Source of the DNA: Sulfitobacter sp. M39
GTDB lineage: Bacteria; Pseudomonadota; Alphaproteobacteria; Rhodobacterales; Rhodobacteraceae
Assembly (NCBI RefSeq): GCF_021735935.1
Contig: NZ_WMDZ01000001.1
Span: 682,001-746,000, forward strand
Direction: 5' to 3'
Length of the DNA stretch: 64,000 nucleotides
The position numbers and the translations under genes were made by a program. Below, piece by piece: positions 1 through 64,000 of this stretch (position 1 is the first letter of the stretch; each line of letters begins with the position of its first letter). The notes beneath the pieces were generated by a model, which was not told the DNA's origin, made no database searches, and was given only the letters and a program-made list of their open reading frames with translations.

Positions 1-864
1 GCCCAAACCGTCGAAGGTGACGGTGGGCTGACCCGCCAGCGGGTCTTGCAGCGCGGGGTGATCCAGCAGCGTCTGGATCGCGGCGCGCAGCCCTTCGCCT
101 TTCGCCGGATCAAGATTTGCATCCCCCAGCAGGATAAAACGGTCTGTTGGCGGCGGGCCGAAGGTGCCTGCCAGATAGTGGTCCCAGAACAGGATCTCAT
201 CATGGTTGCGTTTGCCGTTGCGGTCCTCTGGTCCGTCGAACACAGGGGGCGTGGCATAGAAGGTCAGCAGGGTCAGGGGGGCTTGGTCAGGGATGTCGAG
301 CGGCACGACCCATGCCCCGTGCGAGGCAAGACGCTGGACTTCTTGCGCCGCGGCAGAGGGGAAGGGGCCATTAGCCGTCTGCGGCAGCAGCGCATCGGGC
401 AGGTCACGCCACAGAAAATCGCTGTAATCCTGAACGTCGGTGTGTCGCGCGGGATAGCGCGACAGGATCGCCATCGCGCCCGCACCGAAGAAGCGGCCAT
501 AGCCCTGACCATCGCGCGCGCCGCCCGTTTTACCGTCGCCGTCCATATCCAAACCCGTAGGCCGTCCCGCATTCGGAGGCAGCGCGAAACGGTAGGGGTA
601 GCTGGGGCCAGCCTCGCCAAGCCTGTCCGCCAAAGCGCCAAGCGTTGTGCCGCCAAGATCGTAATCCACCCCCTGCAGCACGATGATATCGGCGGCAACA
701 TCCGCCAGCAGACGCGTCACAGCGGTAACCTGCGGGTCCGCCCCTTTGGCAATGTCGCGCAGCAGCAGACCCGGTCCGGCCCGCGATAATTCGGTGTTGA
801 AGGTGGCGATGCGCAGGGGCTCTGCGACCGCGGGGGGGGCGGCCAGCAAGACGCCTGCGATCAG
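1..864 (-). CDS. Secreted endonuclease/exonuclease/phosphatase-fold protein (partial, 3' end outside window)
   Basis: Translation of the minus strand gives a hydrophobic export signal (SLIAGVLLAAPPAVA, then EPLRIATFNTE) and a body with the landmarks of the endonuclease/exonuclease/phosphatase fold: RIATFNTE near the N terminus, ADIIVLQGVD, a conserved NHDEILFWDHY region and FILLGDANLDP. It is probably a periplasmic or extracellular phosphodiesterase or nuclease; the substrate cannot be told. The C terminus lies beyond base 1. No ATG, GTG or TTG start exists in this frame. I put the boundary at a CTG (864-862) that overlaps the stop of the upstream membrane-protein gene. Removing one base from the TTT at 885-887 would join an ATG at 904 to a fully typical signal peptide. 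A run of eight G (832-839) lies inside the signal region. The family is fairly sure; the start is not. Confidence 0.7.
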   Translation of the reverse strand, partial: MIAGVLLAAPPAVAEPLRIATFNTELSRAGPGLLLRDIAKGADPQVTAVTRLLADVAADIIVLQGVDYDLGGTTLGALADRLGEAGPSYPYRFALPPNAGRPTGLDMDGDGKTGGARDGQGYGRFFGAGAMAILSRYPARHTDVQDYSDFLWRDLPDALLPQTANGPFPSAAAQEVQRLASHGAWVVPLDIPDQAPLTLLTFYATPPVFDGPEDRNGKRNHDEILFWDHYLAGTFGPPPTDRFILLGDANLDPAKGEGLRAAIQTLLDHPALQDPLAGQPTVTFDGLG

Positions 865-1706
865 GCTGGCTGCAAGCCGTGATCTTTCTCCGCCTCGTCG
901 GCATAGGCGCGACGGCGTTTCTCTTCGATCATCTCGGCGATCTTGCCCATGGCAATGCCGCGCATGATGATGCTGGCAGGAAGGAAGGCCCATGCGGCGA
1001 CTGTCCAGATCTGGGTATGCGGGTTCTGTAATGTAATCGGGTCTAGCAGATCGGCCGCCGCTTTGACTACTGCGGGGATCAGGAAGGGCAGAAGGAAGCC
1101 AAGCGCGATATTGATGCGCGCGTCCCGTTGCAGACGATAGATGACATCGCCGCCCGCGGTCGGGTCGAACAGCGGCAGGTTCACCCAGACGTTAAAGGCC
1201 CCCTGACGCACCGGCCAATTCATGATGCGCACCAGCACCAGAAACGCCCCCATCGAGATCAGCGAGATCAGATAGGCCATGCCCGCGGACGTACGTACCG
1301 ATGTCACCAGCGCGTCGCTGGCGCTTTCGGGTAGCATCAGGACAATCATGCGCACCGGCGAAAAGGGGAAATCCATCGCATTGCCAAGGATCGTCCCGAT
1401 AGAGGTCATGGCACCGCCCAGAACCGAGGGGCTGACCTTTTGCTTCAGGATCAACGTCAGCAGGATGATGGTGACCAGCAAGCAGACATAGCGCAGCCGG
1501 TTGAAGGGGGCCGCGTCGCGGAATTCGATGATGCTGGGGAAGTTCGAGTTGTATTCGATGAACGTCAGAAAGCAGGCGATCAGCGCCACCAGCATTGTGA
1601 TCTGGCTGGAATCGTTCAACGCATCGGGTAACATGAGGGCGGGCGTTGCAATCAACAATGCCACCAGAATGCCACGCGCTGCCGCGCCGGATATACGTGC
1701 AATCAC
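861..1706 (-). CDS. Inner-membrane protein of unknown function
   Basis: This 281-residue protein has about six hydrophobic helices (roughly residues 10-28, 35-52, 70-90, 135-160, 200-220 and 235-255) and a charged C-terminal tail rich in K, R and E. I do not recognise a named family. The start is GTG, preceded by GGAAGG with 8-nt spacing. The downstream secreted endonuclease-fold gene begins at or within its stop codon, so the two are probably translated together. leuD lies 322 bp upstream on the same strand. A role in envelope physiology is only a guess. Confidence 0.75.
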   Translation of the reverse strand: MIARISGAAARGILVALLIATPALMLPDALNDSSQITMLVALIACFLTFIEYNSNFPSIIEFRDAAPFNRLRYVCLLVTIILLTLILKQKVSPSVLGGAMTSIGTILGNAMDFPFSPVRMIVLMLPESASDALVTSVRTSAGMAYLISLISMGAFLVLVRIMNWPVRQGAFNVWVNLPLFDPTAGGDVIYRLQRDARINIALGFLLPFLIPAVVKAAADLLDPITLQNPHTQIWTVAAWAFLPASIIMRGIAMGKIAEMIEEKRRRAYADEAEKDHGLQPA

Positions 1707-2028
1707 AAAACTACCCTTCCAAACTGGCCAGCCACGATTCTTTGCCGCGTGCTTGTTCCAACTTGATGCCCTCGGGTGTCGAAGGCCTGCCTCAGAATTG
1801 CCTCAATTGTGTCTTCTTTCGCCACATTCCTCAAGCCCGTTCCTGACGATGGGCGCGGATCTGAGACATTTTGAGCGCAGGTGTGGTGCGATATTGCATC
1901 ATAGCTGCGGCGAAAATGACGCAACCCGCGGTCTGTTGTGGGCAACAAAGCGGTGCCCACAACCATGTATAGAACTCAACCCGTGGTTAGGTCAAGCGCG
2001 CCAGCCCGTCGGGCCGGGCCCGTGAGGG
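1707..2028. other. Intergenic stretch between leuD and membrane-protein gene
   Basis: No convincing gene is seen here. An 87-codon minus-strand open frame (1703-1966) has no family signature, no good ribosome site and runs into the next gene, so I do not call it. The stretch probably holds the leuD 3' end and a promoter for the membrane-protein gene, but no clear hexamers or terminator hairpin stand out. Confidence 0.4.
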
Positions 2029-2634
2029 TCAGACCCAGGGGCGTGCCTGTGCAGCGGCAGATTCGAAGCTGTCGATAGAGGCCGCTTTTTCCAGCGTCAG
2101 ACCAATATCGTCGAGCCCGTTCATCAGGCAGTGCTTCTTGAACGCGTCAACCTGGAAGCTGATGACTTCGCCGTCAGAGCTGGTGATCGTCTGCGCCTCA
2201 AGATCCACTTCGATCCGCGCGTTAGAGCCTTTTTCGGCGTCTTTCATCAACAGGTCCACCTGCTCTTGCGGCAGGGCGATCGGCAGGATGCCGTTCTTAA
2301 AACAGTTGTTGTAGAAGATGTCCGCAAAGCTGGGCGCGATGACACAGGTGATGCCGAAATCGGCGATGGCCCAAGGCGCGTGTTCCCGCGAAGAACCACA
2401 TCCGAAGTTATCGCCCGCTACAAGAATCTGCGCGTCACGGTATTGCGGTTTGTTGAGCACGAATTCCGGTACTTCGTTGCCGTCGCGGTCATAGCGCATC
2501 TCGTCAAACAGGTTCACGCCAAGGCCCGACCGTTTGATCGTTTTCAGGAACTGCTTGGGGATGATCATATCGGTGTCGATATTCACCATCGGCATGGGGG
2601 CCGCGATCCCGGAAAGCTTGTCGAATTTGTTCAT
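2029..2634 (-). CDS. leuD: 3-isopropylmalate dehydratase small subunit
   Basis: LeuD partners LeuC in the cytoplasmic isomerisation of 2-isopropylmalate to 3-isopropylmalate, the second step of leucine synthesis. The 201-residue length is normal for the bacterial small subunit. The swivel-domain landmarks are present: [13 protein letters not shown] near residues 18-30, then [15 protein letters not shown] near 74-88, which holds the substrate-binding loop. It lies 30 bp downstream of leuC on the same strand, so the two are one transcript. The ATG start is preceded by AAAGGACAAC. Confidence 0.97.
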
Positions 2635-2664
2635 GGTTTTGTTGTCCTTTGATCTGCTGGCCGC

Positions 2665-4074
2665 TTACGCGTCGAGCTTGCGGATATCGGTCAAACGTCC
2701 GGTAAGAGCGGCAGCGGCAGCCATCGCGGGGGACATCAAATGGGTGCGCCCCTTAAAGCCCTGACGGCCTTCGAAGTTGCGGTTCGAAGTCGATGCGCAG
2801 CGTTCGCCCGGTGCCAGTTGGTCGGGGTTCATCGCCAAACACATGGAGCACCCCGCAAGGCGCCATTCGAAACCGGCATCCTTGAAGATATCGGCAAGCC
2901 CTTCTTCCTCGGCCTGCGCCCGCACAAGGCCAGAGCCCGGAACGATCATGGCGCGCATGCCTTCCTTGATCTTCTTGCCCTTCAGGACTGCCGCGGCAGC
3001 GCGCAGGTCTTCGATGCGGCCGTTGGTGCAAGACCCGATGAACACGGTGTCGATCTCGATATCGGTCAGCGCCATGCCTTCGGTCAGGCCCATGTATTCA
3101 ATCGCGCGTTTCGCCGCGTCGACCTTGCCGCCGGTGTAGTCCGAAGCTGCCGGTACGGTGGCGGTGATCGGCAAAACGTCTTCGGGCGAGGTGCCCCAGG
3201 TGACGGCTGGCGCGATGTCTTCGCCCTTGATGGTGATGACCTTGTCCCAATGGGCGTCGTCGTCGGAATACAGCGTTTTCCACCAGTCCATTGCGGCTTC
3301 CCACTGGGCACCTTTGGGCGCGTGGGGGCGGCCTTTGCAGTATTCGAACGTCTTGTCGTCCGGCGCGATCAGGCCAGCGCGCGCGCCGCCCTCGATGGCC
3401 ATGTTGCAGACGGTCATGCGGCCTTCCATCGACAGGTCACGGATCGCCTCGCCGCAATATTCGATAACATAGCCGGTGCCGCCCGCCGTGCCGGTTTCAC
3501 CGATCACGGTCATGGTGATGTCCTTGGCGGTCACACCGGGGGAAAGTTTGCCGGTGATCTCGACCTTCATGTTCTTGGATTTCTTCTGGATCAGCGTTTG
3601 CGTCGCCAGCACGTGTTCCACCTCTGAGGTGCCGATCCCGTGGGCCAGCGAGCCGAAGGCCCCATGTGTCGCCGTGTGGCTGTCGCCGCAGACAACGGTC
3701 ATGCCGGGCAGGGTCCAGCCCTGCTCGGGGCCGACGATGTGCACAATGCCCTGACGCACGTCAGACACGGGGTAGTAGTGCAGGCCGAATTCCTTGGCGT
3801 TTGTATCAAGGGCCGCAACCTGAACGCGGCTGTCTTCGGTCATCGTCGCGGCGTTGGCGCGGTCCAGCGTGGTCGGCACGTTGTGATCGGGCACAGCGAT
3901 GGTCTGGTCAGGGCGGCGCACGGTGCGGCCCGTCATCCGCAGCCCTTCAAAGGCTTGCGGGCTGGTCACTTCGTGGACGAGGTGACGGTCGATGTACAGA
4001 AGGCAGGTGCCATCGTCGGCCTCGTGCGCGACATGGGCATCCCAGATTTTATCATAGAGCGTTTTGGGGGACAT
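2665..4074 (-). CDS. leuC: 3-isopropylmalate dehydratase large subunit
   Basis: LeuC is the aconitase-family large subunit that carries the [4Fe-4S] cluster for leucine synthesis. At 469 residues it has the usual length. Cluster ligands are visible as Cys349 (GSCTNGR) and Cys409/Cys412 ([10 protein letters not shown]); [15 protein letters not shown] (about 128-141) and DHNVPT (63-68) are other family signatures. It is the first gene of the leuC-leuD pair. A TATACT hexamer at about 4112-4107 on the minus strand could be a -10 element, but the matching -35 is poor, so promoter placement is weak. Confidence 0.97.
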
Positions 4075-4423
4075 GTGGTCCTCTCCCGTATGTTATGTAA
4101 GCGAAGTATAGGGGTGTACGAAAGACGAGCGCCAAGGCGCGGGCGGGCGTTTATAGTCGCGCCAGCACGGTGTGGGTTGCCCCGAAAAAGCGTTCGCGCA
4201 AGCGGGCGCGGTCGCAAATGTTGAACAGATCGTCTGAAACATGTGTCATAGCGGCTTAGCTAGACGCTTTCGGCCATGTGATCAAGGATTCTGACGGTGC
4301 ACGGTGGTGGCGTGGCTGCATCGGATCACGCGCTTGTGCATGGGTGCGGGTATCCCTTCTTGCGCGGTGCGCGAGATTGTCCCACCATTGAAGCCCTGTA
4401 CAAGTTTCTTGCCTTGAAAGTTC
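4075..4423. other. Divergent intergenic region leuC / mscS-family gene
   Basis: These 349 bp separate the divergent leuC and mechanosensitive-channel genes and should hold both promoters. Short open frames on the minus strand here (3966-4217 and 4256-4450) look like noise: no family resemblance and no ribosome sites. I see no leucine-rich leader peptide or attenuator hairpin of the kind known from enterobacterial leu operons. Confidence 0.4.
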
Positions 4424-5779
4424 ATGATGACCCCAGACCCCTTTGCCCATTTCCTTGAGAGTATCCAGGCGTTGATCGCAGGGGGTATCGGATTGGCGGA
4501 AAGCCTGATGCAGCCCGGCTGGCGTCAGTACCAGATGTTCATCCTGCTCGGGCTTGCGCTGATATCATGGGGGCTGCATCACGCCTCGGGTAACTGGCTG
4601 CAAAACTGGGTCCGCTCGCGCGAGGGTTGGTCCAAGTGGCAGCTGCGCATGGTGGTGCAGGTCAAGCGGCGTCTGGGGCTCATGTGGTTCGCCCTGCTGG
4701 CAGGGACGGTCTATCTGGTGATGCAGAACATCACCTGGCCGTCGCGGTCCTATCTGATCGGCATATTTGCAACGCTGGTGGCTGTTTGGGTCTGTATCGC
4801 CTTTGCGGCGCGGCTGGTGCGCAACCGCCCCATGCGGCGTCTGGTGACATGGGGGCTGTGGATCTACGCTACGCTCTATGCGCTGAACGTCGTTGATGAC
4901 GTCTCGGCGTTTCTGGATTCGGTGGCGCTGTCGATTGGGGATTTCCGGCTGTCGCTGCTGACGGTGATCACCGCGCTGGTGGTGATCGGCCTGTTCTTCT
5001 CTGTGGCGCGGATCATCAGCCAGACCAGCGCTGCCACGATCCGCAAGAACGAAGACATCAGCCCCTCAATGCAGGTGCTGGCGGTGAAGGGGGTGCAGCT
5101 GACGCTTTATGGCATCGCGTTCTTTATGGGGGTCAGGGCCGTCGGGATTGACCTTACCGGGCTTGCGGTGCTGTCGGGGGCGATTGGTGTGGGCCTTGGT
5201 TTCGGTCTGCAAAAGGTCGTGTCGAACCTTGTGTCGGGGATCATCATCCTTATCGACAAGTCCATCAAGCCGGGGGATGTGATCAGCCTTGGCGACACCT
5301 TCGGCTGGATCCAGACCTTGGGCGCGCGCTATGCCTCTGTCGTGACGCGGGACGGGAAGGAATATCTGATCCCGAACGAAGACCTGATCACCGGACAGGT
5401 GGTGAACTGGTCCCACTCCAACGATTTTGTGCGGCTCGATATCTATTTCGGCACGGCTTACGGGGATGATCCCCATGTGGTGCGCAAGCTTGCGGTAGAG
5501 GCCGCAAGCGGGGTCGAGAGGGTGCTGAGCTTCAAGGCTCCGGTCTGTCATATCGTGGGCTTTGGGGACAGCAGCGTCGATTACATCCTGCGCTTCTGGA
5601 TCAAGGACCCGACAGGCGGTCTGACCAATATCAGGGGGAATGTTTATCTGGCACTTTGGGATGCGTTCAAAGAGCACGGCATTTCGATCCCCTTCCCGCA
5701 GCGCGAGGTCAAGGTTCTGGATGACAGCAAGCTCGCCCTGTCCCGCGCCGGTGCAGATGCCGGATCAACACAGGAATGA
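4424..5779 (+). CDS. MscS-family small-conductance mechanosensitive channel
   Basis: This is a 451-residue inner-membrane channel of the MscS family, which opens under membrane tension to release solutes on osmotic downshift. There are several N-terminal membrane helices (about 38-55, 85-102, 108-130, 140-157, 175-197, 222-240). The pore-lining TM3 signature follows at about 247-285: a Gly/Ala-rich helix GAIGVGLGFGLQKVVSN, then the FSVARI..DKSIKPGD beta-domain entry. It is longer than E. coli MscS (about 286 residues), with extra N-terminal helices. Two tandem ATGs occur at the start; the second (4427) has slightly better spacing from GAAAG. Confidence 0.9.
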   Translation: MMTPDPFAHFLESIQALIAGGIGLAESLMQPGWRQYQMFILLGLALISWGLHHASGNWLQNWVRSREGWSKWQLRMVVQVKRRLGLMWFALLAGTVYLVMQNITWPSRSYLIGIFATLVAVWVCIAFAARLVRNRPMRRLVTWGLWIYATLYALNVVDDVSAFLDSVALSIGDFRLSLLTVITALVVIGLFFSVARIISQTSAATIRKNEDISPSMQVLAVKGVQLTLYGIAFFMGVRAVGIDLTGLAVLSGAIGVGLGFGLQKVVSNLVSGIIILIDKSIKPGDVISLGDTFGWIQTLGARYASVVTRDGKEYLIPNEDLITGQVVNWSHSNDFVRLDIYFGTAYGDDPHVVRKLAVEAASGVERVLSFKAPVCHIVGFGDSSVDYILRFWIKDPTGGLTNIRGNVYLALWDAFKEHGISIPFPQREVKVLDDSKLALSRAGADAGSTQE

Positions 5780-6135
5780 GCGGCGGGAATCAGCGGGGCC
5801 GTGAGCCTGTCGTGACTGCGCCCGAACCGCCATATCCCCCTGTCGCGGGCGCATGGCAGCTTTGCGACGCCGTGGCGCGACTGCCGGCTCGTGCTGCATA
5901 GATGGAGCATATGCCTATCGGCCAGACCTTCATGGCGCTGCGAGGAGGGTGGTCGTGGTACCCCCTGACAACGCCAGTGTCGTCGGCAAAAATGCACAGC
6001 AGACAAGAGTTTGCCCGTCAGGGCATGCCATTCTCTCGCCGCGTTACGGGCGGTCTGTCAAAGCGGTGGTGTCGTGGCTCTCGGAACGGCCCCGACTGGC
6101 GCGCGCCGGTAAATGCCGGTCATGGCCGCTTGTCA
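5780..6135. other. Intergenic stretch before rsfS promoter
   Basis: There is no gene I can support here. Open frames such as 5853-6203 and 5902-6279 lack ribosome sites and family features, are Arg/Trp/Cys-rich and, in the second case, run into rsfS. No terminator is apparent after the mscS-family gene. Confidence 0.4.
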
Positions 6136-6164
6136 TTGAAATTTCACTTCGGCGTGCCTATTCT
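6136..6164 (+). promoter_or_regulatory. Sigma70-type promoter for rsfS-rlmH
   Basis: TTGAAA (6136-6141) and TATTCT (6159-6164) are separated by exactly 17 bp, a close match to the housekeeping consensus. Transcription would begin near 6171, leaving a leader of about 40 nt before the strong ribosome site AAAGGAGG (6202-6209). Confidence 0.6.
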
Positions 6165-6212
6165 AGGACATCCCCAGCGCCGGGGGACTGTCGGCGCGTC
6201 TAAAGGAGGACA

Positions 6213-6269
6213 ATGTCCTGTCAACGCTTTCAAATGCAGTTCCGACTGCTACCCCGCAGGCAGCCCTGA
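6213..6269 (+). CDS. Possible 18-codon leader peptide overlapping rsfS start
   Basis: An ATG just after AAAGGAGG opens an 18-codon frame (begins MSCQRFQMQF) that ends in TGA overlapping the rsfS ATG as TGATG. This could be a leader that couples translation to rsfS. The spacing from GGAGG is only 3 nt, which is short. The competing reading is that the same ribosome site serves a CTG at 6218, in frame with rsfS and 8 nt away, adding 17 residues to RsfS. The sequence alone cannot decide. Confidence 0.3.
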   Translation: MSCQRFQMQFRLLPRRQP

Positions 6270-6637
6270 TGACTGCTGAACAAAACACAGCCACAAGCGA
6301 CGCTCTGCTGGCTTCAATCCTTTCCCAGCTTGACGACGATAAAGCCGAAGAAGTTGTGCAGATCGATCTGCGCGGCAAAACGGCGATCGGCGACTATATG
6401 GTTGTGTGCTCCGGCCGGTCTTCGCGTCAGGTTTCGGCAATCGCCGAAAAGCTGGCCCAGATGGTCAAGGACGACTATGGCCGTTCGCCCAAGGTCGAAG
6501 GCAAGGAAACTGGCGACTGGGTGCTGATCGACACAGGCGATGTGATCGTTCACGTGTTCCGTCCGGAAGTCCGCGAATTCTACCAGCTGGAGAAGATGTG
6601 GATGACCACAGAAGCCCCAGCCGTGATGCCGCATTAA
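6269..6637 (+). CDS. rsfS: Ribosome silencing factor RsfS
   Basis: RsfS (Iojap/DUF143 family) binds ribosomal protein L14 and keeps the 30S and 50S subunits apart when nutrients are scarce. The 122-residue protein carries the family core: DDDKAEEVVQIDLRGK (about 22-37), YMVVCSGRSSRQVSAIAEKL (about 43-62), and the C-terminal DWVLIDTGDVIVHVF and FYQLEKMW. The ATG at 6269 has no ribosome site of its own; translation either couples to the short upstream frame or starts at CTG 6218. rlmH follows 21 bp downstream, a widely conserved gene order. Confidence 0.95.
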   Translation: MTAEQNTATSDALLASILSQLDDDKAEEVVQIDLRGKTAIGDYMVVCSGRSSRQVSAIAEKLAQMVKDDYGRSPKVEGKETGDWVLIDTGDVIVHVFRPEVREFYQLEKMWMTTEAPAVMPH

Positions 6638-6658
6638 GCTGCCTTTCAGGCAGGGTTC

Positions 6659-7129
6659 ATGCGTGTTCACATCTGTGCGGTCGGGCGCTTGCGCGCCGGA
6701 CCGGAAAAAGACCTCATTGATGATTATCTGAATCGGTTCGATCGAACCGGTCGCGCGCTGGGCCTTGGGCCCGCGCGCGTGATCGAGGTTGAGGATAAGA
6801 AAAATGGCGGTATGCCCGCCGAAGCCGCGCTGCTGCGCCGTGCCATTCCTGCGGGGTCGTTGATCTGCGTGATGGACGAACGGGGGAAGGTCGAAACCTC
6901 GCCGGATTTCGCCACCCGTCTAGGGGGCTGGCGCGATCAGGGGCGGGGGGATCTGTGCTTTGTCATCGGCGGCGCGGATGGCATCGACAAAGAGCTACGC
7001 CGCGAGGCGGATCATGCGCTGTCATTCGGCAAGATGGTCTGGCCGCACATGCTGGTGCGCGTCATGCTGGCAGAACAGCTGTATCGCGCCGCCTCTATCC
7101 TGTCGGGCGGCCCATACCACCGCGTATAA
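6659..7129 (+). CDS. rlmH: 23S rRNA (pseudouridine1915-N3)-methyltransferase
   Basis: RlmH is a SPOUT-family enzyme that methylates pseudouridine 1915 in helix 69 of 23S rRNA, using S-adenosylmethionine, on assembled 70S ribosomes. At 156 residues it matches the family. The knotted SAM-binding elements are seen as [10 protein letters not shown] (about 101-110) and [26 protein letters not shown] at the C terminus, with the diagnostic final YHRV. It forms an operon with rsfS. Confidence 0.96.
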
Positions 7130-7132
7130 ATC

Positions 7133-7146
7133 CGCTAGCGCTAGCG
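7133..7146. repeat. 14-bp perfect palindrome between convergent genes
   Basis: CGCTAGCGCTAGCG is a perfect palindrome between rlmH and the convergent small periplasmic-protein gene. It has no T-run on either side, so it is not a standard terminator; it may be a protein-binding site or a weak bidirectional hairpin. Confidence 0.45.
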
Positions 7147-7164
7147 TCCGGCAGAGCCCAAACC

Positions 7165-7521
7165 TTACTTGATCTGGACCTTCTTGATCTCTTTCCCCCA
7201 ACCGGACTGCGTATCGCGGGCCTGAATGCCGACCTCTGTCGTGCCTGCGGGTAGCTCAACGCCGGACAGGGAACGAGTCAGCGGTTGTTCGTCCACGTGG
7301 GGGTGGATCAATTCGCGGATCGCCAGCTGGTTGCCATCGGCATCCAGAATGCGCCACGCGTCCGAAAAGTGGTCCCAGCCGGTATCATTGTGGCTGATCG
7401 TCACGTCGAACTTATAAAGGCCGCCCTCTTTCGACACGCGCACCGAGTTGATGGAGGTCGGGTCCGCCGCAGCGACCTGTGCTGCAACCAGCAGCGGAAT
7501 GGAAAGGATCAATTTGTACAT
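7165..7521 (-). CDS. Small secreted protein, immunoglobulin-like fold suspected
   Basis: This 118-residue protein begins with a signal peptide (about 1-19, cut after AAA) and continues with a beta-rich body containing SVRVSKEGGLYKFDVTISHNDTGWDHFSDAWRILD and PAGTTEVGIQARDTQSGWG. It should be periplasmic. I do not recognise a named family with certainty, and function is unknown. It shares direction with the DUF599 gene upstream (33 bp away), so the two may be cotranscribed. Confidence 0.75.
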   Translation of the reverse strand: MYKLILSIPLLVAAQVAAADPTSINSVRVSKEGGLYKFDVTISHNDTGWDHFSDAWRILDADGNQLAIRELIHPHVDEQPLTRSLSGVELPAGTTEVGIQARDTQSGWGKEIKKVQIK

Positions 7522-7554
7522 GAATACACCAATGTCTGAAAACAGACATATAGA

Positions 7555-8268
7555 CTAGCCTTGCTCATTTTCCAATAGAATGCGCCGTGACAGTGACGTG
7601 AACTCGCGCCGCCAGATGATGATGACGGTGACCATAGCGGCGATGGTGAGGGGGATCGGGCCGACGATCCAGCCCAGACTGGCCAGCGCAAAATAGAGCG
7701 ACCGCAACCCCCGATTGAAACTGCGTGCGGCGGTGATGTTGATCTCTGCCGCCTTGGACGCCAGCGGGGGTGCGCGGCGGTCCTCGGGGTCATTTGGGAC
7801 GGCGGCCATGAGCACCGAACAATAGCCAAACAGCCGGTTTGACCAGACGAATTTCAGAAAGCCGTTGGTCAGAAAGAACAGTGGCAGCAGCATTTTGAAT
7901 TCCCACACCACGGTGGGCAGCTCGGTCAAGGCAAGGTCTTCGACCACCGTCGACAGACGCTCACTGTTGCCCAAAAGCGCCAATGTCCCGCCCAAAGCGA
8001 TCATGCTGGTAGAGGCGAAGAAGGCCGTGCTTTGCCGCAGGGTGCTGATCATCTGCGAATCGAAGATACGCGGCTGACGGGTGATCATCTGGGTCATCCA
8101 TTCGCGCCGGTATTGCGCCATGATCAGCGACACAGACGGCTTCGCGGGGTTCGGGTGTTCGATGCGCCAGCCAATGGCCAGCCAGGCGCAAAAGATTATC
8201 GCCAAAGCGGCATAATCCAGCGGTTGAAACAGGGCGATGCGATCCATCCAAGTCATGTTAAGCTGCAT
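7555..8268 (-). CDS. DUF599 family membrane protein
   Basis: The 237-residue protein has about four hydrophobic segments (near residues 15-33, 85-102, 120-145 and 190-220). Features match the DUF599 family, for example an N-terminal helix followed by YRREWMTQMITRQPRIFDSQ and a conserved AARSFNRGLRSLYFALA segment near residues 180-196. DUF599 proteins are uncharacterised inner-membrane proteins. It is divergent from glcD, sharing about 70 bp of regulatory DNA. Confidence 0.8.
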   Translation of the reverse strand: MQLNMTWMDRIALFQPLDYAALAIIFCAWLAIGWRIEHPNPAKPSVSLIMAQYRREWMTQMITRQPRIFDSQMISTLRQSTAFFASTSMIALGGTLALLGNSERLSTVVEDLALTELPTVVWEFKMLLPLFFLTNGFLKFVWSNRLFGYCSVLMAAVPNDPEDRRAPPLASKAAEINITAARSFNRGLRSLYFALASLGWIVGPIPLTIAAMVTVIIIWRREFTSLSRRILLENEQG

Positions 8269-8289
8269 ACGCCGACTGGTTCTGTGTTG

Positions 8290-8323
8290 CCAATGTCTTT
8301 AATTGGTCATATTATTTTACCAA
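8290..8323. promoter_or_regulatory. Overlapping inverted repeats upstream of glcD (candidate operator)
   Basis: Two inverted repeats share a central ATTGGT: CCAAT (8290-8294) with ATTGG (8302-8306) at 7-bp spacing, and TTGGT (8303-8307) with ACCAA (8319-8323) at 11-bp spacing. TTGGT/ACCAA half sites are typical of FCD-type GntR regulators such as PdhR and LldR, relatives of the glycolate regulator GlcC. The spacing is wider than their usual operators, so the assignment is tentative. No glcC-like gene is present in the window. Confidence 0.35.
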
Positions 8324-8337
8324 ACCGGAGGTTCGCC

Positions 8338-9786
8338 ATGGAAATGCCTATTCCCAGCCAAGCCGTGATCGCGCGTAAGACGCGTGTGGTTGATCGGCTG
8401 CGTCAGGTTCTGCCGGCTGATGCTGTCATCTCGGACGAACGCGAGACGCGGGCCTATGAATGTGATGCGCTGACCGCCTATAAATGCGCGCCGATGGTGG
8501 CGGTGTTGCCCTATACCACACAGCAGGTGTCGGACGTGTTGCGCATCTGCCACGAAGAGGGCGTGCCCGTCGTGCCGCGCGGCTCCGGTACGTCGCTGGC
8601 GGGGGGCGCGCTGCCCACGGCGGACTGCGTGATCCTTGGCGTAGCGCGAATGAACGAGGTGATCGAAACCGATTACGCCAACCGCATCATCAAGGTGCAA
8701 ACCGGGCGTACCAACCTGAGCGTCACGGGCGCGGTCGAGGAAGACGGATTTTTTTACGCGCCCGACCCGTCTAGCCAGCTGGCCTGCGCCATCGCGGGCA
8801 ATATCGCGATGAATTCGGGCGGGGCGCATTGTCTGAAATACGGGGTGACGACCAACAACCTCATGGGCGTTACGATGGTCTTGATGGATGGCGAGGTGAT
8901 CGAGGTTGGCGGCGCGCATCTGGACGCGGGCGGGCTGGACCTGCTTGGGCTGATCTGCGGCTCTGAAGGGCAGCTGGGGGTGGTGACCGAGGCCACGCTG
9001 CGCATCTTGCACAAACCCGAAGGCGCGCGGCCTGTGCTAATCGGGTTCGACGATAACGAGGTCGCGGGGGAATGTGTCTCTGACATTATCAAGGCGGGTG
9101 TCTTGCCCGTCGCTATCGAATTCATGGACCGCCCCTGTATCGAAGCGACGGAAGCCTTTGCCAAAGCCGGCTACCCCATGTGCGAAGCCTTGCTGATCAT
9201 CGAGGTCGAAGGCTCCGACGCGGAGATTGACCACCAGTTGGGTCTGATTTCCGACATCGCGCAGCGGCACAATCCGGTGGAGCTGCGGCAATCCAAATCC
9301 GCAGAGGAAAGCGCCAAGATCTGGCTGGGTCGGAAATCGGCCTTTGGCGCAATGGGGCAGATCAACGACTACATGTGTCTGGATGGCACCATCCCTGTGT
9401 CGTCGCTGCCCTTCGTGCTCAAACGCATCAAAGAACTAAGCGATCAGTTCGGGCTGAAGGTCGGCAATGTGTTCCATGCGGGCGACGGTAATATGCATCC
9501 GTTGATCCTGTTTGATGCCAACAAACCGGGGGATCTGGAGCTGTGCGAGGAATTTGGGGCCGAGATCCTCAAGCTCTGCGTCGAGGTGGGCGGCTGTCTG
9601 ACCGGCGAACATGGCGTCGGCATCGAAAAGCGCGACCTGATGCATGTGCAATACGCCCCCGACGACCTTGAGGCGCAAATGGCCGTAAAAGACGTGTTCG
9701 ACCCCGCATGGCTGCTGAACCCCGCCAAAGTCTTTCCGCTGGACGCGTCAGAAACCCGCCGCGCCGTGGCGCTGGCGGCGGAATAA
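8338..9786 (+). CDS. glcD: Glycolate oxidase subunit GlcD (FAD-linked)
   Basis: GlcD is the catalytic FAD subunit of glycolate dehydrogenase, oxidising glycolate to glyoxylate with electrons passed to the respiratory chain. The 482-residue protein has the FAD-binding loop RGSGTSLAGGA (81-91), the SAIAGNIAMNSGG-like stretch near residue 150, and the C-terminal oxidase signatures FHAGDGNMHP and LTGEHGVGIEK. I chose the ATG at 8338, behind CCGGAGG; longer upstream reading lacks family similarity. It heads the glcD-glcE-ORF-glcF operon. Confidence 0.95.
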   Translation: MEMPIPSQAVIARKTRVVDRLRQVLPADAVISDERETRAYECDALTAYKCAPMVAVLPYTTQQVSDVLRICHEEGVPVVPRGSGTSLAGGALPTADCVILGVARMNEVIETDYANRIIKVQTGRTNLSVTGAVEEDGFFYAPDPSSQLACAIAGNIAMNSGGAHCLKYGVTTNNLMGVTMVLMDGEVIEVGGAHLDAGGLDLLGLICGSEGQLGVVTEATLRILHKPEGARPVLIGFDDNEVAGECVSDIIKAGVLPVAIEFMDRPCIEATEAFAKAGYPMCEALLIIEVEGSDAEIDHQLGLISDIAQRHNPVELRQSKSAEESAKIWLGRKSAFGAMGQINDYMCLDGTIPVSSLPFVLKRIKELSDQFGLKVGNVFHAGDGNMHPLILFDANKPGDLELCEEFGAEILKLCVEVGGCLTGEHGVGIEKRDLMHVQYAPDDLEAQMAVKDVFDPAWLLNPAKVFPLDASETRRAVALAAE

Positions 9787-9847
9787 TCCGCGCCCTGATT
9801 AACTGCTGATCTTCAACAGATCACACGCACGACGAAGGAGCTGAGCT

Positions 9848-10966
9848 ATGGCCATCACATCCGAAGAGGCGCTGGTCGATGCGGTCAAAGACGCCGCTGG
9901 CCCGATCTCGGTTCAGGGCGGCGGCACGCGCGGCCTGCCCGCGACAGGTCAGATCGTGAGCGTCGCGGGGCTGCAGGGGATCACGCTGTACGAACCCGGC
10001 GCGCTGACCTTGGTTGCGAAACCGGGCACCCCCGTGGCCGAGATTGAAGAGGCACTGGCCGCCGAGAACCAGCGTCTCGCGTTTGAGCCGATGGACCATC
10101 GCGGACTGTTGGGCACCAGCGGCACGCCGACGATCGGTGGGGTGATGGCAGGCAATATCAGCGGGCCGCGGCGGATCTCGGTCGGGGCGGCGCGGGACTT
10201 TCTGCTGGGGGTGCGCTTTGTCGACGGGCGCGGTTCCGTGGTCAAGAACGGCGGGCGCGTGATGAAGAATGTCACCGGCTATGATCTGGTCAAGCTGATG
10301 GCGGGGTCTTACGGCACTTTGGGTGTGCTGAGCGAGGTATCGATGAAGGTGCTGCCACGCCCTGAAAAGCAGGCGACCTTGGTGTTGCACGGGCTGGACG
10401 ATGGGGCCGCTGTGGCTGCGATGGCCCGCGCCCTTGGCAGCCCGTTCGAGGTGACAGGGGCCGCCCATGACCCTGCCACCCGCGAAACCGCACTGCGCAT
10501 AGAGGGGTTCGAGGCATCGGTCAGCTACCGTCTGAGCCAGCTTCAATCATTGCTCGCCGGCGCGGGGGCAGAGATTGAGCAACGCGTAGCTGCGGCGACG
10601 CAGGCGCTTTGGTCCGGCATCCGCGATGTGGCGGCGTTTCACGACGGGCAGGGTGATGTGTGGCGCGTGTCGTGCAAACCCTCTGACGCGCCGGGGATCG
10701 CGGCGCGGTCGGGGGCAGAGCGCTGGACCTATGACTGGGCGGGCGGGCTGATCTGGCTGCGCAGCGCCGCGGGCCATGATCTGCGCACGGCCATCGGGCC
10801 GATGGATGGGCATGCAACACTGGTGCGGGCCAATGCACAGACCAAGGCGCGCTTGGGCGTGTTCCACCCCGAACCCGCCGGTGTGGCGCGGCTGACAGCG
10901 GCCTTGCGGGCGCAATTCGATCCCAAGGGCATTTTTAACGCGGGCCAGCTGGACCGCGCGGCATGA
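9848..10966 (+). CDS. glcE: Glycolate oxidase subunit GlcE (FAD-binding)
   Basis: GlcE is the second FAD-domain subunit needed for glycolate dehydrogenase activity. Its 372 residues carry GGGTRGLPATG (24-34), TIGGVMAGNISGPRR (95-109) and GGRVMKNVTGYDLVKLM (135-151), all parts of the FAD site typical of GlcE. The ATG sits behind GAAGGAGCTGAGCT. Its stop overlaps the start of the small membrane gene by 4 bp (ATGA), pointing to translational coupling. Confidence 0.95.
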   Translation: MAITSEEALVDAVKDAAGPISVQGGGTRGLPATGQIVSVAGLQGITLYEPGALTLVAKPGTPVAEIEEALAAENQRLAFEPMDHRGLLGTSGTPTIGGVMAGNISGPRRISVGAARDFLLGVRFVDGRGSVVKNGGRVMKNVTGYDLVKLMAGSYGTLGVLSEVSMKVLPRPEKQATLVLHGLDDGAAVAAMARALGSPFEVTGAAHDPATRETALRIEGFEASVSYRLSQLQSLLAGAGAEIEQRVAAATQALWSGIRDVAAFHDGQGDVWRVSCKPSDAPGIAARSGAERWTYDWAGGLIWLRSAAGHDLRTAIGPMDGHATLVRANAQTKARLGVFHPEPAGVARLTAALRAQFDPKGIFNAGQLDRAA

Positions 10967-11328
10967 GTTTGCTTGCGGTCTTCCTTGTCGTCTTTATCGG
11001 CGGGCCGTTGGTGTTCCGCCTCTTGACCCGTGGCAAGCCTGACCGGCGCAGCCTGCGTGCGCTGGTGCTCTTGGCCTTTCTTTGTGCCGTGGCGGGGATG
11101 GCGATACGCTATGGCGTGGCGCAGTATTGGGGCGAAAACCTGCTGGCATCGATGGGGGCGATTGCCTGTATCTGGCTGGGCTGGATCGCCGTTCTGGCCT
11201 TTGTCGCGCAGGTGTTGCGCCGCGCCTATCCCGGAGCCACCTCGCAGCGATGGACCAATGTGCTGGGGATCTTGGCCACCACGCTGCCCTGGTTCGGCCT
11301 GATCTGGGCCAGCACCGTCGCCGCTTAA
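10963..11328 (+). CDS. Small four-helix membrane protein inside the glc operon
   Basis: This 121-residue protein is almost wholly hydrophobic, with about four membrane helices (near 2-20, 31-48, 58-78 and 97-118) separated by short basic loops such as TRGKPDRRS. I do not recognise a family. It overlaps glcE by 4 bp and is followed 45 bp later by glcF, so it is made with the enzyme. Since GlcDEF itself has no obvious membrane anchor, this protein may tether or assemble the complex at the membrane; that is inference. Confidence 0.75.
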   Translation: MSLLAVFLVVFIGGPLVFRLLTRGKPDRRSLRALVLLAFLCAVAGMAIRYGVAQYWGENLLASMGAIACIWLGWIAVLAFVAQVLRRAYPGATSQRWTNVLGILATTLPWFGLIWASTVAA

Positions 11329-11373
11329 CTCTTTACCTCGTCAGGGTCTCGTACCCGCAACGCCGGAGCTTTC

Positions 11374-12765
11374 ATGCAAACCACATTCACCGCAGAACAG
11401 TTGAAAAACCCCGCGACGGCGCGCAGCAACGAGATCCTGCGCGCCTGTGTGCATTGCGGCTTTTGCACTGCCACATGCCCCACGTATCAGGTGTTGGGTG
11501 ACGAATTGGATAGCCCGCGAGGGCGTATCTATCTGATCAAGGACATGCTCGAAAACGACCGCGATCCTGATGAAAAGACGGTCAAACACATCGACCGCTG
11601 CCTATCCTGTCTGGCGTGTATGACGACCTGCCCCTCGGGCGTACACTATATGCATCTGGTGGATCACGCCCGCGACTACATCGAAAAACGCTACAAACGG
11701 CCCTTCAGCGACCGTGCCTTGCGGTGGGTTCTGGCGCGTATCCTGCCCTATCCGACGCGGTTCCGGCTGGCGCTTCTGGGGGCGAAGATCGGGCGCCCCT
11801 TCGCGCGGTTGATGCCCGACGCGCGGTTGCGTGCGATGATCGAAATGGCCCCCAAGACGATCCCGCCGGTCAGCCGCAACGACGACCCGCAAAGCTTCCC
11901 GGCGCAGGGGGCACCGCGTAAACGGGTGGCGCTGATGACGGGCTGTGCGCAAAAGGCGCTGAACACCGACATCAACGACGCCACCATCCGCCTGCTGACA
12001 CGGCAGGGCTGCGAAGTGGTCGTCGCCGAAGGCGCGGGCTGCTGCGGGGCGCTAACCCATCACATGGGCAAAACCAGCGAAAGCCATGCCACCGCGGCGC
12101 GCAACATTAAGGCATGGTGCGCCGAGATGGACGGGCAGGGGCTGGACGCCATCGTCATCAACACCTCGGGCTGTGGCACCACGGTGAAAGACTACGGCCA
12201 TATGTTCCGCAACGACCCGCTGGCGCCGGATGCGGCGCGGGTTTCGGCGATCGCCAAGGACGTGTCCGAGGTGCTGCACGATCTTGCGGGGGACGCAGAC
12301 CCAGACGCCATGCCCAACCCCGCCAAGGGGGATATCGCGGGCACCGATGCGCCAAAGGCCCCCGCGCCCGCCCCTCACGGGCTGACCGTGGCCTATCATG
12401 CCGCTTGTTCCCTGCAACACGGCCAGCAGATCAAGAGCTACCCCAAGGATTTGCTGAAACGCGCAGGCTTTACCGTGGTCGAGCCTGCGGATTCACACCT
12501 GTGCTGCGGGTCGGCGGGGACGTATAACCTGATGCAGCCCGAAATCTCTAAGCAGTTGAAAGACCGCAAGGTCAAAACCCTGCAGGCCAAGAACCCCGAC
12601 GTGATTGCGGCGGGCAATATCGGCTGCATGATGCAGATTGGATCGGCGGCGGGCGTGCCCGTGGTGCACACGGTAGAGTTGCTGGATTGGGCGTCGGGCG
12701 GGCCGAAGCCTCCTGCGTTGTCGCAAGAAAAAGGCGCAAATTTGCAGATTCCTCGCCTCCGCTAG
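11374..12765 (+). CDS. glcF: Glycolate oxidase iron-sulfur subunit GlcF
   Basis: GlcF carries the iron-sulfur clusters that relay electrons from GlcDE to the quinone pool. The 463-residue protein has two [4Fe-4S] motifs: Cys25-x2-Cys28-x2-Cys31-x3-Cys35 and Cys76-x2-Cys79-x2-Cys82-x3-Cys86. Two CCG domains follow (GAGCCGALTHHMG near 220 and HLCCGSAGTYNLMQ near 382), which bind a further cluster or haem-like group in this family. Residues about 310-330 form an Ala/Pro-rich linker (APKAPAPAPH). It ends the glc operon. Confidence 0.95.
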   Translation: MQTTFTAEQLKNPATARSNEILRACVHCGFCTATCPTYQVLGDELDSPRGRIYLIKDMLENDRDPDEKTVKHIDRCLSCLACMTTCPSGVHYMHLVDHARDYIEKRYKRPFSDRALRWVLARILPYPTRFRLALLGAKIGRPFARLMPDARLRAMIEMAPKTIPPVSRNDDPQSFPAQGAPRKRVALMTGCAQKALNTDINDATIRLLTRQGCEVVVAEGAGCCGALTHHMGKTSESHATAARNIKAWCAEMDGQGLDAIVINTSGCGTTVKDYGHMFRNDPLAPDAARVSAIAKDVSEVLHDLAGDADPDAMPNPAKGDIAGTDAPKAPAPAPHGLTVAYHAACSLQHGQQIKSYPKDLLKRAGFTVVEPADSHLCCGSAGTYNLMQPEISKQLKDRKVKTLQAKNPDVIAAGNIGCMMQIGSAAGVPVVHTVELLDWASGGPKPPALSQEKGANLQIPRLR

Positions 12766-12844
12766 GGTTTTCGCCGCATTTTCGCCTTATCTCGCGGCTA
12801 GGAGAGGCTAAAGACCAGACCTCACCGAAGTAGGAGCAATATCC

Positions 12845-13660
12845 GTGCGCCGTTGGGTAGCCATCTCTATCATGTGCCTGACCGTTGCGACGGCCGGGCT
12901 TGCTCAGGATGCGCGGTTGCGCAGGCTGGACACGGGGGTGGATGCCGGCGCGTGGGAGGCCGTGGGCCGTCTGGATATCGGCGGTAAGGGGTTTTGCACC
13001 GGCGCGTTGATCGCGCCCCGTTTGGTTCTGACAGCGGCGCATTGTCTGTACGACAAGGACAGCAAGCAGCGCATTGATCATGGCGAGGTCGAATTTCTTG
13101 CCGGTTGGCGCAACGGGCGGGCGGGTGCCTATCGCAATGTGCGCCGTGCGGTGGTGCATCCCGATTATGTCTACGACGGCGTCGTATCCTCGGACCGTGT
13201 GCGCAACGATCTGGCCCTGCTCGAACTCGACCGGCCGATCCGCAATACCACGATCAAACCCTTCGACACCGCCCGTCGTCCGCGCCGCGGCGACCAGTTA
13301 GGGGTGGTGAGCTATGCCAAGGACCGGTCAGAGGCACCGTCCCTGCAAGAGGTCTGCAGCGTGCTGGCCCGCCAAGAAGGCGTGCTGGTGACCACATGCT
13401 CCGTCGATTTCGGGGCCAGTGGTGCGCCGATCTTTACCTTTGAAAACGGGGTGCCGCAGATTGTGTCTGTCGTATCCGCCAAGGCCCATGTCGAGGACAA
13501 GGAAGTGTCCCTTGGTACCGCGCTTGGTGCGCCGCTGGCCCGGCTTCAGGCGGATCTGGTGGCGGGCAAGGGTGTTTTCCAAGGCGGTGGTGTGGTCAGC
13601 AAGCGCATCACGTCAGAGGATCGCCGCCGCACCACCGGCGCGAAATTTGTCAAACCCTGA
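12845..13660 (+). CDS. Secreted trypsin-like serine protease
   Basis: The 271-residue protein has a signal peptide (about 1-20, cut after GLA) and a chymotrypsin-fold domain. The catalytic triad is visible as His66 (LTAAHC), Asp122 (NDLALLEL) and Ser192 in GASGAP, where most family members have GDSGGP. Cysteines at 51/67 and 171/185 could form two disulfides. It should act in the periplasm or outside the cell; the substrate is unknown. The start is GTG behind GTAGGAGCAATATCC. It lies 79 bp after glcF and may be read with it or alone. Confidence 0.85.
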   Translation: MRRWVAISIMCLTVATAGLAQDARLRRLDTGVDAGAWEAVGRLDIGGKGFCTGALIAPRLVLTAAHCLYDKDSKQRIDHGEVEFLAGWRNGRAGAYRNVRRAVVHPDYVYDGVVSSDRVRNDLALLELDRPIRNTTIKPFDTARRPRRGDQLGVVSYAKDRSEAPSLQEVCSVLARQEGVLVTTCSVDFGASGAPIFTFENGVPQIVSVVSAKAHVEDKEVSLGTALGAPLARLQADLVAGKGVFQGGGVVSKRITSEDRRRTTGAKFVKP

Positions 13661-13686
13661 CTTGTCATCAGGGGTGATTTTGTCCC

Positions 13687-13715
13687 CTTGAAACGCGATT
13701 TATCCATCCCCACAT
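13687..13715 (+). promoter_or_regulatory. RpoH (sigma32) heat-shock promoter
   Basis: CTTGAA (13687-13692) and CCCCACAT (13708-13715) are 15 bp apart, close to the sigma32 consensus (CTTGAA, 11-16 bp, CCCCATnT). It precedes the Hsp20 gene by about 100 bp, leaving a long structured leader. Confidence 0.7.
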
Positions 13716-13723
13716 GCATGTCA

Positions 13724-13816
13724 CCGGAACGCCTGTTGAGGGTTCCGGCAGACAACCCAGGGTCTGTCCATGATGGAAGGCCTGAATGATTATCGCTCAA
13801 ACGAGGATGAATACCT
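13724..13816 (+). promoter_or_regulatory. ROSE-like RNA thermometer in the hsp20 leader
   Basis: The leader can fold into three hairpins in series. The first pairs CCGGAAC (13724-13730) with GTTCCGG (13742-13748). The second pairs CAGAC (13749-13753) with GTCTG (13762-13766). The third pairs TCGCTC (13793-13798) with GAGGA (13803-13807), the Shine-Dalgarno sequence, leaving one unpaired G in the anti-SD strand, and extends downwards with A-U and G-U pairs. A UYGCU anti-SD with a bulged G facing AGGA is the hallmark of ROSE elements, known mainly before small heat-shock genes in rhizobia and enterobacteria. Melting would expose the site on heating. The fold is by eye only. Confidence 0.6.
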
Positions 13817-14287
13817 ATGCGTAGTTTTGATTTTGCACCGCTGCACCGTTCGACTGTCGGCTTTGACCAGATTGCCAATCTGATGGATCGCGTGATGGCC
13901 AACGACGCACCGCAGCCAAGCTATCCCCCTTACAACATCGAAAAACTGGACGATGATTCCTATCGTATCAGCATCGCCGTCGCCGGCTTTACCGAAGGCG
14001 ACCTGAGCGTTGAAGTCCGTGAAAAATCGCTGATCGTCTCGGCGCGCAAAGCTGATGAAGATACGGACAAGACCTATCTGCATCGTGGCATCGCGACCCG
14101 CGCGTTCGAACGCCGCTTCCATCTGGCGGATCACGTGCAAGTGACCGGCGCGGCCCATGCCGACGGTATGCTGCACATCGATCTGGAGCGTCAGGTGCCC
14201 GAAGCGCTGAAACCGCGCCAGATCCAGATCGCGCGTTCGACAAAGGCGATTGAAAAGGATGTGGTTGACGCGAACACCGTCAACTAA
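13817..14287 (+). CDS. Hsp20/alpha-crystallin small heat-shock protein
   Basis: This 156-residue protein is an IbpA-type small heat-shock protein, an ATP-independent chaperone that holds unfolding proteins. It starts MRSFDFAPLHRSTVGFDQIANLMD, the IbpA-like N terminus. The alpha-crystallin domain follows (PPYNIEKLDDDSYRISIAV at about 35-53, GDLSVEVREKSLIVSA near 60-75, and RGIATRAFERRFHLADHV near 94-111). RpoH promoter and leader thermometer imply double heat control, at transcription and translation. A strong terminator follows. Confidence 0.95.
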   Translation: MRSFDFAPLHRSTVGFDQIANLMDRVMANDAPQPSYPPYNIEKLDDDSYRISIAVAGFTEGDLSVEVREKSLIVSARKADEDTDKTYLHRGIATRAFERRFHLADHVQVTGAAHADGMLHIDLERQVPEALKPRQIQIARSTKAIEKDVVDANTVN

Positions 14288-14310
14288 GCGACACCTCTCT
14301 GACAGACGAA

Positions 14311-14338
14311 GCCCGGTGCATTTGCGCCGGGCTTTTTT
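14311..14338 (+). terminator. Rho-independent terminator after hsp20
   Basis: A 9-bp stem (GCCCGGTGC at 14311-14319 with GCGCCGGGC at 14324-14332, one G-U pair) closes an ATTT loop and is followed by six T. Confidence 0.88.
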
Positions 14339-14426
14339 GTGCGCGCATGGGGGCTAGGTCACAGTTGTTGACTTAAAATAGCGCAAACGGCACAGTGCGC
14401 CGATCCAGTCGGGGGAGGAACGCCGG

Positions 14427-15647
14427 ATGTCACTGCAGGAAATATTTGCCACACGCGCCAATCGCATGAAGGCGTCGGAAATTCGCGAGCTGCTTAAGCT
14501 GTTGGACCAGCCCGATATCATCTCTTTTGCCGGTGGTATCCCTGACCCTGATCTGTTCCCCAAAACGGCTTTTCAGGACGCTTTTTCCGAGGCGCTGAAC
14601 GGGCCGATGGCGGCGCAGGGGTTGCAGTATTCCACCAGCGAGGGGCACAAACCGCTGCGTGTCTGGATTGCCGCGCAGATGCAGGCGATCGGTATTCCCG
14701 CGACGCCGGACAACATCCTGATCACCTCGGGCTCGCAGCAGGCGCTGGATTATCTGGGCAAGCTGTTCCTGTCGCCGGGGGATACCGCGCTGGTGGGCTG
14801 GCCGACCTATCTGGGGGCTTTGGGCGCCTTTAACGCCTACGAGCCGCGCTATGACAAGCTGGACCCGCTGAGCAACCGCAGTGGTGCGGATTATACCGCC
14901 GCCGCGAAAGAGGCAGGCGGCGCGACCAAGTTCGCCTATCTTTCCGTTGATTTTGCCAATCCGACAGGGGCCACCGTCAGCCGCGCCGCGCGCGAGCGGG
15001 TGATTGATCTGGCCGAGGAAATGGACATCGCCGTGATCGAAGACGCGGCCTATCAGTCGCTGCGCTTTGACGGCGACGCGATCCCGCCGATCCTCGCGCT
15101 TGAGGCCGAACGCCGGAACGGTGATCTGGAAGCCTGTCGGACGATCTATTGCGGCAGCTTTTCGAAAACACTGTCGCCCGGGCTGCGTGTGGGCTGGGTC
15201 TGCGCCGCGATGCCGGTGATCTCGCAACTTGTGCTGATGAAACAGGCGGCGGATTTGCACAGTGCGACACTGAACCAGATTGCCGTGGCCACGGTCGCGG
15301 AACAGCATTTCGACAGCCACATCGACACGATCCGAAGCGCCTACCGTGCCCGTCGAGACGCTATGCTGGCAGCGCTGCAGGCACATATGCCCGAAGGGGT
15401 GAGCTGGACCAAACCCGAAGGCGGCATGTTCATCTGGGTGACACTGCCTGACACGCTGGACGGGGCCGACCTGCTGAAACAATCGCTGGAAAGCGAACGG
15501 GTCGCCTTTGTACCGGGGCACGCGTTTTTCGCGGACGGGTCGGGGCGCAATACCTTGCGGCTCAGCTATTCCACCTCGACCGAAGGCAAGATCGCTGAAG
15601 GGATCGAGCGCTTGGGCCAGTTGATCACCCGCGCGCTGAACGGCTGA
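14427..15647 (+). CDS. PLP-dependent class I aminotransferase (2-aminoadipate/valine type)
   Basis: A 406-residue fold-type I enzyme like the free-standing aminotransferases related to LysN and MocR domains. PLP-site residues: the Schiff-base Lys247 in GSFSKTLSPGLRVGW, Asp206 and Tyr209 in IEDAAYQ, Asn178 in FANPTGAT, and SGSQQALD near 101-108 for phosphate binding. The N-terminal ISFAGGIPDPDLFP is typical of this subgroup, which transfers amino groups between 2-oxoglutarate and diverse amino acids. The precise substrate cannot be told. ATG lies behind GGGGGAGGAAC. It stands alone between terminators. Confidence 0.85.
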   Translation: MSLQEIFATRANRMKASEIRELLKLLDQPDIISFAGGIPDPDLFPKTAFQDAFSEALNGPMAAQGLQYSTSEGHKPLRVWIAAQMQAIGIPATPDNILITSGSQQALDYLGKLFLSPGDTALVGWPTYLGALGAFNAYEPRYDKLDPLSNRSGADYTAAAKEAGGATKFAYLSVDFANPTGATVSRAARERVIDLAEEMDIAVIEDAAYQSLRFDGDAIPPILALEAERRNGDLEACRTIYCGSFSKTLSPGLRVGWVCAAMPVISQLVLMKQAADLHSATLNQIAVATVAEQHFDSHIDTIRSAYRARRDAMLAALQAHMPEGVSWTKPEGGMFIWVTLPDTLDGADLLKQSLESERVAFVPGHAFFADGSGRNTLRLSYSTSTEGKIAEGIERLGQLITRALNG

Positions 15648-15651
15648 TACG

Positions 15652-15686
15652 AAAACGGGCGGCAGGATGACCCCGCCGCCCGTTTC
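15652..15686. terminator. Bidirectional terminator
   Basis: AAACGGGCGGC (15653-15663) pairs with GCCGCCCGTTT (15675-15685) between two convergent genes, with A-rich and T-rich flanks that serve either strand. Confidence 0.75.
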
Positions 15687-15707
15687 TAATCCCAGATGAT
15701 CCGCAGG

Positions 15708-17183
15708 TCAGACCGACATGCAGATATATTTCATCTCAAGGTAATCTTCGATCCCGTGGTGGCTGCCTTCGCGGCCCAGACCGGACTGCTTGACGCCGCC
15801 AAACGGCGCGACCTCGGTCGAGATGATGCCGGTGTTCACACCCACGATGCCATATTCCAGCGCCTCTGCGACCTTGTACACGCGGCTTAGGTCTTTGGCG
15901 TAGAAGTAGGACGCAAGACCAAAGATCGTGTCATTGGCCATCTCGATCACGTCGTCTTCGTTGTCGAACTTGAACAGCGGGGCGAGCGGGCCGAAGGTTT
16001 CCTCTTTCGAGACTTTCATATCCTGCGTCACACCGGTGATGATGGTCGGCGCGAGGAAGTTGCCCTCCATCTTCTCTTCTTTGCTGCCCAGCAGGATTTC
16101 GGCGCCTTTCGACACCGCGTCCTCGACATGTTCCTTCACTTTTTCGGAGGCATCGCCGTTGATCAGCGGCCCCAGTTCCACGCCGTCTTCAAAGCCGTCG
16201 CCGACCTTCATCTTTTCAACGCGGGCTTTCAGCTTTTCAGCGAAGGCGTCATAGACACCGGCCTGCACGTAGATGCGGTTCGCGCAAACACAGGTTTGGC
16301 CGTTGTTGCGGAACTTGCACAGGATCGCGCCTTCGACAGCGGCGTCCAGATCGGCGTCGTCAAAGACGATGAACGGCGCGTTGCCCCCCAGCTCCATCGA
16401 GCATTTCATAACCTGATCGGCAGCCTGTTTCAGCAGGATGCGGCCCACTTCGGTTGATCCGGTAAAGGTCAGTTTGCGCACGGCGGGGTTTTCGCAGAAC
16501 TCCTTGCCCACGGCAGAGGACGACGACGACGGCACGACGTTGAACACGCCTGCGGGGATGCCCGCGCGTTCGGCCAGCACACCCATCACGATCGCCGACA
16601 GCGGTGTTTCCGCAGCGGGGCGCGCCACAAAGGCGCAGCCAGCGGCCAGCGCGGGCGCGGCCTTGCGGGTGATCATCGCATTGGGGAAGTTCCACGGGGT
16701 GATCGACGCGGCCACGCCGATGGGCTGCTTGATCACGGTGATCCGCTTATCGCGCTGGTGGCCGGGGATGGTCTCGCCGTAGACGCGTTTGGCCTCTTCG
16801 CCGAAGAATTCGATAAAGGACGCGCCATAGCCGATCTCGCCCTTGGCTTCGCCCAGAGGCTTGCCCTGTTCAGCGGTGAGGATGGCCCCCAGATCGTCCT
16901 GGTTTTCCATCATCAGGTCGAACCATTTGCGCATGACGCCGGCCCGTTCCTTGCCGGTCCAGCTGGCCCATTCCTTCTGTGCCTTTTCCGCTTGAGCGAT
17001 GGCACCGGCCACCTGCGCACGGCTGAGGTTGGCGACCTTGGCAATCACATCGCCGCGGGCAGGGTTCACCACATCAAAGGTGCCATCGTCGCCATCAACC
17101 CATGCGCCACCGATATAGGCGCGGGTCTCTAGCAGACTTGGATCCTTGAGCATTGATTTCAGGTCAGTCTTTGCGTCAGTCAT
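15708..17183 (-). CDS. gabD: NAD(P)-dependent succinate-semialdehyde dehydrogenase
   Basis: This aldehyde dehydrogenase most resembles GabD, which oxidises succinate semialdehyde to succinate in GABA breakdown. Length is 491 residues from the ATG at 17183, behind CGGAGAG; a longer frame to 17225 is unlikely. Catalytic Cys298 is in NNGQTCVCANR, with Cys300 nearby, and the general base Glu264 in ELGGNAP. TPWNFPNAMITRK (about 163-175) and FTGSTEVGR (about 240-248) are coenzyme-site motifs. The usual Lys of the KPA nucleotide motif is Arg (ARPAAETP near 187-194). Related family members act on glutarate semialdehyde, so substrate is likely, not certain. It is divergent from the hydrolase-creatinase genes. 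Confidence 0.85.
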   Translation of the reverse strand: MTDAKTDLKSMLKDPSLLETRAYIGGAWVDGDDGTFDVVNPARGDVIAKVANLSRAQVAGAIAQAEKAQKEWASWTGKERAGVMRKWFDLMMENQDDLGAILTAEQGKPLGEAKGEIGYGASFIEFFGEEAKRVYGETIPGHQRDKRITVIKQPIGVAASITPWNFPNAMITRKAAPALAAGCAFVARPAAETPLSAIVMGVLAERAGIPAGVFNVVPSSSSSAVGKEFCENPAVRKLTFTGSTEVGRILLKQAADQVMKCSMELGGNAPFIVFDDADLDAAVEGAILCKFRNNGQTCVCANRIYVQAGVYDAFAEKLKARVEKMKVGDGFEDGVELGPLINGDASEKVKEHVEDAVSKGAEILLGSKEEKMEGNFLAPTIITGVTQDMKVSKEETFGPLAPLFKFDNEDDVIEMANDTIFGLASYFYAKDLSRVYKVAEALEYGIVGVNTGIISTEVAPFGGVKQSGLGREGSHHGIEDYLEMKYICMSV

Positions 17184-17276
17184 TTTGATCTCTCCGCTTT
17201 TGTCTGTGGTTACCCAAAGCAACAAACGCTATGATTGTCTAGTTCCGTTCGTATCGGGACGCTGACGGAGGACCAC

Positions 17277-18068
17277 ATGCAGCTAGACGACGCCTATGCC
17301 AACGCCGCTTATATCGATAACGCAGAGGCATATCCGCCCCGCTGGAAAGAAGCCGCAGCGGCATTCCGCAAGAAGCTGGGGTTTCGTGCGCAAAAGAATA
17401 TCTCTTACGGGCCGACCGACCGCGAAGTCTATGACTTGTTCGAACCCGAAGGCGTCTCGCGGGGCACGGTGATCTTTGTCCACGGTGGCTATTGGAAAGC
17501 GTTTGCCCCTGCCGATTGGTCCCATCTGGCGGCGGGCCCCCTGGCGCGCGGCTATGCGGTTGCGATGGTCGGCTATGACCTGTGCCCCGATGTGCGGATC
17601 AGCCAGATCACCGGTCAGGTCGCCCGCGCCATTTCCCAGATCGCGAAACGCACCCAAGGTGCGCTGGCGCTTGTCGGCCATTCCGCAGGGGGGCAGCAGG
17701 TTGCCCGCATGACCGACCCGCTGATCCTGTCCGGCGATGTTCGCGACCGGATCGAGAATATCGTGTCCATCTCGCCCGTGGCAGACCTGATGCCGCTGTT
17801 GCAGACCTCTATGAACGACATTCTTCAGCTGGACGAAGCCGAAGCGACGGCGGAAAGCCCCGTGAACATGACGCCACCCCATGGGGTGAACGTCACGATT
17901 TGGGTCGGGGCTGATGAACGCCCCGCCTTTCTGGAGCAGGCCGAACAATTCTCGCGCGTGTGGGGGGCCAAGCAGTTCGTCGTCGAGGGGCGGCATCATT
18001 TCGATATTATCGACCTGCTGGAAGACCCCGACAGCGATATGGTGAAAGCGCTGCTTGGCATAAAGTGA
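17277..18068 (+). CDS. Alpha/beta hydrolase (kynurenine formamidase-like)
   Basis: A 263-residue cytoplasmic alpha/beta hydrolase. The oxyanion-hole motif HGGYW (69-73) and nucleophile elbow GHSAGG (134-139, Ser136) are those of the esterase/lipase and arylformamidase group; Asp213 and His240 or His241 (EGRHHFD) probably complete the triad. The start at 17277 is set by GGAGG five bases upstream. The HGGxW motif is shared with fungal and animal kynurenine formamidases, but neither a kynurenine pathway nor kynB is nearby. It lies 120 bp before creatinase, so an ester or amide substrate linked to that pathway is possible. Confidence 0.82.
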   Translation: MQLDDAYANAAYIDNAEAYPPRWKEAAAAFRKKLGFRAQKNISYGPTDREVYDLFEPEGVSRGTVIFVHGGYWKAFAPADWSHLAAGPLARGYAVAMVGYDLCPDVRISQITGQVARAISQIAKRTQGALALVGHSAGGQQVARMTDPLILSGDVRDRIENIVSISPVADLMPLLQTSMNDILQLDEAEATAESPVNMTPPHGVNVTIWVGADERPAFLEQAEQFSRVWGAKQFVVEGRHHFDIIDLLEDPDSDMVKALLGIK

Positions 18069-18188
18069 GCCTTGATCGGGCCGCGCAAATCGGCGAGACA
18101 GGGGGCGGGTTGGGACGATGGCGTCGTCCTGCATTTCACGGCCCTTGCGTCCTGCACGCCGGGACCTTTCTGAGAAGGAGGGTCTGAT

Positions 18189-19412
18189 ATGACCAATACA
18201 TCCAAAACCGCCCGCCCCGATATGTACCGTTTCCATAACGGCACGAAGTCTCCGCTGCCGTTTGACACCGCTGAATACGAAGCGCGTCTGGAAGAGCTGC
18301 GCGAACGGATGGATGCGGCCGGTGCGACGGCGGCGGTCTTCACGTCGATGCACAATATCGCCTATTATTCGGGCTTTCTGTATTGCGCCTTTGGCCGCCC
18401 CTATGGGCTGGTGGTGACCGAGACAGAGTGTGTGACCATTTCCGCGGGCATCGACGCCGGTCAGCCGTGGCGCCGCAGCTTTTGCGACAACATCACCTAT
18501 ACCGACTGGCAGCGCGACAATTATTGGCGCGCCGTCGCCTCGGTTACGGGCAAGGGCGCGGTGATCGGCTATGAGGGGGACCACCTGACGCTAATGCAGC
18601 GCGACAAGCTGGAAGATTTCCTTGAGCCGGTGGTGATGATCGACCTGTTCGAGACGACCATGCGCCAGCGGATGCACAAGTCTCCGGCAGAGATTGACCT
18701 GATCCGTCAGGCCGCGCAGGTCGCTGATGTGGGCGGCTACGCGATCCGCGATGCGGTCAAGGTCGGCGCGCGCGAGATCGACATCGCAATGGCAGGCCGC
18801 GACGCGATGGAGCTTGAGATTGCCAAGCGGTTCCCCGACGCCGAATACCGCGACACCTGGGTGTGGTTTCAATCCGGCATCAACACCGATGGTGCGCATA
18901 ATCCGGTCACTGCGCGGCAACTGGAACGCGGCGATATCCTGTCGCTGAACACCTTCCCGATGATCTCGGCCTATTACGTGGCGCTGGAACGCACCATGTT
19001 CGCCGGAGAGGTGGACCCCGCCAGCCTGAAAATCTGGGAGGCCAATGTCGCTGCCCATGAATACGGGATGAGCCTGCTGAAGCCCGGTATCAGCTGCGCC
19101 GATGTGACCCACAAGATCAACGCCTTCCTAGAAGAGCGTGACCTGCTGCAATACCGCACCTTTGGCTATGGCCACTCGTTCGGCGTGTTGTCGCATTTCT
19201 ATGGCCGCGAAGCAGGGCTGGAGCTGCGCGAGGACATCGACACGGTGCTTGAACCCGGCATGGTCATCTCGATGGAGCCGATGCTGACCCTTCCCGAAGG
19301 TCAACCCGGCGCGGGCGGCTACCGCGAACATGATATTCTGGTGATCACAGAAGAAGGTAACGACAATATCACCGGCTATCCTTATGGCCCTGATTTCAAC
19401 GTCGTAGGCTGA
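18189..19412 (+). CDS. Creatinase (creatine amidinohydrolase)
   Basis: Creatinase hydrolyses creatine to sarcosine and urea. The 407-residue protein follows the Pseudomonas putida enzyme closely through its length: FTSMHNIAYYSGFLYCAFGRPYGLVVTE-type N-terminal domain, DAGQPWRR (89-96), TDWQRDNYW, then the pita-bread domain with catalytic His237 in FQSGINTDGAHNPVT, RTFGYGHSFG, REAGLELREDIDTV and the GAGGYREHDIL tail. It has the fold of methionine aminopeptidase but needs no metal. The ATG follows AGAAGGAGGG. No sarcosine oxidase or urease genes are in the window, so the later steps lie elsewhere. Confidence 0.93.
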   Translation: MTNTSKTARPDMYRFHNGTKSPLPFDTAEYEARLEELRERMDAAGATAAVFTSMHNIAYYSGFLYCAFGRPYGLVVTETECVTISAGIDAGQPWRRSFCDNITYTDWQRDNYWRAVASVTGKGAVIGYEGDHLTLMQRDKLEDFLEPVVMIDLFETTMRQRMHKSPAEIDLIRQAAQVADVGGYAIRDAVKVGAREIDIAMAGRDAMELEIAKRFPDAEYRDTWVWFQSGINTDGAHNPVTARQLERGDILSLNTFPMISAYYVALERTMFAGEVDPASLKIWEANVAAHEYGMSLLKPGISCADVTHKINAFLEERDLLQYRTFGYGHSFGVLSHFYGREAGLELREDIDTVLEPGMVISMEPMLTLPEGQPGAGGYREHDILVITEEGNDNITGYPYGPDFNVVG

Positions 19413-19419
19413 TTGAGCT

Positions 19420-19440
19420 GCCCCCCTGATTAAGGGGGGC
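19420..19440 (+). terminator. Possible terminator after creatinase
   Basis: GCCCCCCT and AGGGGGGC form an 8-bp GC stem with a 5-base loop just after the creatinase stop. The following run is AAACGCCCTTTT, so the T-tract is displaced by seven bases and the call is moderate. Confidence 0.5.
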
Positions 19441-19630
19441 AAACGCCCTTTTAGCTGCTGAGGATGCCTGCGAGTACAAACAGGGAATATGGCTTGACCT
19501 GCACGGTCACGTCGATATCTTGACGCATCGCTGTCACAGGGTCGGCGCGGCAGGTGAAATCCTTGCCTATCGCCCGCTTCCCAAGTCTTGTTAAAAGTGC
19601 TTTCCGCACGCTGTTTCGTGAGTGTTACCG

Positions 19631-20716
19631 ATGAAAGCATCTTTGATAGAGCAAGAAGAAATGCGCCTCGCTTTGCTGCGGGGGTATAATATTCTGGATA
19701 CCGCCCCCGAAGAGGGGTTCGACGACATCACCCGCCTCGCGGCAGAGATTTGCGAGGTGCCGATCGCGCTGATCTCTTTGGTGGATGAAGACCGCCAGTG
19801 GTTCAAATCCAAGGTCGGGCTCGAGATTGACGGCAGCGACATCACGGACAGTATGTGCGCCCATGCCATCGCGGGGGATGACTACCTTGAGGTGAACGAC
19901 ACGACCGCCGACCCGCGTACAGTGGATAACAACTTTGTCACGGGCGAGGATTCGATCCGGTTTTATGCCGGTGCCTTGCTGGAGGACGACAAGAATCTGC
20001 CGCTCGGGACGCTGTGCGTGCTGGATAAGAAACCGCATCAGCTCAATGATTTTCAGCGCCGTGCGCTCAAGGTGCTGGCAGGGCAGGCGATGCGGCAGAT
20101 CGAATTGCGCAAGGCCCTGGCCGATGCCGAGGTGCTGCGCAAAGAGGTCGACCACCGCGTGAAAAACTCGCTCCAGTCCCTAGAGGCATTGATCCGCATC
20201 CAGATCCGCAGCGAAAAATCCCCCGAGGCCCGCGCCGCGCTGGACACCATTCAGGGCCGCCTGTCGACCATCAGCAGCCTGCACGAGGCATTGTACCTGA
20301 CTGAAACCGGTGCCGCCGTGGATATCGCAGCCTTCCTGAAGAAGGTCGCCCATTCCACCAGTGAACAATTGCCCGACGGGGTGCAGGTGAACATTGAGGT
20401 CGATCCGGCGCATCTGTCGTCCCGTTCGGCGTCATCCGTGGGGATGATCGTGAACGAGGCGATGACCAACGCTGCGAAATACGCCTATGAGGGCCGCAAA
20501 CGCGGGACACTTGACCTGCGCGGCGAACGCAAGGGCGGCTTCTACCACCTCAGCTGCATTGACGACGGCCCCGGTATTCCCAAAGATCGGACCACGGGCA
20601 CGGGGCTCGGCATGCGCATCCTGCTTGCCGCCGCCCAGCAATTGGGCGGAGAGCTGGAAACCCCAGAGCGTGAAAGCGGCGGCGAGATCAAGATCGTCTG
20701 GCCGCTGACCGACTAA
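19631..20716 (+). CDS. GAF-domain sensor histidine kinase (HisKA_2/HWE type)
   Basis: A soluble 361-residue two-component kinase. The N-terminal GAF domain (about 20-155) contains ISLVDEDRQWFKSKVGL and AGALLEDDKNLPLGTLCVLD, the form found with this kinase class. The phosphoacceptor is His175 in EVDHRVKNSLQ, typical of HisKA_2. The ATPase domain has NEAMTNAAKYA (275-285), DDGPGIP (311-317) and GTGLGMRI. No membrane segment or response regulator gene is adjacent. In alphaproteobacteria such kinases often feed the PhyR general stress response, but that link is inferred. A GTG nine bases upstream could be an alternative start. Confidence 0.9.
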   Translation: MKASLIEQEEMRLALLRGYNILDTAPEEGFDDITRLAAEICEVPIALISLVDEDRQWFKSKVGLEIDGSDITDSMCAHAIAGDDYLEVNDTTADPRTVDNNFVTGEDSIRFYAGALLEDDKNLPLGTLCVLDKKPHQLNDFQRRALKVLAGQAMRQIELRKALADAEVLRKEVDHRVKNSLQSLEALIRIQIRSEKSPEARAALDTIQGRLSTISSLHEALYLTETGAAVDIAAFLKKVAHSTSEQLPDGVQVNIEVDPAHLSSRSASSVGMIVNEAMTNAAKYAYEGRKRGTLDLRGERKGGFYHLSCIDDGPGIPKDRTTGTGLGMRILLAAAQQLGGELETPERESGGEIKIVWPLTD

Positions 20717-20751
20717 GCCCCGATCCGGGGCGCAAGAAGAGGCGCGGGATT

Positions 20752-21018
20752 ATGCTGGGTTTGCTGAGGTTGATCGTCATCGGGTTCGTCGTCCTAACGA
20801 TCATCTATATCGCCTTGTCGCTCTATTCGCGTCGGGTACGGCGCGGCAAGCTCTACCAGAAGTGGGCGGACGGGCCGCGTCTTGTGGATCGCGACATTTT
20901 CGTGCAACGAGGGCTCAAACGATATGACGGGTCGATCCGTCGCAAGCTGATCCTTGGGGTCTATATTGTCCCGGTGGGGCTGGTCATCCTGACTGTCTAC
21001 CTCACGAACTTTAACTAA
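20752..21018 (+). CDS. Small two-helix membrane protein
   Basis: An 88-residue protein with hydrophobic helices at about 3-22 and 66-84 and a basic, charged middle (SRRVRRGKLYQKWADGPRLVDRDIFVQRGLKRYD). No family recognised. It starts 35 bp after the kinase and ends 12 bp before a DUF1523 gene, so the three probably form one transcript. The ribosome site is AAGAGG. Confidence 0.75.
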   Translation: MLGLLRLIVIGFVVLTIIYIALSLYSRRVRRGKLYQKWADGPRLVDRDIFVQRGLKRYDGSIRRKLILGVYIVPVGLVILTVYLTNFN

Positions 21019-21030
21019 GGGGTAACGCCG

Positions 21031-21657
21031 ATGGCGATCATCAAATGGACCTTCTGGGGTGTGATCTGGCTGATCATTGCCGCGTTCTTTCACTATACGC
21101 TGCCTCAGGTCGATATCGTACGGATTACCGACACCTATGAAAAGCGCATCGACTTTGGCGAAAACTCGATCTTCTGGTCGCATGCGGATGTGGGCAACAG
21201 CACCGCCTTGGGCAACCGCGATGTGTTCTTCATCCAGACGCGTCGGGCCAAGGGCGACGTCATGGTCTACCGCAACGAAGACACCGGCTGGGGCTGGCCG
21301 CCGTATTTCAAGTTCGACACGACCAACCTGCAGGCCGAGGCATCTGATCTGAAGTCCGCCGCCGGTACGCCGCAGTATGTCGCGGTCAAGCATTACGGCT
21401 GGCGCAATGAATTCCTGTCGATTTTCCCCAACGCGGTGTCCGTGCGCGTGGTGGACGGGCCGGACGCCAGCAAGGGCATCCCGTTCCTGAATATCATTAT
21501 CCTGACCCTGTTTGCGGCCGTGGTCTATGCGATCTGGGTCCGTTGGCGTCGGTTCAGGCGCGCGCGCATTGATCCGACGTTAGAGCGGTTGGAAGATGAC
21601 ATCGCCGAAAAGCAGGGTCGTTTCGCGCGCTGGCGGGCGGGTCGTAAAAACAAATAA
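21031..21657 (+). CDS. DUF1523 family membrane protein
   Basis: The 208-residue protein has an N-terminal membrane helix (about 5-22), an extracytoplasmic domain including DVFFIQTRRAKGDVMVYRNEDTGWGWPPYFKFDTTNLQA, a second helix near 152-170 and a basic cytoplasmic tail. The pattern matches DUF1523, a family of unknown function common in Rhodobacteraceae. It follows the 88-residue membrane protein by 12 bp, suggesting that the two work together in the membrane. Confidence 0.82.
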   Translation: MAIIKWTFWGVIWLIIAAFFHYTLPQVDIVRITDTYEKRIDFGENSIFWSHADVGNSTALGNRDVFFIQTRRAKGDVMVYRNEDTGWGWPPYFKFDTTNLQAEASDLKSAAGTPQYVAVKHYGWRNEFLSIFPNAVSVRVVDGPDASKGIPFLNIIILTLFAAVVYAIWVRWRRFRRARIDPTLERLEDDIAEKQGRFARWRAGRKNK

Positions 21658-21686
21658 GCGCGGCGCAAGATCACGCCGCGCCTTTT
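21658..21686 (+). terminator. Rho-independent terminator after DUF1523 gene
   Basis: GCGCGGCG (21658-21665) pairs perfectly with CGCCGCGC (21674-21681) across an 8-base loop, followed by CTTTT. Confidence 0.75.
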
Positions 21687-21711
21687 GCGCACTGATTAAT
21701 GTCGTGACGGG

Positions 21712-22092
21712 TTAGCTGGGGCGCGCCACCATGCGCCCCATGGGCCGACCGCCCAGAATATGCACATGCAGGTGCGGGACTTCCTGAACCCCATGCGCGC
21801 CGGCATTGGCGATCATACGAAACCCTTCGCCCGCGTCCAATGTAACCCCTTCGGCTTTGCAGACTTCCGAGATGGCGCGTACATAGCCGACGATTTCGGC
21901 ATCGCTTGCCTCTGCCGCGAAGTGGTCGAAGCTGATGTAGGGGCCCTTGGGGATCACCAGCACATGCGTCGGCGCTTGGGGTTCGATATCGCGAAAGGCA
22001 AGCGCGTGGTCGGATTCATATACCGTGTTGTTCGGGATTTCGCCGCGCAGGATTTTGGCAAAGATGTTCTGGTCGTCGTAGCTGTAAGCCAT
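21712..22092 (-). CDS. HIT family protein (HinT-like)
   Basis: A 126-residue histidine-triad nucleotide-binding protein, probably hydrolysing AMP or GMP phosphoramidates such as aminoacyl adenylates. The catalytic motif HLHVHILGG gives His107, His109 and His111. IFAKILRGEIP near the N terminus and THVLVIPKGPY near 42-52 are typical of the HinT branch. It follows the glycosyltransferase gene by nine bases on the same strand, so it is probably cotranscribed, although the functional link is unclear. Confidence 0.93.
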   Translation of the reverse strand: MAYSYDDQNIFAKILRGEIPNNTVYESDHALAFRDIEPQAPTHVLVIPKGPYISFDHFAAEASDAEIVGYVRAISEVCKAEGVTLDAGEGFRMIANAGAHGVQEVPHLHVHILGGRPMGRMVARPS

Positions 22093-22101
22093 GGGATGTC
22101 C

Positions 22102-23679
22102 TTAATCGGTGAATAGATAATGTGTGTCGGCAATGGGCTGCGCCTGTTCCGGAGAGATGCGCAGGAAAGCGGCCAGCGCCTCGGCATTGTCCTGCGCCGA
22201 GGCTGTTTCGCGCATCCGGGCGTAGTTTTCAAACTGCGCGTCGCGGATGCGGTCGGATTCAAGGGTCAGGTCGTTCCGGATGGTGGGCAGCAGCCGTTCC
22301 AGCGTGTCAGCCGAGGTGCGTTCGCCCGCCAGCCCCACGCGCATGGCGTGGCCGATCAGGTAGTCATCCGAGAACTGGCATTCGATCTCGAGAACCCGTG
22401 TCATCGACCGGTCAGAGGCAAAGTCGTTCAGCAGGTCGATATCGCCGGGATCCATGCAGACGATCAGCCGGTCGGCCTCGTAATAGTCGAACAGCATCCG
22501 CATCAGGGATCGCCGGTGGCGGGTGCGCTTGCCCAGACTGTTCTGGATGCCGCCAAGATCGGGCAGAGGGGTGTCCTGTTCGCTGAACAGATATTCGATC
22601 GCGGGCAGGTTGGTGACCTGACGCATCTGCTCTAGCACGCGTTTGGCGACATGCCACTTTTTGCACACGACAATCAGCAGCTCGCGCTCGCGCCCCAGCG
22701 TGCTCTCCGTCTCCCAGAAACGGGTAGAGAACCGTCGCCCGATCCGGCCCCGACCGGTCAAGAACTTGAACAGGTTGCGCCCTTCGTTGCTGATCTGCAT
22801 TTCGACATCCTTGGCCGAATAGAGCAACCCCAACCGGCGCTTGAGGTCCGTCGCCTCGCTGCTGATCTTGCGTGCGAACAGATAGTCTTGGGCAAGCAGC
22901 AGATCGTAGTGGTCGTTATAGAAGGTCACCGGCATGCCGTAGTCGGTAAACATCAGGAACGTCAGCGTGCGCGCACGAATTTCGTTATCGGGCACGATGT
23001 GGCGCACGATGGTCTGAAAAAACGTCTCGTCCGGGATCCAGGTGGTCCTGAAAAACCGCATCACGTCTTTGCGCTTGCGGGTGAAGGCCATCACCGCCTC
23101 TATGGTCTGGCGGCGCAGACACCACCACTGGCTGCCGATCTGGATTTGCAGGTCCGCAGGAATGTCGCGAGTCAGACCAAGGCGTTTCTGCAACTCGAAC
23201 ATGCCGTAGAATCGCTTTTTCTGGGTGCGCTCGTTGAACCAGTGACGGTAGATCAGCCGCTCTTCCTTCCAGCCGGTCTTGATCCAGTCGCTTTCGAAGT
23301 AGTCAAAACTTTCGATGAAATCGACGTCGTTATCATCAAGGTAGTCGTGGATGTATTCGGCGGATTTGATTGCCATGCAATCGCCCGACAGCATGTAGAA
23401 ATGTGTGGCACGCGGAAAGGCATCAATCGCGCTTTCGACGGCGTTCAGCGTCGCCTGTACCAGCGACCATTCTCCCCAGCCGCAGCGGATGCGTTTGCTT
23501 GCGAAGGTCACATTGGGGTTCTTGCCAAGCGCTTGGGTGATCTGTGCGAAATCGGTCGGGCTGGCCGAGGCGTCAAAGTGGATCGACATGTAATCGCCAG
23601 ACGCCGTCAATCTCTCCGCCTGCTTGATGATTGCAACGGTGTCTTTGTGACACAAAAGGATATAGGCAATTCTGGCCAT
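22102..23679 (-). CDS. GT14-type glycosyltransferase (Core-2/I-branching fold) with extra C-terminal domain
   Basis: A 525-residue cytoplasmic protein. The N-terminal half has the marks of the Core-2/I-branching (beta-1,6-N-acetylglucosaminyltransferase) and xylosyltransferase family: AYILLCHKD (5-13), FYMLSGDCMAIKS (94-106), IGSQWWCLRR (181-190) and WIPDETFFQTIV (214-225). The second half, from about residue 290, is an extra domain that I do not recognise with certainty; its LLIVVCKKWHVAKRV and FDYYEADRLIVCMDPGDID stretches suggest a Rossmann-like fold. It probably builds a branched or GlcNAc/xylose-containing surface glycan. Divergent from a sulfotransferase across 158 bp. Confidence 0.85.
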   Translation of the reverse strand: MARIAYILLCHKDTVAIIKQAERLTASGDYMSIHFDASASPTDFAQITQALGKNPNVTFASKRIRCGWGEWSLVQATLNAVESAIDAFPRATHFYMLSGDCMAIKSAEYIHDYLDDNDVDFIESFDYFESDWIKTGWKEERLIYRHWFNERTQKKRFYGMFELQKRLGLTRDIPADLQIQIGSQWWCLRRQTIEAVMAFTRKRKDVMRFFRTTWIPDETFFQTIVRHIVPDNEIRARTLTFLMFTDYGMPVTFYNDHYDLLLAQDYLFARKISSEATDLKRRLGLLYSAKDVEMQISNEGRNLFKFLTGRGRIGRRFSTRFWETESTLGRERELLIVVCKKWHVAKRVLEQMRQVTNLPAIEYLFSEQDTPLPDLGGIQNSLGKRTRHRRSLMRMLFDYYEADRLIVCMDPGDIDLLNDFASDRSMTRVLEIECQFSDDYLIGHAMRVGLAGERTSADTLERLLPTIRNDLTLESDRIRDAQFENYARMRETASAQDNAEALAAFLRISPEQAQPIADTHYLFTD

Positions 23680-23837
23680 CGCGAAACACGCATCCCCTCT
23701 GCTCTGGACGAGTTTGTTAGATAAAGGCGAACAGCGATTGAATAAACCGCGAATATTTGCTTTTTCTATATTTCAGGCCATTCTGTCGCCATAAATGGCA
23801 GCATAAGTGCGAAAAAGTTTAGGAGGCAGAGCCGATT

Positions 23838-24656
23838 ATGGGTTTCCCAGGGACATGGATGACAGAAAGCGAAAGCGTGGTATACCGCGTGGTGCCCAAA
23901 TGCGCCTGTTCGACGATCGGGCAGATCATGTTCTATTCGGACCATGGCGAATTCTTTGACGGCGACATCCATGACGCGAAATCGGGCATGCACAAATGGG
24001 CGCATGACGACTCTCAGCCGTTGATCACGCGCAATGTGGAAAACCACAAATCCTACGCCTTCACCTGCGTGCGCAATCCCTACACCCGCATCCTCAGCTC
24101 GTTCTTTGACAAGATCTGCGGCATCCAGCGCAACGGTCGGCGGTATCGCGGCAATCTGGTGCCGCTGCTCGTGCAGAAATACGGGATCGAGGTCGGCGGC
24201 GATGACGGCAAGCAAGAGTTTGACCAGATCGCCAGCTTCCGCCGCTTCCTGCTGTTTGCCCGCGACACCATCCGCTGGCGTCGCCCGATGGACCCGGACA
24301 TCCACTGGTCCGCGCAATCGGGGCATGTCAGCACGTTCATCGTGAACGGCGGCACCTATGACAAGATCATCTGGACCGAGAAATTCAACGACGGCATGCA
24401 AAGCGTGCTGGATGCCATCGACACGCCCCATACGGTGAACCTGTCCGAAATTCCGCGGTTTAACGAATCCGAAGGCCACGGCCCCAAGCGCGCCCACCCG
24501 GTTGAGGATTACTTCGACGATCTGTCGATGCATCTGATGCGCGAGATCTTCAAAAAGGATTTCGAGCTGTTCAAATACGATTTCGACGACCCGGGGAACA
24601 AGATGCCCACGGGAGAGGTCGACCTCGCCGAGGTGCACGCCAAGCTGGGCGACTAA
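23838..24656 (+). CDS. Carbohydrate sulfotransferase family 2 protein
   Basis: A 272-residue cytoplasmic enzyme expected to transfer sulfate from PAPS to a carbohydrate. The PAPS 5'-phosphosulfate loop appears as VVPKCACSTIGQ (18-29) and the 3'-phosphate motif as CVRNPYTRILSSFFDK (77-92); both match the chondroitin/dermatan-type sulfotransferase family (Sulfotransfer_2). A third region, DYFDDLSMHLMREIFKKDFELFKYDF, gives the family C terminus. The ATG lies 11 bases after AGGAGG. It sits opposite the GT14 gene, so the two likely modify one glycan. Confidence 0.87.
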   Translation: MGFPGTWMTESESVVYRVVPKCACSTIGQIMFYSDHGEFFDGDIHDAKSGMHKWAHDDSQPLITRNVENHKSYAFTCVRNPYTRILSSFFDKICGIQRNGRRYRGNLVPLLVQKYGIEVGGDDGKQEFDQIASFRRFLLFARDTIRWRRPMDPDIHWSAQSGHVSTFIVNGGTYDKIIWTEKFNDGMQSVLDAIDTPHTVNLSEIPRFNESEGHGPKRAHPVEDYFDDLSMHLMREIFKKDFELFKYDFDDPGNKMPTGEVDLAEVHAKLGD

Positions 24657-24750
24657 GCGGGCAGGGCCGGCGCGCCCCGCCTGATGGTCCATGCGGTTAT
24701 GCCCGCTGCGGCATCTTGCGCGCAGGGCCGCAACGCCCTACATCCTTGGC

Positions 24751-25239
24751 ATGTCACAGGTTAAATCATCTTCCAAATCCGACCCGAACTACAAGGTCAT
24801 CGCCGAAAACCGCCGCGCGCGGTTCGATTACGCGATCGACGATGATGTCGAATGCGGCATCATCCTTGAAGGGTCCGAGGTCAAATCGCTCCGCAACGGC
24901 GGTGCCAATATCGCCGAAAGCTACGCCGCCGTGGAAGATGGCGAACTGTGGTTGGTGAACTCCTACGTCGCGCCTTATACGCAGGCCAAGACCTTCACCC
25001 ACGAGGAACGCCGTCGCCGCAAGCTCTTGGTGTCCAAGAAGGAACTGTCGAACCTGTGGAATGAAACCCAACGCAAAGGCATGACGCTGGTCCCGATGGT
25101 GATGTATTTCAATCACCGTGGCATGGCCAAGATCAAGATCGGCATCGCCAAGGGTAAAAAGCTGCACGATAAACGCGAAACCGCCGCCAAGCGCGACTGG
25201 TCCCGCCAAAAGCAGCGTCTGCTGAAAGACCACGGCTGA
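24751..25239 (+). CDS. smpB: SsrA-binding protein SmpB
   Basis: SmpB binds tmRNA and delivers it to stalled ribosomes for trans-translation. The 162-residue protein shows the OB-fold core: [13 protein letters not shown] (about 18-30), [24 protein letters not shown] (about 36-59), and the basic tail [24 protein letters not shown] that inserts in the mRNA channel. I chose the ATG at 24751 because upstream in-frame residues do not match the family. The ssrA gene is not in the window. Confidence 0.96.
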
Positions 25240-25382
25240 CGCCCAGTCCCGCACTCGACGCCTGAACGGAACACATTCCCCCCATTTCCGGCCTGTGCTG
25301 CATGTGCACAGTCGCGGGCTCTTGCTTGCGGGGGCCGTCGCGGGTAGGCATTGAAAAACCTGTTCTAAAAGGGGGTGGACCC

Positions 25383-26237
25383 ATGGCTGACAACCCGAAA
25401 ACGCTTGTTTCAACCGATTGGCTGGCGCAGCACCTCAAGGATCCCGACCTGCGTCTGCTGGACGCGTCATGGTATTTGCCCGATGCAGGGCGCGACCCCA
25501 AAGCCGAGTACAATCAGGCGCATATCCCCGGCGCCCGCTTTTTCGACATCGACGAAATCTCTGATGGGCGGTCGGATATGCCGCATATGGCCCCGCCTGC
25601 TGAAAAATTCATGTCGCGGATGCGCGCTATGGGTGTGGGCGACGGGCATCAGGTGGTGGTCTATGACGGGGCCGGCTTGCTGTCGGCCGCGCGTGTGTGG
25701 TGGCTATTCCGTCTGATGGGGCAGGAAAATGTCGCCGTGCTGGATGGGGGCCTGCCCAAATGGGTCGCCGAAGGTCGCCCCACCGAAGACATGCCCCCTA
25801 TCCCCCGCGACCGCCACATGACCGTGCGCTTCCAAAACCAACTGGTGCGCGATGTGACGCAGGTGGCTCAGGCGTCCAAGCTCAAGGCACCGCAGATCGT
25901 GGATGCCCGCGCAGCGGCCCGCTTTCGCGGCGACGCGCCCGAACCCCGCGAAGGTCTGCGCGCCGGCCACATCCCCGGGGCGCGCAACCTGCCCTACACA
26001 GAGCTGTTGAACGACGACAAAACACTGAAATCCGTAGCCGAGACCAAAGCGGCTTTTGAAGCGGCGGGCATTGACCTGTCCCACCCTGTGATCACGACCT
26101 GCGGGTCCGGCATCACCGCGGCGATACTCGCGCTGGCACTGGAACGGATGGGCCATACCGATTGGTCCCTTTACGATGGATCTTGGGCAGAATGGGGGAT
26201 GTTCCCCACCGTGCCCGTTGCGACCGGAGACGCATAA
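25383..26237 (+). CDS. sseA: 3-mercaptopyruvate/thiosulfate sulfurtransferase
   Basis: Two rhodanese domains fill 284 residues. The N-terminal domain (about 8-135) lacks an active cysteine; the C-terminal domain carries Cys240 in TTCGSGITAA, and this CG[S/T]GxT loop is that of mercaptopyruvate sulfurtransferases rather than thiosulfate enzymes (CRKGVT). AEYNQAHIPGARFFDID and LRAGHIPGARNLPY are rhodanese signatures. The ATG follows AAGGGGGTGGACCC. Its TAA overlaps the next gene's ATG by one base, so both are translated from one message; both handle keto acid/amino acid chemistry. Confidence 0.93.
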   Translation: MADNPKTLVSTDWLAQHLKDPDLRLLDASWYLPDAGRDPKAEYNQAHIPGARFFDIDEISDGRSDMPHMAPPAEKFMSRMRAMGVGDGHQVVVYDGAGLLSAARVWWLFRLMGQENVAVLDGGLPKWVAEGRPTEDMPPIPRDRHMTVRFQNQLVRDVTQVAQASKLKAPQIVDARAAARFRGDAPEPREGLRAGHIPGARNLPYTELLNDDKTLKSVAETKAAFEAAGIDLSHPVITTCGSGITAAILALALERMGHTDWSLYDGSWAEWGMFPTVPVATGDA

Positions 26238-27421
26238 TGTTCGAAACCCTACAGGCGCAGCCCGCCGATAAAATCCTTGCCTTGATGCAGATGTACAAGG
26301 ACGACCCCCGCGAGACCAAGATCGACCTTGGCGTGGGCGTGTACAAGGATGCCACGGGGCTGACGCCCGTCATGCGCGCGGTCAAGGCGGCTGAACACCA
26401 GCTGTGGGAAGCCCAGACCAGCAAGGCCTATACCGGTCTGGCGGGCGATCCTGCCTTTGGCGATGCGATGGTGCAGATGGTGCTTGGTGATGCGGTCCCC
26501 CGCGCGCAGGTCGCCGCGGCGGCAACCCCAGGCGGGACCGGCGCGATCCGTCAAGCGTTCGAGCTGATCCAGATGGCCCGCCCGCAAGCGCGGGTGTTTG
26601 TGTCGAACCCGACATGGCCGAACCATCTGTCGATCTTGAAATATCTGGGGATGGAGATGGTCCCCTACCGCTATTTCGACGATGAAACCCGTGGCGTTGA
26701 TTTCGATGGCATGATCGCCGACCTCAAGACCGCGCAAAAAGGCGATGTGGTCCTGCTGCACGGCTGCTGCCACAACCCGACAGGGGCCAACCTGAACGCC
26801 GCCGAATGGGACGCGGTGATCAAAGTGTTGCAAGACACCGGTGCCACCCCGATGATCGATATCGCCTACCAGGGCTTTGGCGACGGGCTTGACGCGGATG
26901 CGGCGGCCACGCGCAAGGTCGCGGCGGCGGTGCCTGAATGTCTGATCGCGGCAAGCTGCTCCAAGAACTTCGGGATTTACCGCGAACGCACCGGTATCCT
27001 GATGGCGCTGTCGGCAGACAGCTCGGCGCAAAAGCTGAACCAGGGCACGCTGGCCTTTCTCAACCGCCAGAACTTCAGCTTCCCGCCCGATCACGGGGCC
27101 CGCATCGTCACCACCATCCTGAACGACGACGCCTTGCGCAGCGACTGGATGGCCGAGCTCGAAGACATCCGCAACACCATGCTGGGCCTGCGCAGCCAGC
27201 TCGCGGGCGAACTGCAGCGCCTCTCCGGCTCTGACCGCTTCGGTTTCCTTGCCGAACACCGCGGCATGTTCTCGCGTCTTGGAACCTCGTCTGACATGGT
27301 CGACAAGCTGCGCGAAGACCACGGCATCTATATGGTGGGTGACAGCCGCATGAACATCGCGGGGCTGAACGCCGAAACCGTGCCGATCCTCGCCAAGGCG
27401 ATCATCGAGGTCGGCATCTAA
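26237..27421 (+). CDS. Aromatic amino acid aminotransferase (class I, aspartate/tyrosine type)
   Basis: A 394-residue fold-type I aminotransferase of the AspC/TyrB subgroup. PLP-site residues include Lys243 in AASCSKNFGIYRERTG, Asn180-Pro181-Thr182-Gly in CCHNPTGAN, Asp208 and Tyr211 in IDIAYQGFGDG, and Arg372-region SRMNIAGLN for carboxylate binding. The opening LQAQPADKILALMQMYKDDPRETKIDLGVGVYKD is diagnostic. It should exchange amino groups between aromatic amino acids or aspartate and 2-oxoglutarate. It is coupled to the sulfurtransferase gene, which could make mercaptopyruvate (from cysteine) a side substrate. Confidence 0.92.
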   Translation: MFETLQAQPADKILALMQMYKDDPRETKIDLGVGVYKDATGLTPVMRAVKAAEHQLWEAQTSKAYTGLAGDPAFGDAMVQMVLGDAVPRAQVAAAATPGGTGAIRQAFELIQMARPQARVFVSNPTWPNHLSILKYLGMEMVPYRYFDDETRGVDFDGMIADLKTAQKGDVVLLHGCCHNPTGANLNAAEWDAVIKVLQDTGATPMIDIAYQGFGDGLDADAAATRKVAAAVPECLIAASCSKNFGIYRERTGILMALSADSSAQKLNQGTLAFLNRQNFSFPPDHGARIVTTILNDDALRSDWMAELEDIRNTMLGLRSQLAGELQRLSGSDRFGFLAEHRGMFSRLGTSSDMVDKLREDHGIYMVGDSRMNIAGLNAETVPILAKAIIEVGI

Positions 27422-27450
27422 CCCGCCGCTTCACCCTTTTAAAAATACTC

Positions 27451-27485
27451 AAACCGCCACGCTGGCATCTGGCGCGGCGGTTTTT
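27451..27485 (+). terminator. Terminator after aminotransferase
   Basis: CCGCC (27454-27458) pairs with GGCGG (27476-27480), strengthened by an inner CGC/GCG pair and flanking AAA/TTT, and is followed by five T. Confidence 0.75.
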
Positions 27486-27530
27486 GTTTGGGCGCATTGC
27501 CAGCCCGGCCGAGCATATCACCCGCGCAGC

Positions 27531-27557
27531 AAAAAGCCCGGGCGCGAACGCCCGGGC
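27531..27557 (-). terminator. Terminator after amtB (minus strand)
   Basis: GCCCGGGCG (27536-27544) and CGCCCGGGC (27549-27557) form a perfect 9-bp stem with a 4-base loop. On the minus strand it is followed by five U (AAAAA at 27531-27535), 27 bp after the amtB stop. Confidence 0.9.
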
Positions 27558-27584
27558 CTCTGCCTGCCTGCAGGAGTTTAGACC

Positions 27585-28886
27585 TTAGCTCTTGGAGAAC
27601 TCAGGGTAGGCTTCCATGCCCAATTCGGACACATCCAAGCCAACGATCTCGGCTTCTTCGCTGACGCGGATGCCGGTGGTGGCTTTCAGGATCATCCAGA
27701 CGATCAGCGACACGATGAAGACAAAGGCACCGATTGAGGCAAAGCCGATGATCTGTGTCACAAAGGATGTGCCGTCGGTGTAGACGGGAACAACCAGCGT
27801 GCCCCAGAAGCCTGCGATCAGGTGAACCGGGATCGCACCGACCACGTCATCGATCTTGAGCTTGTCAAGGAAGGGCACCGCGAAGACCACGATCGCACCG
27901 CCCACAGCACCGATCCAAAGCGCACCGAAGAGCGTCGGGTCAAGCGGACCAGCTGTGATAGAGACCAGACCGGCCAGCGCGCCGTTCAGCACCATTGTCA
28001 GGTCGGGCTTTTTGTACAGCATCTGGGTCAGGACCAGCGCGGCGATGGCACCGGCAGCAGCCGCCATGTTGGTGTTGGCAAAGATCTGCGCGACAGCGTC
28101 GGCGTCGATCATCGACCCCATAGCCAATTGCGAGCCGCCGTTGAAGCCGAACCAACCCAGCCACAGGATGAACGTCCCCAAAGTGGCAAGCGGCAGGTTC
28201 GAACCCTGCATCGGGATCACACGACCGTCTTTGTATTTGCCGATACGGGGGCCAAGCACCAGCGCACCTGCCAGAGCCGCAAAGCCACCGGCTGCGTGGA
28301 CCAGAGTGGAGCCCGCAAAGTCGCTGAAGCCCGCGTCAGACAGCCAGCCTGCGCCCCACTGCCAGCTTGCTTCGATCGGATAGATAAAGCCGGTCAGTAC
28401 GACAGTGAAGATCAGGAAGGGCCACAGTTTGATACGTTCGGCCAATGTGCCCGAAACGATGGATGCGGTGGTCGCGCAGAACATCAGCTGGAAGAAGAAG
28501 TCAGACGCGTTGGAATAGCCGCCCGCGTCAATCGCCGTCTTGATGTCCTTGGTTGCAAAAGTGCCGAACACACCGGGGATGATCCACGCGTCGCCGGGGT
28601 ACATGATGTTATAGCCGACCAGCCAGTAGAGAATGGCGGCCAGTGCGAAAAGCGCGATGTTCTTGGTCAGCTGGGTGGTCACGTTCTTGGACCGCACCAG
28701 ACCGGCTTCGAGCATGGCAAAACCCGCCGCCATCCAGAACACCAGAAAGCCGCCGATCAGGAACAGGATCGTGTTGAAAATGAAAGCAGTGTCAGCCGCG
28801 GTTGCATACTCGGCCTCCTGCGCGAAACCCAAGGACGGCAGCAGCGTCGCTGCGGCGGCAAGGGGAATAAGAAGTCGTGATGTCAT
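27585..28886 (-). CDS. amtB: Ammonium transporter AmtB
   Basis: AmtB is a trimeric inner-membrane ammonia/ammonium channel. From the ATG at 28886 it has 433 residues: a signal-like N terminus (MTSRLLIPLAAAATLLPSLGFA) and eleven helices. Family signatures include GFAMLEAGLVRSKN (about 56-69), FDFAGSTLVHAAGGFAALAGALVLGPR-type motif near 195-220, and GWFGFNGGS near 250. Ammonium-site aromatic and histidine residues lie within these. It is downstream of glnK by 25 bp, the normal glnK-amtB pair in which GlnK blocks the channel under ammonium sufficiency. Confidence 0.96.
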   Translation of the reverse strand: MTSRLLIPLAAAATLLPSLGFAQEAEYATAADTAFIFNTILFLIGGFLVFWMAAGFAMLEAGLVRSKNVTTQLTKNIALFALAAILYWLVGYNIMYPGDAWIIPGVFGTFATKDIKTAIDAGGYSNASDFFFQLMFCATTASIVSGTLAERIKLWPFLIFTVVLTGFIYPIEASWQWGAGWLSDAGFSDFAGSTLVHAAGGFAALAGALVLGPRIGKYKDGRVIPMQGSNLPLATLGTFILWLGWFGFNGGSQLAMGSMIDADAVAQIFANTNMAAAAGAIAALVLTQMLYKKPDLTMVLNGALAGLVSITAGPLDPTLFGALWIGAVGGAIVVFAVPFLDKLKIDDVVGAIPVHLIAGFWGTLVVPVYTDGTSFVTQIIGFASIGAFVFIVSLIVWMILKATTGIRVSEEAEIVGLDVSELGMEAYPEFSKS

Positions 28887-28911
28887 GTCGTCAATTCCTC
28901 GGACGTGGGGG

Positions 28912-29250
<339 letters not shown>

Positions 29251-29369
29251 CTATAATCCCTCTTCCAGATGGCAGGTACTTCCCTGCGTTATGCCTTGGA
29301 TAAAAGAGCGGCCGGTGCCCCTTGAAGGAAGGGTGCATCGCGCTTAGTCCCTCTCTGGGCGGGCGCGTT

Positions 29370-29415
29370 TGCCTGATTATTGGGCGCTGTGGGAAATGTG
29401 CCTGATTATTGGGCG
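29370..29415. repeat. 17-bp direct repeat between glnK and the PBP gene
   Basis: TGCCTGATTATTGGGCG occurs twice without mismatch, at 29370-29386 and 29399-29415, with starts 29 bp apart (nearly three helical turns). It lies 120-165 bp upstream of glnK and 92-137 bp upstream of the PBP ATG. The geometry suits paired regulator sites, though the protein is unknown; no similarity to the NtrC site (TGCAC-N5-7-GTGCA) is seen. Confidence 0.75.
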
Positions 29416-29506
29416 TTAATTAGACGGCGCAGCGGGGCGTCTGCGCTAAACAAACCGCGCCGTGCAGGATAGAGTGCGAAAAAAAGAATGGTTCAGCGAG
29501 CAGCAT

Positions 29507-31678
29507 ATGAGTGATTCATCCAAACGGAAGCGGCCCTTGGTTGCCGATAAACGCACCGCGGGCAAAGGCGGCAAACCGCCCCGCAAGCCGGTCGCGAAAA
29601 AGGCTCCGGCCAAGCGCAAGCCTGCACGTCGTGCGCCTGCGCGCCCCAAAGGGCCTATTGGCTGGCTGGCCGCGCTGGTGCGGTGGGTCTTCCGGTTGAT
29701 CTGGACGATCGTCTGGCGGGTAACTGCCGTGGCGGTGCTGATGGTTGCGTTGGCCGTCGGCTATTTCTACACCACGCTGCCGCCGCTCGAGGCGCTGCTG
29801 GACGGGCGTGCGCGAGGGTCTGTCACGCTCAAGGATCGCTATGGTGATGTCTTTGCATGGCGCGGGGATCAGTTCGGCGGCGTCGTCACTGCAGACAGCG
29901 TATCCCCCGCCCTGAAGAACGCGGTGATCTCGACAGAGGACAAACGCTTCTATCGTCACTTTGGTGTCAGCCCGCGCGGCATCGCTTCGGCGGTCAAGAT
30001 CAACCTGAGCGAGGGCCGCGGGCCGTTGTCCGGTCACGGTGGTTCGACGATCACGCAGCAGGTGGCCAAGCTGCTCTGTCTGGGTGAACCCTATGATGCG
30101 TCTTCGGGGCAGACGGAAAAGGAATACGAAGCCGAATGTCGCCGGTCCTCGCTGTCGCGCAAGGGCAAGGAAGCCCTGTTCTCCATGGCGATGGAGGCGA
30201 AGTATTCCAAGGATGATATCCTGTCGATCTACCTGAACCGCGCCTATATGGGCGGCGGTGCCTTCGGAGCCGAAGCCGCGGCGCAGCGTTTCTTTGGCAA
30301 ACCGGCCGCCGCGTTGAAGCCTGCCGAGGGCGCGATGCTGGCGGGTCTGTTGACCGCACCGACCACGCTGTCACCGACCAATAATCTGGATCGGTCGCAA
30401 AGCCGTGCGGCAACCGTGATCCGCCTGATGGAAGATCAGGGCTATCTGTCAGAGGCCGAAGCGGACAGCGCCATTGCCAACCCCGCAGAGCTGTCAGAAG
30501 CCGCAGAGGCCGAGGCGGGTGGCTATTTCGCGGATTGGGTGATGTCGTCGGGGCCGGAGTTCTTTACCCGCAACACGACCGAGGATGTGGTGATCAAGAC
30601 CACCCTTGACCAAAAGATCCAGCGCGCCGCCGAGGAAGGTCTGAGCTGGGTGTTCGAAAACAAGGTCCGCGAAGGTTCCAAAGCGCAGGCGGCTGTGGTG
30701 ATCATGTCTGCTGACGGGGCCGTGCGCGGCATGGTCGGTGGGCGCAAGACCAAGGTCGCGGGGGCCTTTAACCGCGCGACACAAGCGATGCGCCAGACCG
30801 GCTCTGCCTTCAAACCGTTTATCTATGCAGCGGCGCTGGATCTGGGGTATTCGCCCAACGATCTGATCGAAGACGCGCCCTATTGTCTGAACGTGCCAGG
30901 GTCGGGCCAATGGTGCCCGAAGAACTATACCAACAGCTTCAAGGGTAACGTGACGCTCACCACCGCGCTCAAGGATTCGCTGAACATTCCGGCGGTCAAG
31001 GTCTCTGAGAGTGTCGGCCGCGATGTGGTCAGCCAGGTGGCAGAGCAGTTCGGCATCAAAAGCGATCTGGCCGCTGGTCCGGCGCTGGCGCTTGGGGCGT
31101 CCGAAAGCACGCTGCTTGAAATGACAGGTGCCTATGCCGGCATCCTGAACGGCGGGTCATCTGTTAAACCCTATGGGCTGATTGATCTGACGTTGCAGGG
31201 CGACACTGATCCGGTAATGGGCACGGGCGGCGGTATCGGCGAGCGGGTCATTCAGGAAGATGCTGCACTGCAACTGGTCTATATGATGGAAAAGGTCGTG
31301 TCCGAGGGCACCGGCGGGCGGGCGCAATTTGGTGGCCGCGAGCTGGCCGGCAAAACCGGCACGACACAGGCCAACCGCGACGCCTGGTTCATCGGTTTCT
31401 CCGCCGACTATGTGGCCGGTGTCTGGATGGGCTATGACGACAACACGCCGTTGACCGGTGTATCGGGCGGCGGGTTGCCCACCGAGATCTGGCAGCAGGT
31501 CATGATGCGCGTTCACGAAGGGCTGCCCAATACGCCGCTGCCGATGATCGTGCCGGAACCGCCTGTCGTACAGGCCCCGCCGCAGCCTCAGCAACCGGCG
31601 CAGCCGCAGCGCGTGCCGCGTCAGGACAACCCATTGGGCGTCATCGACAGGGTGCTGCGCGATATCTTTGGCGGGTAA
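29507..31678 (+). CDS. Class A penicillin-binding protein (PBP1A/1C-type)
   Basis: A 723-residue bifunctional peptidoglycan synthase. A very basic Lys/Arg/Pro-rich cytoplasmic head (1-50) precedes one membrane helix (about 65-88). The glycosyltransferase (GT51) domain contains STEDKRFYRHFG (catalytic Glu144), GHGGSTITQQ (176-185) and ALFSMAMEAKYSKDDILSIYLNRAYMG-type helix. The transpeptidase domain has the SxxK nucleophile Ser433 (GSAFK), SLN (491-493) and KTGTT (616-620). The tail is Pro/Gln-rich (about 640-690 onward). Start choice is uncertain: the ATG at 29507 has a weak ribosome site; GTG at 29462 would add 15 residues. Confidence 0.93.
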   Translation: MSDSSKRKRPLVADKRTAGKGGKPPRKPVAKKAPAKRKPARRAPARPKGPIGWLAALVRWVFRLIWTIVWRVTAVAVLMVALAVGYFYTTLPPLEALLDGRARGSVTLKDRYGDVFAWRGDQFGGVVTADSVSPALKNAVISTEDKRFYRHFGVSPRGIASAVKINLSEGRGPLSGHGGSTITQQVAKLLCLGEPYDASSGQTEKEYEAECRRSSLSRKGKEALFSMAMEAKYSKDDILSIYLNRAYMGGGAFGAEAAAQRFFGKPAAALKPAEGAMLAGLLTAPTTLSPTNNLDRSQSRAATVIRLMEDQGYLSEAEADSAIANPAELSEAAEAEAGGYFADWVMSSGPEFFTRNTTEDVVIKTTLDQKIQRAAEEGLSWVFENKVREGSKAQAAVVIMSADGAVRGMVGGRKTKVAGAFNRATQAMRQTGSAFKPFIYAAALDLGYSPNDLIEDAPYCLNVPGSGQWCPKNYTNSFKGNVTLTTALKDSLNIPAVKVSESVGRDVVSQVAEQFGIKSDLAAGPALALGASESTLLEMTGAYAGILNGGSSVKPYGLIDLTLQGDTDPVMGTGGGIGERVIQEDAALQLVYMMEKVVSEGTGGRAQFGGRELAGKTGTTQANRDAWFIGFSADYVAGVWMGYDDNTPLTGVSGGGLPTEIWQQVMMRVHEGLPNTPLPMIVPEPPVVQAPPQPQQPAQPQRVPRQDNPLGVIDRVLRDIFGG

Positions 31679-31720
31679 AGACCCTGCCTCTACGGCAGCA
31701 CAATCCTTTGGAAACGAAAG

Positions 31721-31757
31721 AAGGGAGGCCGGAATACTCCGGCCTCCCTTCCTTTTG
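31721..31757 (+). terminator. Strong terminator after PBP gene
   Basis: A perfect 13-bp inverted repeat, AAGGGAGGCCGGA (31721-31733) and TCCGGCCTCCCTT (31738-31750), with a 4-base loop, followed by CCTTTTG. It may serve both strands because the next gene converges. Confidence 0.88.
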
Positions 31758-31813
31758 TCGCATCCCCGAAAGCGGTACGAGGAGACCCGCCCCCGAGGGT
31801 TTGACAGTCTGGC

Positions 31814-32668
31814 TTAGAAGCCCAGAACCAGCGACACACCCAGGGTGTTGTCAGTGGATTTCAGGCCCGCAACCGGATCGGTGTTGTAGTCGGTACGGTA
31901 GCTTACGCGTGTCGACAGGTTGTCGGACATCTTGTAGTTGATGCCAGCGTCGTTCGACACGATGGTGTTCACGTCAGAGCCGACAATGTCGGTGTCCATG
32001 GTGAAGGATACGATGTCGTTGAACGCGTAGAAGTAGCGCGACGAGGCGATGAAGCCGACTTCGGTTTCGGAGGTGCCGGTTGCGTCTTTAAAGTAGCGTA
32101 CACCGGGGCCCGCTTGAACGCGCCATGTGTTGTCTTCTTTATTGATCGCGCGGTAACCCGGACCAAAGCCCAAGAATGCGTCTGTTTCGGAACCGTCCAC
32201 GGCTGCACCGGATGTGTCGGTCAGGTAACCGTCATATTGGTAACGGGCCAGGCCGAACGCATAGAACTCGGGTGTGAAGTAGCGGCTACCTTCATAGGTA
32301 CCAAAGAACTTCTCTTCGCTCTTTGTGCCGTTTGCTTCGCCGTATTCTACCGCAAAACCAACCAGGTGGTTCCAGTCGCCGACACCGTATGTCAGGCGGC
32401 CAGCGCCCGATACTTCGCCGTTGTCTGTGTTGCCGCTGGTGCCCGATGCGGACAGGGCGAAAGACCCGCGCCAGCCTTGGGCAACACCATTGGCGCCATA
32501 ACGTTCTGCGTCAGCGCCGCGGGCCAGGTCGGTGTTCACGTCATCGGTGATGTCGTCGATCTGGTCGTTCAGCGTTTCAATGCCAAGCGCACGTTGCTGC
32601 GCGAAAACGGGAGCAGCAGCCAAGAGTGCGATTACGGAAACCGCGGACGCTTTAAGTACTGTGTTCAT
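31814..32668 (-). CDS. DUF481-family outer-membrane protein
   Basis: The 284-residue protein starts with a signal peptide (about 1-23, cut after VFA) and continues as alternating hydrophobic strands rich in Tyr, Gly and Asp, ending in LGVSLVLGF, a C-terminal aromatic residue usual for beta-barrels. The repeated GW..SFALSASGTSGNTDN and RVQAGPGVRYF stretches match the DUF481 (YdiY-like) family, whose role is unknown. The ATG at 32668 has AAGGATT behind it; the longer frame is unlikely. A 6-bp hairpin (CGCCTC/GAGGCG, 32697-32715) lies in the leader 29 bases upstream. Confidence 0.87.
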   Translation of the reverse strand: MNTVLKASAVSVIALLAAAPVFAQQRALGIETLNDQIDDITDDVNTDLARGADAERYGANGVAQGWRGSFALSASGTSGNTDNGEVSGAGRLTYGVGDWNHLVGFAVEYGEANGTKSEEKFFGTYEGSRYFTPEFYAFGLARYQYDGYLTDTSGAAVDGSETDAFLGFGPGYRAINKEDNTWRVQAGPGVRYFKDATGTSETEVGFIASSRYFYAFNDIVSFTMDTDIVGSDVNTIVSNDAGINYKMSDNLSTRVSYRTDYNTDPVAGLKSTDNTLGVSLVLGF

Positions 32669-32824
32669 TGGGGAATCCTTTCCCTTAGAAGTGACCCGCC
32701 TCGTTGATTGAGGCGAGAGCATCTCTGCTGAGAATGGATTTAAGACAGGGGGTAAGATAAGTGAAATTCGAATAAATCGTGCATGAAGCAAGTATTACTC
32801 GTGTTAACTGCCCTTGAAGCGGAA

Positions 32825-33724
32825 TTAAGGCGTGTCTGGCGCGTTGTCCAAGCTCTCGATCAGAATATTCTGTTGATTTTCAGCCGCTTGAGCGAGGTCC
32901 ATCAAACTACGCCGTGCGATCGACAGCATCTCGGGGTCCAGATCTTCGCGCCAGACCACCCATGCGGGGTACGCAAAGCGTGGGGAATTTGCCACAACAT
33001 GCAGTTTTCCAACGTCGAGATACCGTTGCACTGCCCGTGCGGGCAGGTAGGCAGCGGCGCGACGGTTGACGATATAATCGGCGGCAAGCCCGCCAAGCGC
33101 CAATGATCGCCCCGAATTGGTCAGATGGGGCAGGGCGCTGGCGTGCATATGCGTAAACTCCGGCCCCCAGTCGACCGCGACATACTCTTTGCCAAGATCT
33201 TTGACGTCCGTTTCAAAGGACGCGACAAGAATCAGTTCTTCCTCCAGCACGGGTTCGACGCGCAAACCGGGGCGCAGCTGCGGGGTGTAAAGCAAGGCGG
33301 CCTGAATAACCCCTTCGACCAGAAACCGCGTCAGCCGGTCGGACATGCCCATTTCGGCGTGAATACTAAGTTCGGGCATCATCGCTTGCATGGCGTCGAT
33401 CCAGCGAAAGCCAAGCTTGTGCCAAAGGGCGTGCTGCGCGCCGAAGGAAAAGCTGCGGCTGTATCCTTCGGGGATGGCGATCTGCTGCCGGGCTTCTTCC
33501 CATATCTTGAGAAGGCTCAGCGCATATGAGGTGAATTGTTCGCCTTCCGAGGTCAGCACCGCCCCCGCTTTTGATCGTTTGAACAGCGGGTGGCCTAGGC
33601 TGTCCTCAAGCCGTTGCACGCGCAGGCTGACAGCGGATTGGGTGACAAACAGCCGTTCGGAAGCAGCGACAAAAGAGCCGGTGTTGGCGACTTCGATAAA
33701 GGTTTTGATCAGGGTGATATCCAT
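32825..33724 (-). CDS. LysR-family transcriptional regulator
   Basis: A 299-residue regulator with an N-terminal winged helix-turn-helix (MDITLIKTFIEVANTGSFVAASERLFVTQSAVSLRVQRLEDSLG at 1-44) and a periplasmic-binding-like effector domain (about 90-290). Its target cannot be told: the gene is transcribed towards the DUF481 gene and away from mlaA, and no divergent structural gene adjoins it. Confidence 0.92.
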   Translation of the reverse strand: MDITLIKTFIEVANTGSFVAASERLFVTQSAVSLRVQRLEDSLGHPLFKRSKAGAVLTSEGEQFTSYALSLLKIWEEARQQIAIPEGYSRSFSFGAQHALWHKLGFRWIDAMQAMMPELSIHAEMGMSDRLTRFLVEGVIQAALLYTPQLRPGLRVEPVLEEELILVASFETDVKDLGKEYVAVDWGPEFTHMHASALPHLTNSGRSLALGGLAADYIVNRRAAAYLPARAVQRYLDVGKLHVVANSPRFAYPAWVVWREDLDPEMLSIARRSLMDLAQAAENQQNILIESLDNAPDTP

Positions 33725-33828
33725 GCCCTGATAATGATCCTCCGCAGACCCGTTGCCAAGCTGCCCTGACCTGAATCGCGCACCCCTATCCGAAAGAGAC
33801 CGGGAGGGAGGCGCGTGTTATTTGATGC

Positions 33829-34578
33829 TTAGTCAACCATGCGCGGGCCGGTGGTGGCGGCGATGCTGGTGGGGCGCGCCAGATCGGCACGGCGCTTTTG
33901 CAGATAGTCCTGACGGGCTTGGGCATAGCTGTCGCCCGATGCGGAGATTGGCACTTGCTTGCCATTCACGATGCGGCGGTTTTTCTCGAATGCGCTATCG
34001 GCATAACCGGTGACGGTGCCGACATAGCTTTCGGGGCTATCAAGCGTATAGGACAGCGGGTTGGTGAACAGGTCCACGACGCGGCCGGTGGTGTCGCGAC
34101 GGGTGGACGGGCCGATCAGGGGCAGTTCGATATACGGGCCTTCGCCCACACCCCAGACATATAGCGTTTCGCCAAAGTCGGTATCATGCTCGGGCACTTT
34201 GAATTCGCTCGCGACGTCGAACAGGCCGCCCATCCCAAGCGTGCTGTTTACCAAGAAGCGGTAGGTCGACAGGCCAAAGCCCGCGACATCCGCCTGCAAG
34301 GCGCTGTTGACGGCAGCTTGCGGCATCGACAGGTTCTCGGAGACGTTATGCACGACCGTCTGGAATTCGATCGGTACCGCCCCCAGCACGCGGTTGGGTT
34401 TGCCCGATCCGCCGATCTTTTGATTGAAGGCATGCACCTTGCGGTTACCGGCCTCGTGCGGGTCATTGACCCCTGCGGGCTGGGGTCGCGATGCACCGCT
34501 ACAGGCGGCAAGACCTGCAACCAAAGTGACACCCACAAGGGCGCGCAGCGATGTGGAGAGGGTCGTGGCCTTGAACAT
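33829..34578 (-). CDS. mlaA: MlaA (VacJ) outer-membrane lipoprotein
   Basis: MlaA removes misplaced phospholipids from the outer leaflet of the outer membrane and passes them to the Mla pathway. Its 249 residues start with a lipoprotein signal ending in LAAC (Cys26). The conserved body follows: NDPHEAGNRKVHAFNQKI (about 38-55), RFLVNSTLGMGGLFDVA (about 107-123), DFGETLYVWGVGEGPYIELPLIGPSTRRD (about 134-162) and VDLFTNPLSY. The ATG at 34578 is set by the lipobox. In many alphaproteobacteria a toluene-tolerance gene (mlaC) is adjacent; here it is not. Confidence 0.94.
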   Translation of the reverse strand: MFKATTLSTSLRALVGVTLVAGLAACSGASRPQPAGVNDPHEAGNRKVHAFNQKIGGSGKPNRVLGAVPIEFQTVVHNVSENLSMPQAAVNSALQADVAGFGLSTYRFLVNSTLGMGGLFDVASEFKVPEHDTDFGETLYVWGVGEGPYIELPLIGPSTRRDTTGRVVDLFTNPLSYTLDSPESYVGTVTGYADSAFEKNRRIVNGKQVPISASGDSYAQARQDYLQKRRADLARPTSIAATTGPRMVD

Positions 34579-34767
34579 GGTATAAATCCCGAAAACGCGT
34601 GACAAACATGGTTCGTTATGCGCAGCGTCCCCGAAATACGCAACATGAGTTTCCTTGGGCGGCTCGCGTTGGTGGCAGGTGTTGCAGTTCCTCACTGATG
34701 GGTCTTTTCGTTTCGGTATCGCATCGCTATCGTCCCGCCAAAGCCATTCATTCCAAGGAAGTCCCCC

Positions 34768-35226
34768 ATGAGCATCACCAGCCGTCTGAACGATCTTGGC
34801 GTCACCCTGCCTGACGCACCTGCCCCTGCGGCGAACTATGTACCCTTCGTGAAAACCGGCAACACGGTCTATGTTTCGGGTCAAATCTCGAACGGGCCGG
34901 ACGGGTTCATCACCGGAAAACTGGGCGCGGATATGGATGTCGCCGCGGGTGCCGAAGCCGCCAAGACCTGCGCGATCAGCTTGCTGGCGCAAGTCAAAGC
35001 CGCATGTGACGGCGATATCGAACGGCTCAAGCGGGTGGTGAAGCTGACGGCCTTTGTGAACTCCACCGCCGACTTCACCGACCAGCCCAAAGTGGTCAAC
35101 GGGGCCTCTGACTTCCTTGTCGAAGCTTTGGGGGATGCGGGGCGTCACGCGCGCTCGGCGGTTTCTGCCGCGTCCTTGCCGCTGGGTGTCGCGGTCGAGA
35201 TCGAAGGCATTTTCGAAATCGAATGA
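34768..35226 (+). CDS. RidA (YjgF/YER057c/UK114) superfamily protein
   Basis: A 152-residue member of the RidA superfamily. TVYVSGQISNGPDGFITGKLG (about 33-53) and FVNSTADFTDQPKVVNGASDFLVEALGD are family features. The archetype has an Arg in the RLP motif that binds the imine substrate's carboxylate; here the same place reads AASLPLGVAVEIEG, so Ser replaces Arg, as in RidA subfamilies without the standard imine deaminase activity. It overlaps the GDPD gene by 4 bp and starts a four-gene operon. The ATG follows CAAGGAAGTCCCCC. Confidence 0.9.
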   Translation: MSITSRLNDLGVTLPDAPAPAANYVPFVKTGNTVYVSGQISNGPDGFITGKLGADMDVAAGAEAAKTCAISLLAQVKAACDGDIERLKRVVKLTAFVNSTADFTDQPKVVNGASDFLVEALGDAGRHARSAVSAASLPLGVAVEIEGIFEIE

Positions 35227-35984
35227 CCCTACCTCAGACGTTTTACACGACCCCTATTGCGCATCGCGGTTTTCATCACCGCGATACCGGTCGGCCCGAA
35301 AACAGCTTTGCCGCCTTTCAGGCCGCGATTGATCGGGGCTATGGCATCGAGCTTGACGTGCAACTGTCACGCGACGGTGTGGCGCTGGTGTTTCACGACT
35401 ATGCGCTGGATCGGCTGACGGGGCAGACCGGTGCCATCCGGCAACGCGATGCGGATGACCTGTGCCAGATTACGCTCACCGGCGGCAGCGACACTATTCC
35501 CACCCTGCCGCAGGTGCTGGAACTGATCGCAGGACGCGTGCCGCTGCTGGTCGAGATCAAGGATCAGGACGGTGCAATGGGCACCGACATCGGGCCGCTG
35601 GAAGATGCGGTGGCAGCAGCCCTGCGCGACTATGCGGGTGATGTCGCTGTCATGTCGTTCAACCCCAACAGCGTTGCGCGCATGGCTGACCTGCTGCCGG
35701 ATGTGCCGCGCGGTTTGGTGACCAGCGCCTATCGCTATGTCGAATGGCCGCTGCCCAAAGCCACCTGCGACCGCCTGCGCGAGATCCCCGATTACCACCG
35801 CACCGGCGCGTGTTTCATCAGCCACGAGGTCGACGATCTGCCCCGCCCCCGCGTGGCAGAGCTGCGCGAGGCAGGCGCGATGATCTGCTGCTGGACCGTG
35901 CGCAGTCTTTCAGTTGAAAACGGCGCACGCGAATTTGCGCATAATATCACCTTCGAAGGCTATGACGCGCCGCTGCAAGGTTGA
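35223..35984 (+). CDS. Glycerophosphodiester phosphodiesterase
   Basis: A 253-residue cytoplasmic enzyme that cleaves glycerophosphodiesters to glycerol-3-phosphate and an alcohol. Catalytic residues of the TIM barrel are seen: His14-Arg15 (IAHRGFHHR), Glu43 and Asp45 (GIELDVQLSRDG), and His58 (LVFHD); PLLVEIKDQ gives the second acidic strand. It lacks a signal peptide, like UgpQ. It overlaps ridA-like gene by 4 bp. Confidence 0.93.
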   Translation: MTLPQTFYTTPIAHRGFHHRDTGRPENSFAAFQAAIDRGYGIELDVQLSRDGVALVFHDYALDRLTGQTGAIRQRDADDLCQITLTGGSDTIPTLPQVLELIAGRVPLLVEIKDQDGAMGTDIGPLEDAVAAALRDYAGDVAVMSFNPNSVARMADLLPDVPRGLVTSAYRYVEWPLPKATCDRLREIPDYHRTGACFISHEVDDLPRPRVAELREAGAMICCWTVRSLSVENGAREFAHNITFEGYDAPLQG

Positions 35985-36034
35985 ACCGTCCGGCTTCGGC
36001 CACAGATAAGGCCTATGACAACGGGACACCCAGA

Positions 36035-37222
36035 ATGAACGCGCGCGACGTCGAAATCAGAATTGCCTCGCGCATCGCGCAAATCGGTCAGGCGGATTGG
36101 GATGCCTGTGCCTGCCCCGAAGCCTCTGAGGGCGCGCGCCCCGCCGACCCTTTCACCACCTTTCGTTTCCTTTCAGCGCTAGAGGAAAGCGGCAGCGTCG
36201 GCCCCGGTACGGGGTGGCAGCCGCAGTACCTCAGCGCTGCCATTGACGGTCAGATCATCGCGGTCGCGCCGATGTACGCCAAGTCACACAGTCAGGGTGA
36301 ATACATCTTTGACCACAGCTGGGCCCATGCGTTTGAACGGGCGGGCGGGCGCTATTACCCCAAGCTACAGATCGCCGTCCCTCACACTCCCGCCACGGGC
36401 CGCCGTTTCCTGACCCGTCCGGGGTTTGAAGAGACAGGCACCGCAGCGCTCATCCAGGGGGCGGTCCAGCTGACCGATTCAAACGGGCTGTCGTCCTTGC
36501 ACATTACCTTTTGTACCCAAGACGAAGCCGCCGCCGCAGAGCAACTGGGCCTGCTGGCCCGCAAAAGTCAGCAGTTCCACTGGCACAACGCGGGCTTCGA
36601 GGATTTCGACGGGTTCCTCGCCACGCTCAGCTCGCGCAAGCGCAAGAACATCCGCAAGGAACGTCAACAGGCACAGGCCTTTGGCGGAGAGATTGAGGTG
36701 TTTACCGGTGATGATCTGCAGCCCGAACATTGGGATGCCTTCTGGCAATTCTATCAGGACACAGGCGCGCGCAAATGGGGCACGCCCTATCTAACACGCG
36801 CATTTTTCGACATCGCCCAGGACCAGCTACGCGACGACATGGCACTGGTGCTGGCCAAGCGGGATGGTGCATGGGTGGCGGGCGCGCTGAACTTTATCGG
36901 TGCCGATGCGCTTTATGGGCGCTATTGGGGCTGCACTGAACATCATCCGTTCTTGCACTTTGAACTGTGCTATTATCAGGCCATCGATATCGCGATCAAA
37001 CTGGGCCTCTCTACCGTCGAGGCAGGTGCGCAGGGGGAACACAAGCTCGCGCGCGGTTACCTGCCACAGGCGACGTGGTCGCTGCATTGGATGCGGGACG
37101 AGGGTTTTATGCGCGCTGTTGAAGACTATCTTGTACAGGAACGGGCAGCCGTTGACGAAGAGATAGATATTTTGACAGATTACGGCCCGTTCAAAAGGGT
37201 CGAGGTTGAGGAACAGGAATGA
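36035..37222 (+). CDS. FemAB-like/GNAT-fold protein (DUF482)
   Basis: A 395-residue cytoplasmic protein of the DUF482 (PF04339) group, which shares the double-GNAT fold of the FemAB peptidoglycan aminoacyltransferases. Signatures: [17 protein letters not shown] (about 32-48), [38 protein letters not shown] (about 79-117), [15 protein letters not shown] (about 199-213), [24 protein letters not shown] and [16 protein letters not shown]. Function is unproven. The ATG at 36035 leaves a 50-bp gap from GDPD; a TTG at 35981 overlapping GDPD is an alternative start. It overlaps the pterin dehydratase gene by 4 bp. Confidence 0.85.
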
Positions 37223-37530
37223 GCGAAAGATTAAGCGAAGAGACGCGCAAAACCGTATTGGCACCCTTGTTCAGTACAGGCTGGGCCATGGTGGATGACC
37301 GCGACGCCATCGTCAAAACATTCAAGTTCAATGATTTCGCGGATGCTTTCGGCTGGATGACCCGCGCGGCGATCTGGGCCGAGAAATGGAACCACCATCC
37401 AGAGTGGGAGAACGTCTATAACAAGGTGATCGTCACCCTGACGACCCATGACGTGGATGGCCTAAGCTCGCTTGATGCCAAGCTGGCGCGCAAGATGGAT
37501 GGATTGATGGGCGAGGTCAAAGCGGGCTAA
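37219..37530 (+). CDS. phhB: Pterin-4a-carbinolamine dehydratase
   Basis: PCD (PhhB/DCoH) dehydrates 4a-hydroxytetrahydropterin, the product of aromatic amino acid hydroxylases. The 103-residue length is typical. The motif [24 protein letters not shown] with GLSSLD holds the catalytic His pair and the third His. No phenylalanine hydroxylase gene is in the window, as is common in bacteria where this enzyme is encoded separately. It ends a four-gene operon and is followed by a strong terminator. Confidence 0.93.
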
Positions 37531-37559
37531 GGCACCATTGATCGTCGCATTATCCAAAG

Positions 37560-37596
37560 AAAAACGCAGCCCCGGTGTCCCCGCGGCTGCGTTTTT
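37560..37596. terminator. Bidirectional terminator between convergent genes
   Basis: AAAAACGCAGCC (37560-37571) and GGCTGCGTTTTT (37585-37596) form a 12-bp perfect stem with U-tracts on both strands, serving the pterin dehydratase and the convergent peroxiredoxin genes. Confidence 0.9.
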
Positions 37597-37617
37597 CATT
37601 TTCAGGGTCGTGCCGGA

Positions 37618-38106
37618 TTACATGTTGTCCAGCAGCGCCTCGCCGCCCGACATATCGCAGACACCGGGTTGGACCTCGGCCTGGAACAGCGTGACCTTGC
37701 CGTCATCCACCAGCATCGCATAGCGTTTGGAGCGCGAGATCAGCCCTGCGGGCTCGGCCGAGAATTCCATACCGATGGCTTTGGTAAAGGCGCTGTTGGC
37801 ATCGGCGAGCATGGTGATGCCAGCCGCCGTCGCACCTGTCGATTCACCCCAGGCGGCCATAACAAAGGGGTCATTACAGGACACGCAGATGATCTCGTTA
37901 ACGCCTTTGGCGTCGAACTGGTCCTTGGTGCGCACAAAGCTGGGCACATGGGCGGAATCGCAGGTGGGCGTATAGGCACCGGGCACGGCAAAGACGACGA
38001 CCTTGCGGCCCTTTAGCTTGTCAGCCATCTGCACAGGCTGCGGGCCGTCCGGCCCCATTTGCACCAGCGTTGCATCGGGCAGCGTGTCGCCTTGGGAAAT
38101 CGTCAT
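37618..38106 (-). CDS. Peroxiredoxin, Prx5/type II
   Basis: A 162-residue thiol peroxidase that reduces hydrogen peroxide and organic hydroperoxides. The peroxidatic Cys49 lies in VPGAYTPTCDSAHVPSF, the Prx5 motif; a second Cys in NEIICVSCNDPFVM and Arg in SKRYAMLVDDG complete the family core. The ATG at 38106 sits behind AAAGGTCACGCAT; upstream residues do not match. It is divergent from the oxidoreductase gene across about 90 bp, which hints at a shared redox theme. Confidence 0.93.
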   Translation of the reverse strand: MTISQGDTLPDATLVQMGPDGPQPVQMADKLKGRKVVVFAVPGAYTPTCDSAHVPSFVRTKDQFDAKGVNEIICVSCNDPFVMAAWGESTGATAAGITMLADANSAFTKAIGMEFSAEPAGLISRSKRYAMLVDDGKVTLFQAEVQPGVCDMSGGEALLDNM

Positions 38107-38198
38107 ATGCGTGACCTTTCGTGTCATTGCGTTTGTCTTCACGGAAGATATAGGCTTTGCAGGCAGGCAGGAACACGGTTTTTTCGAAAGGGGCAAGG

Positions 38199-39407
38199 AT
38201 GGGTCATGTGGTGGTGATCGGGGCAGGGCAGGCGGGGTCATCCTGTGTGGCCAAGCTGCGCAACTCCGGCTTTGAGGGTAAGATCACGTTGATCGGGGCC
38301 GAAACCGCGCCCCCCTACCAGCGCCCGCCCTTGTCCAAGGCCTATCTGCTGGGCGACATGGCGCTTGAGCGGCTCTATCTGCGACCCGAGAGTTTTTACG
38401 CCGACCACGGGATCGACCTGATGCTGGGCTCCACGGTCGACAGCATTGATCCGGCGGCGCAGACCGTGCGGGTCAACGGCGGGGATATGGCCTATGACGA
38501 TCTGGTGCTGACCACCGGATCTTTCCCGCGTCGGCTGCCCGCGCATATCGGTGGCGATCTGGCGGGCGTGCATGTGGTGCGCGACCTCAGCGATGTCGAT
38601 ACGATGGGTCCGCGCTTTACCAAAGGCGCGCGGGTGCTGATCGTCGGCGGTGGCTATATCGGGCTAGAGGCCGCCTCGGTCGCGGCCAAGCTGGGGTTGC
38701 AGGTGACGCTGGTAGAGATGGGCGACCGCATCCTGCAACGGGTCGCGGCCCCGCAGACCTCTGACTTTTTCCGCGATCTTCACGCCTCGCACGGTGTGAC
38801 CATCCGCGAAGGCGTCGGGCTTGAGCGTTTGACAGGCGACACGCATGTCACCGGCGCTGCACTGTCTGACGGCACCACGCTGGACGTGGATTTCGTGATC
38901 GTCGGCGTTGGCATCGGGGCGGCGACGGCGCTGGCCGATGCGGCGGGGATCGTGAATGACAACGGTATCATGACCGACACCCACGGGCGCACCTCTGCGC
39001 CGCATGTCTGGGCAGCGGGCGATTGCGCGTCCTTCCCCTATCGCGGCGGGCGCATCCGGTTGGAATCTGTGCCAAACGCCATTGATCAGGCCGAGCTGGT
39101 CGCGGAAAACATCATGGGCGCGGTTAAGGAATATGTCGCCAAGCCGTGGTTCTGGTCGGACCAGTATGACGTGAAACTGCAGATCGCGGGGCTGAACATG
39201 GGCTATGATCGCGTGATCACCCGTCGCAGCGATGCCGATAGCGTGGCCTTCTGGTACTATCGCGGGGACGAGCTCTTGGCGGTGGATGCGATGAACGATC
39301 CGCGCGGCTTCATGATCGGGCGCCGGTTGATCGAGGCGGGCAAATCCCCCGCACCTGCGCTGATCGAAGACCCGAGCACAGATTTGAAGGCACTGCTGAA
39401 GTCATGA
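38199..39407 (+). CDS. Ferredoxin-reductase-like FAD/NAD(P)H oxidoreductase
   Basis: A 402-residue two-dinucleotide-fold flavoprotein of the class of ferredoxin and rubredoxin reductases of oxygenase systems. FAD site GAGQAG (8-13), second Rossmann loop LIVGGGYIGLEAASVAAKLG (about 149-168) for NAD(P)H, and HVWAAGDCASFPY (about 267-279). The C-terminal domain has PWFWSDQYDVKLQIAG, which closes the fold as in Pseudomonas putidaredoxin reductase. The ferredoxin partner is not in the window. The ATG at 38199 follows GGGCAAGG. It overlaps rsmD by 4 bp. Confidence 0.88.
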   Translation: MGHVVVIGAGQAGSSCVAKLRNSGFEGKITLIGAETAPPYQRPPLSKAYLLGDMALERLYLRPESFYADHGIDLMLGSTVDSIDPAAQTVRVNGGDMAYDDLVLTTGSFPRRLPAHIGGDLAGVHVVRDLSDVDTMGPRFTKGARVLIVGGGYIGLEAASVAAKLGLQVTLVEMGDRILQRVAAPQTSDFFRDLHASHGVTIREGVGLERLTGDTHVTGAALSDGTTLDVDFVIVGVGIGAATALADAAGIVNDNGIMTDTHGRTSAPHVWAAGDCASFPYRGGRIRLESVPNAIDQAELVAENIMGAVKEYVAKPWFWSDQYDVKLQIAGLNMGYDRVITRRSDADSVAFWYYRGDELLAVDAMNDPRGFMIGRRLIEAGKSPAPALIEDPSTDLKALLKS

Positions 39408-39955
39408 GGATCATCGCTGGCAAACACCGTGGCACCCAACTGGCCGACGTGGGCAAGGGCGATGCGGATGCGCATTTGCGCCCCACCTCTGACCGCGTGC
39501 GCGAGAGCCTGTTTTCGATGCTGACCCATCACAATGTGATCAACGGCGCGCGGGTGCTTGACCTGTTCGCGGGGACCGGTGCCCTGGGGCTAGAGGCGCT
39601 GTCGCGCGGTGCGCGCGAGGTCGTGTTCATCGAAAACGGGCGCGTCGGGCAAAAGCTGATCACCGAGAACATCAAGAAGCTGCGAGCCGAGAGCGCGACC
39701 GCGCTGATGCGCTCCGACGCGACGGCACTTGGTGACTGGATCGCGGCCCCCTTCGATCTGGTTTTTCTTGACCCGCCTTATGGCAAGGGGATGGGCCAGA
39801 CCGCCTTGGTCAAGGCGCGCGCGGGCGGCTGGCTGACACCCGATGCCATGATCGTTTGCGAGGAAAACGCCCCGCTTGATCCGCCCCAAGGGTTCACGCG
39901 CGAGGACAAGCGCAAGTATGGCGACACCTGGATCACCCTGCTGCGCCAAGACTAG
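39404..39955 (+). CDS. rsmD: 16S rRNA (guanine966-N2)-methyltransferase
   Basis: RsmD methylates G966 of 16S rRNA. The 183-residue protein has all family marks: MRIIAGKHRGTQL at the start, LRPTSDRVRESLFSML (about 25-40), the SAM loop VLDLFAGTGALGLEALSRGA (about 51-70), and the catalytic DPPYGKG (about 125-131). Its start overlaps the oxidoreductase stop (ATGA). This pairing is operonic but functionally unrelated. Confidence 0.95.
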   Translation: MRIIAGKHRGTQLADVGKGDADAHLRPTSDRVRESLFSMLTHHNVINGARVLDLFAGTGALGLEALSRGAREVVFIENGRVGQKLITENIKKLRAESATALMRSDATALGDWIAAPFDLVFLDPPYGKGMGQTALVKARAGGWLTPDAMIVCEENAPLDPPQGFTREDKRKYGDTWITLLRQD

Positions 39956-40040
39956 CCCAGTGGGCATCAACAGTTGCCGCTTTGCATTCGCTGCGCTGCG
40001 GCCTATGTGCTAACAAAGACGTAAAGGAAAGTAGACCGCC

Positions 40041-40706
40041 ATGAGCCTGAGCATGACCAGCACCTTCATCAAGCCGATGCACCCCGAGGGGCGCAAGTTC
40101 GTGGCAATCTTTGCCGCGATCACGCTGGTGCTCTTTATCATCGCTGAACCACTGGGGTGGCTGGGTGTGGGCGCAACCGTCTGGTGCTACTACTTTTTCC
40201 GTGACCCTGAACGGGTGACACCCAAGGGCGATAACCTTGTTATCAGCCCTGCAGATGGCATCGTATCATTGATCGAACCTGCCGTGCCCCCCGCAGAGTT
40301 GGGAATGCCCGACACGCCGTTGACACGGGTCAGCGTGTTCATGAACGTATTTAACTGCCACGTGAATCGCGCCCCCGTCGCGGGCGAGATCACCGAAATC
40401 GCTTACCGCCCTGGCAAGTTTTTCAACGCCTCGCTGGACAAGGCGAGCGAGGATAACGAACGCAACAGCCTGCGCATCAAGATGGCCGACGGCCGCGAGG
40501 TCGCCGCCGTCCAGATCGCCGGTCTGGTGGCGCGTCGTATCGTGTGTTTCACCAAGAAGGGCGCGCATACGCAGGCGGGTCAACGCTTTGGTCTGATCCG
40601 CTTTGGATCGCGCGTCGATGTCTACCTGCCCGAGGGGGTTACCCCGCGCGTCAGCATCGGTCAGACCATGGTCGCAGGCGAAACCGTGCTGGCAGAGCTT
40701 TCCTGA
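40041..40706 (+). CDS. psd: Phosphatidylserine decarboxylase (proenzyme)
   Basis: Psd makes phosphatidylethanolamine from phosphatidylserine. It is a pyruvoyl enzyme: the chain cleaves itself at Gly189-Ser190 in [13 protein letters not shown]. The 221-residue size, two N-terminal hydrophobic helices and the VSPADGIV-like [12 protein letters not shown] (66-77) plus [13 protein letters not shown] (100-112) place it in the short archaeal-type/alphaproteobacterial group. pssA follows one base later, giving a complete phosphatidylserine-to-ethanolamine operon. ATG at 40041 follows AAAGGAAAGTAGACC; a second Met (residue 5) is possible. Confidence 0.96.
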
Positions 40707-40707
40707 G

Positions 40708-41469
40708 ATGACCGATCAGCCCCCCGTCGCGCCGGATAAGACGAAGACCGAATTCTCGCTGCTGCAGCTGTTGCCCAACATGCTGACGATTGCCGCGATC
40801 TGTGCCGGTATTTCCGCGATCCGTTTCGCCGCCGAGGGGAATATCGCGCTGGCTGTGGCTCTGATCACGCTGGCGAGCATCCTTGACGGGATGGACGGGC
40901 GCACCGCGCGCTATTTGGGCTTCAATAGCAAGATCGGGGCCGAACTCGACAGCCTCGCGGACTTCTTGAACTTCGGTGTTGCCCCGCCGTTAGTAGTGTA
41001 TTTCTGGGGGCTTCAGGACAGCTATCGCGCGGGCTGGCTGGCGGTACTGGTCTTTGCGATCTGCTGCGTCATGCGTCTGGCGCGGTTCAACGTCGATTCC
41101 CGCACCAAAGACCCGCTGGACGATGGCGGCTATTTCACCGGTGTACCGTCTCCCGCAGGTGCGATGCTGGTGATGCTGCCGATCTATCTGCCCTATGCCT
41201 TCGGCCCCGGTGCCGCGCTGCCCGACGTTGTATCCAGCCTGTATATCGTGCTGGTCGGCTGGGTCATGGTCAGCCGCATCCCCACGTGGTCGTTCAAGTC
41301 GGTCAGCTTTTCGCGCGCCAACGTGACCTATTTCCTGATCTTCTTTACTGGCTTCATCGCCTGCCTGGTCAGCTTCCCGTGGGCCACATTGGTACTGTGC
41401 TGCTTTGCCTATGCAGGCAGCGTGGTGTGGGCCGTGATCGAGCTGAAGCTGGCCAAGCGCCGGGGTTGA
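40708..41469 (+). CDS. pssA: CDP-diacylglycerol-serine O-phosphatidyltransferase
   Basis: PssA is an integral inner-membrane enzyme that makes phosphatidylserine from CDP-diacylglycerol and serine. The CDP-alcohol phosphatidyltransferase motif DG-x2-AR-x8-G-x3-D-x3-D is seen in LDGMDGRTARYLGFNSKIGAELDSLADF (about 67-94). The rest is hydrophobic helices, 253 residues overall. The start lies one base after the psd stop, with AGCTTTCCTGAG upstream, indicating coupling. Confidence 0.95.
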   Translation: MTDQPPVAPDKTKTEFSLLQLLPNMLTIAAICAGISAIRFAAEGNIALAVALITLASILDGMDGRTARYLGFNSKIGAELDSLADFLNFGVAPPLVVYFWGLQDSYRAGWLAVLVFAICCVMRLARFNVDSRTKDPLDDGGYFTGVPSPAGAMLVMLPIYLPYAFGPGAALPDVVSSLYIVLVGWVMVSRIPTWSFKSVSFSRANVTYFLIFFTGFIACLVSFPWATLVLCCFAYAGSVVWAVIELKLAKRRG

Positions 41470-41472
41470 GGA

Positions 41473-42306
41473 TCAGCCCTGGCTATAGGTCGGGTGGAAC
41501 ATGCCGGCGGGGGATTCGGTAAAGATCTCGTATCCGGTTTCGGTCACGCCGATAGAGTGTTCAAACTGCGCTGACAGGGATTTGTCGCGGGTGACCGCTG
41601 TCCAGTCGTCGGCCAGCACCTTGGTCTCTGCGCGGCCCAGATTGACCATCGGTTCAATGGTAAAGAACATGCCGGGCTCAAGGACGGCACCGGTGCCGGG
41701 GCGGCCATAGTGCAGCACGTTTGGCGGTGCGTGGAACACGCGGCCCAGCCCATGACCGCAGAAATCTGTCACAACGCTCATCCGGTGGGATTCTGCGAAT
41801 GTCTGGATCGCGTGGCCGATGTCGCCAAAGGTATTGCCGGGCTTCACGACCTCGATCCCGCGCATCAGCGCGTCATGGGTCACGTTGATCAATCGCTCTG
41901 CCTTGCGCGACAGCTTGCCCGCGACGTACATGCGCGAGTTATCTCCGTACCAGCCATCGACAATCACCGTGACGTCGATGTTCAGGATGTCGCCGTCCTT
42001 CAGCTTCTTGTCACCGGGGATGCCGTGGCAGACGACATGGTTCAACGAGATACAGCTGGCGTGTTGATAGCCCTTATACCCGATGGTGGCAGACTTCGCG
42101 CCGGCGTCTTCGATCATCTGCGTGATAACACCGTCAATGGCACCTGTGGTCTGTCCGACAAAGACATGTTCGGCGATGTCATCAAGGATTTGCGCCGCCA
42201 GCTTGCCCGCCGCGTGCATCCCCGCGAAATCCGAGGGGTCGTAAATGCGAATGCCATCTTTGGTCTGGCGTCCTCGGTGTTCGTTCATCACCGCTGTCTC
42301 CGTCAT
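41473..42306 (-). CDS. map: Type I methionine aminopeptidase
   Basis: Map removes the initiator methionine from new proteins. Metal ligands Asp111 (ILNIDVTV), Asp122 (YGDNSRMY), His185 (GHGLG), Glu218 (FTIEPM) and Glu249 (FEHSIGVTE) are all present in the pita-bread fold, with the substrate His in ISLNHVVCHGIP. At 277 residues it is slightly long; the first eight residues before MNEHRG may not be native. It converges on pssA with a 3-bp gap and is transcribed from beside sfsA, likely in one transcript. Confidence 0.95.
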   Translation of the reverse strand: MTETAVMNEHRGRQTKDGIRIYDPSDFAGMHAAGKLAAQILDDIAEHVFVGQTTGAIDGVITQMIEDAGAKSATIGYKGYQHASCISLNHVVCHGIPGDKKLKDGDILNIDVTVIVDGWYGDNSRMYVAGKLSRKAERLINVTHDALMRGIEVVKPGNTFGDIGHAIQTFAESHRMSVVTDFCGHGLGRVFHAPPNVLHYGRPGTGAVLEPGMFFTIEPMVNLGRAETKVLADDWTAVTRDKSLSAQFEHSIGVTETGYEIFTESPAGMFHPTYSQG

Positions 42307-42322
42307 ATGAATTTGCTGCTGT

Positions 42323-43060
42323 CTAACCCGCTTGGCCCTTACACGCCAGTGCAGGCGGGTCGATTAGGGGGATTGCGCCCGCAACGCTGACCCCGTCGGG
42401 GCTGATATGGGTGCCGATGACATGGGTTTCCAGCCCCGCGGCGCGGGCGTCGGCAAAAGCGGCGGCATAGGCAGGATCGATATCGGCCGCCACGCTAAAG
42501 GCGCTGCAATCGGTCCGCTGCACCAGATAAAGCAGCACGGCGCGGTGCCCGTCCCGTGCCATCTGCGCCAGCTCTCCCAGATGCTTTGCGCCGCGTTTGG
42601 TCACGCTGTCGGGGAATTCGACCAGCCCCTCGCGGCGCGACAGGGTGGCGGATTTCACCTCGACATAGGCGTCGGGCAGGCCGGGTTCTGTCAGCAGAAA
42701 GTCGATGCGCGAGTTTTCACCGTATTTCACCTCGGGCCGCACGGTCGTGTAGCCCGCGAGCGGGGCGATCTGCCGATCCATTAACGCGGCCTTGATCGCA
42801 CGGTTCGGCAGCGCGGTGTCGACGCCGGTGAAATGCCCGTTCTCGTGGTCAACCAGCCGCCAGCCGTAATTCAGCTTTCGTTTGGGGTCGTCGTTCGGCT
42901 CAAGCCAGATTTTCATGCCCGGTATGGCCAGCCCCATCATCGACCCGGGGTTGGCGCAATGGGCTGTCACCTCGGTGCCGTCCTCAAGCTGGCAATCGGC
43001 CAGAAACCGTTTGTAGCGGCGGATCAGGCGGGCGGGGACAAGTTCGGTTTGAAAGCGCAT
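42323..43060 (-). CDS. sfsA: DNA/RNA nuclease SfsA homologue
   Basis: The 245-residue protein matches SfsA (sugar fermentation stimulation protein), now known as a nuclease-fold enzyme. Motifs: RLIRRYKRFLADC near 11-23, VTAHCANPGSMMGL (about 31-44), YVEVKSATL (about 135-143) with the PD-(D/E)XK lysine, and EFPDSVTKRGAKHLGEL. The ATG at 43060 is preceded by GGTATAGGTCACCCCCC; the longer frame adds seven unlike residues. It lies 16 bp upstream of map on the same strand. Confidence 0.93.
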   Translation of the reverse strand: MRFQTELVPARLIRRYKRFLADCQLEDGTEVTAHCANPGSMMGLAIPGMKIWLEPNDDPKRKLNYGWRLVDHENGHFTGVDTALPNRAIKAALMDRQIAPLAGYTTVRPEVKYGENSRIDFLLTEPGLPDAYVEVKSATLSRREGLVEFPDSVTKRGAKHLGELAQMARDGHRAVLLYLVQRTDCSAFSVAADIDPAYAAAFADARAAGLETHVIGTHISPDGVSVAGAIPLIDPPALACKGQAG

Positions 43061-43106
43061 GGGGGGTGACCTATACCTCAATCAACGGCCCCTCAAGGAG
43101 ACAGCC

Positions 43107-43826
43107 ATGCCCAACCCCACTGCTGCGATGATCGTCATCGGCGATGAGATCCTGTCGGGGCGCACCCGCGATTCAAACATGCACCATTTGGCGGGGCAGT
43201 TGACCAGCGTCGGGATCGACCTGAAAGAAGTCCGTGTGGTGGGGGATGAAAACGGCACGATTATTGCCGCCGTGCAGGAACTGTCGCGCGTCTATGACAG
43301 CGTGTTCACCAGTGGCGGCATCGGGCCGACCCATGATGACATCACCGCCGATTGCATCGCCGCGGCCTTTAACAAGAATATCGACGTGCGCGAGGATGCC
43401 CGCGCCATTCTGGCCGATCACTACGCCAAAAGCGCGACAGAGCTGAACACCGCCCGTCTGCGCATGGCGCGTATCCCCGATGATGCCACGCTGATCGATA
43501 ATCCCGTGTCTGCGGCACCGGGGTTCAAGCTGGAAAACGTCTATGTCATGGCGGGCGTCCCCGCCGTGTTCGAGGCGATGGTCGCCAGCGTTCTGCCAAC
43601 CCTGACCGGTGGGGCCCCCCTGATCAGCGCCACCCATCGCATCGAACGGGGAGAGGGCGACATCGCCGGACCGTTGGGAGAGCTGGCGCATAGCTATCCC
43701 AACCTCTCTATCGGGTCCTACCCCTTCCAGAAAGACGGCAAATACGGCGCGCATATCGTGATCCGTGGCAATGATCAGGCCGAGGTCGACGCGGCGATGG
43801 CAAAGCTCGCGCAGGTGTTCCCGTGA
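43107..43826 (+). CDS. Molybdopterin-binding (MoCF/CinA N-terminal) domain protein
   Basis: A 239-residue cytoplasmic protein with the MoCF_biosynth domain: AAMIVIGDEILSGRTRDSNMHHLA (about 6-29), FTSGGIGPTHDDITAD (about 69-84) and AAPGFKLENVYVMAGVPAVFEAM. It resembles the N-terminal domain of competence-damage protein CinA without the C-terminal amidase; in roseobacters such stand-alone domains are common and of unknown function. The ATG follows CAAGGAGACAGCC. It overlaps the GNAT gene by 4 bp. Confidence 0.88.
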   Translation: MPNPTAAMIVIGDEILSGRTRDSNMHHLAGQLTSVGIDLKEVRVVGDENGTIIAAVQELSRVYDSVFTSGGIGPTHDDITADCIAAAFNKNIDVREDARAILADHYAKSATELNTARLRMARIPDDATLIDNPVSAAPGFKLENVYVMAGVPAVFEAMVASVLPTLTGGAPLISATHRIERGEGDIAGPLGELAHSYPNLSIGSYPFQKDGKYGAHIVIRGNDQAEVDAAMAKLAQVFP

Positions 43827-44533
43827 CCGATCTGGCGCAGCTTTATCAGGTCATCGACCACACATGGCCCGCCGCGAAAATCTGGACCGAAACCGGCTGG
43901 ACCTTGCGGGACGGGCAGGGCGGGGGCAAACGCGTCTCTGCCGCGACGATGGCCGAACCCAATGCGGATATCGGTCAGGCCGAGGCCGCGATGCACGCCA
44001 TGAACCAGCGCCCAATCTTCATGATCCGCGACGGCGACGACACGCTGGATACAGAGCTGGCCGCGCGCGGGTATGACATCGTCGATCCGGTGAATGTCTA
44101 TATCGCGCCGGTCGGCAAGCTGACCGATGTGCCGATGCCGCGGGTGACCGCTTTCCAGATCTGGGAGCCGCTGGCCATCATGACAGAGATTTGGGCCAAG
44201 GGCGGCGTGGGCCCTGAACGGATCAACGTGATGCACCGCGCCGCGACCAAAACCGCGATCCTGACCCGCTGGAACGAGATGCCCGGTGGCGTCGCCTTTG
44301 CCGCGCTGCATGATGGCGTATGCATGGTCCATGCGGTCGAGGTGCTGGAACACCAGCGCGGGCAGGGTGTGGCGAAATGGCTGATGCGCAGCGCCGGTTT
44401 CTGGGCGCAGGCGCAGGGGGCGACCCAGGTGGCGGTTCTTTGCACAAAGGCGAACGCGGCCGCGAACCGCCTGTATCAAGGACTGGGCTTTGATCTGGTA
44501 GGCCACTATCATTACCGTCAATCCCCTGACTAA
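43823..44533 (+). CDS. GNAT-family N-acetyltransferase
   Basis: A 236-residue acetyltransferase-fold protein. The acetyl-CoA loop appears as VLEHQRGQGVAKWLMRSAGFWAQ (about 173-195), followed by VLCTKANAAANRLYQGLGFDLVGHYHYR, the classic GNAT C-terminal motif. The N-terminal half lacks close family identity. The start is GTG, overlapping the previous stop (GTGA). The substrate is unknown. Confidence 0.85.
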   Translation: MTDLAQLYQVIDHTWPAAKIWTETGWTLRDGQGGGKRVSAATMAEPNADIGQAEAAMHAMNQRPIFMIRDGDDTLDTELAARGYDIVDPVNVYIAPVGKLTDVPMPRVTAFQIWEPLAIMTEIWAKGGVGPERINVMHRAATKTAILTRWNEMPGGVAFAALHDGVCMVHAVEVLEHQRGQGVAKWLMRSAGFWAQAQGATQVAVLCTKANAAANRLYQGLGFDLVGHYHYRQSPD

Positions 44534-44545
44534 AGGAGCCGCCCC

Positions 44546-45115
44546 ATGGCGCATGATGCCCCCACTGCCCTGAACCTGCCGATGGTCGATCCGCTGCCCG
44601 AGGACACGCAGAAATACTTTGATGTCTGTCAGGAAAAGCTGGGGATGGTGCCGAATGTGCTGCAAGCCTATGCCTTTGACATCGACAAGCTGAATGCCTT
44701 TACCGCGATGTACAACGACCTGATGCTGGGCGCGTCGAACCTTTCAAAGCTGGAACGCGAAATGATCGCGGTCGTCGTGTCGTCCGTGAACAAATGCTAC
44801 TATTGCCTGACGGCCCATGGCGCGGCGGTACGGCAACTGTCTGGCAATCCGATCCTTGGGGAACAGATGGTGATGAACTGGCGCGTCGCGGATCTGGATG
44901 CGCGACAAACCGCGATGCTGGCTTTTGCCGAACACCTGACCGTTGCCAGTGCCAAAACGACCGAGGATGATCGTCAGGCGCTACGCGATGTGGGCTTTTC
45001 CGATCGCGATATCTTTGACATCGCGTCGGTCACGGGGTTATTCAACATGACAAACCGCGTCGCCAGCGCGACCGAAATGAAACCGAACGACGCTTACCAC
45101 GCGCAATTCAGATGA
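44546..45115 (+). CDS. AhpD/carboxymuconolactone-decarboxylase-fold peroxidase-related protein
   Basis: A 189-residue CMD-domain protein of the peroxidase-related group. The redox motif is Cys84-x2-Cys87 with His91 (VNKCYYCLTAHGAAV), as in AhpD. LGMVPNVLQAYAF (32-44) and LSKLEREMIAVVVSSVN (66-82) are family signatures. It probably reduces peroxides or acts as an alkyl-hydroperoxidase-like thiol enzyme. It follows the GNAT gene by 12 bp behind TAAAGGAG and overlaps the OmpA-like gene by 4 bp. Confidence 0.9.
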   Translation: MAHDAPTALNLPMVDPLPEDTQKYFDVCQEKLGMVPNVLQAYAFDIDKLNAFTAMYNDLMLGASNLSKLEREMIAVVVSSVNKCYYCLTAHGAAVRQLSGNPILGEQMVMNWRVADLDARQTAMLAFAEHLTVASAKTTEDDRQALRDVGFSDRDIFDIASVTGLFNMTNRVASATEMKPNDAYHAQFR

Positions 45116-46065
45116 TCATCTGGCGTGCCGGGCTGATCTGGCTTTTACTGGCGGGCACGGCCCAAGCGCTGGACCTGTCGCTGCCCGCTGCGGCGCGGCA
45201 GACCGTGACGCGCGATACCGACCCTGACAGCTACCTTGCCCCGACCTCTGCCTTTGAGGACGGCGGCTTTGCCAGCGTCAAGATCGAAGGGTCCATCGCG
45301 CGCTCTGCCTGGCGGTTAGAGGCTCCGGGCCTCACGCCGCTACAGATTATGCGGCCCCTGCGCACCCAGCTAGAGGACGCAGGCTACAGGATCGTGCTGG
45401 ATTGCAGCGCCGAGGTCTGCGGCGGTTTCGATTTCCGCTTTGCGATCGAAACACTGCCCGCGCCGAACATGTATGTCGATCTGCGCCAGTACCAGTTTGT
45501 CACCGCCGTCAAAGGATCGCTGCAATCGCCTGAAGCCGTTGTGACCCTTCTGGTCAGCACAACCGATACCTCTGCCTATCTGCAGATCGTCGAGGCGGAT
45601 GCGCAAGGCCAAGCGTCCAGCCCATCGGTCCCAGAGGGGGGGGAAGACAGCCAGCCCTTGGCCCCCGATGCCCCTGCGCAAAGCCAGTCAGAGATGGCTG
45701 CGGCGTTGCAGAATACCGGCCATGTGGTGTTGGCCGCGCTTGATTTCGGCACCGGCACCGCGGCCTTGGGGCAGGGGGAGTTTGATGCGCTGGCCAATCT
45801 GGCGGCGGTGCTGAAAGACCAGCCCGATCTGCGGATTGTTCTGGTGGGCCACACCGATAGCGTCGGCGGGCTGCAAAACAATATTGCCCTGTCGCGAAGC
45901 CGCGCGGCGGCGGTGCGGCGGCGGCTGATCACGGCGCATGGCATCGCAGGCGATAGGATCGAGGCGCAGGGCATGGGCTATCTGTCGCCAATCGCGTCCA
46001 ACCAGACCAAAGCGGGGCGCGACGCCAATCGACGGGTCGAGGCCGTGCTTTTACCCGCGCCCTGA
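45112..46065 (+). CDS. Secreted OmpA-domain protein
   Basis: A 317-residue envelope protein with a signal peptide (about 1-19, cut after AQA). A beta-rich N-terminal part (20-165) is followed by an acidic Pro/Ser/Gln linker (about 165-200) and a C-terminal OmpA-like peptidoglycan-binding domain: ALDFGTGTAALGQGEFDALANLAAVL, VLVGHTDSVGGLQNNIALSRSRAAAVRRRL and GMGYLSPIASNQTKAGRDANRRVEAVL. The Asp and Arg that grip meso-diaminopimelate lie in HTD and NRRVE. It overlaps the AhpD-like gene, an unusual pairing of a redox and a wall-binding protein. Confidence 0.9.
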   Translation: MIIWRAGLIWLLLAGTAQALDLSLPAAARQTVTRDTDPDSYLAPTSAFEDGGFASVKIEGSIARSAWRLEAPGLTPLQIMRPLRTQLEDAGYRIVLDCSAEVCGGFDFRFAIETLPAPNMYVDLRQYQFVTAVKGSLQSPEAVVTLLVSTTDTSAYLQIVEADAQGQASSPSVPEGGEDSQPLAPDAPAQSQSEMAAALQNTGHVVLAALDFGTGTAALGQGEFDALANLAAVLKDQPDLRIVLVGHTDSVGGLQNNIALSRSRAAAVRRRLITAHGIAGDRIEAQGMGYLSPIASNQTKAGRDANRRVEAVLLPAP

Positions 46066-46073
46066 CCTAACAG

Positions 46074-46106
46074 AAAAATCCCCGCATCCCTGGAAAGGGA
46101 GCGGGG
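46074..46106 (-). terminator. Terminator after LysR gene (minus strand)
   Basis: CCCCGC-A-TCCCT (46080-46091) pairs with AGGGA-GCGGGG (46096-46106) around GGAA; read on the minus strand it is followed by five U. It lies 47 bp past the LysR stop. Confidence 0.75.
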
Positions 46107-46153
46107 GCAGCCACATGGGGCTCAGTTCACCGAGGGCAGTTGGTGATCTCGTG

Positions 46154-47059
46154 TTACCAGTCCGTTGGACCTTTTTCGGCAAAGGTATGGGCTAGAAAAT
46201 CAATGAAGGCGCGCACCTTGGGCTGGGTGAACCGGCCCGGAGGATAGACGGCGTAGATGCCTTGGGTCTCAAGCGGGAGATCGGGGATCGCGTCTTCGAC
46301 CAGCCCTTTCTCCATCGCGTCGGCATAAAGAAAGCTCGGCAGGTAGGCGATGCCAAGGCCAGAGATGGCGGCGTTCAGCAGCGATTGCCCGTCGTTCACC
46401 GACAGCCAGCCAGCGGTGCGCACCTGACGCTTTTCGCCCGACGGCGAGGTCAGCTTCCACATATTGCCGCTGGACTGGTTGGAATAATGCAGCAGCTTGT
46501 GATCGTTCAGATCGTCGATCTTTTCGGGGCGGCCGTATTTCTCGAAATAGGCGGGGGAGGCGATCATACGTTTGGTCGTCTCGGTCAGCTTGCGGGCCCG
46601 CAGGGTGCTGTCTTCCAGCTCTCCGATACGGACGGCCATATCGAAACCTTCGCTGATCAGTTCGACGTAGCGGTTGTTCAGCACCATGTTGACGGTGATG
46701 TCGGGGAAATCGGCGAGGAATTCGGACAGGGCGGGCGACAGATGGTTCACGCCAAAGTCCGTCGCGACCGAGATCCGCAAAAGGCCCGATGGCGCGGATT
46801 GCATAGAGGTCACAAGCGCATCGGCTTCGCCCGCGTCATTCAGCACGCGGCGGGCACGGTCGTAATAGGCAAGCCCGATCTCTGTCGGGCTGACACGGCG
46901 GGTCGTGCGGTTCAGCAACCGCGCCCCAAGCCGCGCTTCAAGCGAGGATACGTGTTTGGATACGGCGGATTTGGAGATACCCATCTTCTTGGCCGCATCG
47001 GTAAAGCCACCCTGGTCCACGACCGTGGCGAATGCTTCCATCTCTGTCAGGCGGTCCAT
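46154..47059 (-). CDS. LysR-family transcriptional regulator
   Basis: A 301-residue LysR protein. Helix-turn-helix: MDRLTEMEAFATVVDQGGFTDAAKKMGISKSAVSKHVSSLEARLGARLLNRTTR (1-54). The effector domain has LLRISVATDFGVNHLSPALSEFLADFPDITVNMVL (about 92-126) and FDMAVRIGELEDSTLRARKL, marks of the large AaeR/DsdC-independent CrgA-like group. The target is unknown; both neighbours face the same or opposite way without a divergent partner. Confidence 0.93.
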   Translation of the reverse strand: MDRLTEMEAFATVVDQGGFTDAAKKMGISKSAVSKHVSSLEARLGARLLNRTTRRVSPTEIGLAYYDRARRVLNDAGEADALVTSMQSAPSGLLRISVATDFGVNHLSPALSEFLADFPDITVNMVLNNRYVELISEGFDMAVRIGELEDSTLRARKLTETTKRMIASPAYFEKYGRPEKIDDLNDHKLLHYSNQSSGNMWKLTSPSGEKRQVRTAGWLSVNDGQSLLNAAISGLGIAYLPSFLYADAMEKGLVEDAIPDLPLETQGIYAVYPPGRFTQPKVRAFIDFLAHTFAEKGPTDW

Positions 47060-47195
47060 ACCCGTCCCCTTTCATCATCTGCGTCTGGAAATGGTATGGC
47101 GGCCAAATCAGGCAGGATCACGGCAGCGGTGAGACAGTGGAGAGGTATTTATAGGGATCGTTCGCGGCGGGGAAACAGGGCGCGCCGTGCTGTGG

Positions 47196-48137
47196 CTAAA
47201 TCCAGCGGACCAGTTTCAGGACCAGAAACATCAGCAGTGCCAGCCCCGCCATGCCAAGACAGAGGATGGTAAACGCCCAAGGATGGTCCATTCCGGGCAT
47301 CCCGCCGACGTTGACCCCGAACAGACCGGTCAGGAACCCCAGCGGTAGAAAGATCGCCGCGGCGACCGACAGCACATAGCCGTGGCGTGCCTGGCGCTGC
47401 GCGATATTGGCGTCGTGCTCTTCCTGCACCGACACCAGCCGGTCGCGCAGCTCGTCCAGCTCTTCTACCGCGATCAGCGCGCTGTTGGCTTGCTCGCGCA
47501 GCTCAAGCTGGCTTTCGTCGGGGATCAGCGGGATGTCAAAGGCGGCCAGCTTGGCCAGCGCCTCGCGTTGGGGGTCAAGATAGCGCCGCAGCCGGATCAC
47601 GCTGCGCCGGATTTCGGGCAGCTCATGGGGCATCGGGGTGTTCTTGTCCTCTAGATCATCCTCGAAGAACTCCGCCTGTTCATCCAGTGTTGCAACGTGT
47701 TCCTGCACCCGCAGGGTCAGGCGACCCACGAGCGCTTCGAGGAACTCGGCAGGGCTGGGAGGGGCCTTTTGCGCTTCGGCCTCGCGGCGGATCGCGTCGA
47801 TGGCAAATACTTTCTTGCGGCGCACGGTGATCAGCAGGTCGGAATCCACATACATCCGCACCGATACCATTTCATCGGCGTCCTGCCCTTCGTTCATATT
47901 GATGCCGCGCAAGTTCAGGATCAGCCCGCCTTCAAACCGGTCACAACGGGGGCGTGTCTGTTTCTGGATCAGCGATCCGGCGGGGATTTCATGCAGGTGT
48001 TCGCGGACCCAGGGTTCAAGCATCGGGTCGGCCAGATCAAAGTGCCACCAGCGGTAGATGCCCGGCCCCGTAAGATGCGTGTCGGTGGGCACTTGGGACG
48101 TGCCATCGGCAAAGATATCGAAAACGCAAATCGGCAT
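47196..48137 (-). CDS. ZntB/CorA-type divalent metal transporter
   Basis: A 313-residue inner-membrane transporter of the CorA superfamily. A large cytoplasmic domain (1-250, ending in long charged helices) precedes two membrane helices (about 252-272 and 288-308). The pore-entry motif is GVNVGGMPGM, closer to ZntB than to the GMN of CorA. ZntB moves zinc (proton-coupled), but magnesium or other metals cannot be excluded. The ATG at 48137 follows CAGGGTGTGGCC; a GTG at 48155 is a weaker option. Confidence 0.88.
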   Translation of the reverse strand: MPICVFDIFADGTSQVPTDTHLTGPGIYRWWHFDLADPMLEPWVREHLHEIPAGSLIQKQTRPRCDRFEGGLILNLRGINMNEGQDADEMVSVRMYVDSDLLITVRRKKVFAIDAIRREAEAQKAPPSPAEFLEALVGRLTLRVQEHVATLDEQAEFFEDDLEDKNTPMPHELPEIRRSVIRLRRYLDPQREALAKLAAFDIPLIPDESQLELREQANSALIAVEELDELRDRLVSVQEEHDANIAQRQARHGYVLSVAAAIFLPLGFLTGLFGVNVGGMPGMDHPWAFTILCLGMAGLALLMFLVLKLVRWI

Positions 48138-48228
48138 GGCCACACCCTGAAACACCTATTGATCCGGGCATTTTGACAGACCGGCGCGGAGGCGCAAGAT
48201 GTGCTGCCCTTGTGGCGCGGGCGAAAGA

Positions 48229-48259
48229 CGGGGCAGGCCACGACAGCCTGCCCCGTTTT
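48229..48259 (-). terminator. Hairpin after fadH (probable terminator)
   Basis: CGGGGCAGG (48229-48237) and CCTGCCCCG (48247-48255) form a 9-bp stem with a 9-base loop, 13 bp past the fadH stop. On the minus strand the following run is UCUUUC, a modest U-tract. Confidence 0.6.
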
Positions 48260-48271
48260 GGTCGAAATACC

Positions 48272-50958
<2,687 letters not shown>

Positions 50959-51169
50959 CAAAGGGGCAGGCCGCGTTCACCGTCTGCCTGATTGCGTAGC
51001 GGATATGGGTCAATGTGCATGATCGGAAACCGATTGTGCTGATTTGACCGGCTGCGCGGGCGTCGCGTGTCTTTTTCGGCCCTCCCGAACTTGACGGGGC
51101 GGGGGCGGATAGGAAACAGGTGGCTATCGGCGCGCGACGTCGGACCGCTTTGCCACAGGAAAAATCCCG

Positions 51170-52054
51170 ATGAAAACATATGCCCTGACCGTGACCTGCC
51201 CCTCTGCGCGCGGGGTTGTTGCAGCGATTGCGAACTATCTGGCCGATCAAGGCTGCAACATCTCGGACAGTGCCCAGTTCGACGATAAGGAAACCGGCGG
51301 TTTCTTCATGCGCGTCAGCTTTGAAAGCGAAGCCGAGGTTGATCTGGCGACGCTTTCGGACGGCTTTGCCGATGCGGCGCGGCCCTTTGACATGGCCTAT
51401 GAGTTCCACGACGAGGCGGTGAAGATGAAGGTCGTCATCATGGTCTCGCGCTTCGGGCATTGCCTGAATGACCTGCTATATCGCTGGCGCATCGGCGCGC
51501 TGCCGATTGATATCGTCGCGGTGGTGTCCAACCATATGGAGTATCAAAAGGTCGTCGTGAACAACGACATCCCGTTCCACTGCATCAAGGTCACAGCGGA
51601 AAACAAGGCCGACGCCGAAGCGCGGATCATGGCGGTGGTAGAAGACGCAGGTGCCGAGCTGATCGTGCTGGCGCGCTACATGCAGATCCTGTCGGACGAG
51701 ATGTGCCAGAAGATGTCGGGACGGATCATCAATATCCACCATTCTTTCCTGCCCAGCTTCAAGGGGGCGAACCCGTATAAGCAAGCGTTCCAGCGCGGGG
51801 TAAAGCTAATCGGGGCGACATCGCATTACGTGACCGCCGATCTGGATGAAGGGCCGATCATCGAACAGGACATCGTGCGCGTCACCCATGCACAATCCGC
51901 CGAAGACTATGTCTCGCTCGGGCGGGATGTCGAAAGTCAGGTATTGGCGCGGGCCATTCACGCGCATATCCACCGGCGCGTGTTTGTGAATGGCAACAAG
52001 ACGGTGGTCTTCCCTGCCTCGCCGGGGTCTTACGCCTCTGAACGGATGGGGTGA
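51170..52054 (+). CDS. purU: Formyltetrahydrofolate deformylase
   Basis: PurU hydrolyses 10-formyltetrahydrofolate to formate and tetrahydrofolate, balancing one-carbon pools. An N-terminal ACT domain (about 3-80, CPSARGVVAAIANYLADQGCNI) senses effectors. The formyltransferase-like domain has catalytic Asn188 and His190 (INIHHSFLPSFKGANPY) and Asp226 (TADLDEGP). At 294 residues it is full length. The 211 bp upstream hold no gene. In many alphaproteobacteria it sits with demethylation genes; here no folD or sox genes adjoin, though creatinase (33 kb away) makes sarcosine. Confidence 0.95.
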   Translation: MKTYALTVTCPSARGVVAAIANYLADQGCNISDSAQFDDKETGGFFMRVSFESEAEVDLATLSDGFADAARPFDMAYEFHDEAVKMKVVIMVSRFGHCLNDLLYRWRIGALPIDIVAVVSNHMEYQKVVVNNDIPFHCIKVTAENKADAEARIMAVVEDAGAELIVLARYMQILSDEMCQKMSGRIINIHHSFLPSFKGANPYKQAFQRGVKLIGATSHYVTADLDEGPIIEQDIVRVTHAQSAEDYVSLGRDVESQVLARAIHAHIHRRVFVNGNKTVVFPASPGSYASERMG

Positions 52055-52066
52055 GCCACGGGGGCG

Positions 52067-52657
52067 CTAGCCGATGGTCGGCACATGCGCCCCTGCGTCC
52101 TTGTCCAGCAGATCGATCAGCCGCGGATCATCCGCGACCTCGACCTGCCGCTTGAACGGGGTAAACCCGCTGCGGATGTAAAAGGACAGCGCCTGCGGAC
52201 TGTCTAGCGTGCAGGTATGGAGATGAAACCGCGAGATCGGCCGCGCCCAAGCCGTGCGGATCGCGTGGTTCATCAGGTAGCGGCCGGCACCCGATCCGAT
52301 CAGCGCGGGCGTCAGTCCAAAATAGGCGAGCTCGCACGTGCCATCAGCCGTGAACTTGAGCTCGAGCAGCGCCTCGTCGCGACCATCTTTGGTCAGCGTG
52401 AAAAACTGCGTGTCCGCATCCGACAACAGCGCCTGCAATTCGGCGTCGGTTTTTGTGAGCCGTCCGAACCACAGCCAATCCTGTCCGACCCGCCGAAAGA
52501 TATCACGGTACCAGTCCAGCGTGGGGGTCAACGCGCGCAAGGTCACGCCCTCGGGGGCGGGGACATCCCGCAGGGGGGCGGCCTCGCGCATCTCAAGATG
52601 TGTGACAACCATCGCCAGCTTGCCAAGCGGTACGTCGTGATATCCGTCGGACAGCAT
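52067..52657 (-). CDS. GNAT-family N-acetyltransferase
   Basis: A 196-residue acetyltransferase-fold protein: ALLELKFTADGTCELAYFGLTPALIGSGAGRYLMNHAIRTAW (about 104-145) contains the acetyl-CoA loop, and HLHTCTLDSPQALSFYIRSGFTPFKRQ the C-terminal motif. Substrate unknown. Its ATG overlaps the stop of the PfkB gene as TGATG, so it is translationally coupled; it is the last gene of the nth-pfkB-GNAT operon. Confidence 0.83.
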   Translation of the reverse strand: MLSDGYHDVPLGKLAMVVTHLEMREAAPLRDVPAPEGVTLRALTPTLDWYRDIFRRVGQDWLWFGRLTKTDAELQALLSDADTQFFTLTKDGRDEALLELKFTADGTCELAYFGLTPALIGSGAGRYLMNHAIRTAWARPISRFHLHTCTLDSPQALSFYIRSGFTPFKRQVEVADDPRLIDLLDKDAGAHVPTIG

Positions 52658-53646
52658 CAGACCAGCCCTTTTTCCTTGAACAGCTCCATCATCGAGGTCT
52701 GCGGGCGTGGACCGATATGGCTGATAACCTCGGCCGCACAGATGTTGCCCATCTTGCCGCATGTCTCGAGGTCGCGACCCGTGGCCATGCCATAAAGGAA
52801 CCCCGCCGCGAATTGATCGCCGGCGCCTGTGGCATCCACGGGGGTCACCTTGGTCACCGGTACGTCGACGCGTTCGCCTTTGCGGATAAGCGTCACGCCG
52901 TCGCCGGAACGGGTGCAGACGACCGTGTCACAGATCGCCGCCGTGCGGGTCAGCGCGTCTTCCAGATCGTCGGTTTCCCACAGGGCGCGGATCTCGGCTT
53001 CGTTGCCGATGACATAGCCTAGATCGTTTTCAATCAGTGCAAGGAAGTCATCCCGGTGGCGTTCCACGCAGAAGGGGTCGGAAATCGCGATCCCCGCCAT
53101 GCCACCGCCCGCCGTCGCCGCACGCGCCGCTTCGCGGAATGCGGTTTTGCCGGCGTCGTGGTCAAAAAGATAACCTTCGAGGAACATCAGCTTGGCCTTG
53201 GAGGCCACCGCCTGCGGAACGTCGTCCGAGGTAAGACCCGTGGAGATCCCAAGATAGGTGTTCAAAGAGCGTTCCCCGTCCGGGGTCACAAAGATCATGC
53301 AGCGCGAGGTCGGGTTCTCGCCCCCGGTCACAGGCGCGTTGACAAAATCAATGCCGATGTCGGTCATTGCTTTGGCATAGAATTGACCCAGATCATCGTC
53401 ATTCACCCGCCCGATAAAGGCCGTGGGCAAGCCAAGCGCGCCTATGCCCGCAATGGTATTGGCGACCGACCCGCCGGGGGTCTGCAGACGGTCTTGCATT
53501 GTCGCATACAGGTTTTCGGCGCGGTCACGCTCGATCAGCTGCATGATGCCTTTTTCGATGCCGTTATCTTGCAGAAACGCGTCATCCGCATGCGAGATCA
53601 CATCGACAACGGCGTTGCCGATGCCAACCACTTCGTATTGGGTCAT
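52657..53646 (-). CDS. PfkB-family kinase (adenosine kinase/ribokinase type)
   Basis: A 329-residue ribokinase-fold kinase. PGGSVANTIAGIGALGLPTAFIGRVNDDDLGQ (about 57-88) is the N-terminal PfkB signature, and VTPVDATGAGDQFAAGFLYG (about 263-282) holds the anion hole and catalytic Asp. The opening MTQYEVVGIGNAVVDVIS is the adenosine-kinase-like form found across alphaproteobacteria. Substrate is most likely a nucleoside or sugar. It overlaps nth by 4 bp upstream. Confidence 0.9.
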   Translation of the reverse strand: MTQYEVVGIGNAVVDVISHADDAFLQDNGIEKGIMQLIERDRAENLYATMQDRLQTPGGSVANTIAGIGALGLPTAFIGRVNDDDLGQFYAKAMTDIGIDFVNAPVTGGENPTSRCMIFVTPDGERSLNTYLGISTGLTSDDVPQAVASKAKLMFLEGYLFDHDAGKTAFREAARAATAGGGMAGIAISDPFCVERHRDDFLALIENDLGYVIGNEAEIRALWETDDLEDALTRTAAICDTVVCTRSGDGVTLIRKGERVDVPVTKVTPVDATGAGDQFAAGFLYGMATGRDLETCGKMGNICAAEVISHIGPRPQTSMMELFKEKGLV

Positions 53647-54287
53647 TCGGTTTTTTCCTCATAGGGGCAAAGGTCACGGATGATGCAGGTTCTGCATAGG
53701 GGTTTGCGTGCTTTGCAATGGTATCGCCCGTGCAGGATCATCCAGTGGTGGGCATGGTGTTGGAAATCAACGGGGATATTATCCTCGATCGCGCGTTCTA
53801 CGGCATCGACGGTTTTGCCGGGGGCGATGCGTGTGCGATTGCCGACGCGAAAGATATGCGTGTCCACCGCCTGCGCCGGATAGTGCCACCACATATTCAG
53901 CACAACATTCGCGGTCTTGCGGCCCACGCCGGGCAATGATTGCAGCGCCGCGCGGCTGTTGGGCACGACCCCGTCATAGTCATCCACCAGAATCTGGCTC
54001 AGCTTCATCACGTTCTTGGCCTTCTGGCGGAACAGGCCGATCGTCTTGATATGTTCGGTCAGCCCCTCCAGCCCGAGGTCCAGCATCTGCTGCGGGTGCT
54101 CAACAATCTCGAACAGGGATTTGGTGGCCTTGTTTACCCCCGCATCCGTGGCCTGCGCGCTCAGCGCGACAGCGACCAGCAACGTATAGACGTTGGTGTG
54201 ATCCAGCTCGCCTTTCGGTTCCGCCTCGGCGTCCTGAAAGCGGGTGAAAATCTCGCGGATCGTGTGATAATCAAGGGTTTTGGCCAT
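53643..54287 (-). CDS. nth: Endonuclease III
   Basis: Nth is a base-excision DNA glycosylase/AP lyase for oxidised pyrimidines. The 214-residue protein has the helix-hairpin-helix LPGVGRKTANVVL with catalytic Lys124, Asp142 in VDTHIFRVGNR, and the C-terminal [4Fe-4S] cluster from Cys191, Cys198, Cys201 and Cys207. It is the first gene of a three-gene operon. Confidence 0.97.
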   Translation of the reverse strand: MAKTLDYHTIREIFTRFQDAEAEPKGELDHTNVYTLLVAVALSAQATDAGVNKATKSLFEIVEHPQQMLDLGLEGLTEHIKTIGLFRQKAKNVMKLSQILVDDYDGVVPNSRAALQSLPGVGRKTANVVLNMWWHYPAQAVDTHIFRVGNRTRIAPGKTVDAVERAIEDNIPVDFQHHAHHWMILHGRYHCKARKPLCRTCIIRDLCPYEEKTE

Positions 54288-54427
54288 GCGCCAAGGGTAT
54301 GCGTGGTTTCGCCTCTCAGGGCAAGCCGCGCGCGGCGGATTTTACGGGCGTCGCTGCGGCAGGGGGCTGCGTCATTTGGCGCATGTTTCGGGTCGCGCGG
54401 GGGCGGGGCCTGCCGTAGTCTGCCCCT

Positions 54428-55321
54428 ATGACACATGCACAGCACACACCCCAAACTATCGCCCCCGAAGATGCCGCCACCGCTGACGGCAGCGCCTATC
54501 ACTACGGTGTGATGCGGCGGGCGATTGATCTGATCGATGCCGCCGCCGACCCGCTGGCGCTGGATCAGATCGCGGGCGAAATGGGGATGAGCCCGGCGCA
54601 TTTCCAGCGGCTCTTCTCGCAGTGGGTTGGGGTGTCGCCCAAACGCTATCAGCAATATCTGATGCTGGATCACGCCAAATCACTGCTGCGCGACCGCTTT
54701 ACCACGCTCGACACAGCGCACGAGCTGGGGTTGTCCGGCTCTGGACGGCTGCACGACATGTTCCTGCGGTGGGAAGCCATGAGCCCCGGCGATTTCGCCC
54801 GCAAGGGGGAGGGGCTTGTGATCTCGTGGGGGTGGTTCGACAGCCCCTTTGGCCCGGCATTGGTCATGGGCACGCCACGGGGGATCTGCGGGCTGGCTTT
54901 CTCGGCCGAGATGGGCACCGACGCCGCGATGGAGGATCTGTGCCGCCGCTGGCCGGGGGCGACATTCCGCGAGGATCCGACGGTGCTGCGCGACTGGGTG
55001 CAGATTGCATTCGGCGTGCAGGGAGACGGGACCGACAAAGCCCCGATGTATCTGATCGGCGCGCCCTTCCAGATCAAGGTGTGGGAGGCTTTGCTGGCGA
55101 TCCCGTCGGGTCATGTGACCACCTATTCCGAAATCGCCCAGACCATCGGCACGCCCAAAGCGGTCCGCGCTGTGGGCACGGCGGTGGGGCGTAACCCGAT
55201 CAGCTGGTTGATCCCCTGCCATCGCGCCCTGCGCAAATCCGGCGGGCTGGGAGGTTATCACTGGGGGCTGCCGGTCAAACGCGCCATGCTGGCCTTTGAA
55301 TCTGCCCGCGTCGACGCGTGA
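54428..55321 (+). CDS. Ada-like protein: AraC domain fused to methylated-DNA cysteine methyltransferase
   Basis: A 297-residue fusion. Residues about 25-125 are an AraC-type DNA-binding domain (ALDQIAGEMGMSPAHFQRLFSQWVGVSPKRYQQYL), and residues about 205-290 an Ogt-type O6-methylguanine methyltransferase with acceptor Cys264 in WLIPCHRALRKSGGLGGY. The N-terminal zinc/Cys38 domain of E. coli Ada, which senses phosphotriesters, is missing, so the usual switch for Ada self-activation is absent. It probably repairs alkylated bases and may act as a regulator through another route. Confidence 0.92.
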   Translation: MTHAQHTPQTIAPEDAATADGSAYHYGVMRRAIDLIDAAADPLALDQIAGEMGMSPAHFQRLFSQWVGVSPKRYQQYLMLDHAKSLLRDRFTTLDTAHELGLSGSGRLHDMFLRWEAMSPGDFARKGEGLVISWGWFDSPFGPALVMGTPRGICGLAFSAEMGTDAAMEDLCRRWPGATFREDPTVLRDWVQIAFGVQGDGTDKAPMYLIGAPFQIKVWEALLAIPSGHVTTYSEIAQTIGTPKAVRAVGTAVGRNPISWLIPCHRALRKSGGLGGYHWGLPVKRAMLAFESARVDA

Positions 55322-55447
55322 GGGTATCGGCGGGTTGCTGCCTATGGGTTTGAAGCTGCCGGTTCAACGGGAACAAAGGCTGGTGTAAGGCGTTATGTGA
55401 CGATTGCCTCGCCCGAACGGGGCCACAACTTAAAGGCAGAATAAGAT

Positions 55448-56116
55448 ATGACACTTTCGAAAACCTCCATTGCTGTAGCTCTGACAAGCGTTCTGGCGCT
55501 GGCTGCTTGTGAACCCGGTCCGATTGGTGGCAACCCCAACGACCCGAACGCCAACACTCGTAACGGTGCGCTGATCGGTGCAGGTACCGGTGCTGTGATC
55601 GGTGCGCTGTCCAAAGGCGACGGCAACCGTGCACAAGGTGCCTTGGCCGGTGCGGTCGCTGGCGGTGCATTGGGTGCTGGCTATGGCTATTCGCTGGACA
55701 AGCAAGAGGCCGACCTGCGCCGTCAGCTGGATTCCGACGTGATCATCACCAACACAGGTGACCGCCTGATCGTGACCCTGCCGCAGGACATCCTGTTCGC
55801 GACAGACAGCACGCAGGTTCAGTCCGGTATGCAAAACGATCTGGCTGCACTGGCGCGGAACGTGAACGTCTACAGCAACTCCACGCTGCAAATCGTCGGT
55901 CACACCGACAGCGACGGCGAAGCGTCCTATAACCAGCAGCTGTCCGAAGGCCGTGCGCGCGCCGTTGCGAATGTGCTGGTGTCGAACGGCGTCCCCGGCA
56001 GCCGCATCCAATCTGTGGGCCGTGGCGAAAGCCAGCCGGTTGCAAGCAACCTGAACGCAGCGGGCAAAGCGCAAAACCGCCGCGTTGAAATCGTGATCCT
56101 GCCAAACGCTGCCTAA
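55448..56116 (+). CDS. OmpA-family lipoprotein with glycine-zipper segment (YiaD-like)
   Basis: A 222-residue outer-membrane lipoprotein: signal ending LALAAC (Cys21), a glycine/alanine-rich zipper segment (about 40-85, GALIGAGTGAVIGA and GALAGAVAGGALGAGYGY), and a C-terminal OmpA-like domain (about 100-222) with HTDSDGEASYNQQLSEGRARAVANVLV and NRRVEIVI. It should anchor the outer membrane to peptidoglycan. It has its own terminator and probably its own promoter in the 126-bp gap upstream. Confidence 0.93.
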   Translation: MTLSKTSIAVALTSVLALAACEPGPIGGNPNDPNANTRNGALIGAGTGAVIGALSKGDGNRAQGALAGAVAGGALGAGYGYSLDKQEADLRRQLDSDVIITNTGDRLIVTLPQDILFATDSTQVQSGMQNDLAALARNVNVYSNSTLQIVGHTDSDGEASYNQQLSEGRARAVANVLVSNGVPGSRIQSVGRGESQPVASNLNAAGKAQNRRVEIVILPNAA

Positions 56117-56137
56117 GCGTTAGCGACATGAACGTGA

Positions 56138-56168
56138 AAGGGTCTCGGCATCTGCCGGGGCCCTTTTG
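56138..56168 (+). terminator. Terminator after OmpA lipoprotein gene
   Basis: A 13-pair stem with G-U pairs (AAAGGGTCTCGGC at 56138-56150 against GCCGGGGCCCTTT at 56155-56167) with a 4-base loop ends in TTTT. Confidence 0.78.
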
Positions 56169-56211
56169 CGTTTGAGGGGTGCCATACGGGGGTTGACGGG
56201 CCGCCGCGGCG

Positions 56212-57243
56212 CTAGAGGTTGTCTTCGACGCGGAACCCATCAGGGATGGTATCGCGCCCGTCCAGCATCAGCTCGGCCATGACCTCGGCCACTTTGGGGG
56301 CCATGCCGAACCCGATCTTGAACCCGCCGTTGGCCACGAACTGCCCCGGAGCGTCGGGCAAGGCCCCCAGCATCGGGGCACGGCTGCGGCTGCGGGGGCG
56401 CACGCCGGCCCAGCGGGTGATCACCGGCGCATCACGTAACACGGGCACTGCAGCGCGTGCGGCGGCGACCACACCGTCAAGCTGCGCGTCCGTCGCGGTG
56501 GGCGAGGTATACGTGCGCTCTGTCGTTGATCCGATGGCGGTGGTGCCGTCGCTATGCGGGATGATATGCACACCGCCCGCAAAAAGCTGCGGCAAGCCGC
56601 GCGCGTCATAGTCTAGCAGCGCAGCCTGACCCTTGACGCCTGCACCGACCAGACGGCTGTGATTGGCAGTCATATGCGCCAGCCCCGCGACGCCTGTCGC
56701 CCACAAAACCTGTCCGTGATCTTCGCCTTCCGCCTGTACGGTCACGCCTTTGGCCGCCAGTGCCCGCACCAGCGCGTCGCAGGCGTGGCGGGGGTGGATC
56801 AGACCGCTTAGCGTGTCGTGGATCAGCCAGCCGCTGGGGCTGTCAGGCTGCCACGGGGTGTCACTCGCGCGGATCACGGACCATGTGGCCTGACCCTGCC
56901 ACAGCGCCTTAGCGGTTTCGGCCCGCTGCTGTGCCAGTGCCAATGCCGCGTCATCGGCCACGGGTTGCAAGCGCCCCTTGCGGGCATAGCCCGCGTTGCC
57001 GCCGCCCGCCTGTTCAACCGCCTGCCAGAACCCTTCGGCCATCAGCAGGCTGTCGCGTTGAAAGGCTTTCTTGGCGTTCCAGTTTTCAGGCACATGCGGG
57101 GCCAGCGCGCCGACGATACCGCCGCTGCTGCCTGCGGCGGGCCCATTCGGGTCGATCACCTGCACAACCGCGCCGCGTTGCACGCAGGCCCATGCCACGG
57201 ATAGCCCGAATATCCCCGCGCCGCGTATCGTGATTTCGGCCAT
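56212..57243 (-). CDS. FAD-dependent oxidoreductase (DAO family; MnmC oxidase-domain-like)
   Basis: A 343-residue flavoprotein of the D-amino-acid-oxidase fold. FAD loop ITIRGAGIFGLSVAWACVQRGA (4-25), AGSSGGIVGALAPHVPENWN (about 37-56) and the C-terminal GVRPRSRSRAPMLGALPD / FVANGGFKIGFGMAPKVAEVMAELML. The GxxGGxxAPH and GF..GF segments fit the FAD domain of MnmC, which removes the carboxymethyl group from cmnm5s2U34 in tRNA. That reading is supported by the head-to-head mnmD gene 59 bp away. Other DAO-family amine oxidases cannot be ruled out. Confidence 0.82.
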   Translation of the reverse strand: MAEITIRGAGIFGLSVAWACVQRGAVVQVIDPNGPAAGSSGGIVGALAPHVPENWNAKKAFQRDSLLMAEGFWQAVEQAGGGNAGYARKGRLQPVADDAALALAQQRAETAKALWQGQATWSVIRASDTPWQPDSPSGWLIHDTLSGLIHPRHACDALVRALAAKGVTVQAEGEDHGQVLWATGVAGLAHMTANHSRLVGAGVKGQAALLDYDARGLPQLFAGGVHIIPHSDGTTAIGSTTERTYTSPTATDAQLDGVVAAARAAVPVLRDAPVITRWAGVRPRSRSRAPMLGALPDAPGQFVANGGFKIGFGMAPKVAEVMAELMLDGRDTIPDGFRVEDNL

Positions 57244-57302
57244 TGCCAATCCTTGCCCTTTTTGCGCAGTGTTCGGCAACGCCCATAGCACAAGGCCATC
57301 CA

Positions 57303-57974
57303 ATGGAGAACCAGACAGCTGATATCGAATGGAAAGACAGCGGTGTGCCTGTGTCCTCCAAGTTCGACGACCCGTACTTCAGCCTTGATAACGGGGTAGA
57401 GGAAACGCAGCATGTCTTTATCGACGGGAATGATCTGACCAACCGCTTCCGCGACGGGTTCCGCATCGGAGAGTTGGGGTTCGGCACGGGGCTGAACTTT
57501 CTCGTGGCTTGGGACGCGTGGGCGCGGCATGGCGCGAAAGGCACGCTGCATTTCACCTCGTTCGAAGCCTTCCCGATGTCGTCGGAGGATATGGCCCAAG
57601 CGCATCGGTCCTTTCCTGACTTCGATGGCAAGCGCGACGCGCTGCTGGACGCCTGGTCGCCCGAGGGTGGAGAGATGCGCTTTGGCGATGTGGTGCTGAC
57701 CGTGGTGATCGGCGATGCGCGACGTGCGGTGCCCGCGTGGGACGGGCTGGCGGATGCATGGTTTCTTGACGGGTTTTCCCCCGCCAAAAACCCCGAGTTG
57801 TGGGAGCCGGAGCTGCTGCACGATGTCGCACGGCACACTGCACCGTTTGGCACGGCCGCGACCTATACCGCCGCTGGCGCAGTCCGTCGCGCGCTGGAAA
57901 GCGCGGGCTTCGCGGTCGAGCGCACGACCGGCTATGGCCGCAAGCGGCACATGACGCGGGCTGTGCGCGTATGA
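57303..57974 (+). CDS. mnmD: tRNA 5-methylaminomethyl-2-thiouridine methyltransferase
   Basis: This 223-residue protein matches the methyltransferase half of MnmC (MnmD), which adds the last methyl of mnm5s2U34 in tRNA. It has DPYFSLDNGVEETQHVFIDGNDL (about 20-42), the SAM loop IGELGFGTGLNFLVAWDA (about 54-71) and AWFLDGFSPAKNPELW, a diagnostic motif. The ATG at 57303 follows CATCCA; a GTG-like extension upstream is unlikely. It overlaps the DMT transporter by 4 bp. Confidence 0.92.
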   Translation: MENQTADIEWKDSGVPVSSKFDDPYFSLDNGVEETQHVFIDGNDLTNRFRDGFRIGELGFGTGLNFLVAWDAWARHGAKGTLHFTSFEAFPMSSEDMAQAHRSFPDFDGKRDALLDAWSPEGGEMRFGDVVLTVVIGDARRAVPAWDGLADAWFLDGFSPAKNPELWEPELLHDVARHTAPFGTAATYTAAGAVRRALESAGFAVERTTGYGRKRHMTRAVRV

Positions 57975-58879
57975 GCATGGCCACCAACCGCGCGGCGGCT
58001 GCGGCGCAATCGAACAATATCCCGCTTGGCATCACCTTGATGGTGATCACGACCTTTGTGTTTGCGGTGCAGGACGGGCTGTCGCGGCATCTGGCCTCTG
58101 AATACAACGTGATGATGGTGGTGATGATCCGCTACTGGTTCTTCGCGGCCTTTGTCATCGCGCTGGCCAAACGCCATGCGGGCGGGCTGCGGGCGGCGGC
58201 GCGGACAAGCCAGCCGGTGCTCCAGATATTCCGCGGGCTGCTGCTGGCGGCCGAGATCTGCGTGATGATCGTCGCCTTCACGATCCTTGGCCTTGTGGAA
58301 AGCCACGCGGTCTTTACCTGTTATCCGCTGCTGGTGGCCGCCCTGTCCGGCCCCGTCCTGGGGGAAAGCGTCGGCTGGCGCAGATGGGCGGCGATCGGGG
58401 TCGGCTTTATCGGGGTGTTGATCATTCTGCAGCCGGGGATGAGCGTCTTTGACCCCGCCGCCGTGATCCCGCTGGTGGCGGCCGCGATGTTCGCGGTCTA
58501 CGGGCTGCTGACCCGCTATGTCGGGCGCAAGGACAAGACCGCCACCAGCTTTTTCTGGACCGGCGTCACGGGGTCAGTGGCGATGACAGCCACAGGGCTG
58601 TGGTACTGGGAGCCGATGATCGCCAGTGACTGGCTGATCATGGGGTGCCTGTGCATTACCGGTGTCACGGGCCACTGGCTGTTGATCCGCTGCTACGAAG
58701 TGGCCGAGGCCAGCGCGGTGCAGCCCTTTGCCTATTTGCAACTGGTCTTTGCCGCGATCATCGGCATCAGCGCTTTTGGCGAAACCGTGCGCCCCAATGT
58801 CGCCATCGGGGCGGCGCTGATCGTCGCGGCGGGGCTATTCACCTTTTGGCGCGAACGGCAAAAGGGTCGTGCCCGTTAG
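57971..58879 (+). CDS. DMT-superfamily (EamA) transporter
   Basis: A 302-residue inner-membrane protein with about ten helices in two EamA repeats (about 20-150 and 160-295). GITLMVITTFVFAVQDGLSRHLA (about 18-40) and the PLVAAAMFAVYGLLTRYVGRKD repeat are typical. Substrate (amino acids, nucleosides, drugs) is unknown. The start overlaps mnmD by 4 bp, and its 3' end overlaps the convergent transglycosylase gene by 45 bp. Confidence 0.92.
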   Translation: MSMATNRAAAAAQSNNIPLGITLMVITTFVFAVQDGLSRHLASEYNVMMVVMIRYWFFAAFVIALAKRHAGGLRAAARTSQPVLQIFRGLLLAAEICVMIVAFTILGLVESHAVFTCYPLLVAALSGPVLGESVGWRRWAAIGVGFIGVLIILQPGMSVFDPAAVIPLVAAAMFAVYGLLTRYVGRKDKTATSFFWTGVTGSVAMTATGLWYWEPMIASDWLIMGCLCITGVTGHWLLIRCYEVAEASAVQPFAYLQLVFAAIIGISAFGETVRPNVAIGAALIVAAGLFTFWRERQKGRAR

Positions 58880-60808
58880 TTCCTCGGTAAAGGGTTGGGG
58901 CAGGGGGTCTTTGCCCATGCGCGCGCGGTAAACGGGCAGGCTTTCGGTCACCCGCATCACATAGTTCTGCGTCTCGCGGAAAGGGATCATCTCTATCCAG
59001 TCGACGATATCGATGTCGCCCTCGCGCGGGTCGCCGTAGGTGTCCATCCAGCGCGTCGGACGCGAGGGGCCCGCGTTATACGCGGCAGAGACCATGACCA
59101 CATTCCCGTTAAACCGGCCCGCAATTTGCGACAGGTATTCGGACCCCAGCAAAGCATTGTATTCGGGGTCGGCGGTCAGCCGGTCGGTGGTGTGCAGCGC
59201 GCTGATATCCAGATCGCGCGCGACATCCTTGGCCGTGGCGGGCATCAGCTGCATCAGACCGCGCGCGCCCACATGGCTTTGGACCACGGGATCGAATTCG
59301 CTTTCACGGCGGGCGATGGCCAGCACCATTTCGGGGGCCATGTTCAGGTCCAGCTTGATCGCATCATGCAGTGCGTAATAGGGGCCGGCGATGGTGATGC
59401 CCCGTTGCGCCACACGTTTGCCGATCATCACGGCCAGATGCGGCTGGCCCACGTCAATCGCGGCCTGCCCCAGAAGGGCGGCGTCATCGGTGATCAACTG
59501 CTCTGCCAGATGGGTCCAGAACCGTTCCGCGGTCGACAGCTCGCCCGAGGCTTGCAGTAGCAGCCCCGCCTGAAACAGCGGTGCCTGTGCCAGCGCCGAT
59601 GTGCGCCAATCCTGTTCAGGGCGCGCGCCCGCAAGGCTCGTGTCGAACGGCAGATTGCCCCGCTCTGCCGCAAGCAGACCGTAGAAAGAGGATTGGAACT
59701 TCGCGCCTTGGGCATAGGCTTTGGCCGCGCCCTCGGCATCGCCCCTGGCTTGATACGCGCGGCCCTGCCAATAGCCTGCGCGCCCTTGGCTGATGGGGGA
59801 TTCTACTGCGCCGTCATGGGCCTGAAAGTGACCAAGCGCCAGCTTGGGGTCTTTGAGGAAACGCAGGGCGATATAGCCTGACAGCCATTCAAGGTCCGCA
59901 TAATGCGACCCTTCGGACAGGAAGTGTTTCGACGCCATCTGATAGGCCCGCGCCGGATCGCCATTGCGCATTTCATCCCGCGCCAGCGCGCGGCGGCGGT
60001 TGGCCCATGCAGCGGGCTGACCAAGGGCCGCAGCGCTGATCGATTGCGATAGCATCAGATCCTTGGCGCTTTCGCCGTAGCCTTTGCGGATCCGCCATTC
60101 AAAGCGGTCGGCCTGCAGCCCCGGATCACCGGCCTTGCTGGCGGGCAGCGCGTCGATCAGGGCGTTTACATCGCCGTCCAGATTTTGCAAGGCGATGCGG
60201 GTTTCGGCCAGCGCCTTGTCGGCATCACTGACCAGATCGAACATCTGGCGGGCTTCGGCGTGTTCCCGTTGCCATAGCATCTCGTCCAGACGAGCGGCGT
60301 GGTGCTGTTTCAACAAAGACCCATGCGCGTCAATGAACTTTGCCTGATCGTTCCCGCTCATAGGGAGGGTACGCCACGCCAGCACCAGCCGCGCCTGTGC
60401 CTCGCCCAGACGATCCGCACGCAGCAGCGCTGCGGCATGGGCCAGCACACCCTCGGGCGTCTGCGGGCCCTGACCGGTAAAGAAATCCAGTATCGCCTTG
60501 TCACCTTCGCGGAGCACGGCCTCTTCGGACTGTCTGCGCAGATAGGCTTCGCCCGGCCAGTCTGGGCGGCGGTTGAGGAAATCGGTCACCTCGGCATAGG
60601 TGCCCCGTCCGGCGCGCAGGCGGTGCCATTCGATCACATCAACCGCAACGGCCCCGTCACGGCGCGCGATCAGGGCGGCATTCTCCCAGCTGCCCGCGCG
60701 CATGGCGTCCATCGCCCATCCCAGCGGACGCGGCCTTTCGGCGTGGGCCGGAAGGGCGAGGGCAAAAACCATCGTCAGCGTTGCCAAGGCGCGTCTCATC
60801 ACTTGCAT
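58835..60808 (-). CDS. slt: Soluble lytic murein transglycosylase
   Basis: A 657-residue periplasmic enzyme that cleaves peptidoglycan glycan strands with 1,6-anhydro formation. Signal peptide (about 1-23, cut after AHA), a long helical superhelix domain (about 25-470), and a C-terminal SLT domain: [13 protein letters not shown] (catalytic Glu near 500), [15 protein letters not shown] and [31 protein letters not shown]. The start ATG at 60808 has AGTAGGA close by; the Met at 60799 is a fair alternative. Its last 45 bp overlap the 3' end of the EamA gene on the other strand. Confidence 0.93.
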
Positions 60809-60927
60809 TTCCTACTGGTCAAAGGCTACAGCCTTGCAACATACGGCGCGGCGCGGGGGTTTCAACTCAACTTGCCGCTATCAGCAATTGGGCGCTTGCC
60901 CAGCAACGCAAGAATAGGAGCGTGCAT

Positions 60928-61803
60928 ATGCTACAAGGTTCACTACCTGCACTCGTCACGCCGTTCACGGACGGCGCGCTGGATTTGGACACGCTCAAGA
61001 AGCTGGTGGAATGGCACATCGCGGAAGGATCGAACGGGCTGGTGCCTGTCGGGACCACCGGTGAATCGCCCACCCTGACCCATGCCGAGCATGAAACCGT
61101 TGTCGCCGAAGTCGTCAAAGCCGCCGCGGGGCGTATCCCTGTCGTTGCAGGTGCCGGTTCGAACAACACGACTGAAAGCATCCGTCTGGCCAAACACGCC
61201 GAAAGCGTCGGTGCCGATGCGGTTCTGGTTGTCACGCCCTATTACAACAAGCCGACCCAAGCCGGTCTGATCGCGCATTTCACCGCGATCCACGAGGCCT
61301 GCGGTCTGCCGATCATCATCTACAATATCCCCGGCCGTTCGGTCGTTGATATGCTGCCCGAAACCATGGCGGAGCTGGCCAAGCTGCCGCGCATCATCGG
61401 TGTCAAGGATGCCACCGGCGATCTGGCGCGGGTCTGTGACCAGCGGATGCTGTGCGGGCCGGATTTTGTCCAGCTCTCGGGCGAGGACGCCACAGCGCAT
61501 GGGTTCAATGCCCAAGGCGGCGTTGGCTGTATCTCTGTCACCGCGAACGTCGCGCCCAAGCTGCTAAGCCAGATGCAAGCGTTCTGCCTTGCGGGGGACT
61601 ATGCCTCGGCGCTGGAAATCCAAGACAAGCTGATGCCGCTGCACAACGCAATCTTCACCGAGCCGGGCTTGGTGGGTGTGAAATACGCGATGGCGCGTCT
61701 GGGGTTGTGTTCAGACGAGGTGCGCCTGCCACTGGTGCCGCTGAACGAGGCCACCAAAGCGCTGGTGGATCTGGGGTTGAAGCACGCGGGTTTGCTTGAC
61801 TGA
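60928..61803 (+). CDS. dapA: 4-hydroxy-tetrahydrodipicolinate synthase
   Basis: DapA condenses pyruvate with aspartate semialdehyde at the start of lysine and diaminopimelate synthesis. The 291-residue barrel has Schiff-base Lys160 ([10 protein letters not shown]), Tyr132 and Arg137 (IIYNIPGRS), Thr43-Thr44 ([11 protein letters not shown]) and Tyr105-region [10 protein letters not shown]. The ATG at 60928 follows ATAGGAGCGTGCAT. It is divergent from slt, two genes that both serve peptidoglycan. Confidence 0.96.
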
Positions 61804-61830
61804 TCACTTCGGTAAATCAGGGTTAAGACG

Positions 61831-61855
61831 GGGCGGCATCTAGCCGCCCTTTTTT
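61831..61855 (+). terminator. Terminator after dapA
   Basis: GGGCGGC (61831-61837) and GCCGCCC (61843-61849) form a perfect 7-bp stem with a 5-base loop, followed by six T. Confidence 0.9.
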
Positions 61856-61887
61856 ATGCGCAACACTCAACCCGCGCGTCAGCGCAT

Positions 61888-61916
61888 AAAAAAGGCCCCG
61901 GCGAAACGCCGAGGCC
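61888..61916 (-). terminator. Terminator after glycine-zipper gene (minus strand)
   Basis: A 10-pair stem (61894-61903 against 61907-61916, with one G-U pair only in the minus-strand RNA) with a 3-base loop, then six U on the minus strand. The G-U pair shows that the minus strand is the functional direction. Confidence 0.87.
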
Positions 61917-61951
61917 TAATGTGAATATCTGCCTTCGGGAGCAGAAAACGC

Positions 61952-62209
61952 TTATGGGCAAGCAGCCGTGTAACGCTGACCTGCGGAGTTCTGGTAGACA
62001 CACTGGCCGTTTTTGCCGCGGCCCAGGTATGCACCTGCAGCAGCGCCAGCCAAGCCACCCAGAACGGCGCCTTTGGTTTTGTCATCGTCGCCCGACACGA
62101 CAGCACCCAGAGCCGCACCAGCAGCAGCGCCGGTTACAGAAGATTGAGTCTGCGTTTCGCAAGCGGCGAGTGCGCCAACCATAGGCAGGACCAAAAGTAG
62201 CTTTTTCAT
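61952..62209 (-). CDS. Small glycine-zipper lipoprotein
   Basis: An 85-residue protein: lipoprotein signal MKKLLLVLPMVGALAAC (Cys17), then a glycine/alanine zipper (VTGAAAGAALGAVVSG and GAVLGGLAGAAAGAYLGRG, about 27-65), and a C-terminal piece with two cysteines (CVYQNSAGQRYTAAC). It should be an outer-membrane lipoprotein of unknown role, akin to the zipper segment of the OmpA lipoprotein 6 kb away. The ATG at 62209 follows TGGAGTATATC. A terminator follows it. Confidence 0.85.
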   Translation of the reverse strand: MKKLLLVLPMVGALAACETQTQSSVTGAAAGAALGAVVSGDDDKTKGAVLGGLAGAAAGAYLGRGKNGQCVYQNSAGQRYTAACP

Positions 62210-62305
62210 GATATACTCCATACTAGCTTCAGTACTTAACGCTATGTAACGGGTTTGGTTCCAGTAAGATTATTTTGATCGGCAACAAAGTGCCTGAGCG
62301 GCAGC

Positions 62306-63703
62306 CTATTTGCTGCCGAACACCCGCCCCATTGCCCCATCCACGGCGGCGATGATCTGATTAATGTCGTCTTCTTTAGCGATCAAGGCGGGGCTGAAGC
62401 AAAGGGTGTTGTTCTTGCCCGGCACCGACCGGTTGGTCGCCCCGATGATCACGCCCTGCGCCATACAGTCTGCGACGACCGCTTGAATCTGCGCTTCGAC
62501 AACGGGAACGCGGGTGCTGCGGTCTTGGACCAGCTCTGCGCCAAGGAACAGACCCTTGCCGCGCACCTGACCGATCACGTCATATTTGTCGGATAGCTCT
62601 TCAAGCTCTTCGAGCATGTATTGCCCCATGTCGCGGGTGTTTTGCAGCAGGTTTTCGCGTTCGATAATCGCCATGTTTTCAATCGCGGCGGTGGGGCCAG
62701 CAGTGCATCCCCCGAAGGTAGAGATATCGCGGAAGTAGTTCAGCGGGTCGCTGGCGTCGTCCTTGAACAGGTTAAAGACCTCTTCGGTGGTCACAAGACA
62801 GGCAATCGCCGCATAGCCCGAGGCCACACCTTTGGCCATCGTGACCATATCGGGCTGGATGCCGAAATGCTGGTAGCCGAACCATTCGCCGGTGCGCCCG
62901 ATGCCGCAGACGACTTCGTCGATGTGCAGCAGCACGTCATACTTGCGGCAAATCTCTTGCACCCGTTCCCAGTAGCCGTCCGGAGGCGTGATGACACCGC
63001 CGCCCGCCGTGACGGGTTCAAGACACAGCCCGCCCACGGTGTCGGGCCCTTCGGCGAGGATGATCTTCTCGATCTGATCCGCAGCCCAAACGCCGTAGTT
63101 ATCCTCTGGCGCGCCGTCTTGTTCGAACTTGCGATACTCTAGGCAGTGGGGCACGCGGACGAACCCATCGGTGAAGGGGCCGTATTGCGCATTGCGTTCT
63201 TCCTGACCGCCCGCAGACAGACAAGCGATGGTCGTGCCGTGGTAGTCGCGGTCGCGATACAGGATTTTGTGCTTCTTGCCGCCATAGCGTTTGTGGGCGA
63301 TCTGACGGATCATCTTGAAGGCTTTCTCGTTCGCCTCGGAGCCGGAGTTGCAATAGTACAGTCGGCTCATGCCCGGCATCTTGTCGATCAGCTTTTCCGC
63401 AAAGATCGACCCCGGAATAGACCCGGCAGAGCCCGCAAAATAGTTCAGCTTGATCAGCTGGTCGCGCACGGCGTTGGCAATGCTTTCACGGCCATAGCCG
63501 ACGTTGACGGTCCAGACACCACCGGACACCGCGTCCAGATGCTCTTTGCCCTTTTGGTCCCAGACACGCATGCCTTTGCCTTCGACAATGATCCGTGGGT
63601 CCGTGGTTTCATAGGCTTTGTGCTGGCTGAGGTGGTGCCAGATGTGCGCGCGATCTGCCTCGACCACACGGGAGATATCGTTTTCGCTAAATGTACCATC
63701 CAT
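62306..63703 (-). CDS. tpa: Taurine-pyruvate aminotransferase
   Basis: Tpa moves the amino group of taurine to pyruvate, giving sulfoacetaldehyde and alanine, the first step in taurine use by many roseobacters. The 465-residue class III enzyme follows the Tpa pattern from its first residues (MDGTFSENDISRVVEADRAHIWHHLSQHK) and has YYCNSGSEANEKAFKM (116-131), DRDYHGTTIA (151-160), IDEVVCGIGRTGEWFGY (261-277) and the PLP Lys291 (TMAKGVASGYAA). The next step, sulfoacetaldehyde acetyltransferase (xsc), is not in the window. Close relatives use other omega-amines, so I hold the substrate as likely. Confidence 0.88.
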   Translation of the reverse strand: MDGTFSENDISRVVEADRAHIWHHLSQHKAYETTDPRIIVEGKGMRVWDQKGKEHLDAVSGGVWTVNVGYGRESIANAVRDQLIKLNYFAGSAGSIPGSIFAEKLIDKMPGMSRLYYCNSGSEANEKAFKMIRQIAHKRYGGKKHKILYRDRDYHGTTIACLSAGGQEERNAQYGPFTDGFVRVPHCLEYRKFEQDGAPEDNYGVWAADQIEKIILAEGPDTVGGLCLEPVTAGGGVITPPDGYWERVQEICRKYDVLLHIDEVVCGIGRTGEWFGYQHFGIQPDMVTMAKGVASGYAAIACLVTTEEVFNLFKDDASDPLNYFRDISTFGGCTAGPTAAIENMAIIERENLLQNTRDMGQYMLEELEELSDKYDVIGQVRGKGLFLGAELVQDRSTRVPVVEAQIQAVVADCMAQGVIIGATNRSVPGKNNTLCFSPALIAKEDDINQIIAAVDGAMGRVFGSK

Positions 63704-63884
63704 GTGCGTGACCTTTCCGAGGTTGGGATTGGGGGCGGGTGGTAAAGCACCCTGTTTTTAAGGCCGCATCGCAAACGCGCCTCGCGTCCGTTTCGGCCCA
63801 TGTGCAGTGATTGTTAGGAGCAACTTCCCCCTCTGAAAAGGAAAAACCTGCCACATAGGGGGGCGGGGCGGGGAAGATAGACGC
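63704..63884. other. Region upstream of tpa
   Basis: This holds the tpa leader and promoter; I do not see a clear regulator site. The nearest downstream structure is the hairpin at 63885-63917. Confidence 0.3.
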
Positions 63885-63917
63885 AAAAAGGGCCGGAATT
63901 GATTAAAATTCCGGCCC
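63885..63917 (-). terminator. Terminator for a minus-strand gene beyond the right edge
   Basis: GGGCCGGAATT (63890-63900) and AATTCCGGCCC (63907-63917) form an 11-bp stem with a 6-base loop; the minus strand continues with five U (63885-63889). It implies a minus-strand gene ending just to its right. Confidence 0.8.
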
Positions 63918-63975
63918 CTAAGCGTTTGATTGATCTGTATTTCCCCGTTTTCAGACTGGGGGTAGGTCTTGCCGC

Positions 63976-63999
63976 TTATTTCGGGCGAAAGCTCGACTT
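63976..63999 (-). CDS. Possible C-terminal end of a gene beyond the window
   Basis: The minus strand here reads KSSFRPK then TAA, 59 bp ahead of a good minus-strand terminator. It is the likely last few codons of a gene whose body is outside the window. Too short for any identification; the frame could be another. Confidence 0.25.
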   Translation of the reverse strand, partial: KSSFRPK

Positions 64000-64000
64000 G

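Follow-up and report, generated by a model that had tools for sequence, protein, structure and literature searches.

A three-hairpin ROSE-like leader with a bulged G in each hairpin precedes the ibpA-type hsp20 gene of Sulfitobacter sp. M39

The hsp20 gene of the marine bacterium Sulfitobacter sp. M39 lies behind an RpoH-type promoter and a leader of about 95 nt, from the inferred transcript start to the start codon, in which three hairpins can be drawn. The locus raises the question of whether the gene is controlled by heat twice, in transcription by RpoH and in translation by an RNA thermometer of the ROSE type, as a sequence-only reading had proposed. We analysed this question in a window of 64,000 nt (the whole stretch of DNA under study, contig NZ_WMDZ01000001.1, positions 682,001 to 746,000), with the following features in window coordinates:

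13687..13692, + strand: -35 element (CTTGAA) of a promoter of the RpoH (sigma-32) type, read from the sequence and conserved in orthologues
13708..13715, + strand: -10 element CCCCACAT, read from the sequence and conserved in orthologues
13724..13748, + strand: hairpin 1, 10 pairs, bulged G13731, from folding and the genus alignment, with five pairs changed on both sides
13760..13783, + strand: hairpin 2 (CUGUCC...GGAAGG), 10 pairs, bulged G13766, from the ROSE_2 alignment, folding and the genus alignment
13790..13810, + strand: hairpin 3, the presumed thermosensor, bulged G13795, with the core AUCGCUC against GAGGAU (13792-13808)
13803..13807, + strand: Shine-Dalgarno sequence GAGGA, masked in hairpin 3, from sequence and folding
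13817..14287, + strand: hsp20 gene of the ibpA type, 156 amino acids, Pfam HSP20 with E 4.1e-19
14311..14338, + strand: likely intrinsic terminator with a 9-pair GC-rich stem, the loop ATTT and six T, recognised by eye and absent from the pattern-scan list

The Pfam match upholds the assignment of the gene to the Hsp20 family. The best NCBIfam models were IbpA and IbpB, both under their cut-offs, and the protein is 50% identical to E. coli IbpA. We chose named orthologues by protein and kept the best 80 of 364 candidates, headed by Sulfitobacter litoralis (96%) and followed by further Sulfitobacter and by Roseobacter records; a plasmid search with the same protein returned 567 records, the best at 63%. 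Because the likely terminator follows directly downstream, hsp20 is probably monocistronic. Similar stems also stand 3′ of the gene in several relatives. A small terminator-like hairpin (13655-13673) lies where the upstream trypsin-like gene ends, immediately ahead of the promoter; about as many such hairpins are expected by chance.

The sigma-32 promoter consensus is CTTGAAA ... CCCAYAT. We scanned for this pattern with a spacer of 11-17 nt and a maximum score of 14, and the window reached 14/14, with 15 nt between CTTGAA and CCCCACAT. Scores of at least 12 were found in 78 of the 80 named orthologues, the other two scoring 10 and 11, and in 5 of 1600 shuffled stretches. The promoter is thus as the sequence-only reading had described it, and it is shared by nearly all of these relatives.

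At 37 °C, the stretch 13722-13819 has a minimum-energy fold that contains all three hairpins. Hairpin 1 begins 8 nt past the -10 element and therefore lies near the inferred transcript start. Hairpin 3 holds the Shine-Dalgarno sequence through the pairs U13793-A13807, C13794-G13806, C13796-G13805, U13797-A13804 and C13798-G13803 around the loop AAAC (13799-13802), leaving G13795 unpaired; two further outer pairs, formed in the window, occur in just 9/30 and 5/30 of the leaders from the genus. Across the first folding series, hairpin 3 was present at every temperature and in every stretch, and hairpin 2 was rearranged in some folds (stretch 13748-13823 at 15-20 °C, stretch 13723-13823 at 25 °C). 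The computed stabilities at 37 °C were -15.3, -10.0 and -5.2 kcal/mol for hairpins 1, 2 and 3, respectively, and the last value compares with -4.1 kcal/mol for the E. coli ibpA core and -3.8 kcal/mol for the majority form in the genus.

Folding energy did little to separate this leader from chance, with a z-score of -1.99 and 9 of 200 shuffles folding as well, so that the leader is only modestly better than random on this measure. The z-score would suit the view that a GC-rich leader simply pairs by chance, against which stand compensatory changes and a core that is invariant despite a varying loop length. We collected 30 leaders, the best 30 of 36 genomes of the genus (Sulfitobacter in the wide sense), and these align throughout. 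AUCGCUC and GAGGAU are invariant in 30/30, and the loop between them measures 4, 6 or 7 nt. RNAalifold returned the same three hairpins from these leaders, with 26 pairs of which 10 are compensatory, all of them in hairpins 1 and 2. Together with the minimum-energy fold, this bears out a leader of three hairpins whose last one sequesters the Shine-Dalgarno sequence with a bulged G. In shuffles that ignore relatedness, none of 500 scored as high on any of five measures; the covariation score was 0.286 and fell to at most 0.159 when partners were slid.

Because the six core pairs of the Shine-Dalgarno hairpin never vary inside the genus, no covariation is possible there. The compensatory changes sought in roseobacter leaders were accordingly found in hairpins 1 and 2 and not in the hairpin that the sequence-only reading had named. 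A broader alignment of 41 leaders combined the window with 29 further family members, 10 leaders of the class and E. coli; two of the 41 came from the training set of the search model described below, and the alignment was fitted to the structure, a procedure that favours covariation. Changes on both sides occurred in 24 of 28 pairs, and the score was 0.524 against 0.194 in shuffles, relatedness again being ignored, and at most 0.117 with partners slid. Hairpin 3 has two-sided changes in 5 of its 8 pairs, for the most part in the outer two. Among its inner pairs, only five cells are changed in this way, two of which belong to E. coli, and no change at all occurs in the central C-G and U-A across the 41 leaders. 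Conservation was thus decisive for the leader structure, where energy alone was weak. With covariation at both levels and a model match in all 80 named orthologues (below), we regard chance pairing as refuted and its probability as negligible.

The Rfam family ROSE_2 (RF01832) matched the window in a relaxed-threshold search with 41.2 bits and E 1.5e-7, under its gathering cut-off of 65, and no Rfam family reached its cut-off in the window. The alignment covers model positions 1-73 of 73 and both model hairpins, with the outermost model pair unformed; the model has pairs for hairpins 2 and 3 and does not include hairpin 1. As a positive control, the E. coli ibpA leader scored 100.4 bits. Rhizobial ROSE elements carry a bulged-G core over the Shine-Dalgarno sequence, a feature that the window has in common with them, and a search of the whole genome with the rhizobial model RF00435 found nothing at E <= 10, its control matching in Caulobacter vibrioides. 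The suggested Rfam check was therefore answered by halves, with ROSE_2 aligning from end to end under its cut-off and RF00435 not matching. Elsewhere, ROSE_2 was found at E <= 0.01 in 2 of 6 genus loci tested and at E <= 1 in 37 of 198 family genomes, in none of them at cut-off; Rfam ROSE models gave no match at E <= 0.05 in 14 class and second-hsp20 loci.

From the 30 genus leaders we made a covariance-type search model, R1. It matches the E. coli ibpA leader at E 2.8e-7, which, with the ROSE_2 alignment and the genus fold, substantiates a leader of the ROSE type. R1 matched 146 of the 198 family genomes at E <= 0.1, once in each. Of the 198, 196 have an Hsp20 match at 1e-10; two have none, and in several others the match is weak. 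From the 52 R1-negative genomes we took 20 leaders among the stronger Hsp20 matches listed, and all of them carry R1 (20/20, weakest E 0.0058). In the top 80 of 364 named orthologues, which comprise 13 training leaders and 67 from outside the training set, R1 occurs once each (80/80) and ends at start codon +6. Because of these counts in family genomes, in R1-negative leaders and in orthologues, a ROSE leader looks general for the ibpA-type genes of Rhodobacteraceae, a family of marine bacteria, as judged from sequence. Beyond the family, R1 occurs in 10 of 11 hsp20 leaders from other families of the class, the locus L073 giving no match. Whole-genome scans found it in at least 33 of 289 class genomes and at least 21 of 299 phylum genomes, own family members counted in; both are lower bounds because these scans apply stricter filters.

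Hairpin for hairpin, the leader resembles that of E. coli ibpA. Both have three hairpins in the same order, a second hairpin of nearly identical letters (CCUGUCC...GGAAGG), a UYGCU core with a bulged G over the Shine-Dalgarno sequence, the start ATGCGTA and, by eye in E. coli, a sigma-32-type promoter; they differ in the core of the Shine-Dalgarno hairpin, which is AUCGCUC/GAGGAU in the window and CUCGCUG/CAGGAG in E. coli. The short ROSE-like thermometers of Pseudomonas ibpA share the U(U/C)GCU Shine-Dalgarno hairpin, a stable upstream hairpin and the gene, but have two hairpins only (PMC3669281, partial text). In the B. japonicum ROSE element, the bulged G is G83 (PMC11342760, partial text). 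ROSE-G likewise has a bulged G opposite the Shine-Dalgarno sequence; its motif reads CUGCU, and the Shine-Dalgarno strand bears a further bulged G (PMC12857270, partial text), whereas the window has UCGCU and no bulge there, G13805 and G13806 both being paired. Nor does the strand opposite the Shine-Dalgarno sequence, AUCGCUC, contain the four consecutive U that define fourU elements. The leader does show what marks the ROSE-like class, namely a U(U/C)GCU strand imperfectly paired to the Shine-Dalgarno sequence with a bulged G (as defined in the accessible parts of PMC3669281 and PMC11342760) and a length of 60 to >100 nt, folded into two to four hairpins, before a small heat-shock gene (range from the accessible part of PMC10474464). 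Compensatory changes are present too; inside the genus they fall in hairpins 1 and 2, and the 41 leaders have them in all three hairpins, least of all in the inner pairs of hairpin 3.

A marine member of the Rhodobacteraceae with such an element had been held to deserve description. This was partly anticipated in 2011, when ROSE-like motifs in front of ibpA and hspD were noted for Nautella sp. R11 of the marine Roseobacter clade (PMC3230580, partial text). As in the window, these are small heat-shock genes of a marine roseobacter recognised by motif; the accessible part of that report gives the motif only, without sequence, structure, conservation or test. The kind of element is hence not new, and an ibpA-type ROSE-like leader is ordinary, widespread and largely expected, as well as well supported.

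The genome of Sulfitobacter sp. M39 has a second hsp20 gene (locus L062, G000:C1:2854900-2856000, - strand), with a CCCATATT-type -10 element and, by motif, a two-hairpin ROSE-like leader. In all 23 second hsp20 leaders examined in the genus, TGTCGCTT...AGGACG stands before the start codon, together with an upstream GCC...GGG strand pair and the CCCATATT-type -10 element. R1 matched none of three such loci (this gene and two orthologues), and Rfam gave no match in them either. On pattern, this second leader appears to be of the two-hairpin ROSE-like form and resembles the short Pseudomonas ibpA leaders (PMC3669281, partial text), which agrees with the joint note of ibpA and hspD for Nautella sp. 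R11 (PMC3230580, partial text).

Taken together, we are highly confident that the window contains an E. coli ibpA-like small heat-shock leader that combines RpoH-dependent transcription with a presumed translational thermometer. Heat would raise RpoH activity and thereby hsp20 transcription from 13687-13715. At growth temperature, the weak hairpin 3 would hide the Shine-Dalgarno sequence, as in the family mechanism, and on warming it would open around G13795 so that ribosomes could load. The more stable hairpins 1 and 2 presumably remain folded, guarding the 5′ end or guiding folding. Deletions of this sort are reported for other thermometers: in P. aeruginosa ibpA, induction fell to 1.4-fold once G39 of the Shine-Dalgarno hairpin was deleted (PMC3669281, partial text), and deletion of the bulged G44 in the Providencia stuartii oppF thermometer made induction notably lower (PMC11342760, partial text).

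Nearest-neighbour folding gave no opening of the Shine-Dalgarno sequence in the window between 20 and 42 °C, and the same calculation left that of the E. coli ibpA leader unpaired at 36% at 20 °C and 14% at 42 °C, which is the wrong direction. Because the calculation fails equally for E. coli ibpA, the flat result for the window is not contrary to a heat response, which we infer from the family. Alternatively, the hairpins could serve mRNA stability or block translation constitutively, with heat control left to RpoH alone; a hairpin that begins near the inferred 5′ end and a computed opening that stays slight up to 50 °C would fit such a role. We consider it improbable, given that the ROSE core is kept (the bulged G in 187/187 leaders, with C-G and U-A against the Shine-Dalgarno sequence) and that the ROSE-like ibpA leaders of Pseudomonas respond to temperature in experiments (PMC3669281, partial text).

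Although the thermometer is of a familiar kind, its leader carries a regularity that extends to the two upstream hairpins. We compared 187 distinct leaders from 204 rows, identical rows being counted once and thirty genus rows having trained R1. The bulge consists of a single G in 184 (hairpin 1), 182 (hairpin 2) and 187 (hairpin 3) of them; with both flanking pairs formed, these counts become 184/186, 176/176 and 187/187, respectively. The exceptions are model-found leaders outside the genus, four of which have no letters at hairpin 2. Because training rows favour a G at the bulges of fitted alignments, we counted the protein-selected leaders separately, and G occupies all three bulges in 86 of the 86 (99 minus 13 training leaders) outside the training set. 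The pairs next to the bulge of hairpin 2 vary, with U-A, C-G, U-G or G-C below it and U-A, C-G, G-C or A-U above it, so that conservation of the G does not depend on them. In E. coli ibpA, too, all three hairpins have a bulged G.

Some leaders appear to lack hairpin 2. Two of them (L250:1501-1569 and L259:1501-1569) align to hairpins 1 and 3 only, and beside the main R1 match in a genome from a different class of the phylum lies a further one (L254:974-1059, - strand), which lacks hairpin 2 and is perhaps an ibpB-like leader.

The bulged letter of hairpin 2 is in itself not new, because the Rfam drawing of ROSE_2 already leaves that G unpaired. Our literature search, to which subscription papers were mostly closed, returned no text remarking on bulged Gs beyond the Shine-Dalgarno hairpin, and as far as we found, the rule of one conserved G per hairpin is new. 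A decoy Shine-Dalgarno sequence in the 3′ strand of hairpin 2, which reads GGAGG in many relatives, was considered and set aside, as the strand drifts (GGACGG, GGCGGG) and the bulged G stays.

One candidate role comes from IbpA itself. The IbpAs of E. coli, Cedecea and Vibrio harveyi repress their own translation via the 5′ UTR, which requires R93, numbered R94 in Vibrio, and for the E. coli protein also an aromatic residue at position 34; both residues were noted as conserved in alphaproteobacterial IbpAs, and the authors suggested the same repression for alphaproteobacteria (all from the accessible part of PMC10474464). The window Hsp20 has Y36 and R95 at E. coli positions 34 and 93, and Y and R occur there in 80/80 named orthologues, which also have R followed by R or K at positions 97 and 98 (80/80) and K or R at position 83 (76/80). 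The leader might thus also, or even mainly, be a putative binding platform for Hsp20, with the three bulged-G hairpins as the recognition signal, a role that is compatible with a thermometer. We hold this to be possible at best: in its favour are the gammaproteobacterial precedent (PMC10474464, partial text), the two residues, and the G at all three bulges in 86/86 leaders outside the training set while the flanks of hairpin 2 vary. Against it, the accessible part of PMC10474464 gives no position for the site in the UTR, and some leaders lack hairpin 2. R93 and Y34 may also be conserved for reasons unconnected with repression; both occur in the second Hsp20 of this genome as well.

More speculatively still, the ibpA leader could be, instead of a single thermosensing hairpin aided by two others, a triplicated signal in which each hairpin offers an invariant bulged G in its 5′ strand. 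Oligomeric Hsp20 would read this signal and, as long as aggregates do not occupy it, repress its own translation, and the third copy would double as the thermometer. If this were true, the leader would be a sensor of temperature plus aggregation that spans alpha- and gammaproteobacteria, roseobacters included. With G13731 and G13766, the role of the stable upstream ROSE hairpins becomes a single-base question in which heat induction and self-repression are separable.

Overall, the additions made here are, as far as we found, the family-wide model R1 and the three-bulge rule. Read with the thermometer that we favour, the distribution of R1 indicates that translational heat control may be general for the ibpA-type genes of this marine family, while ROSE_2 reaches its cut-off in 0 of the 198 sampled genomes.
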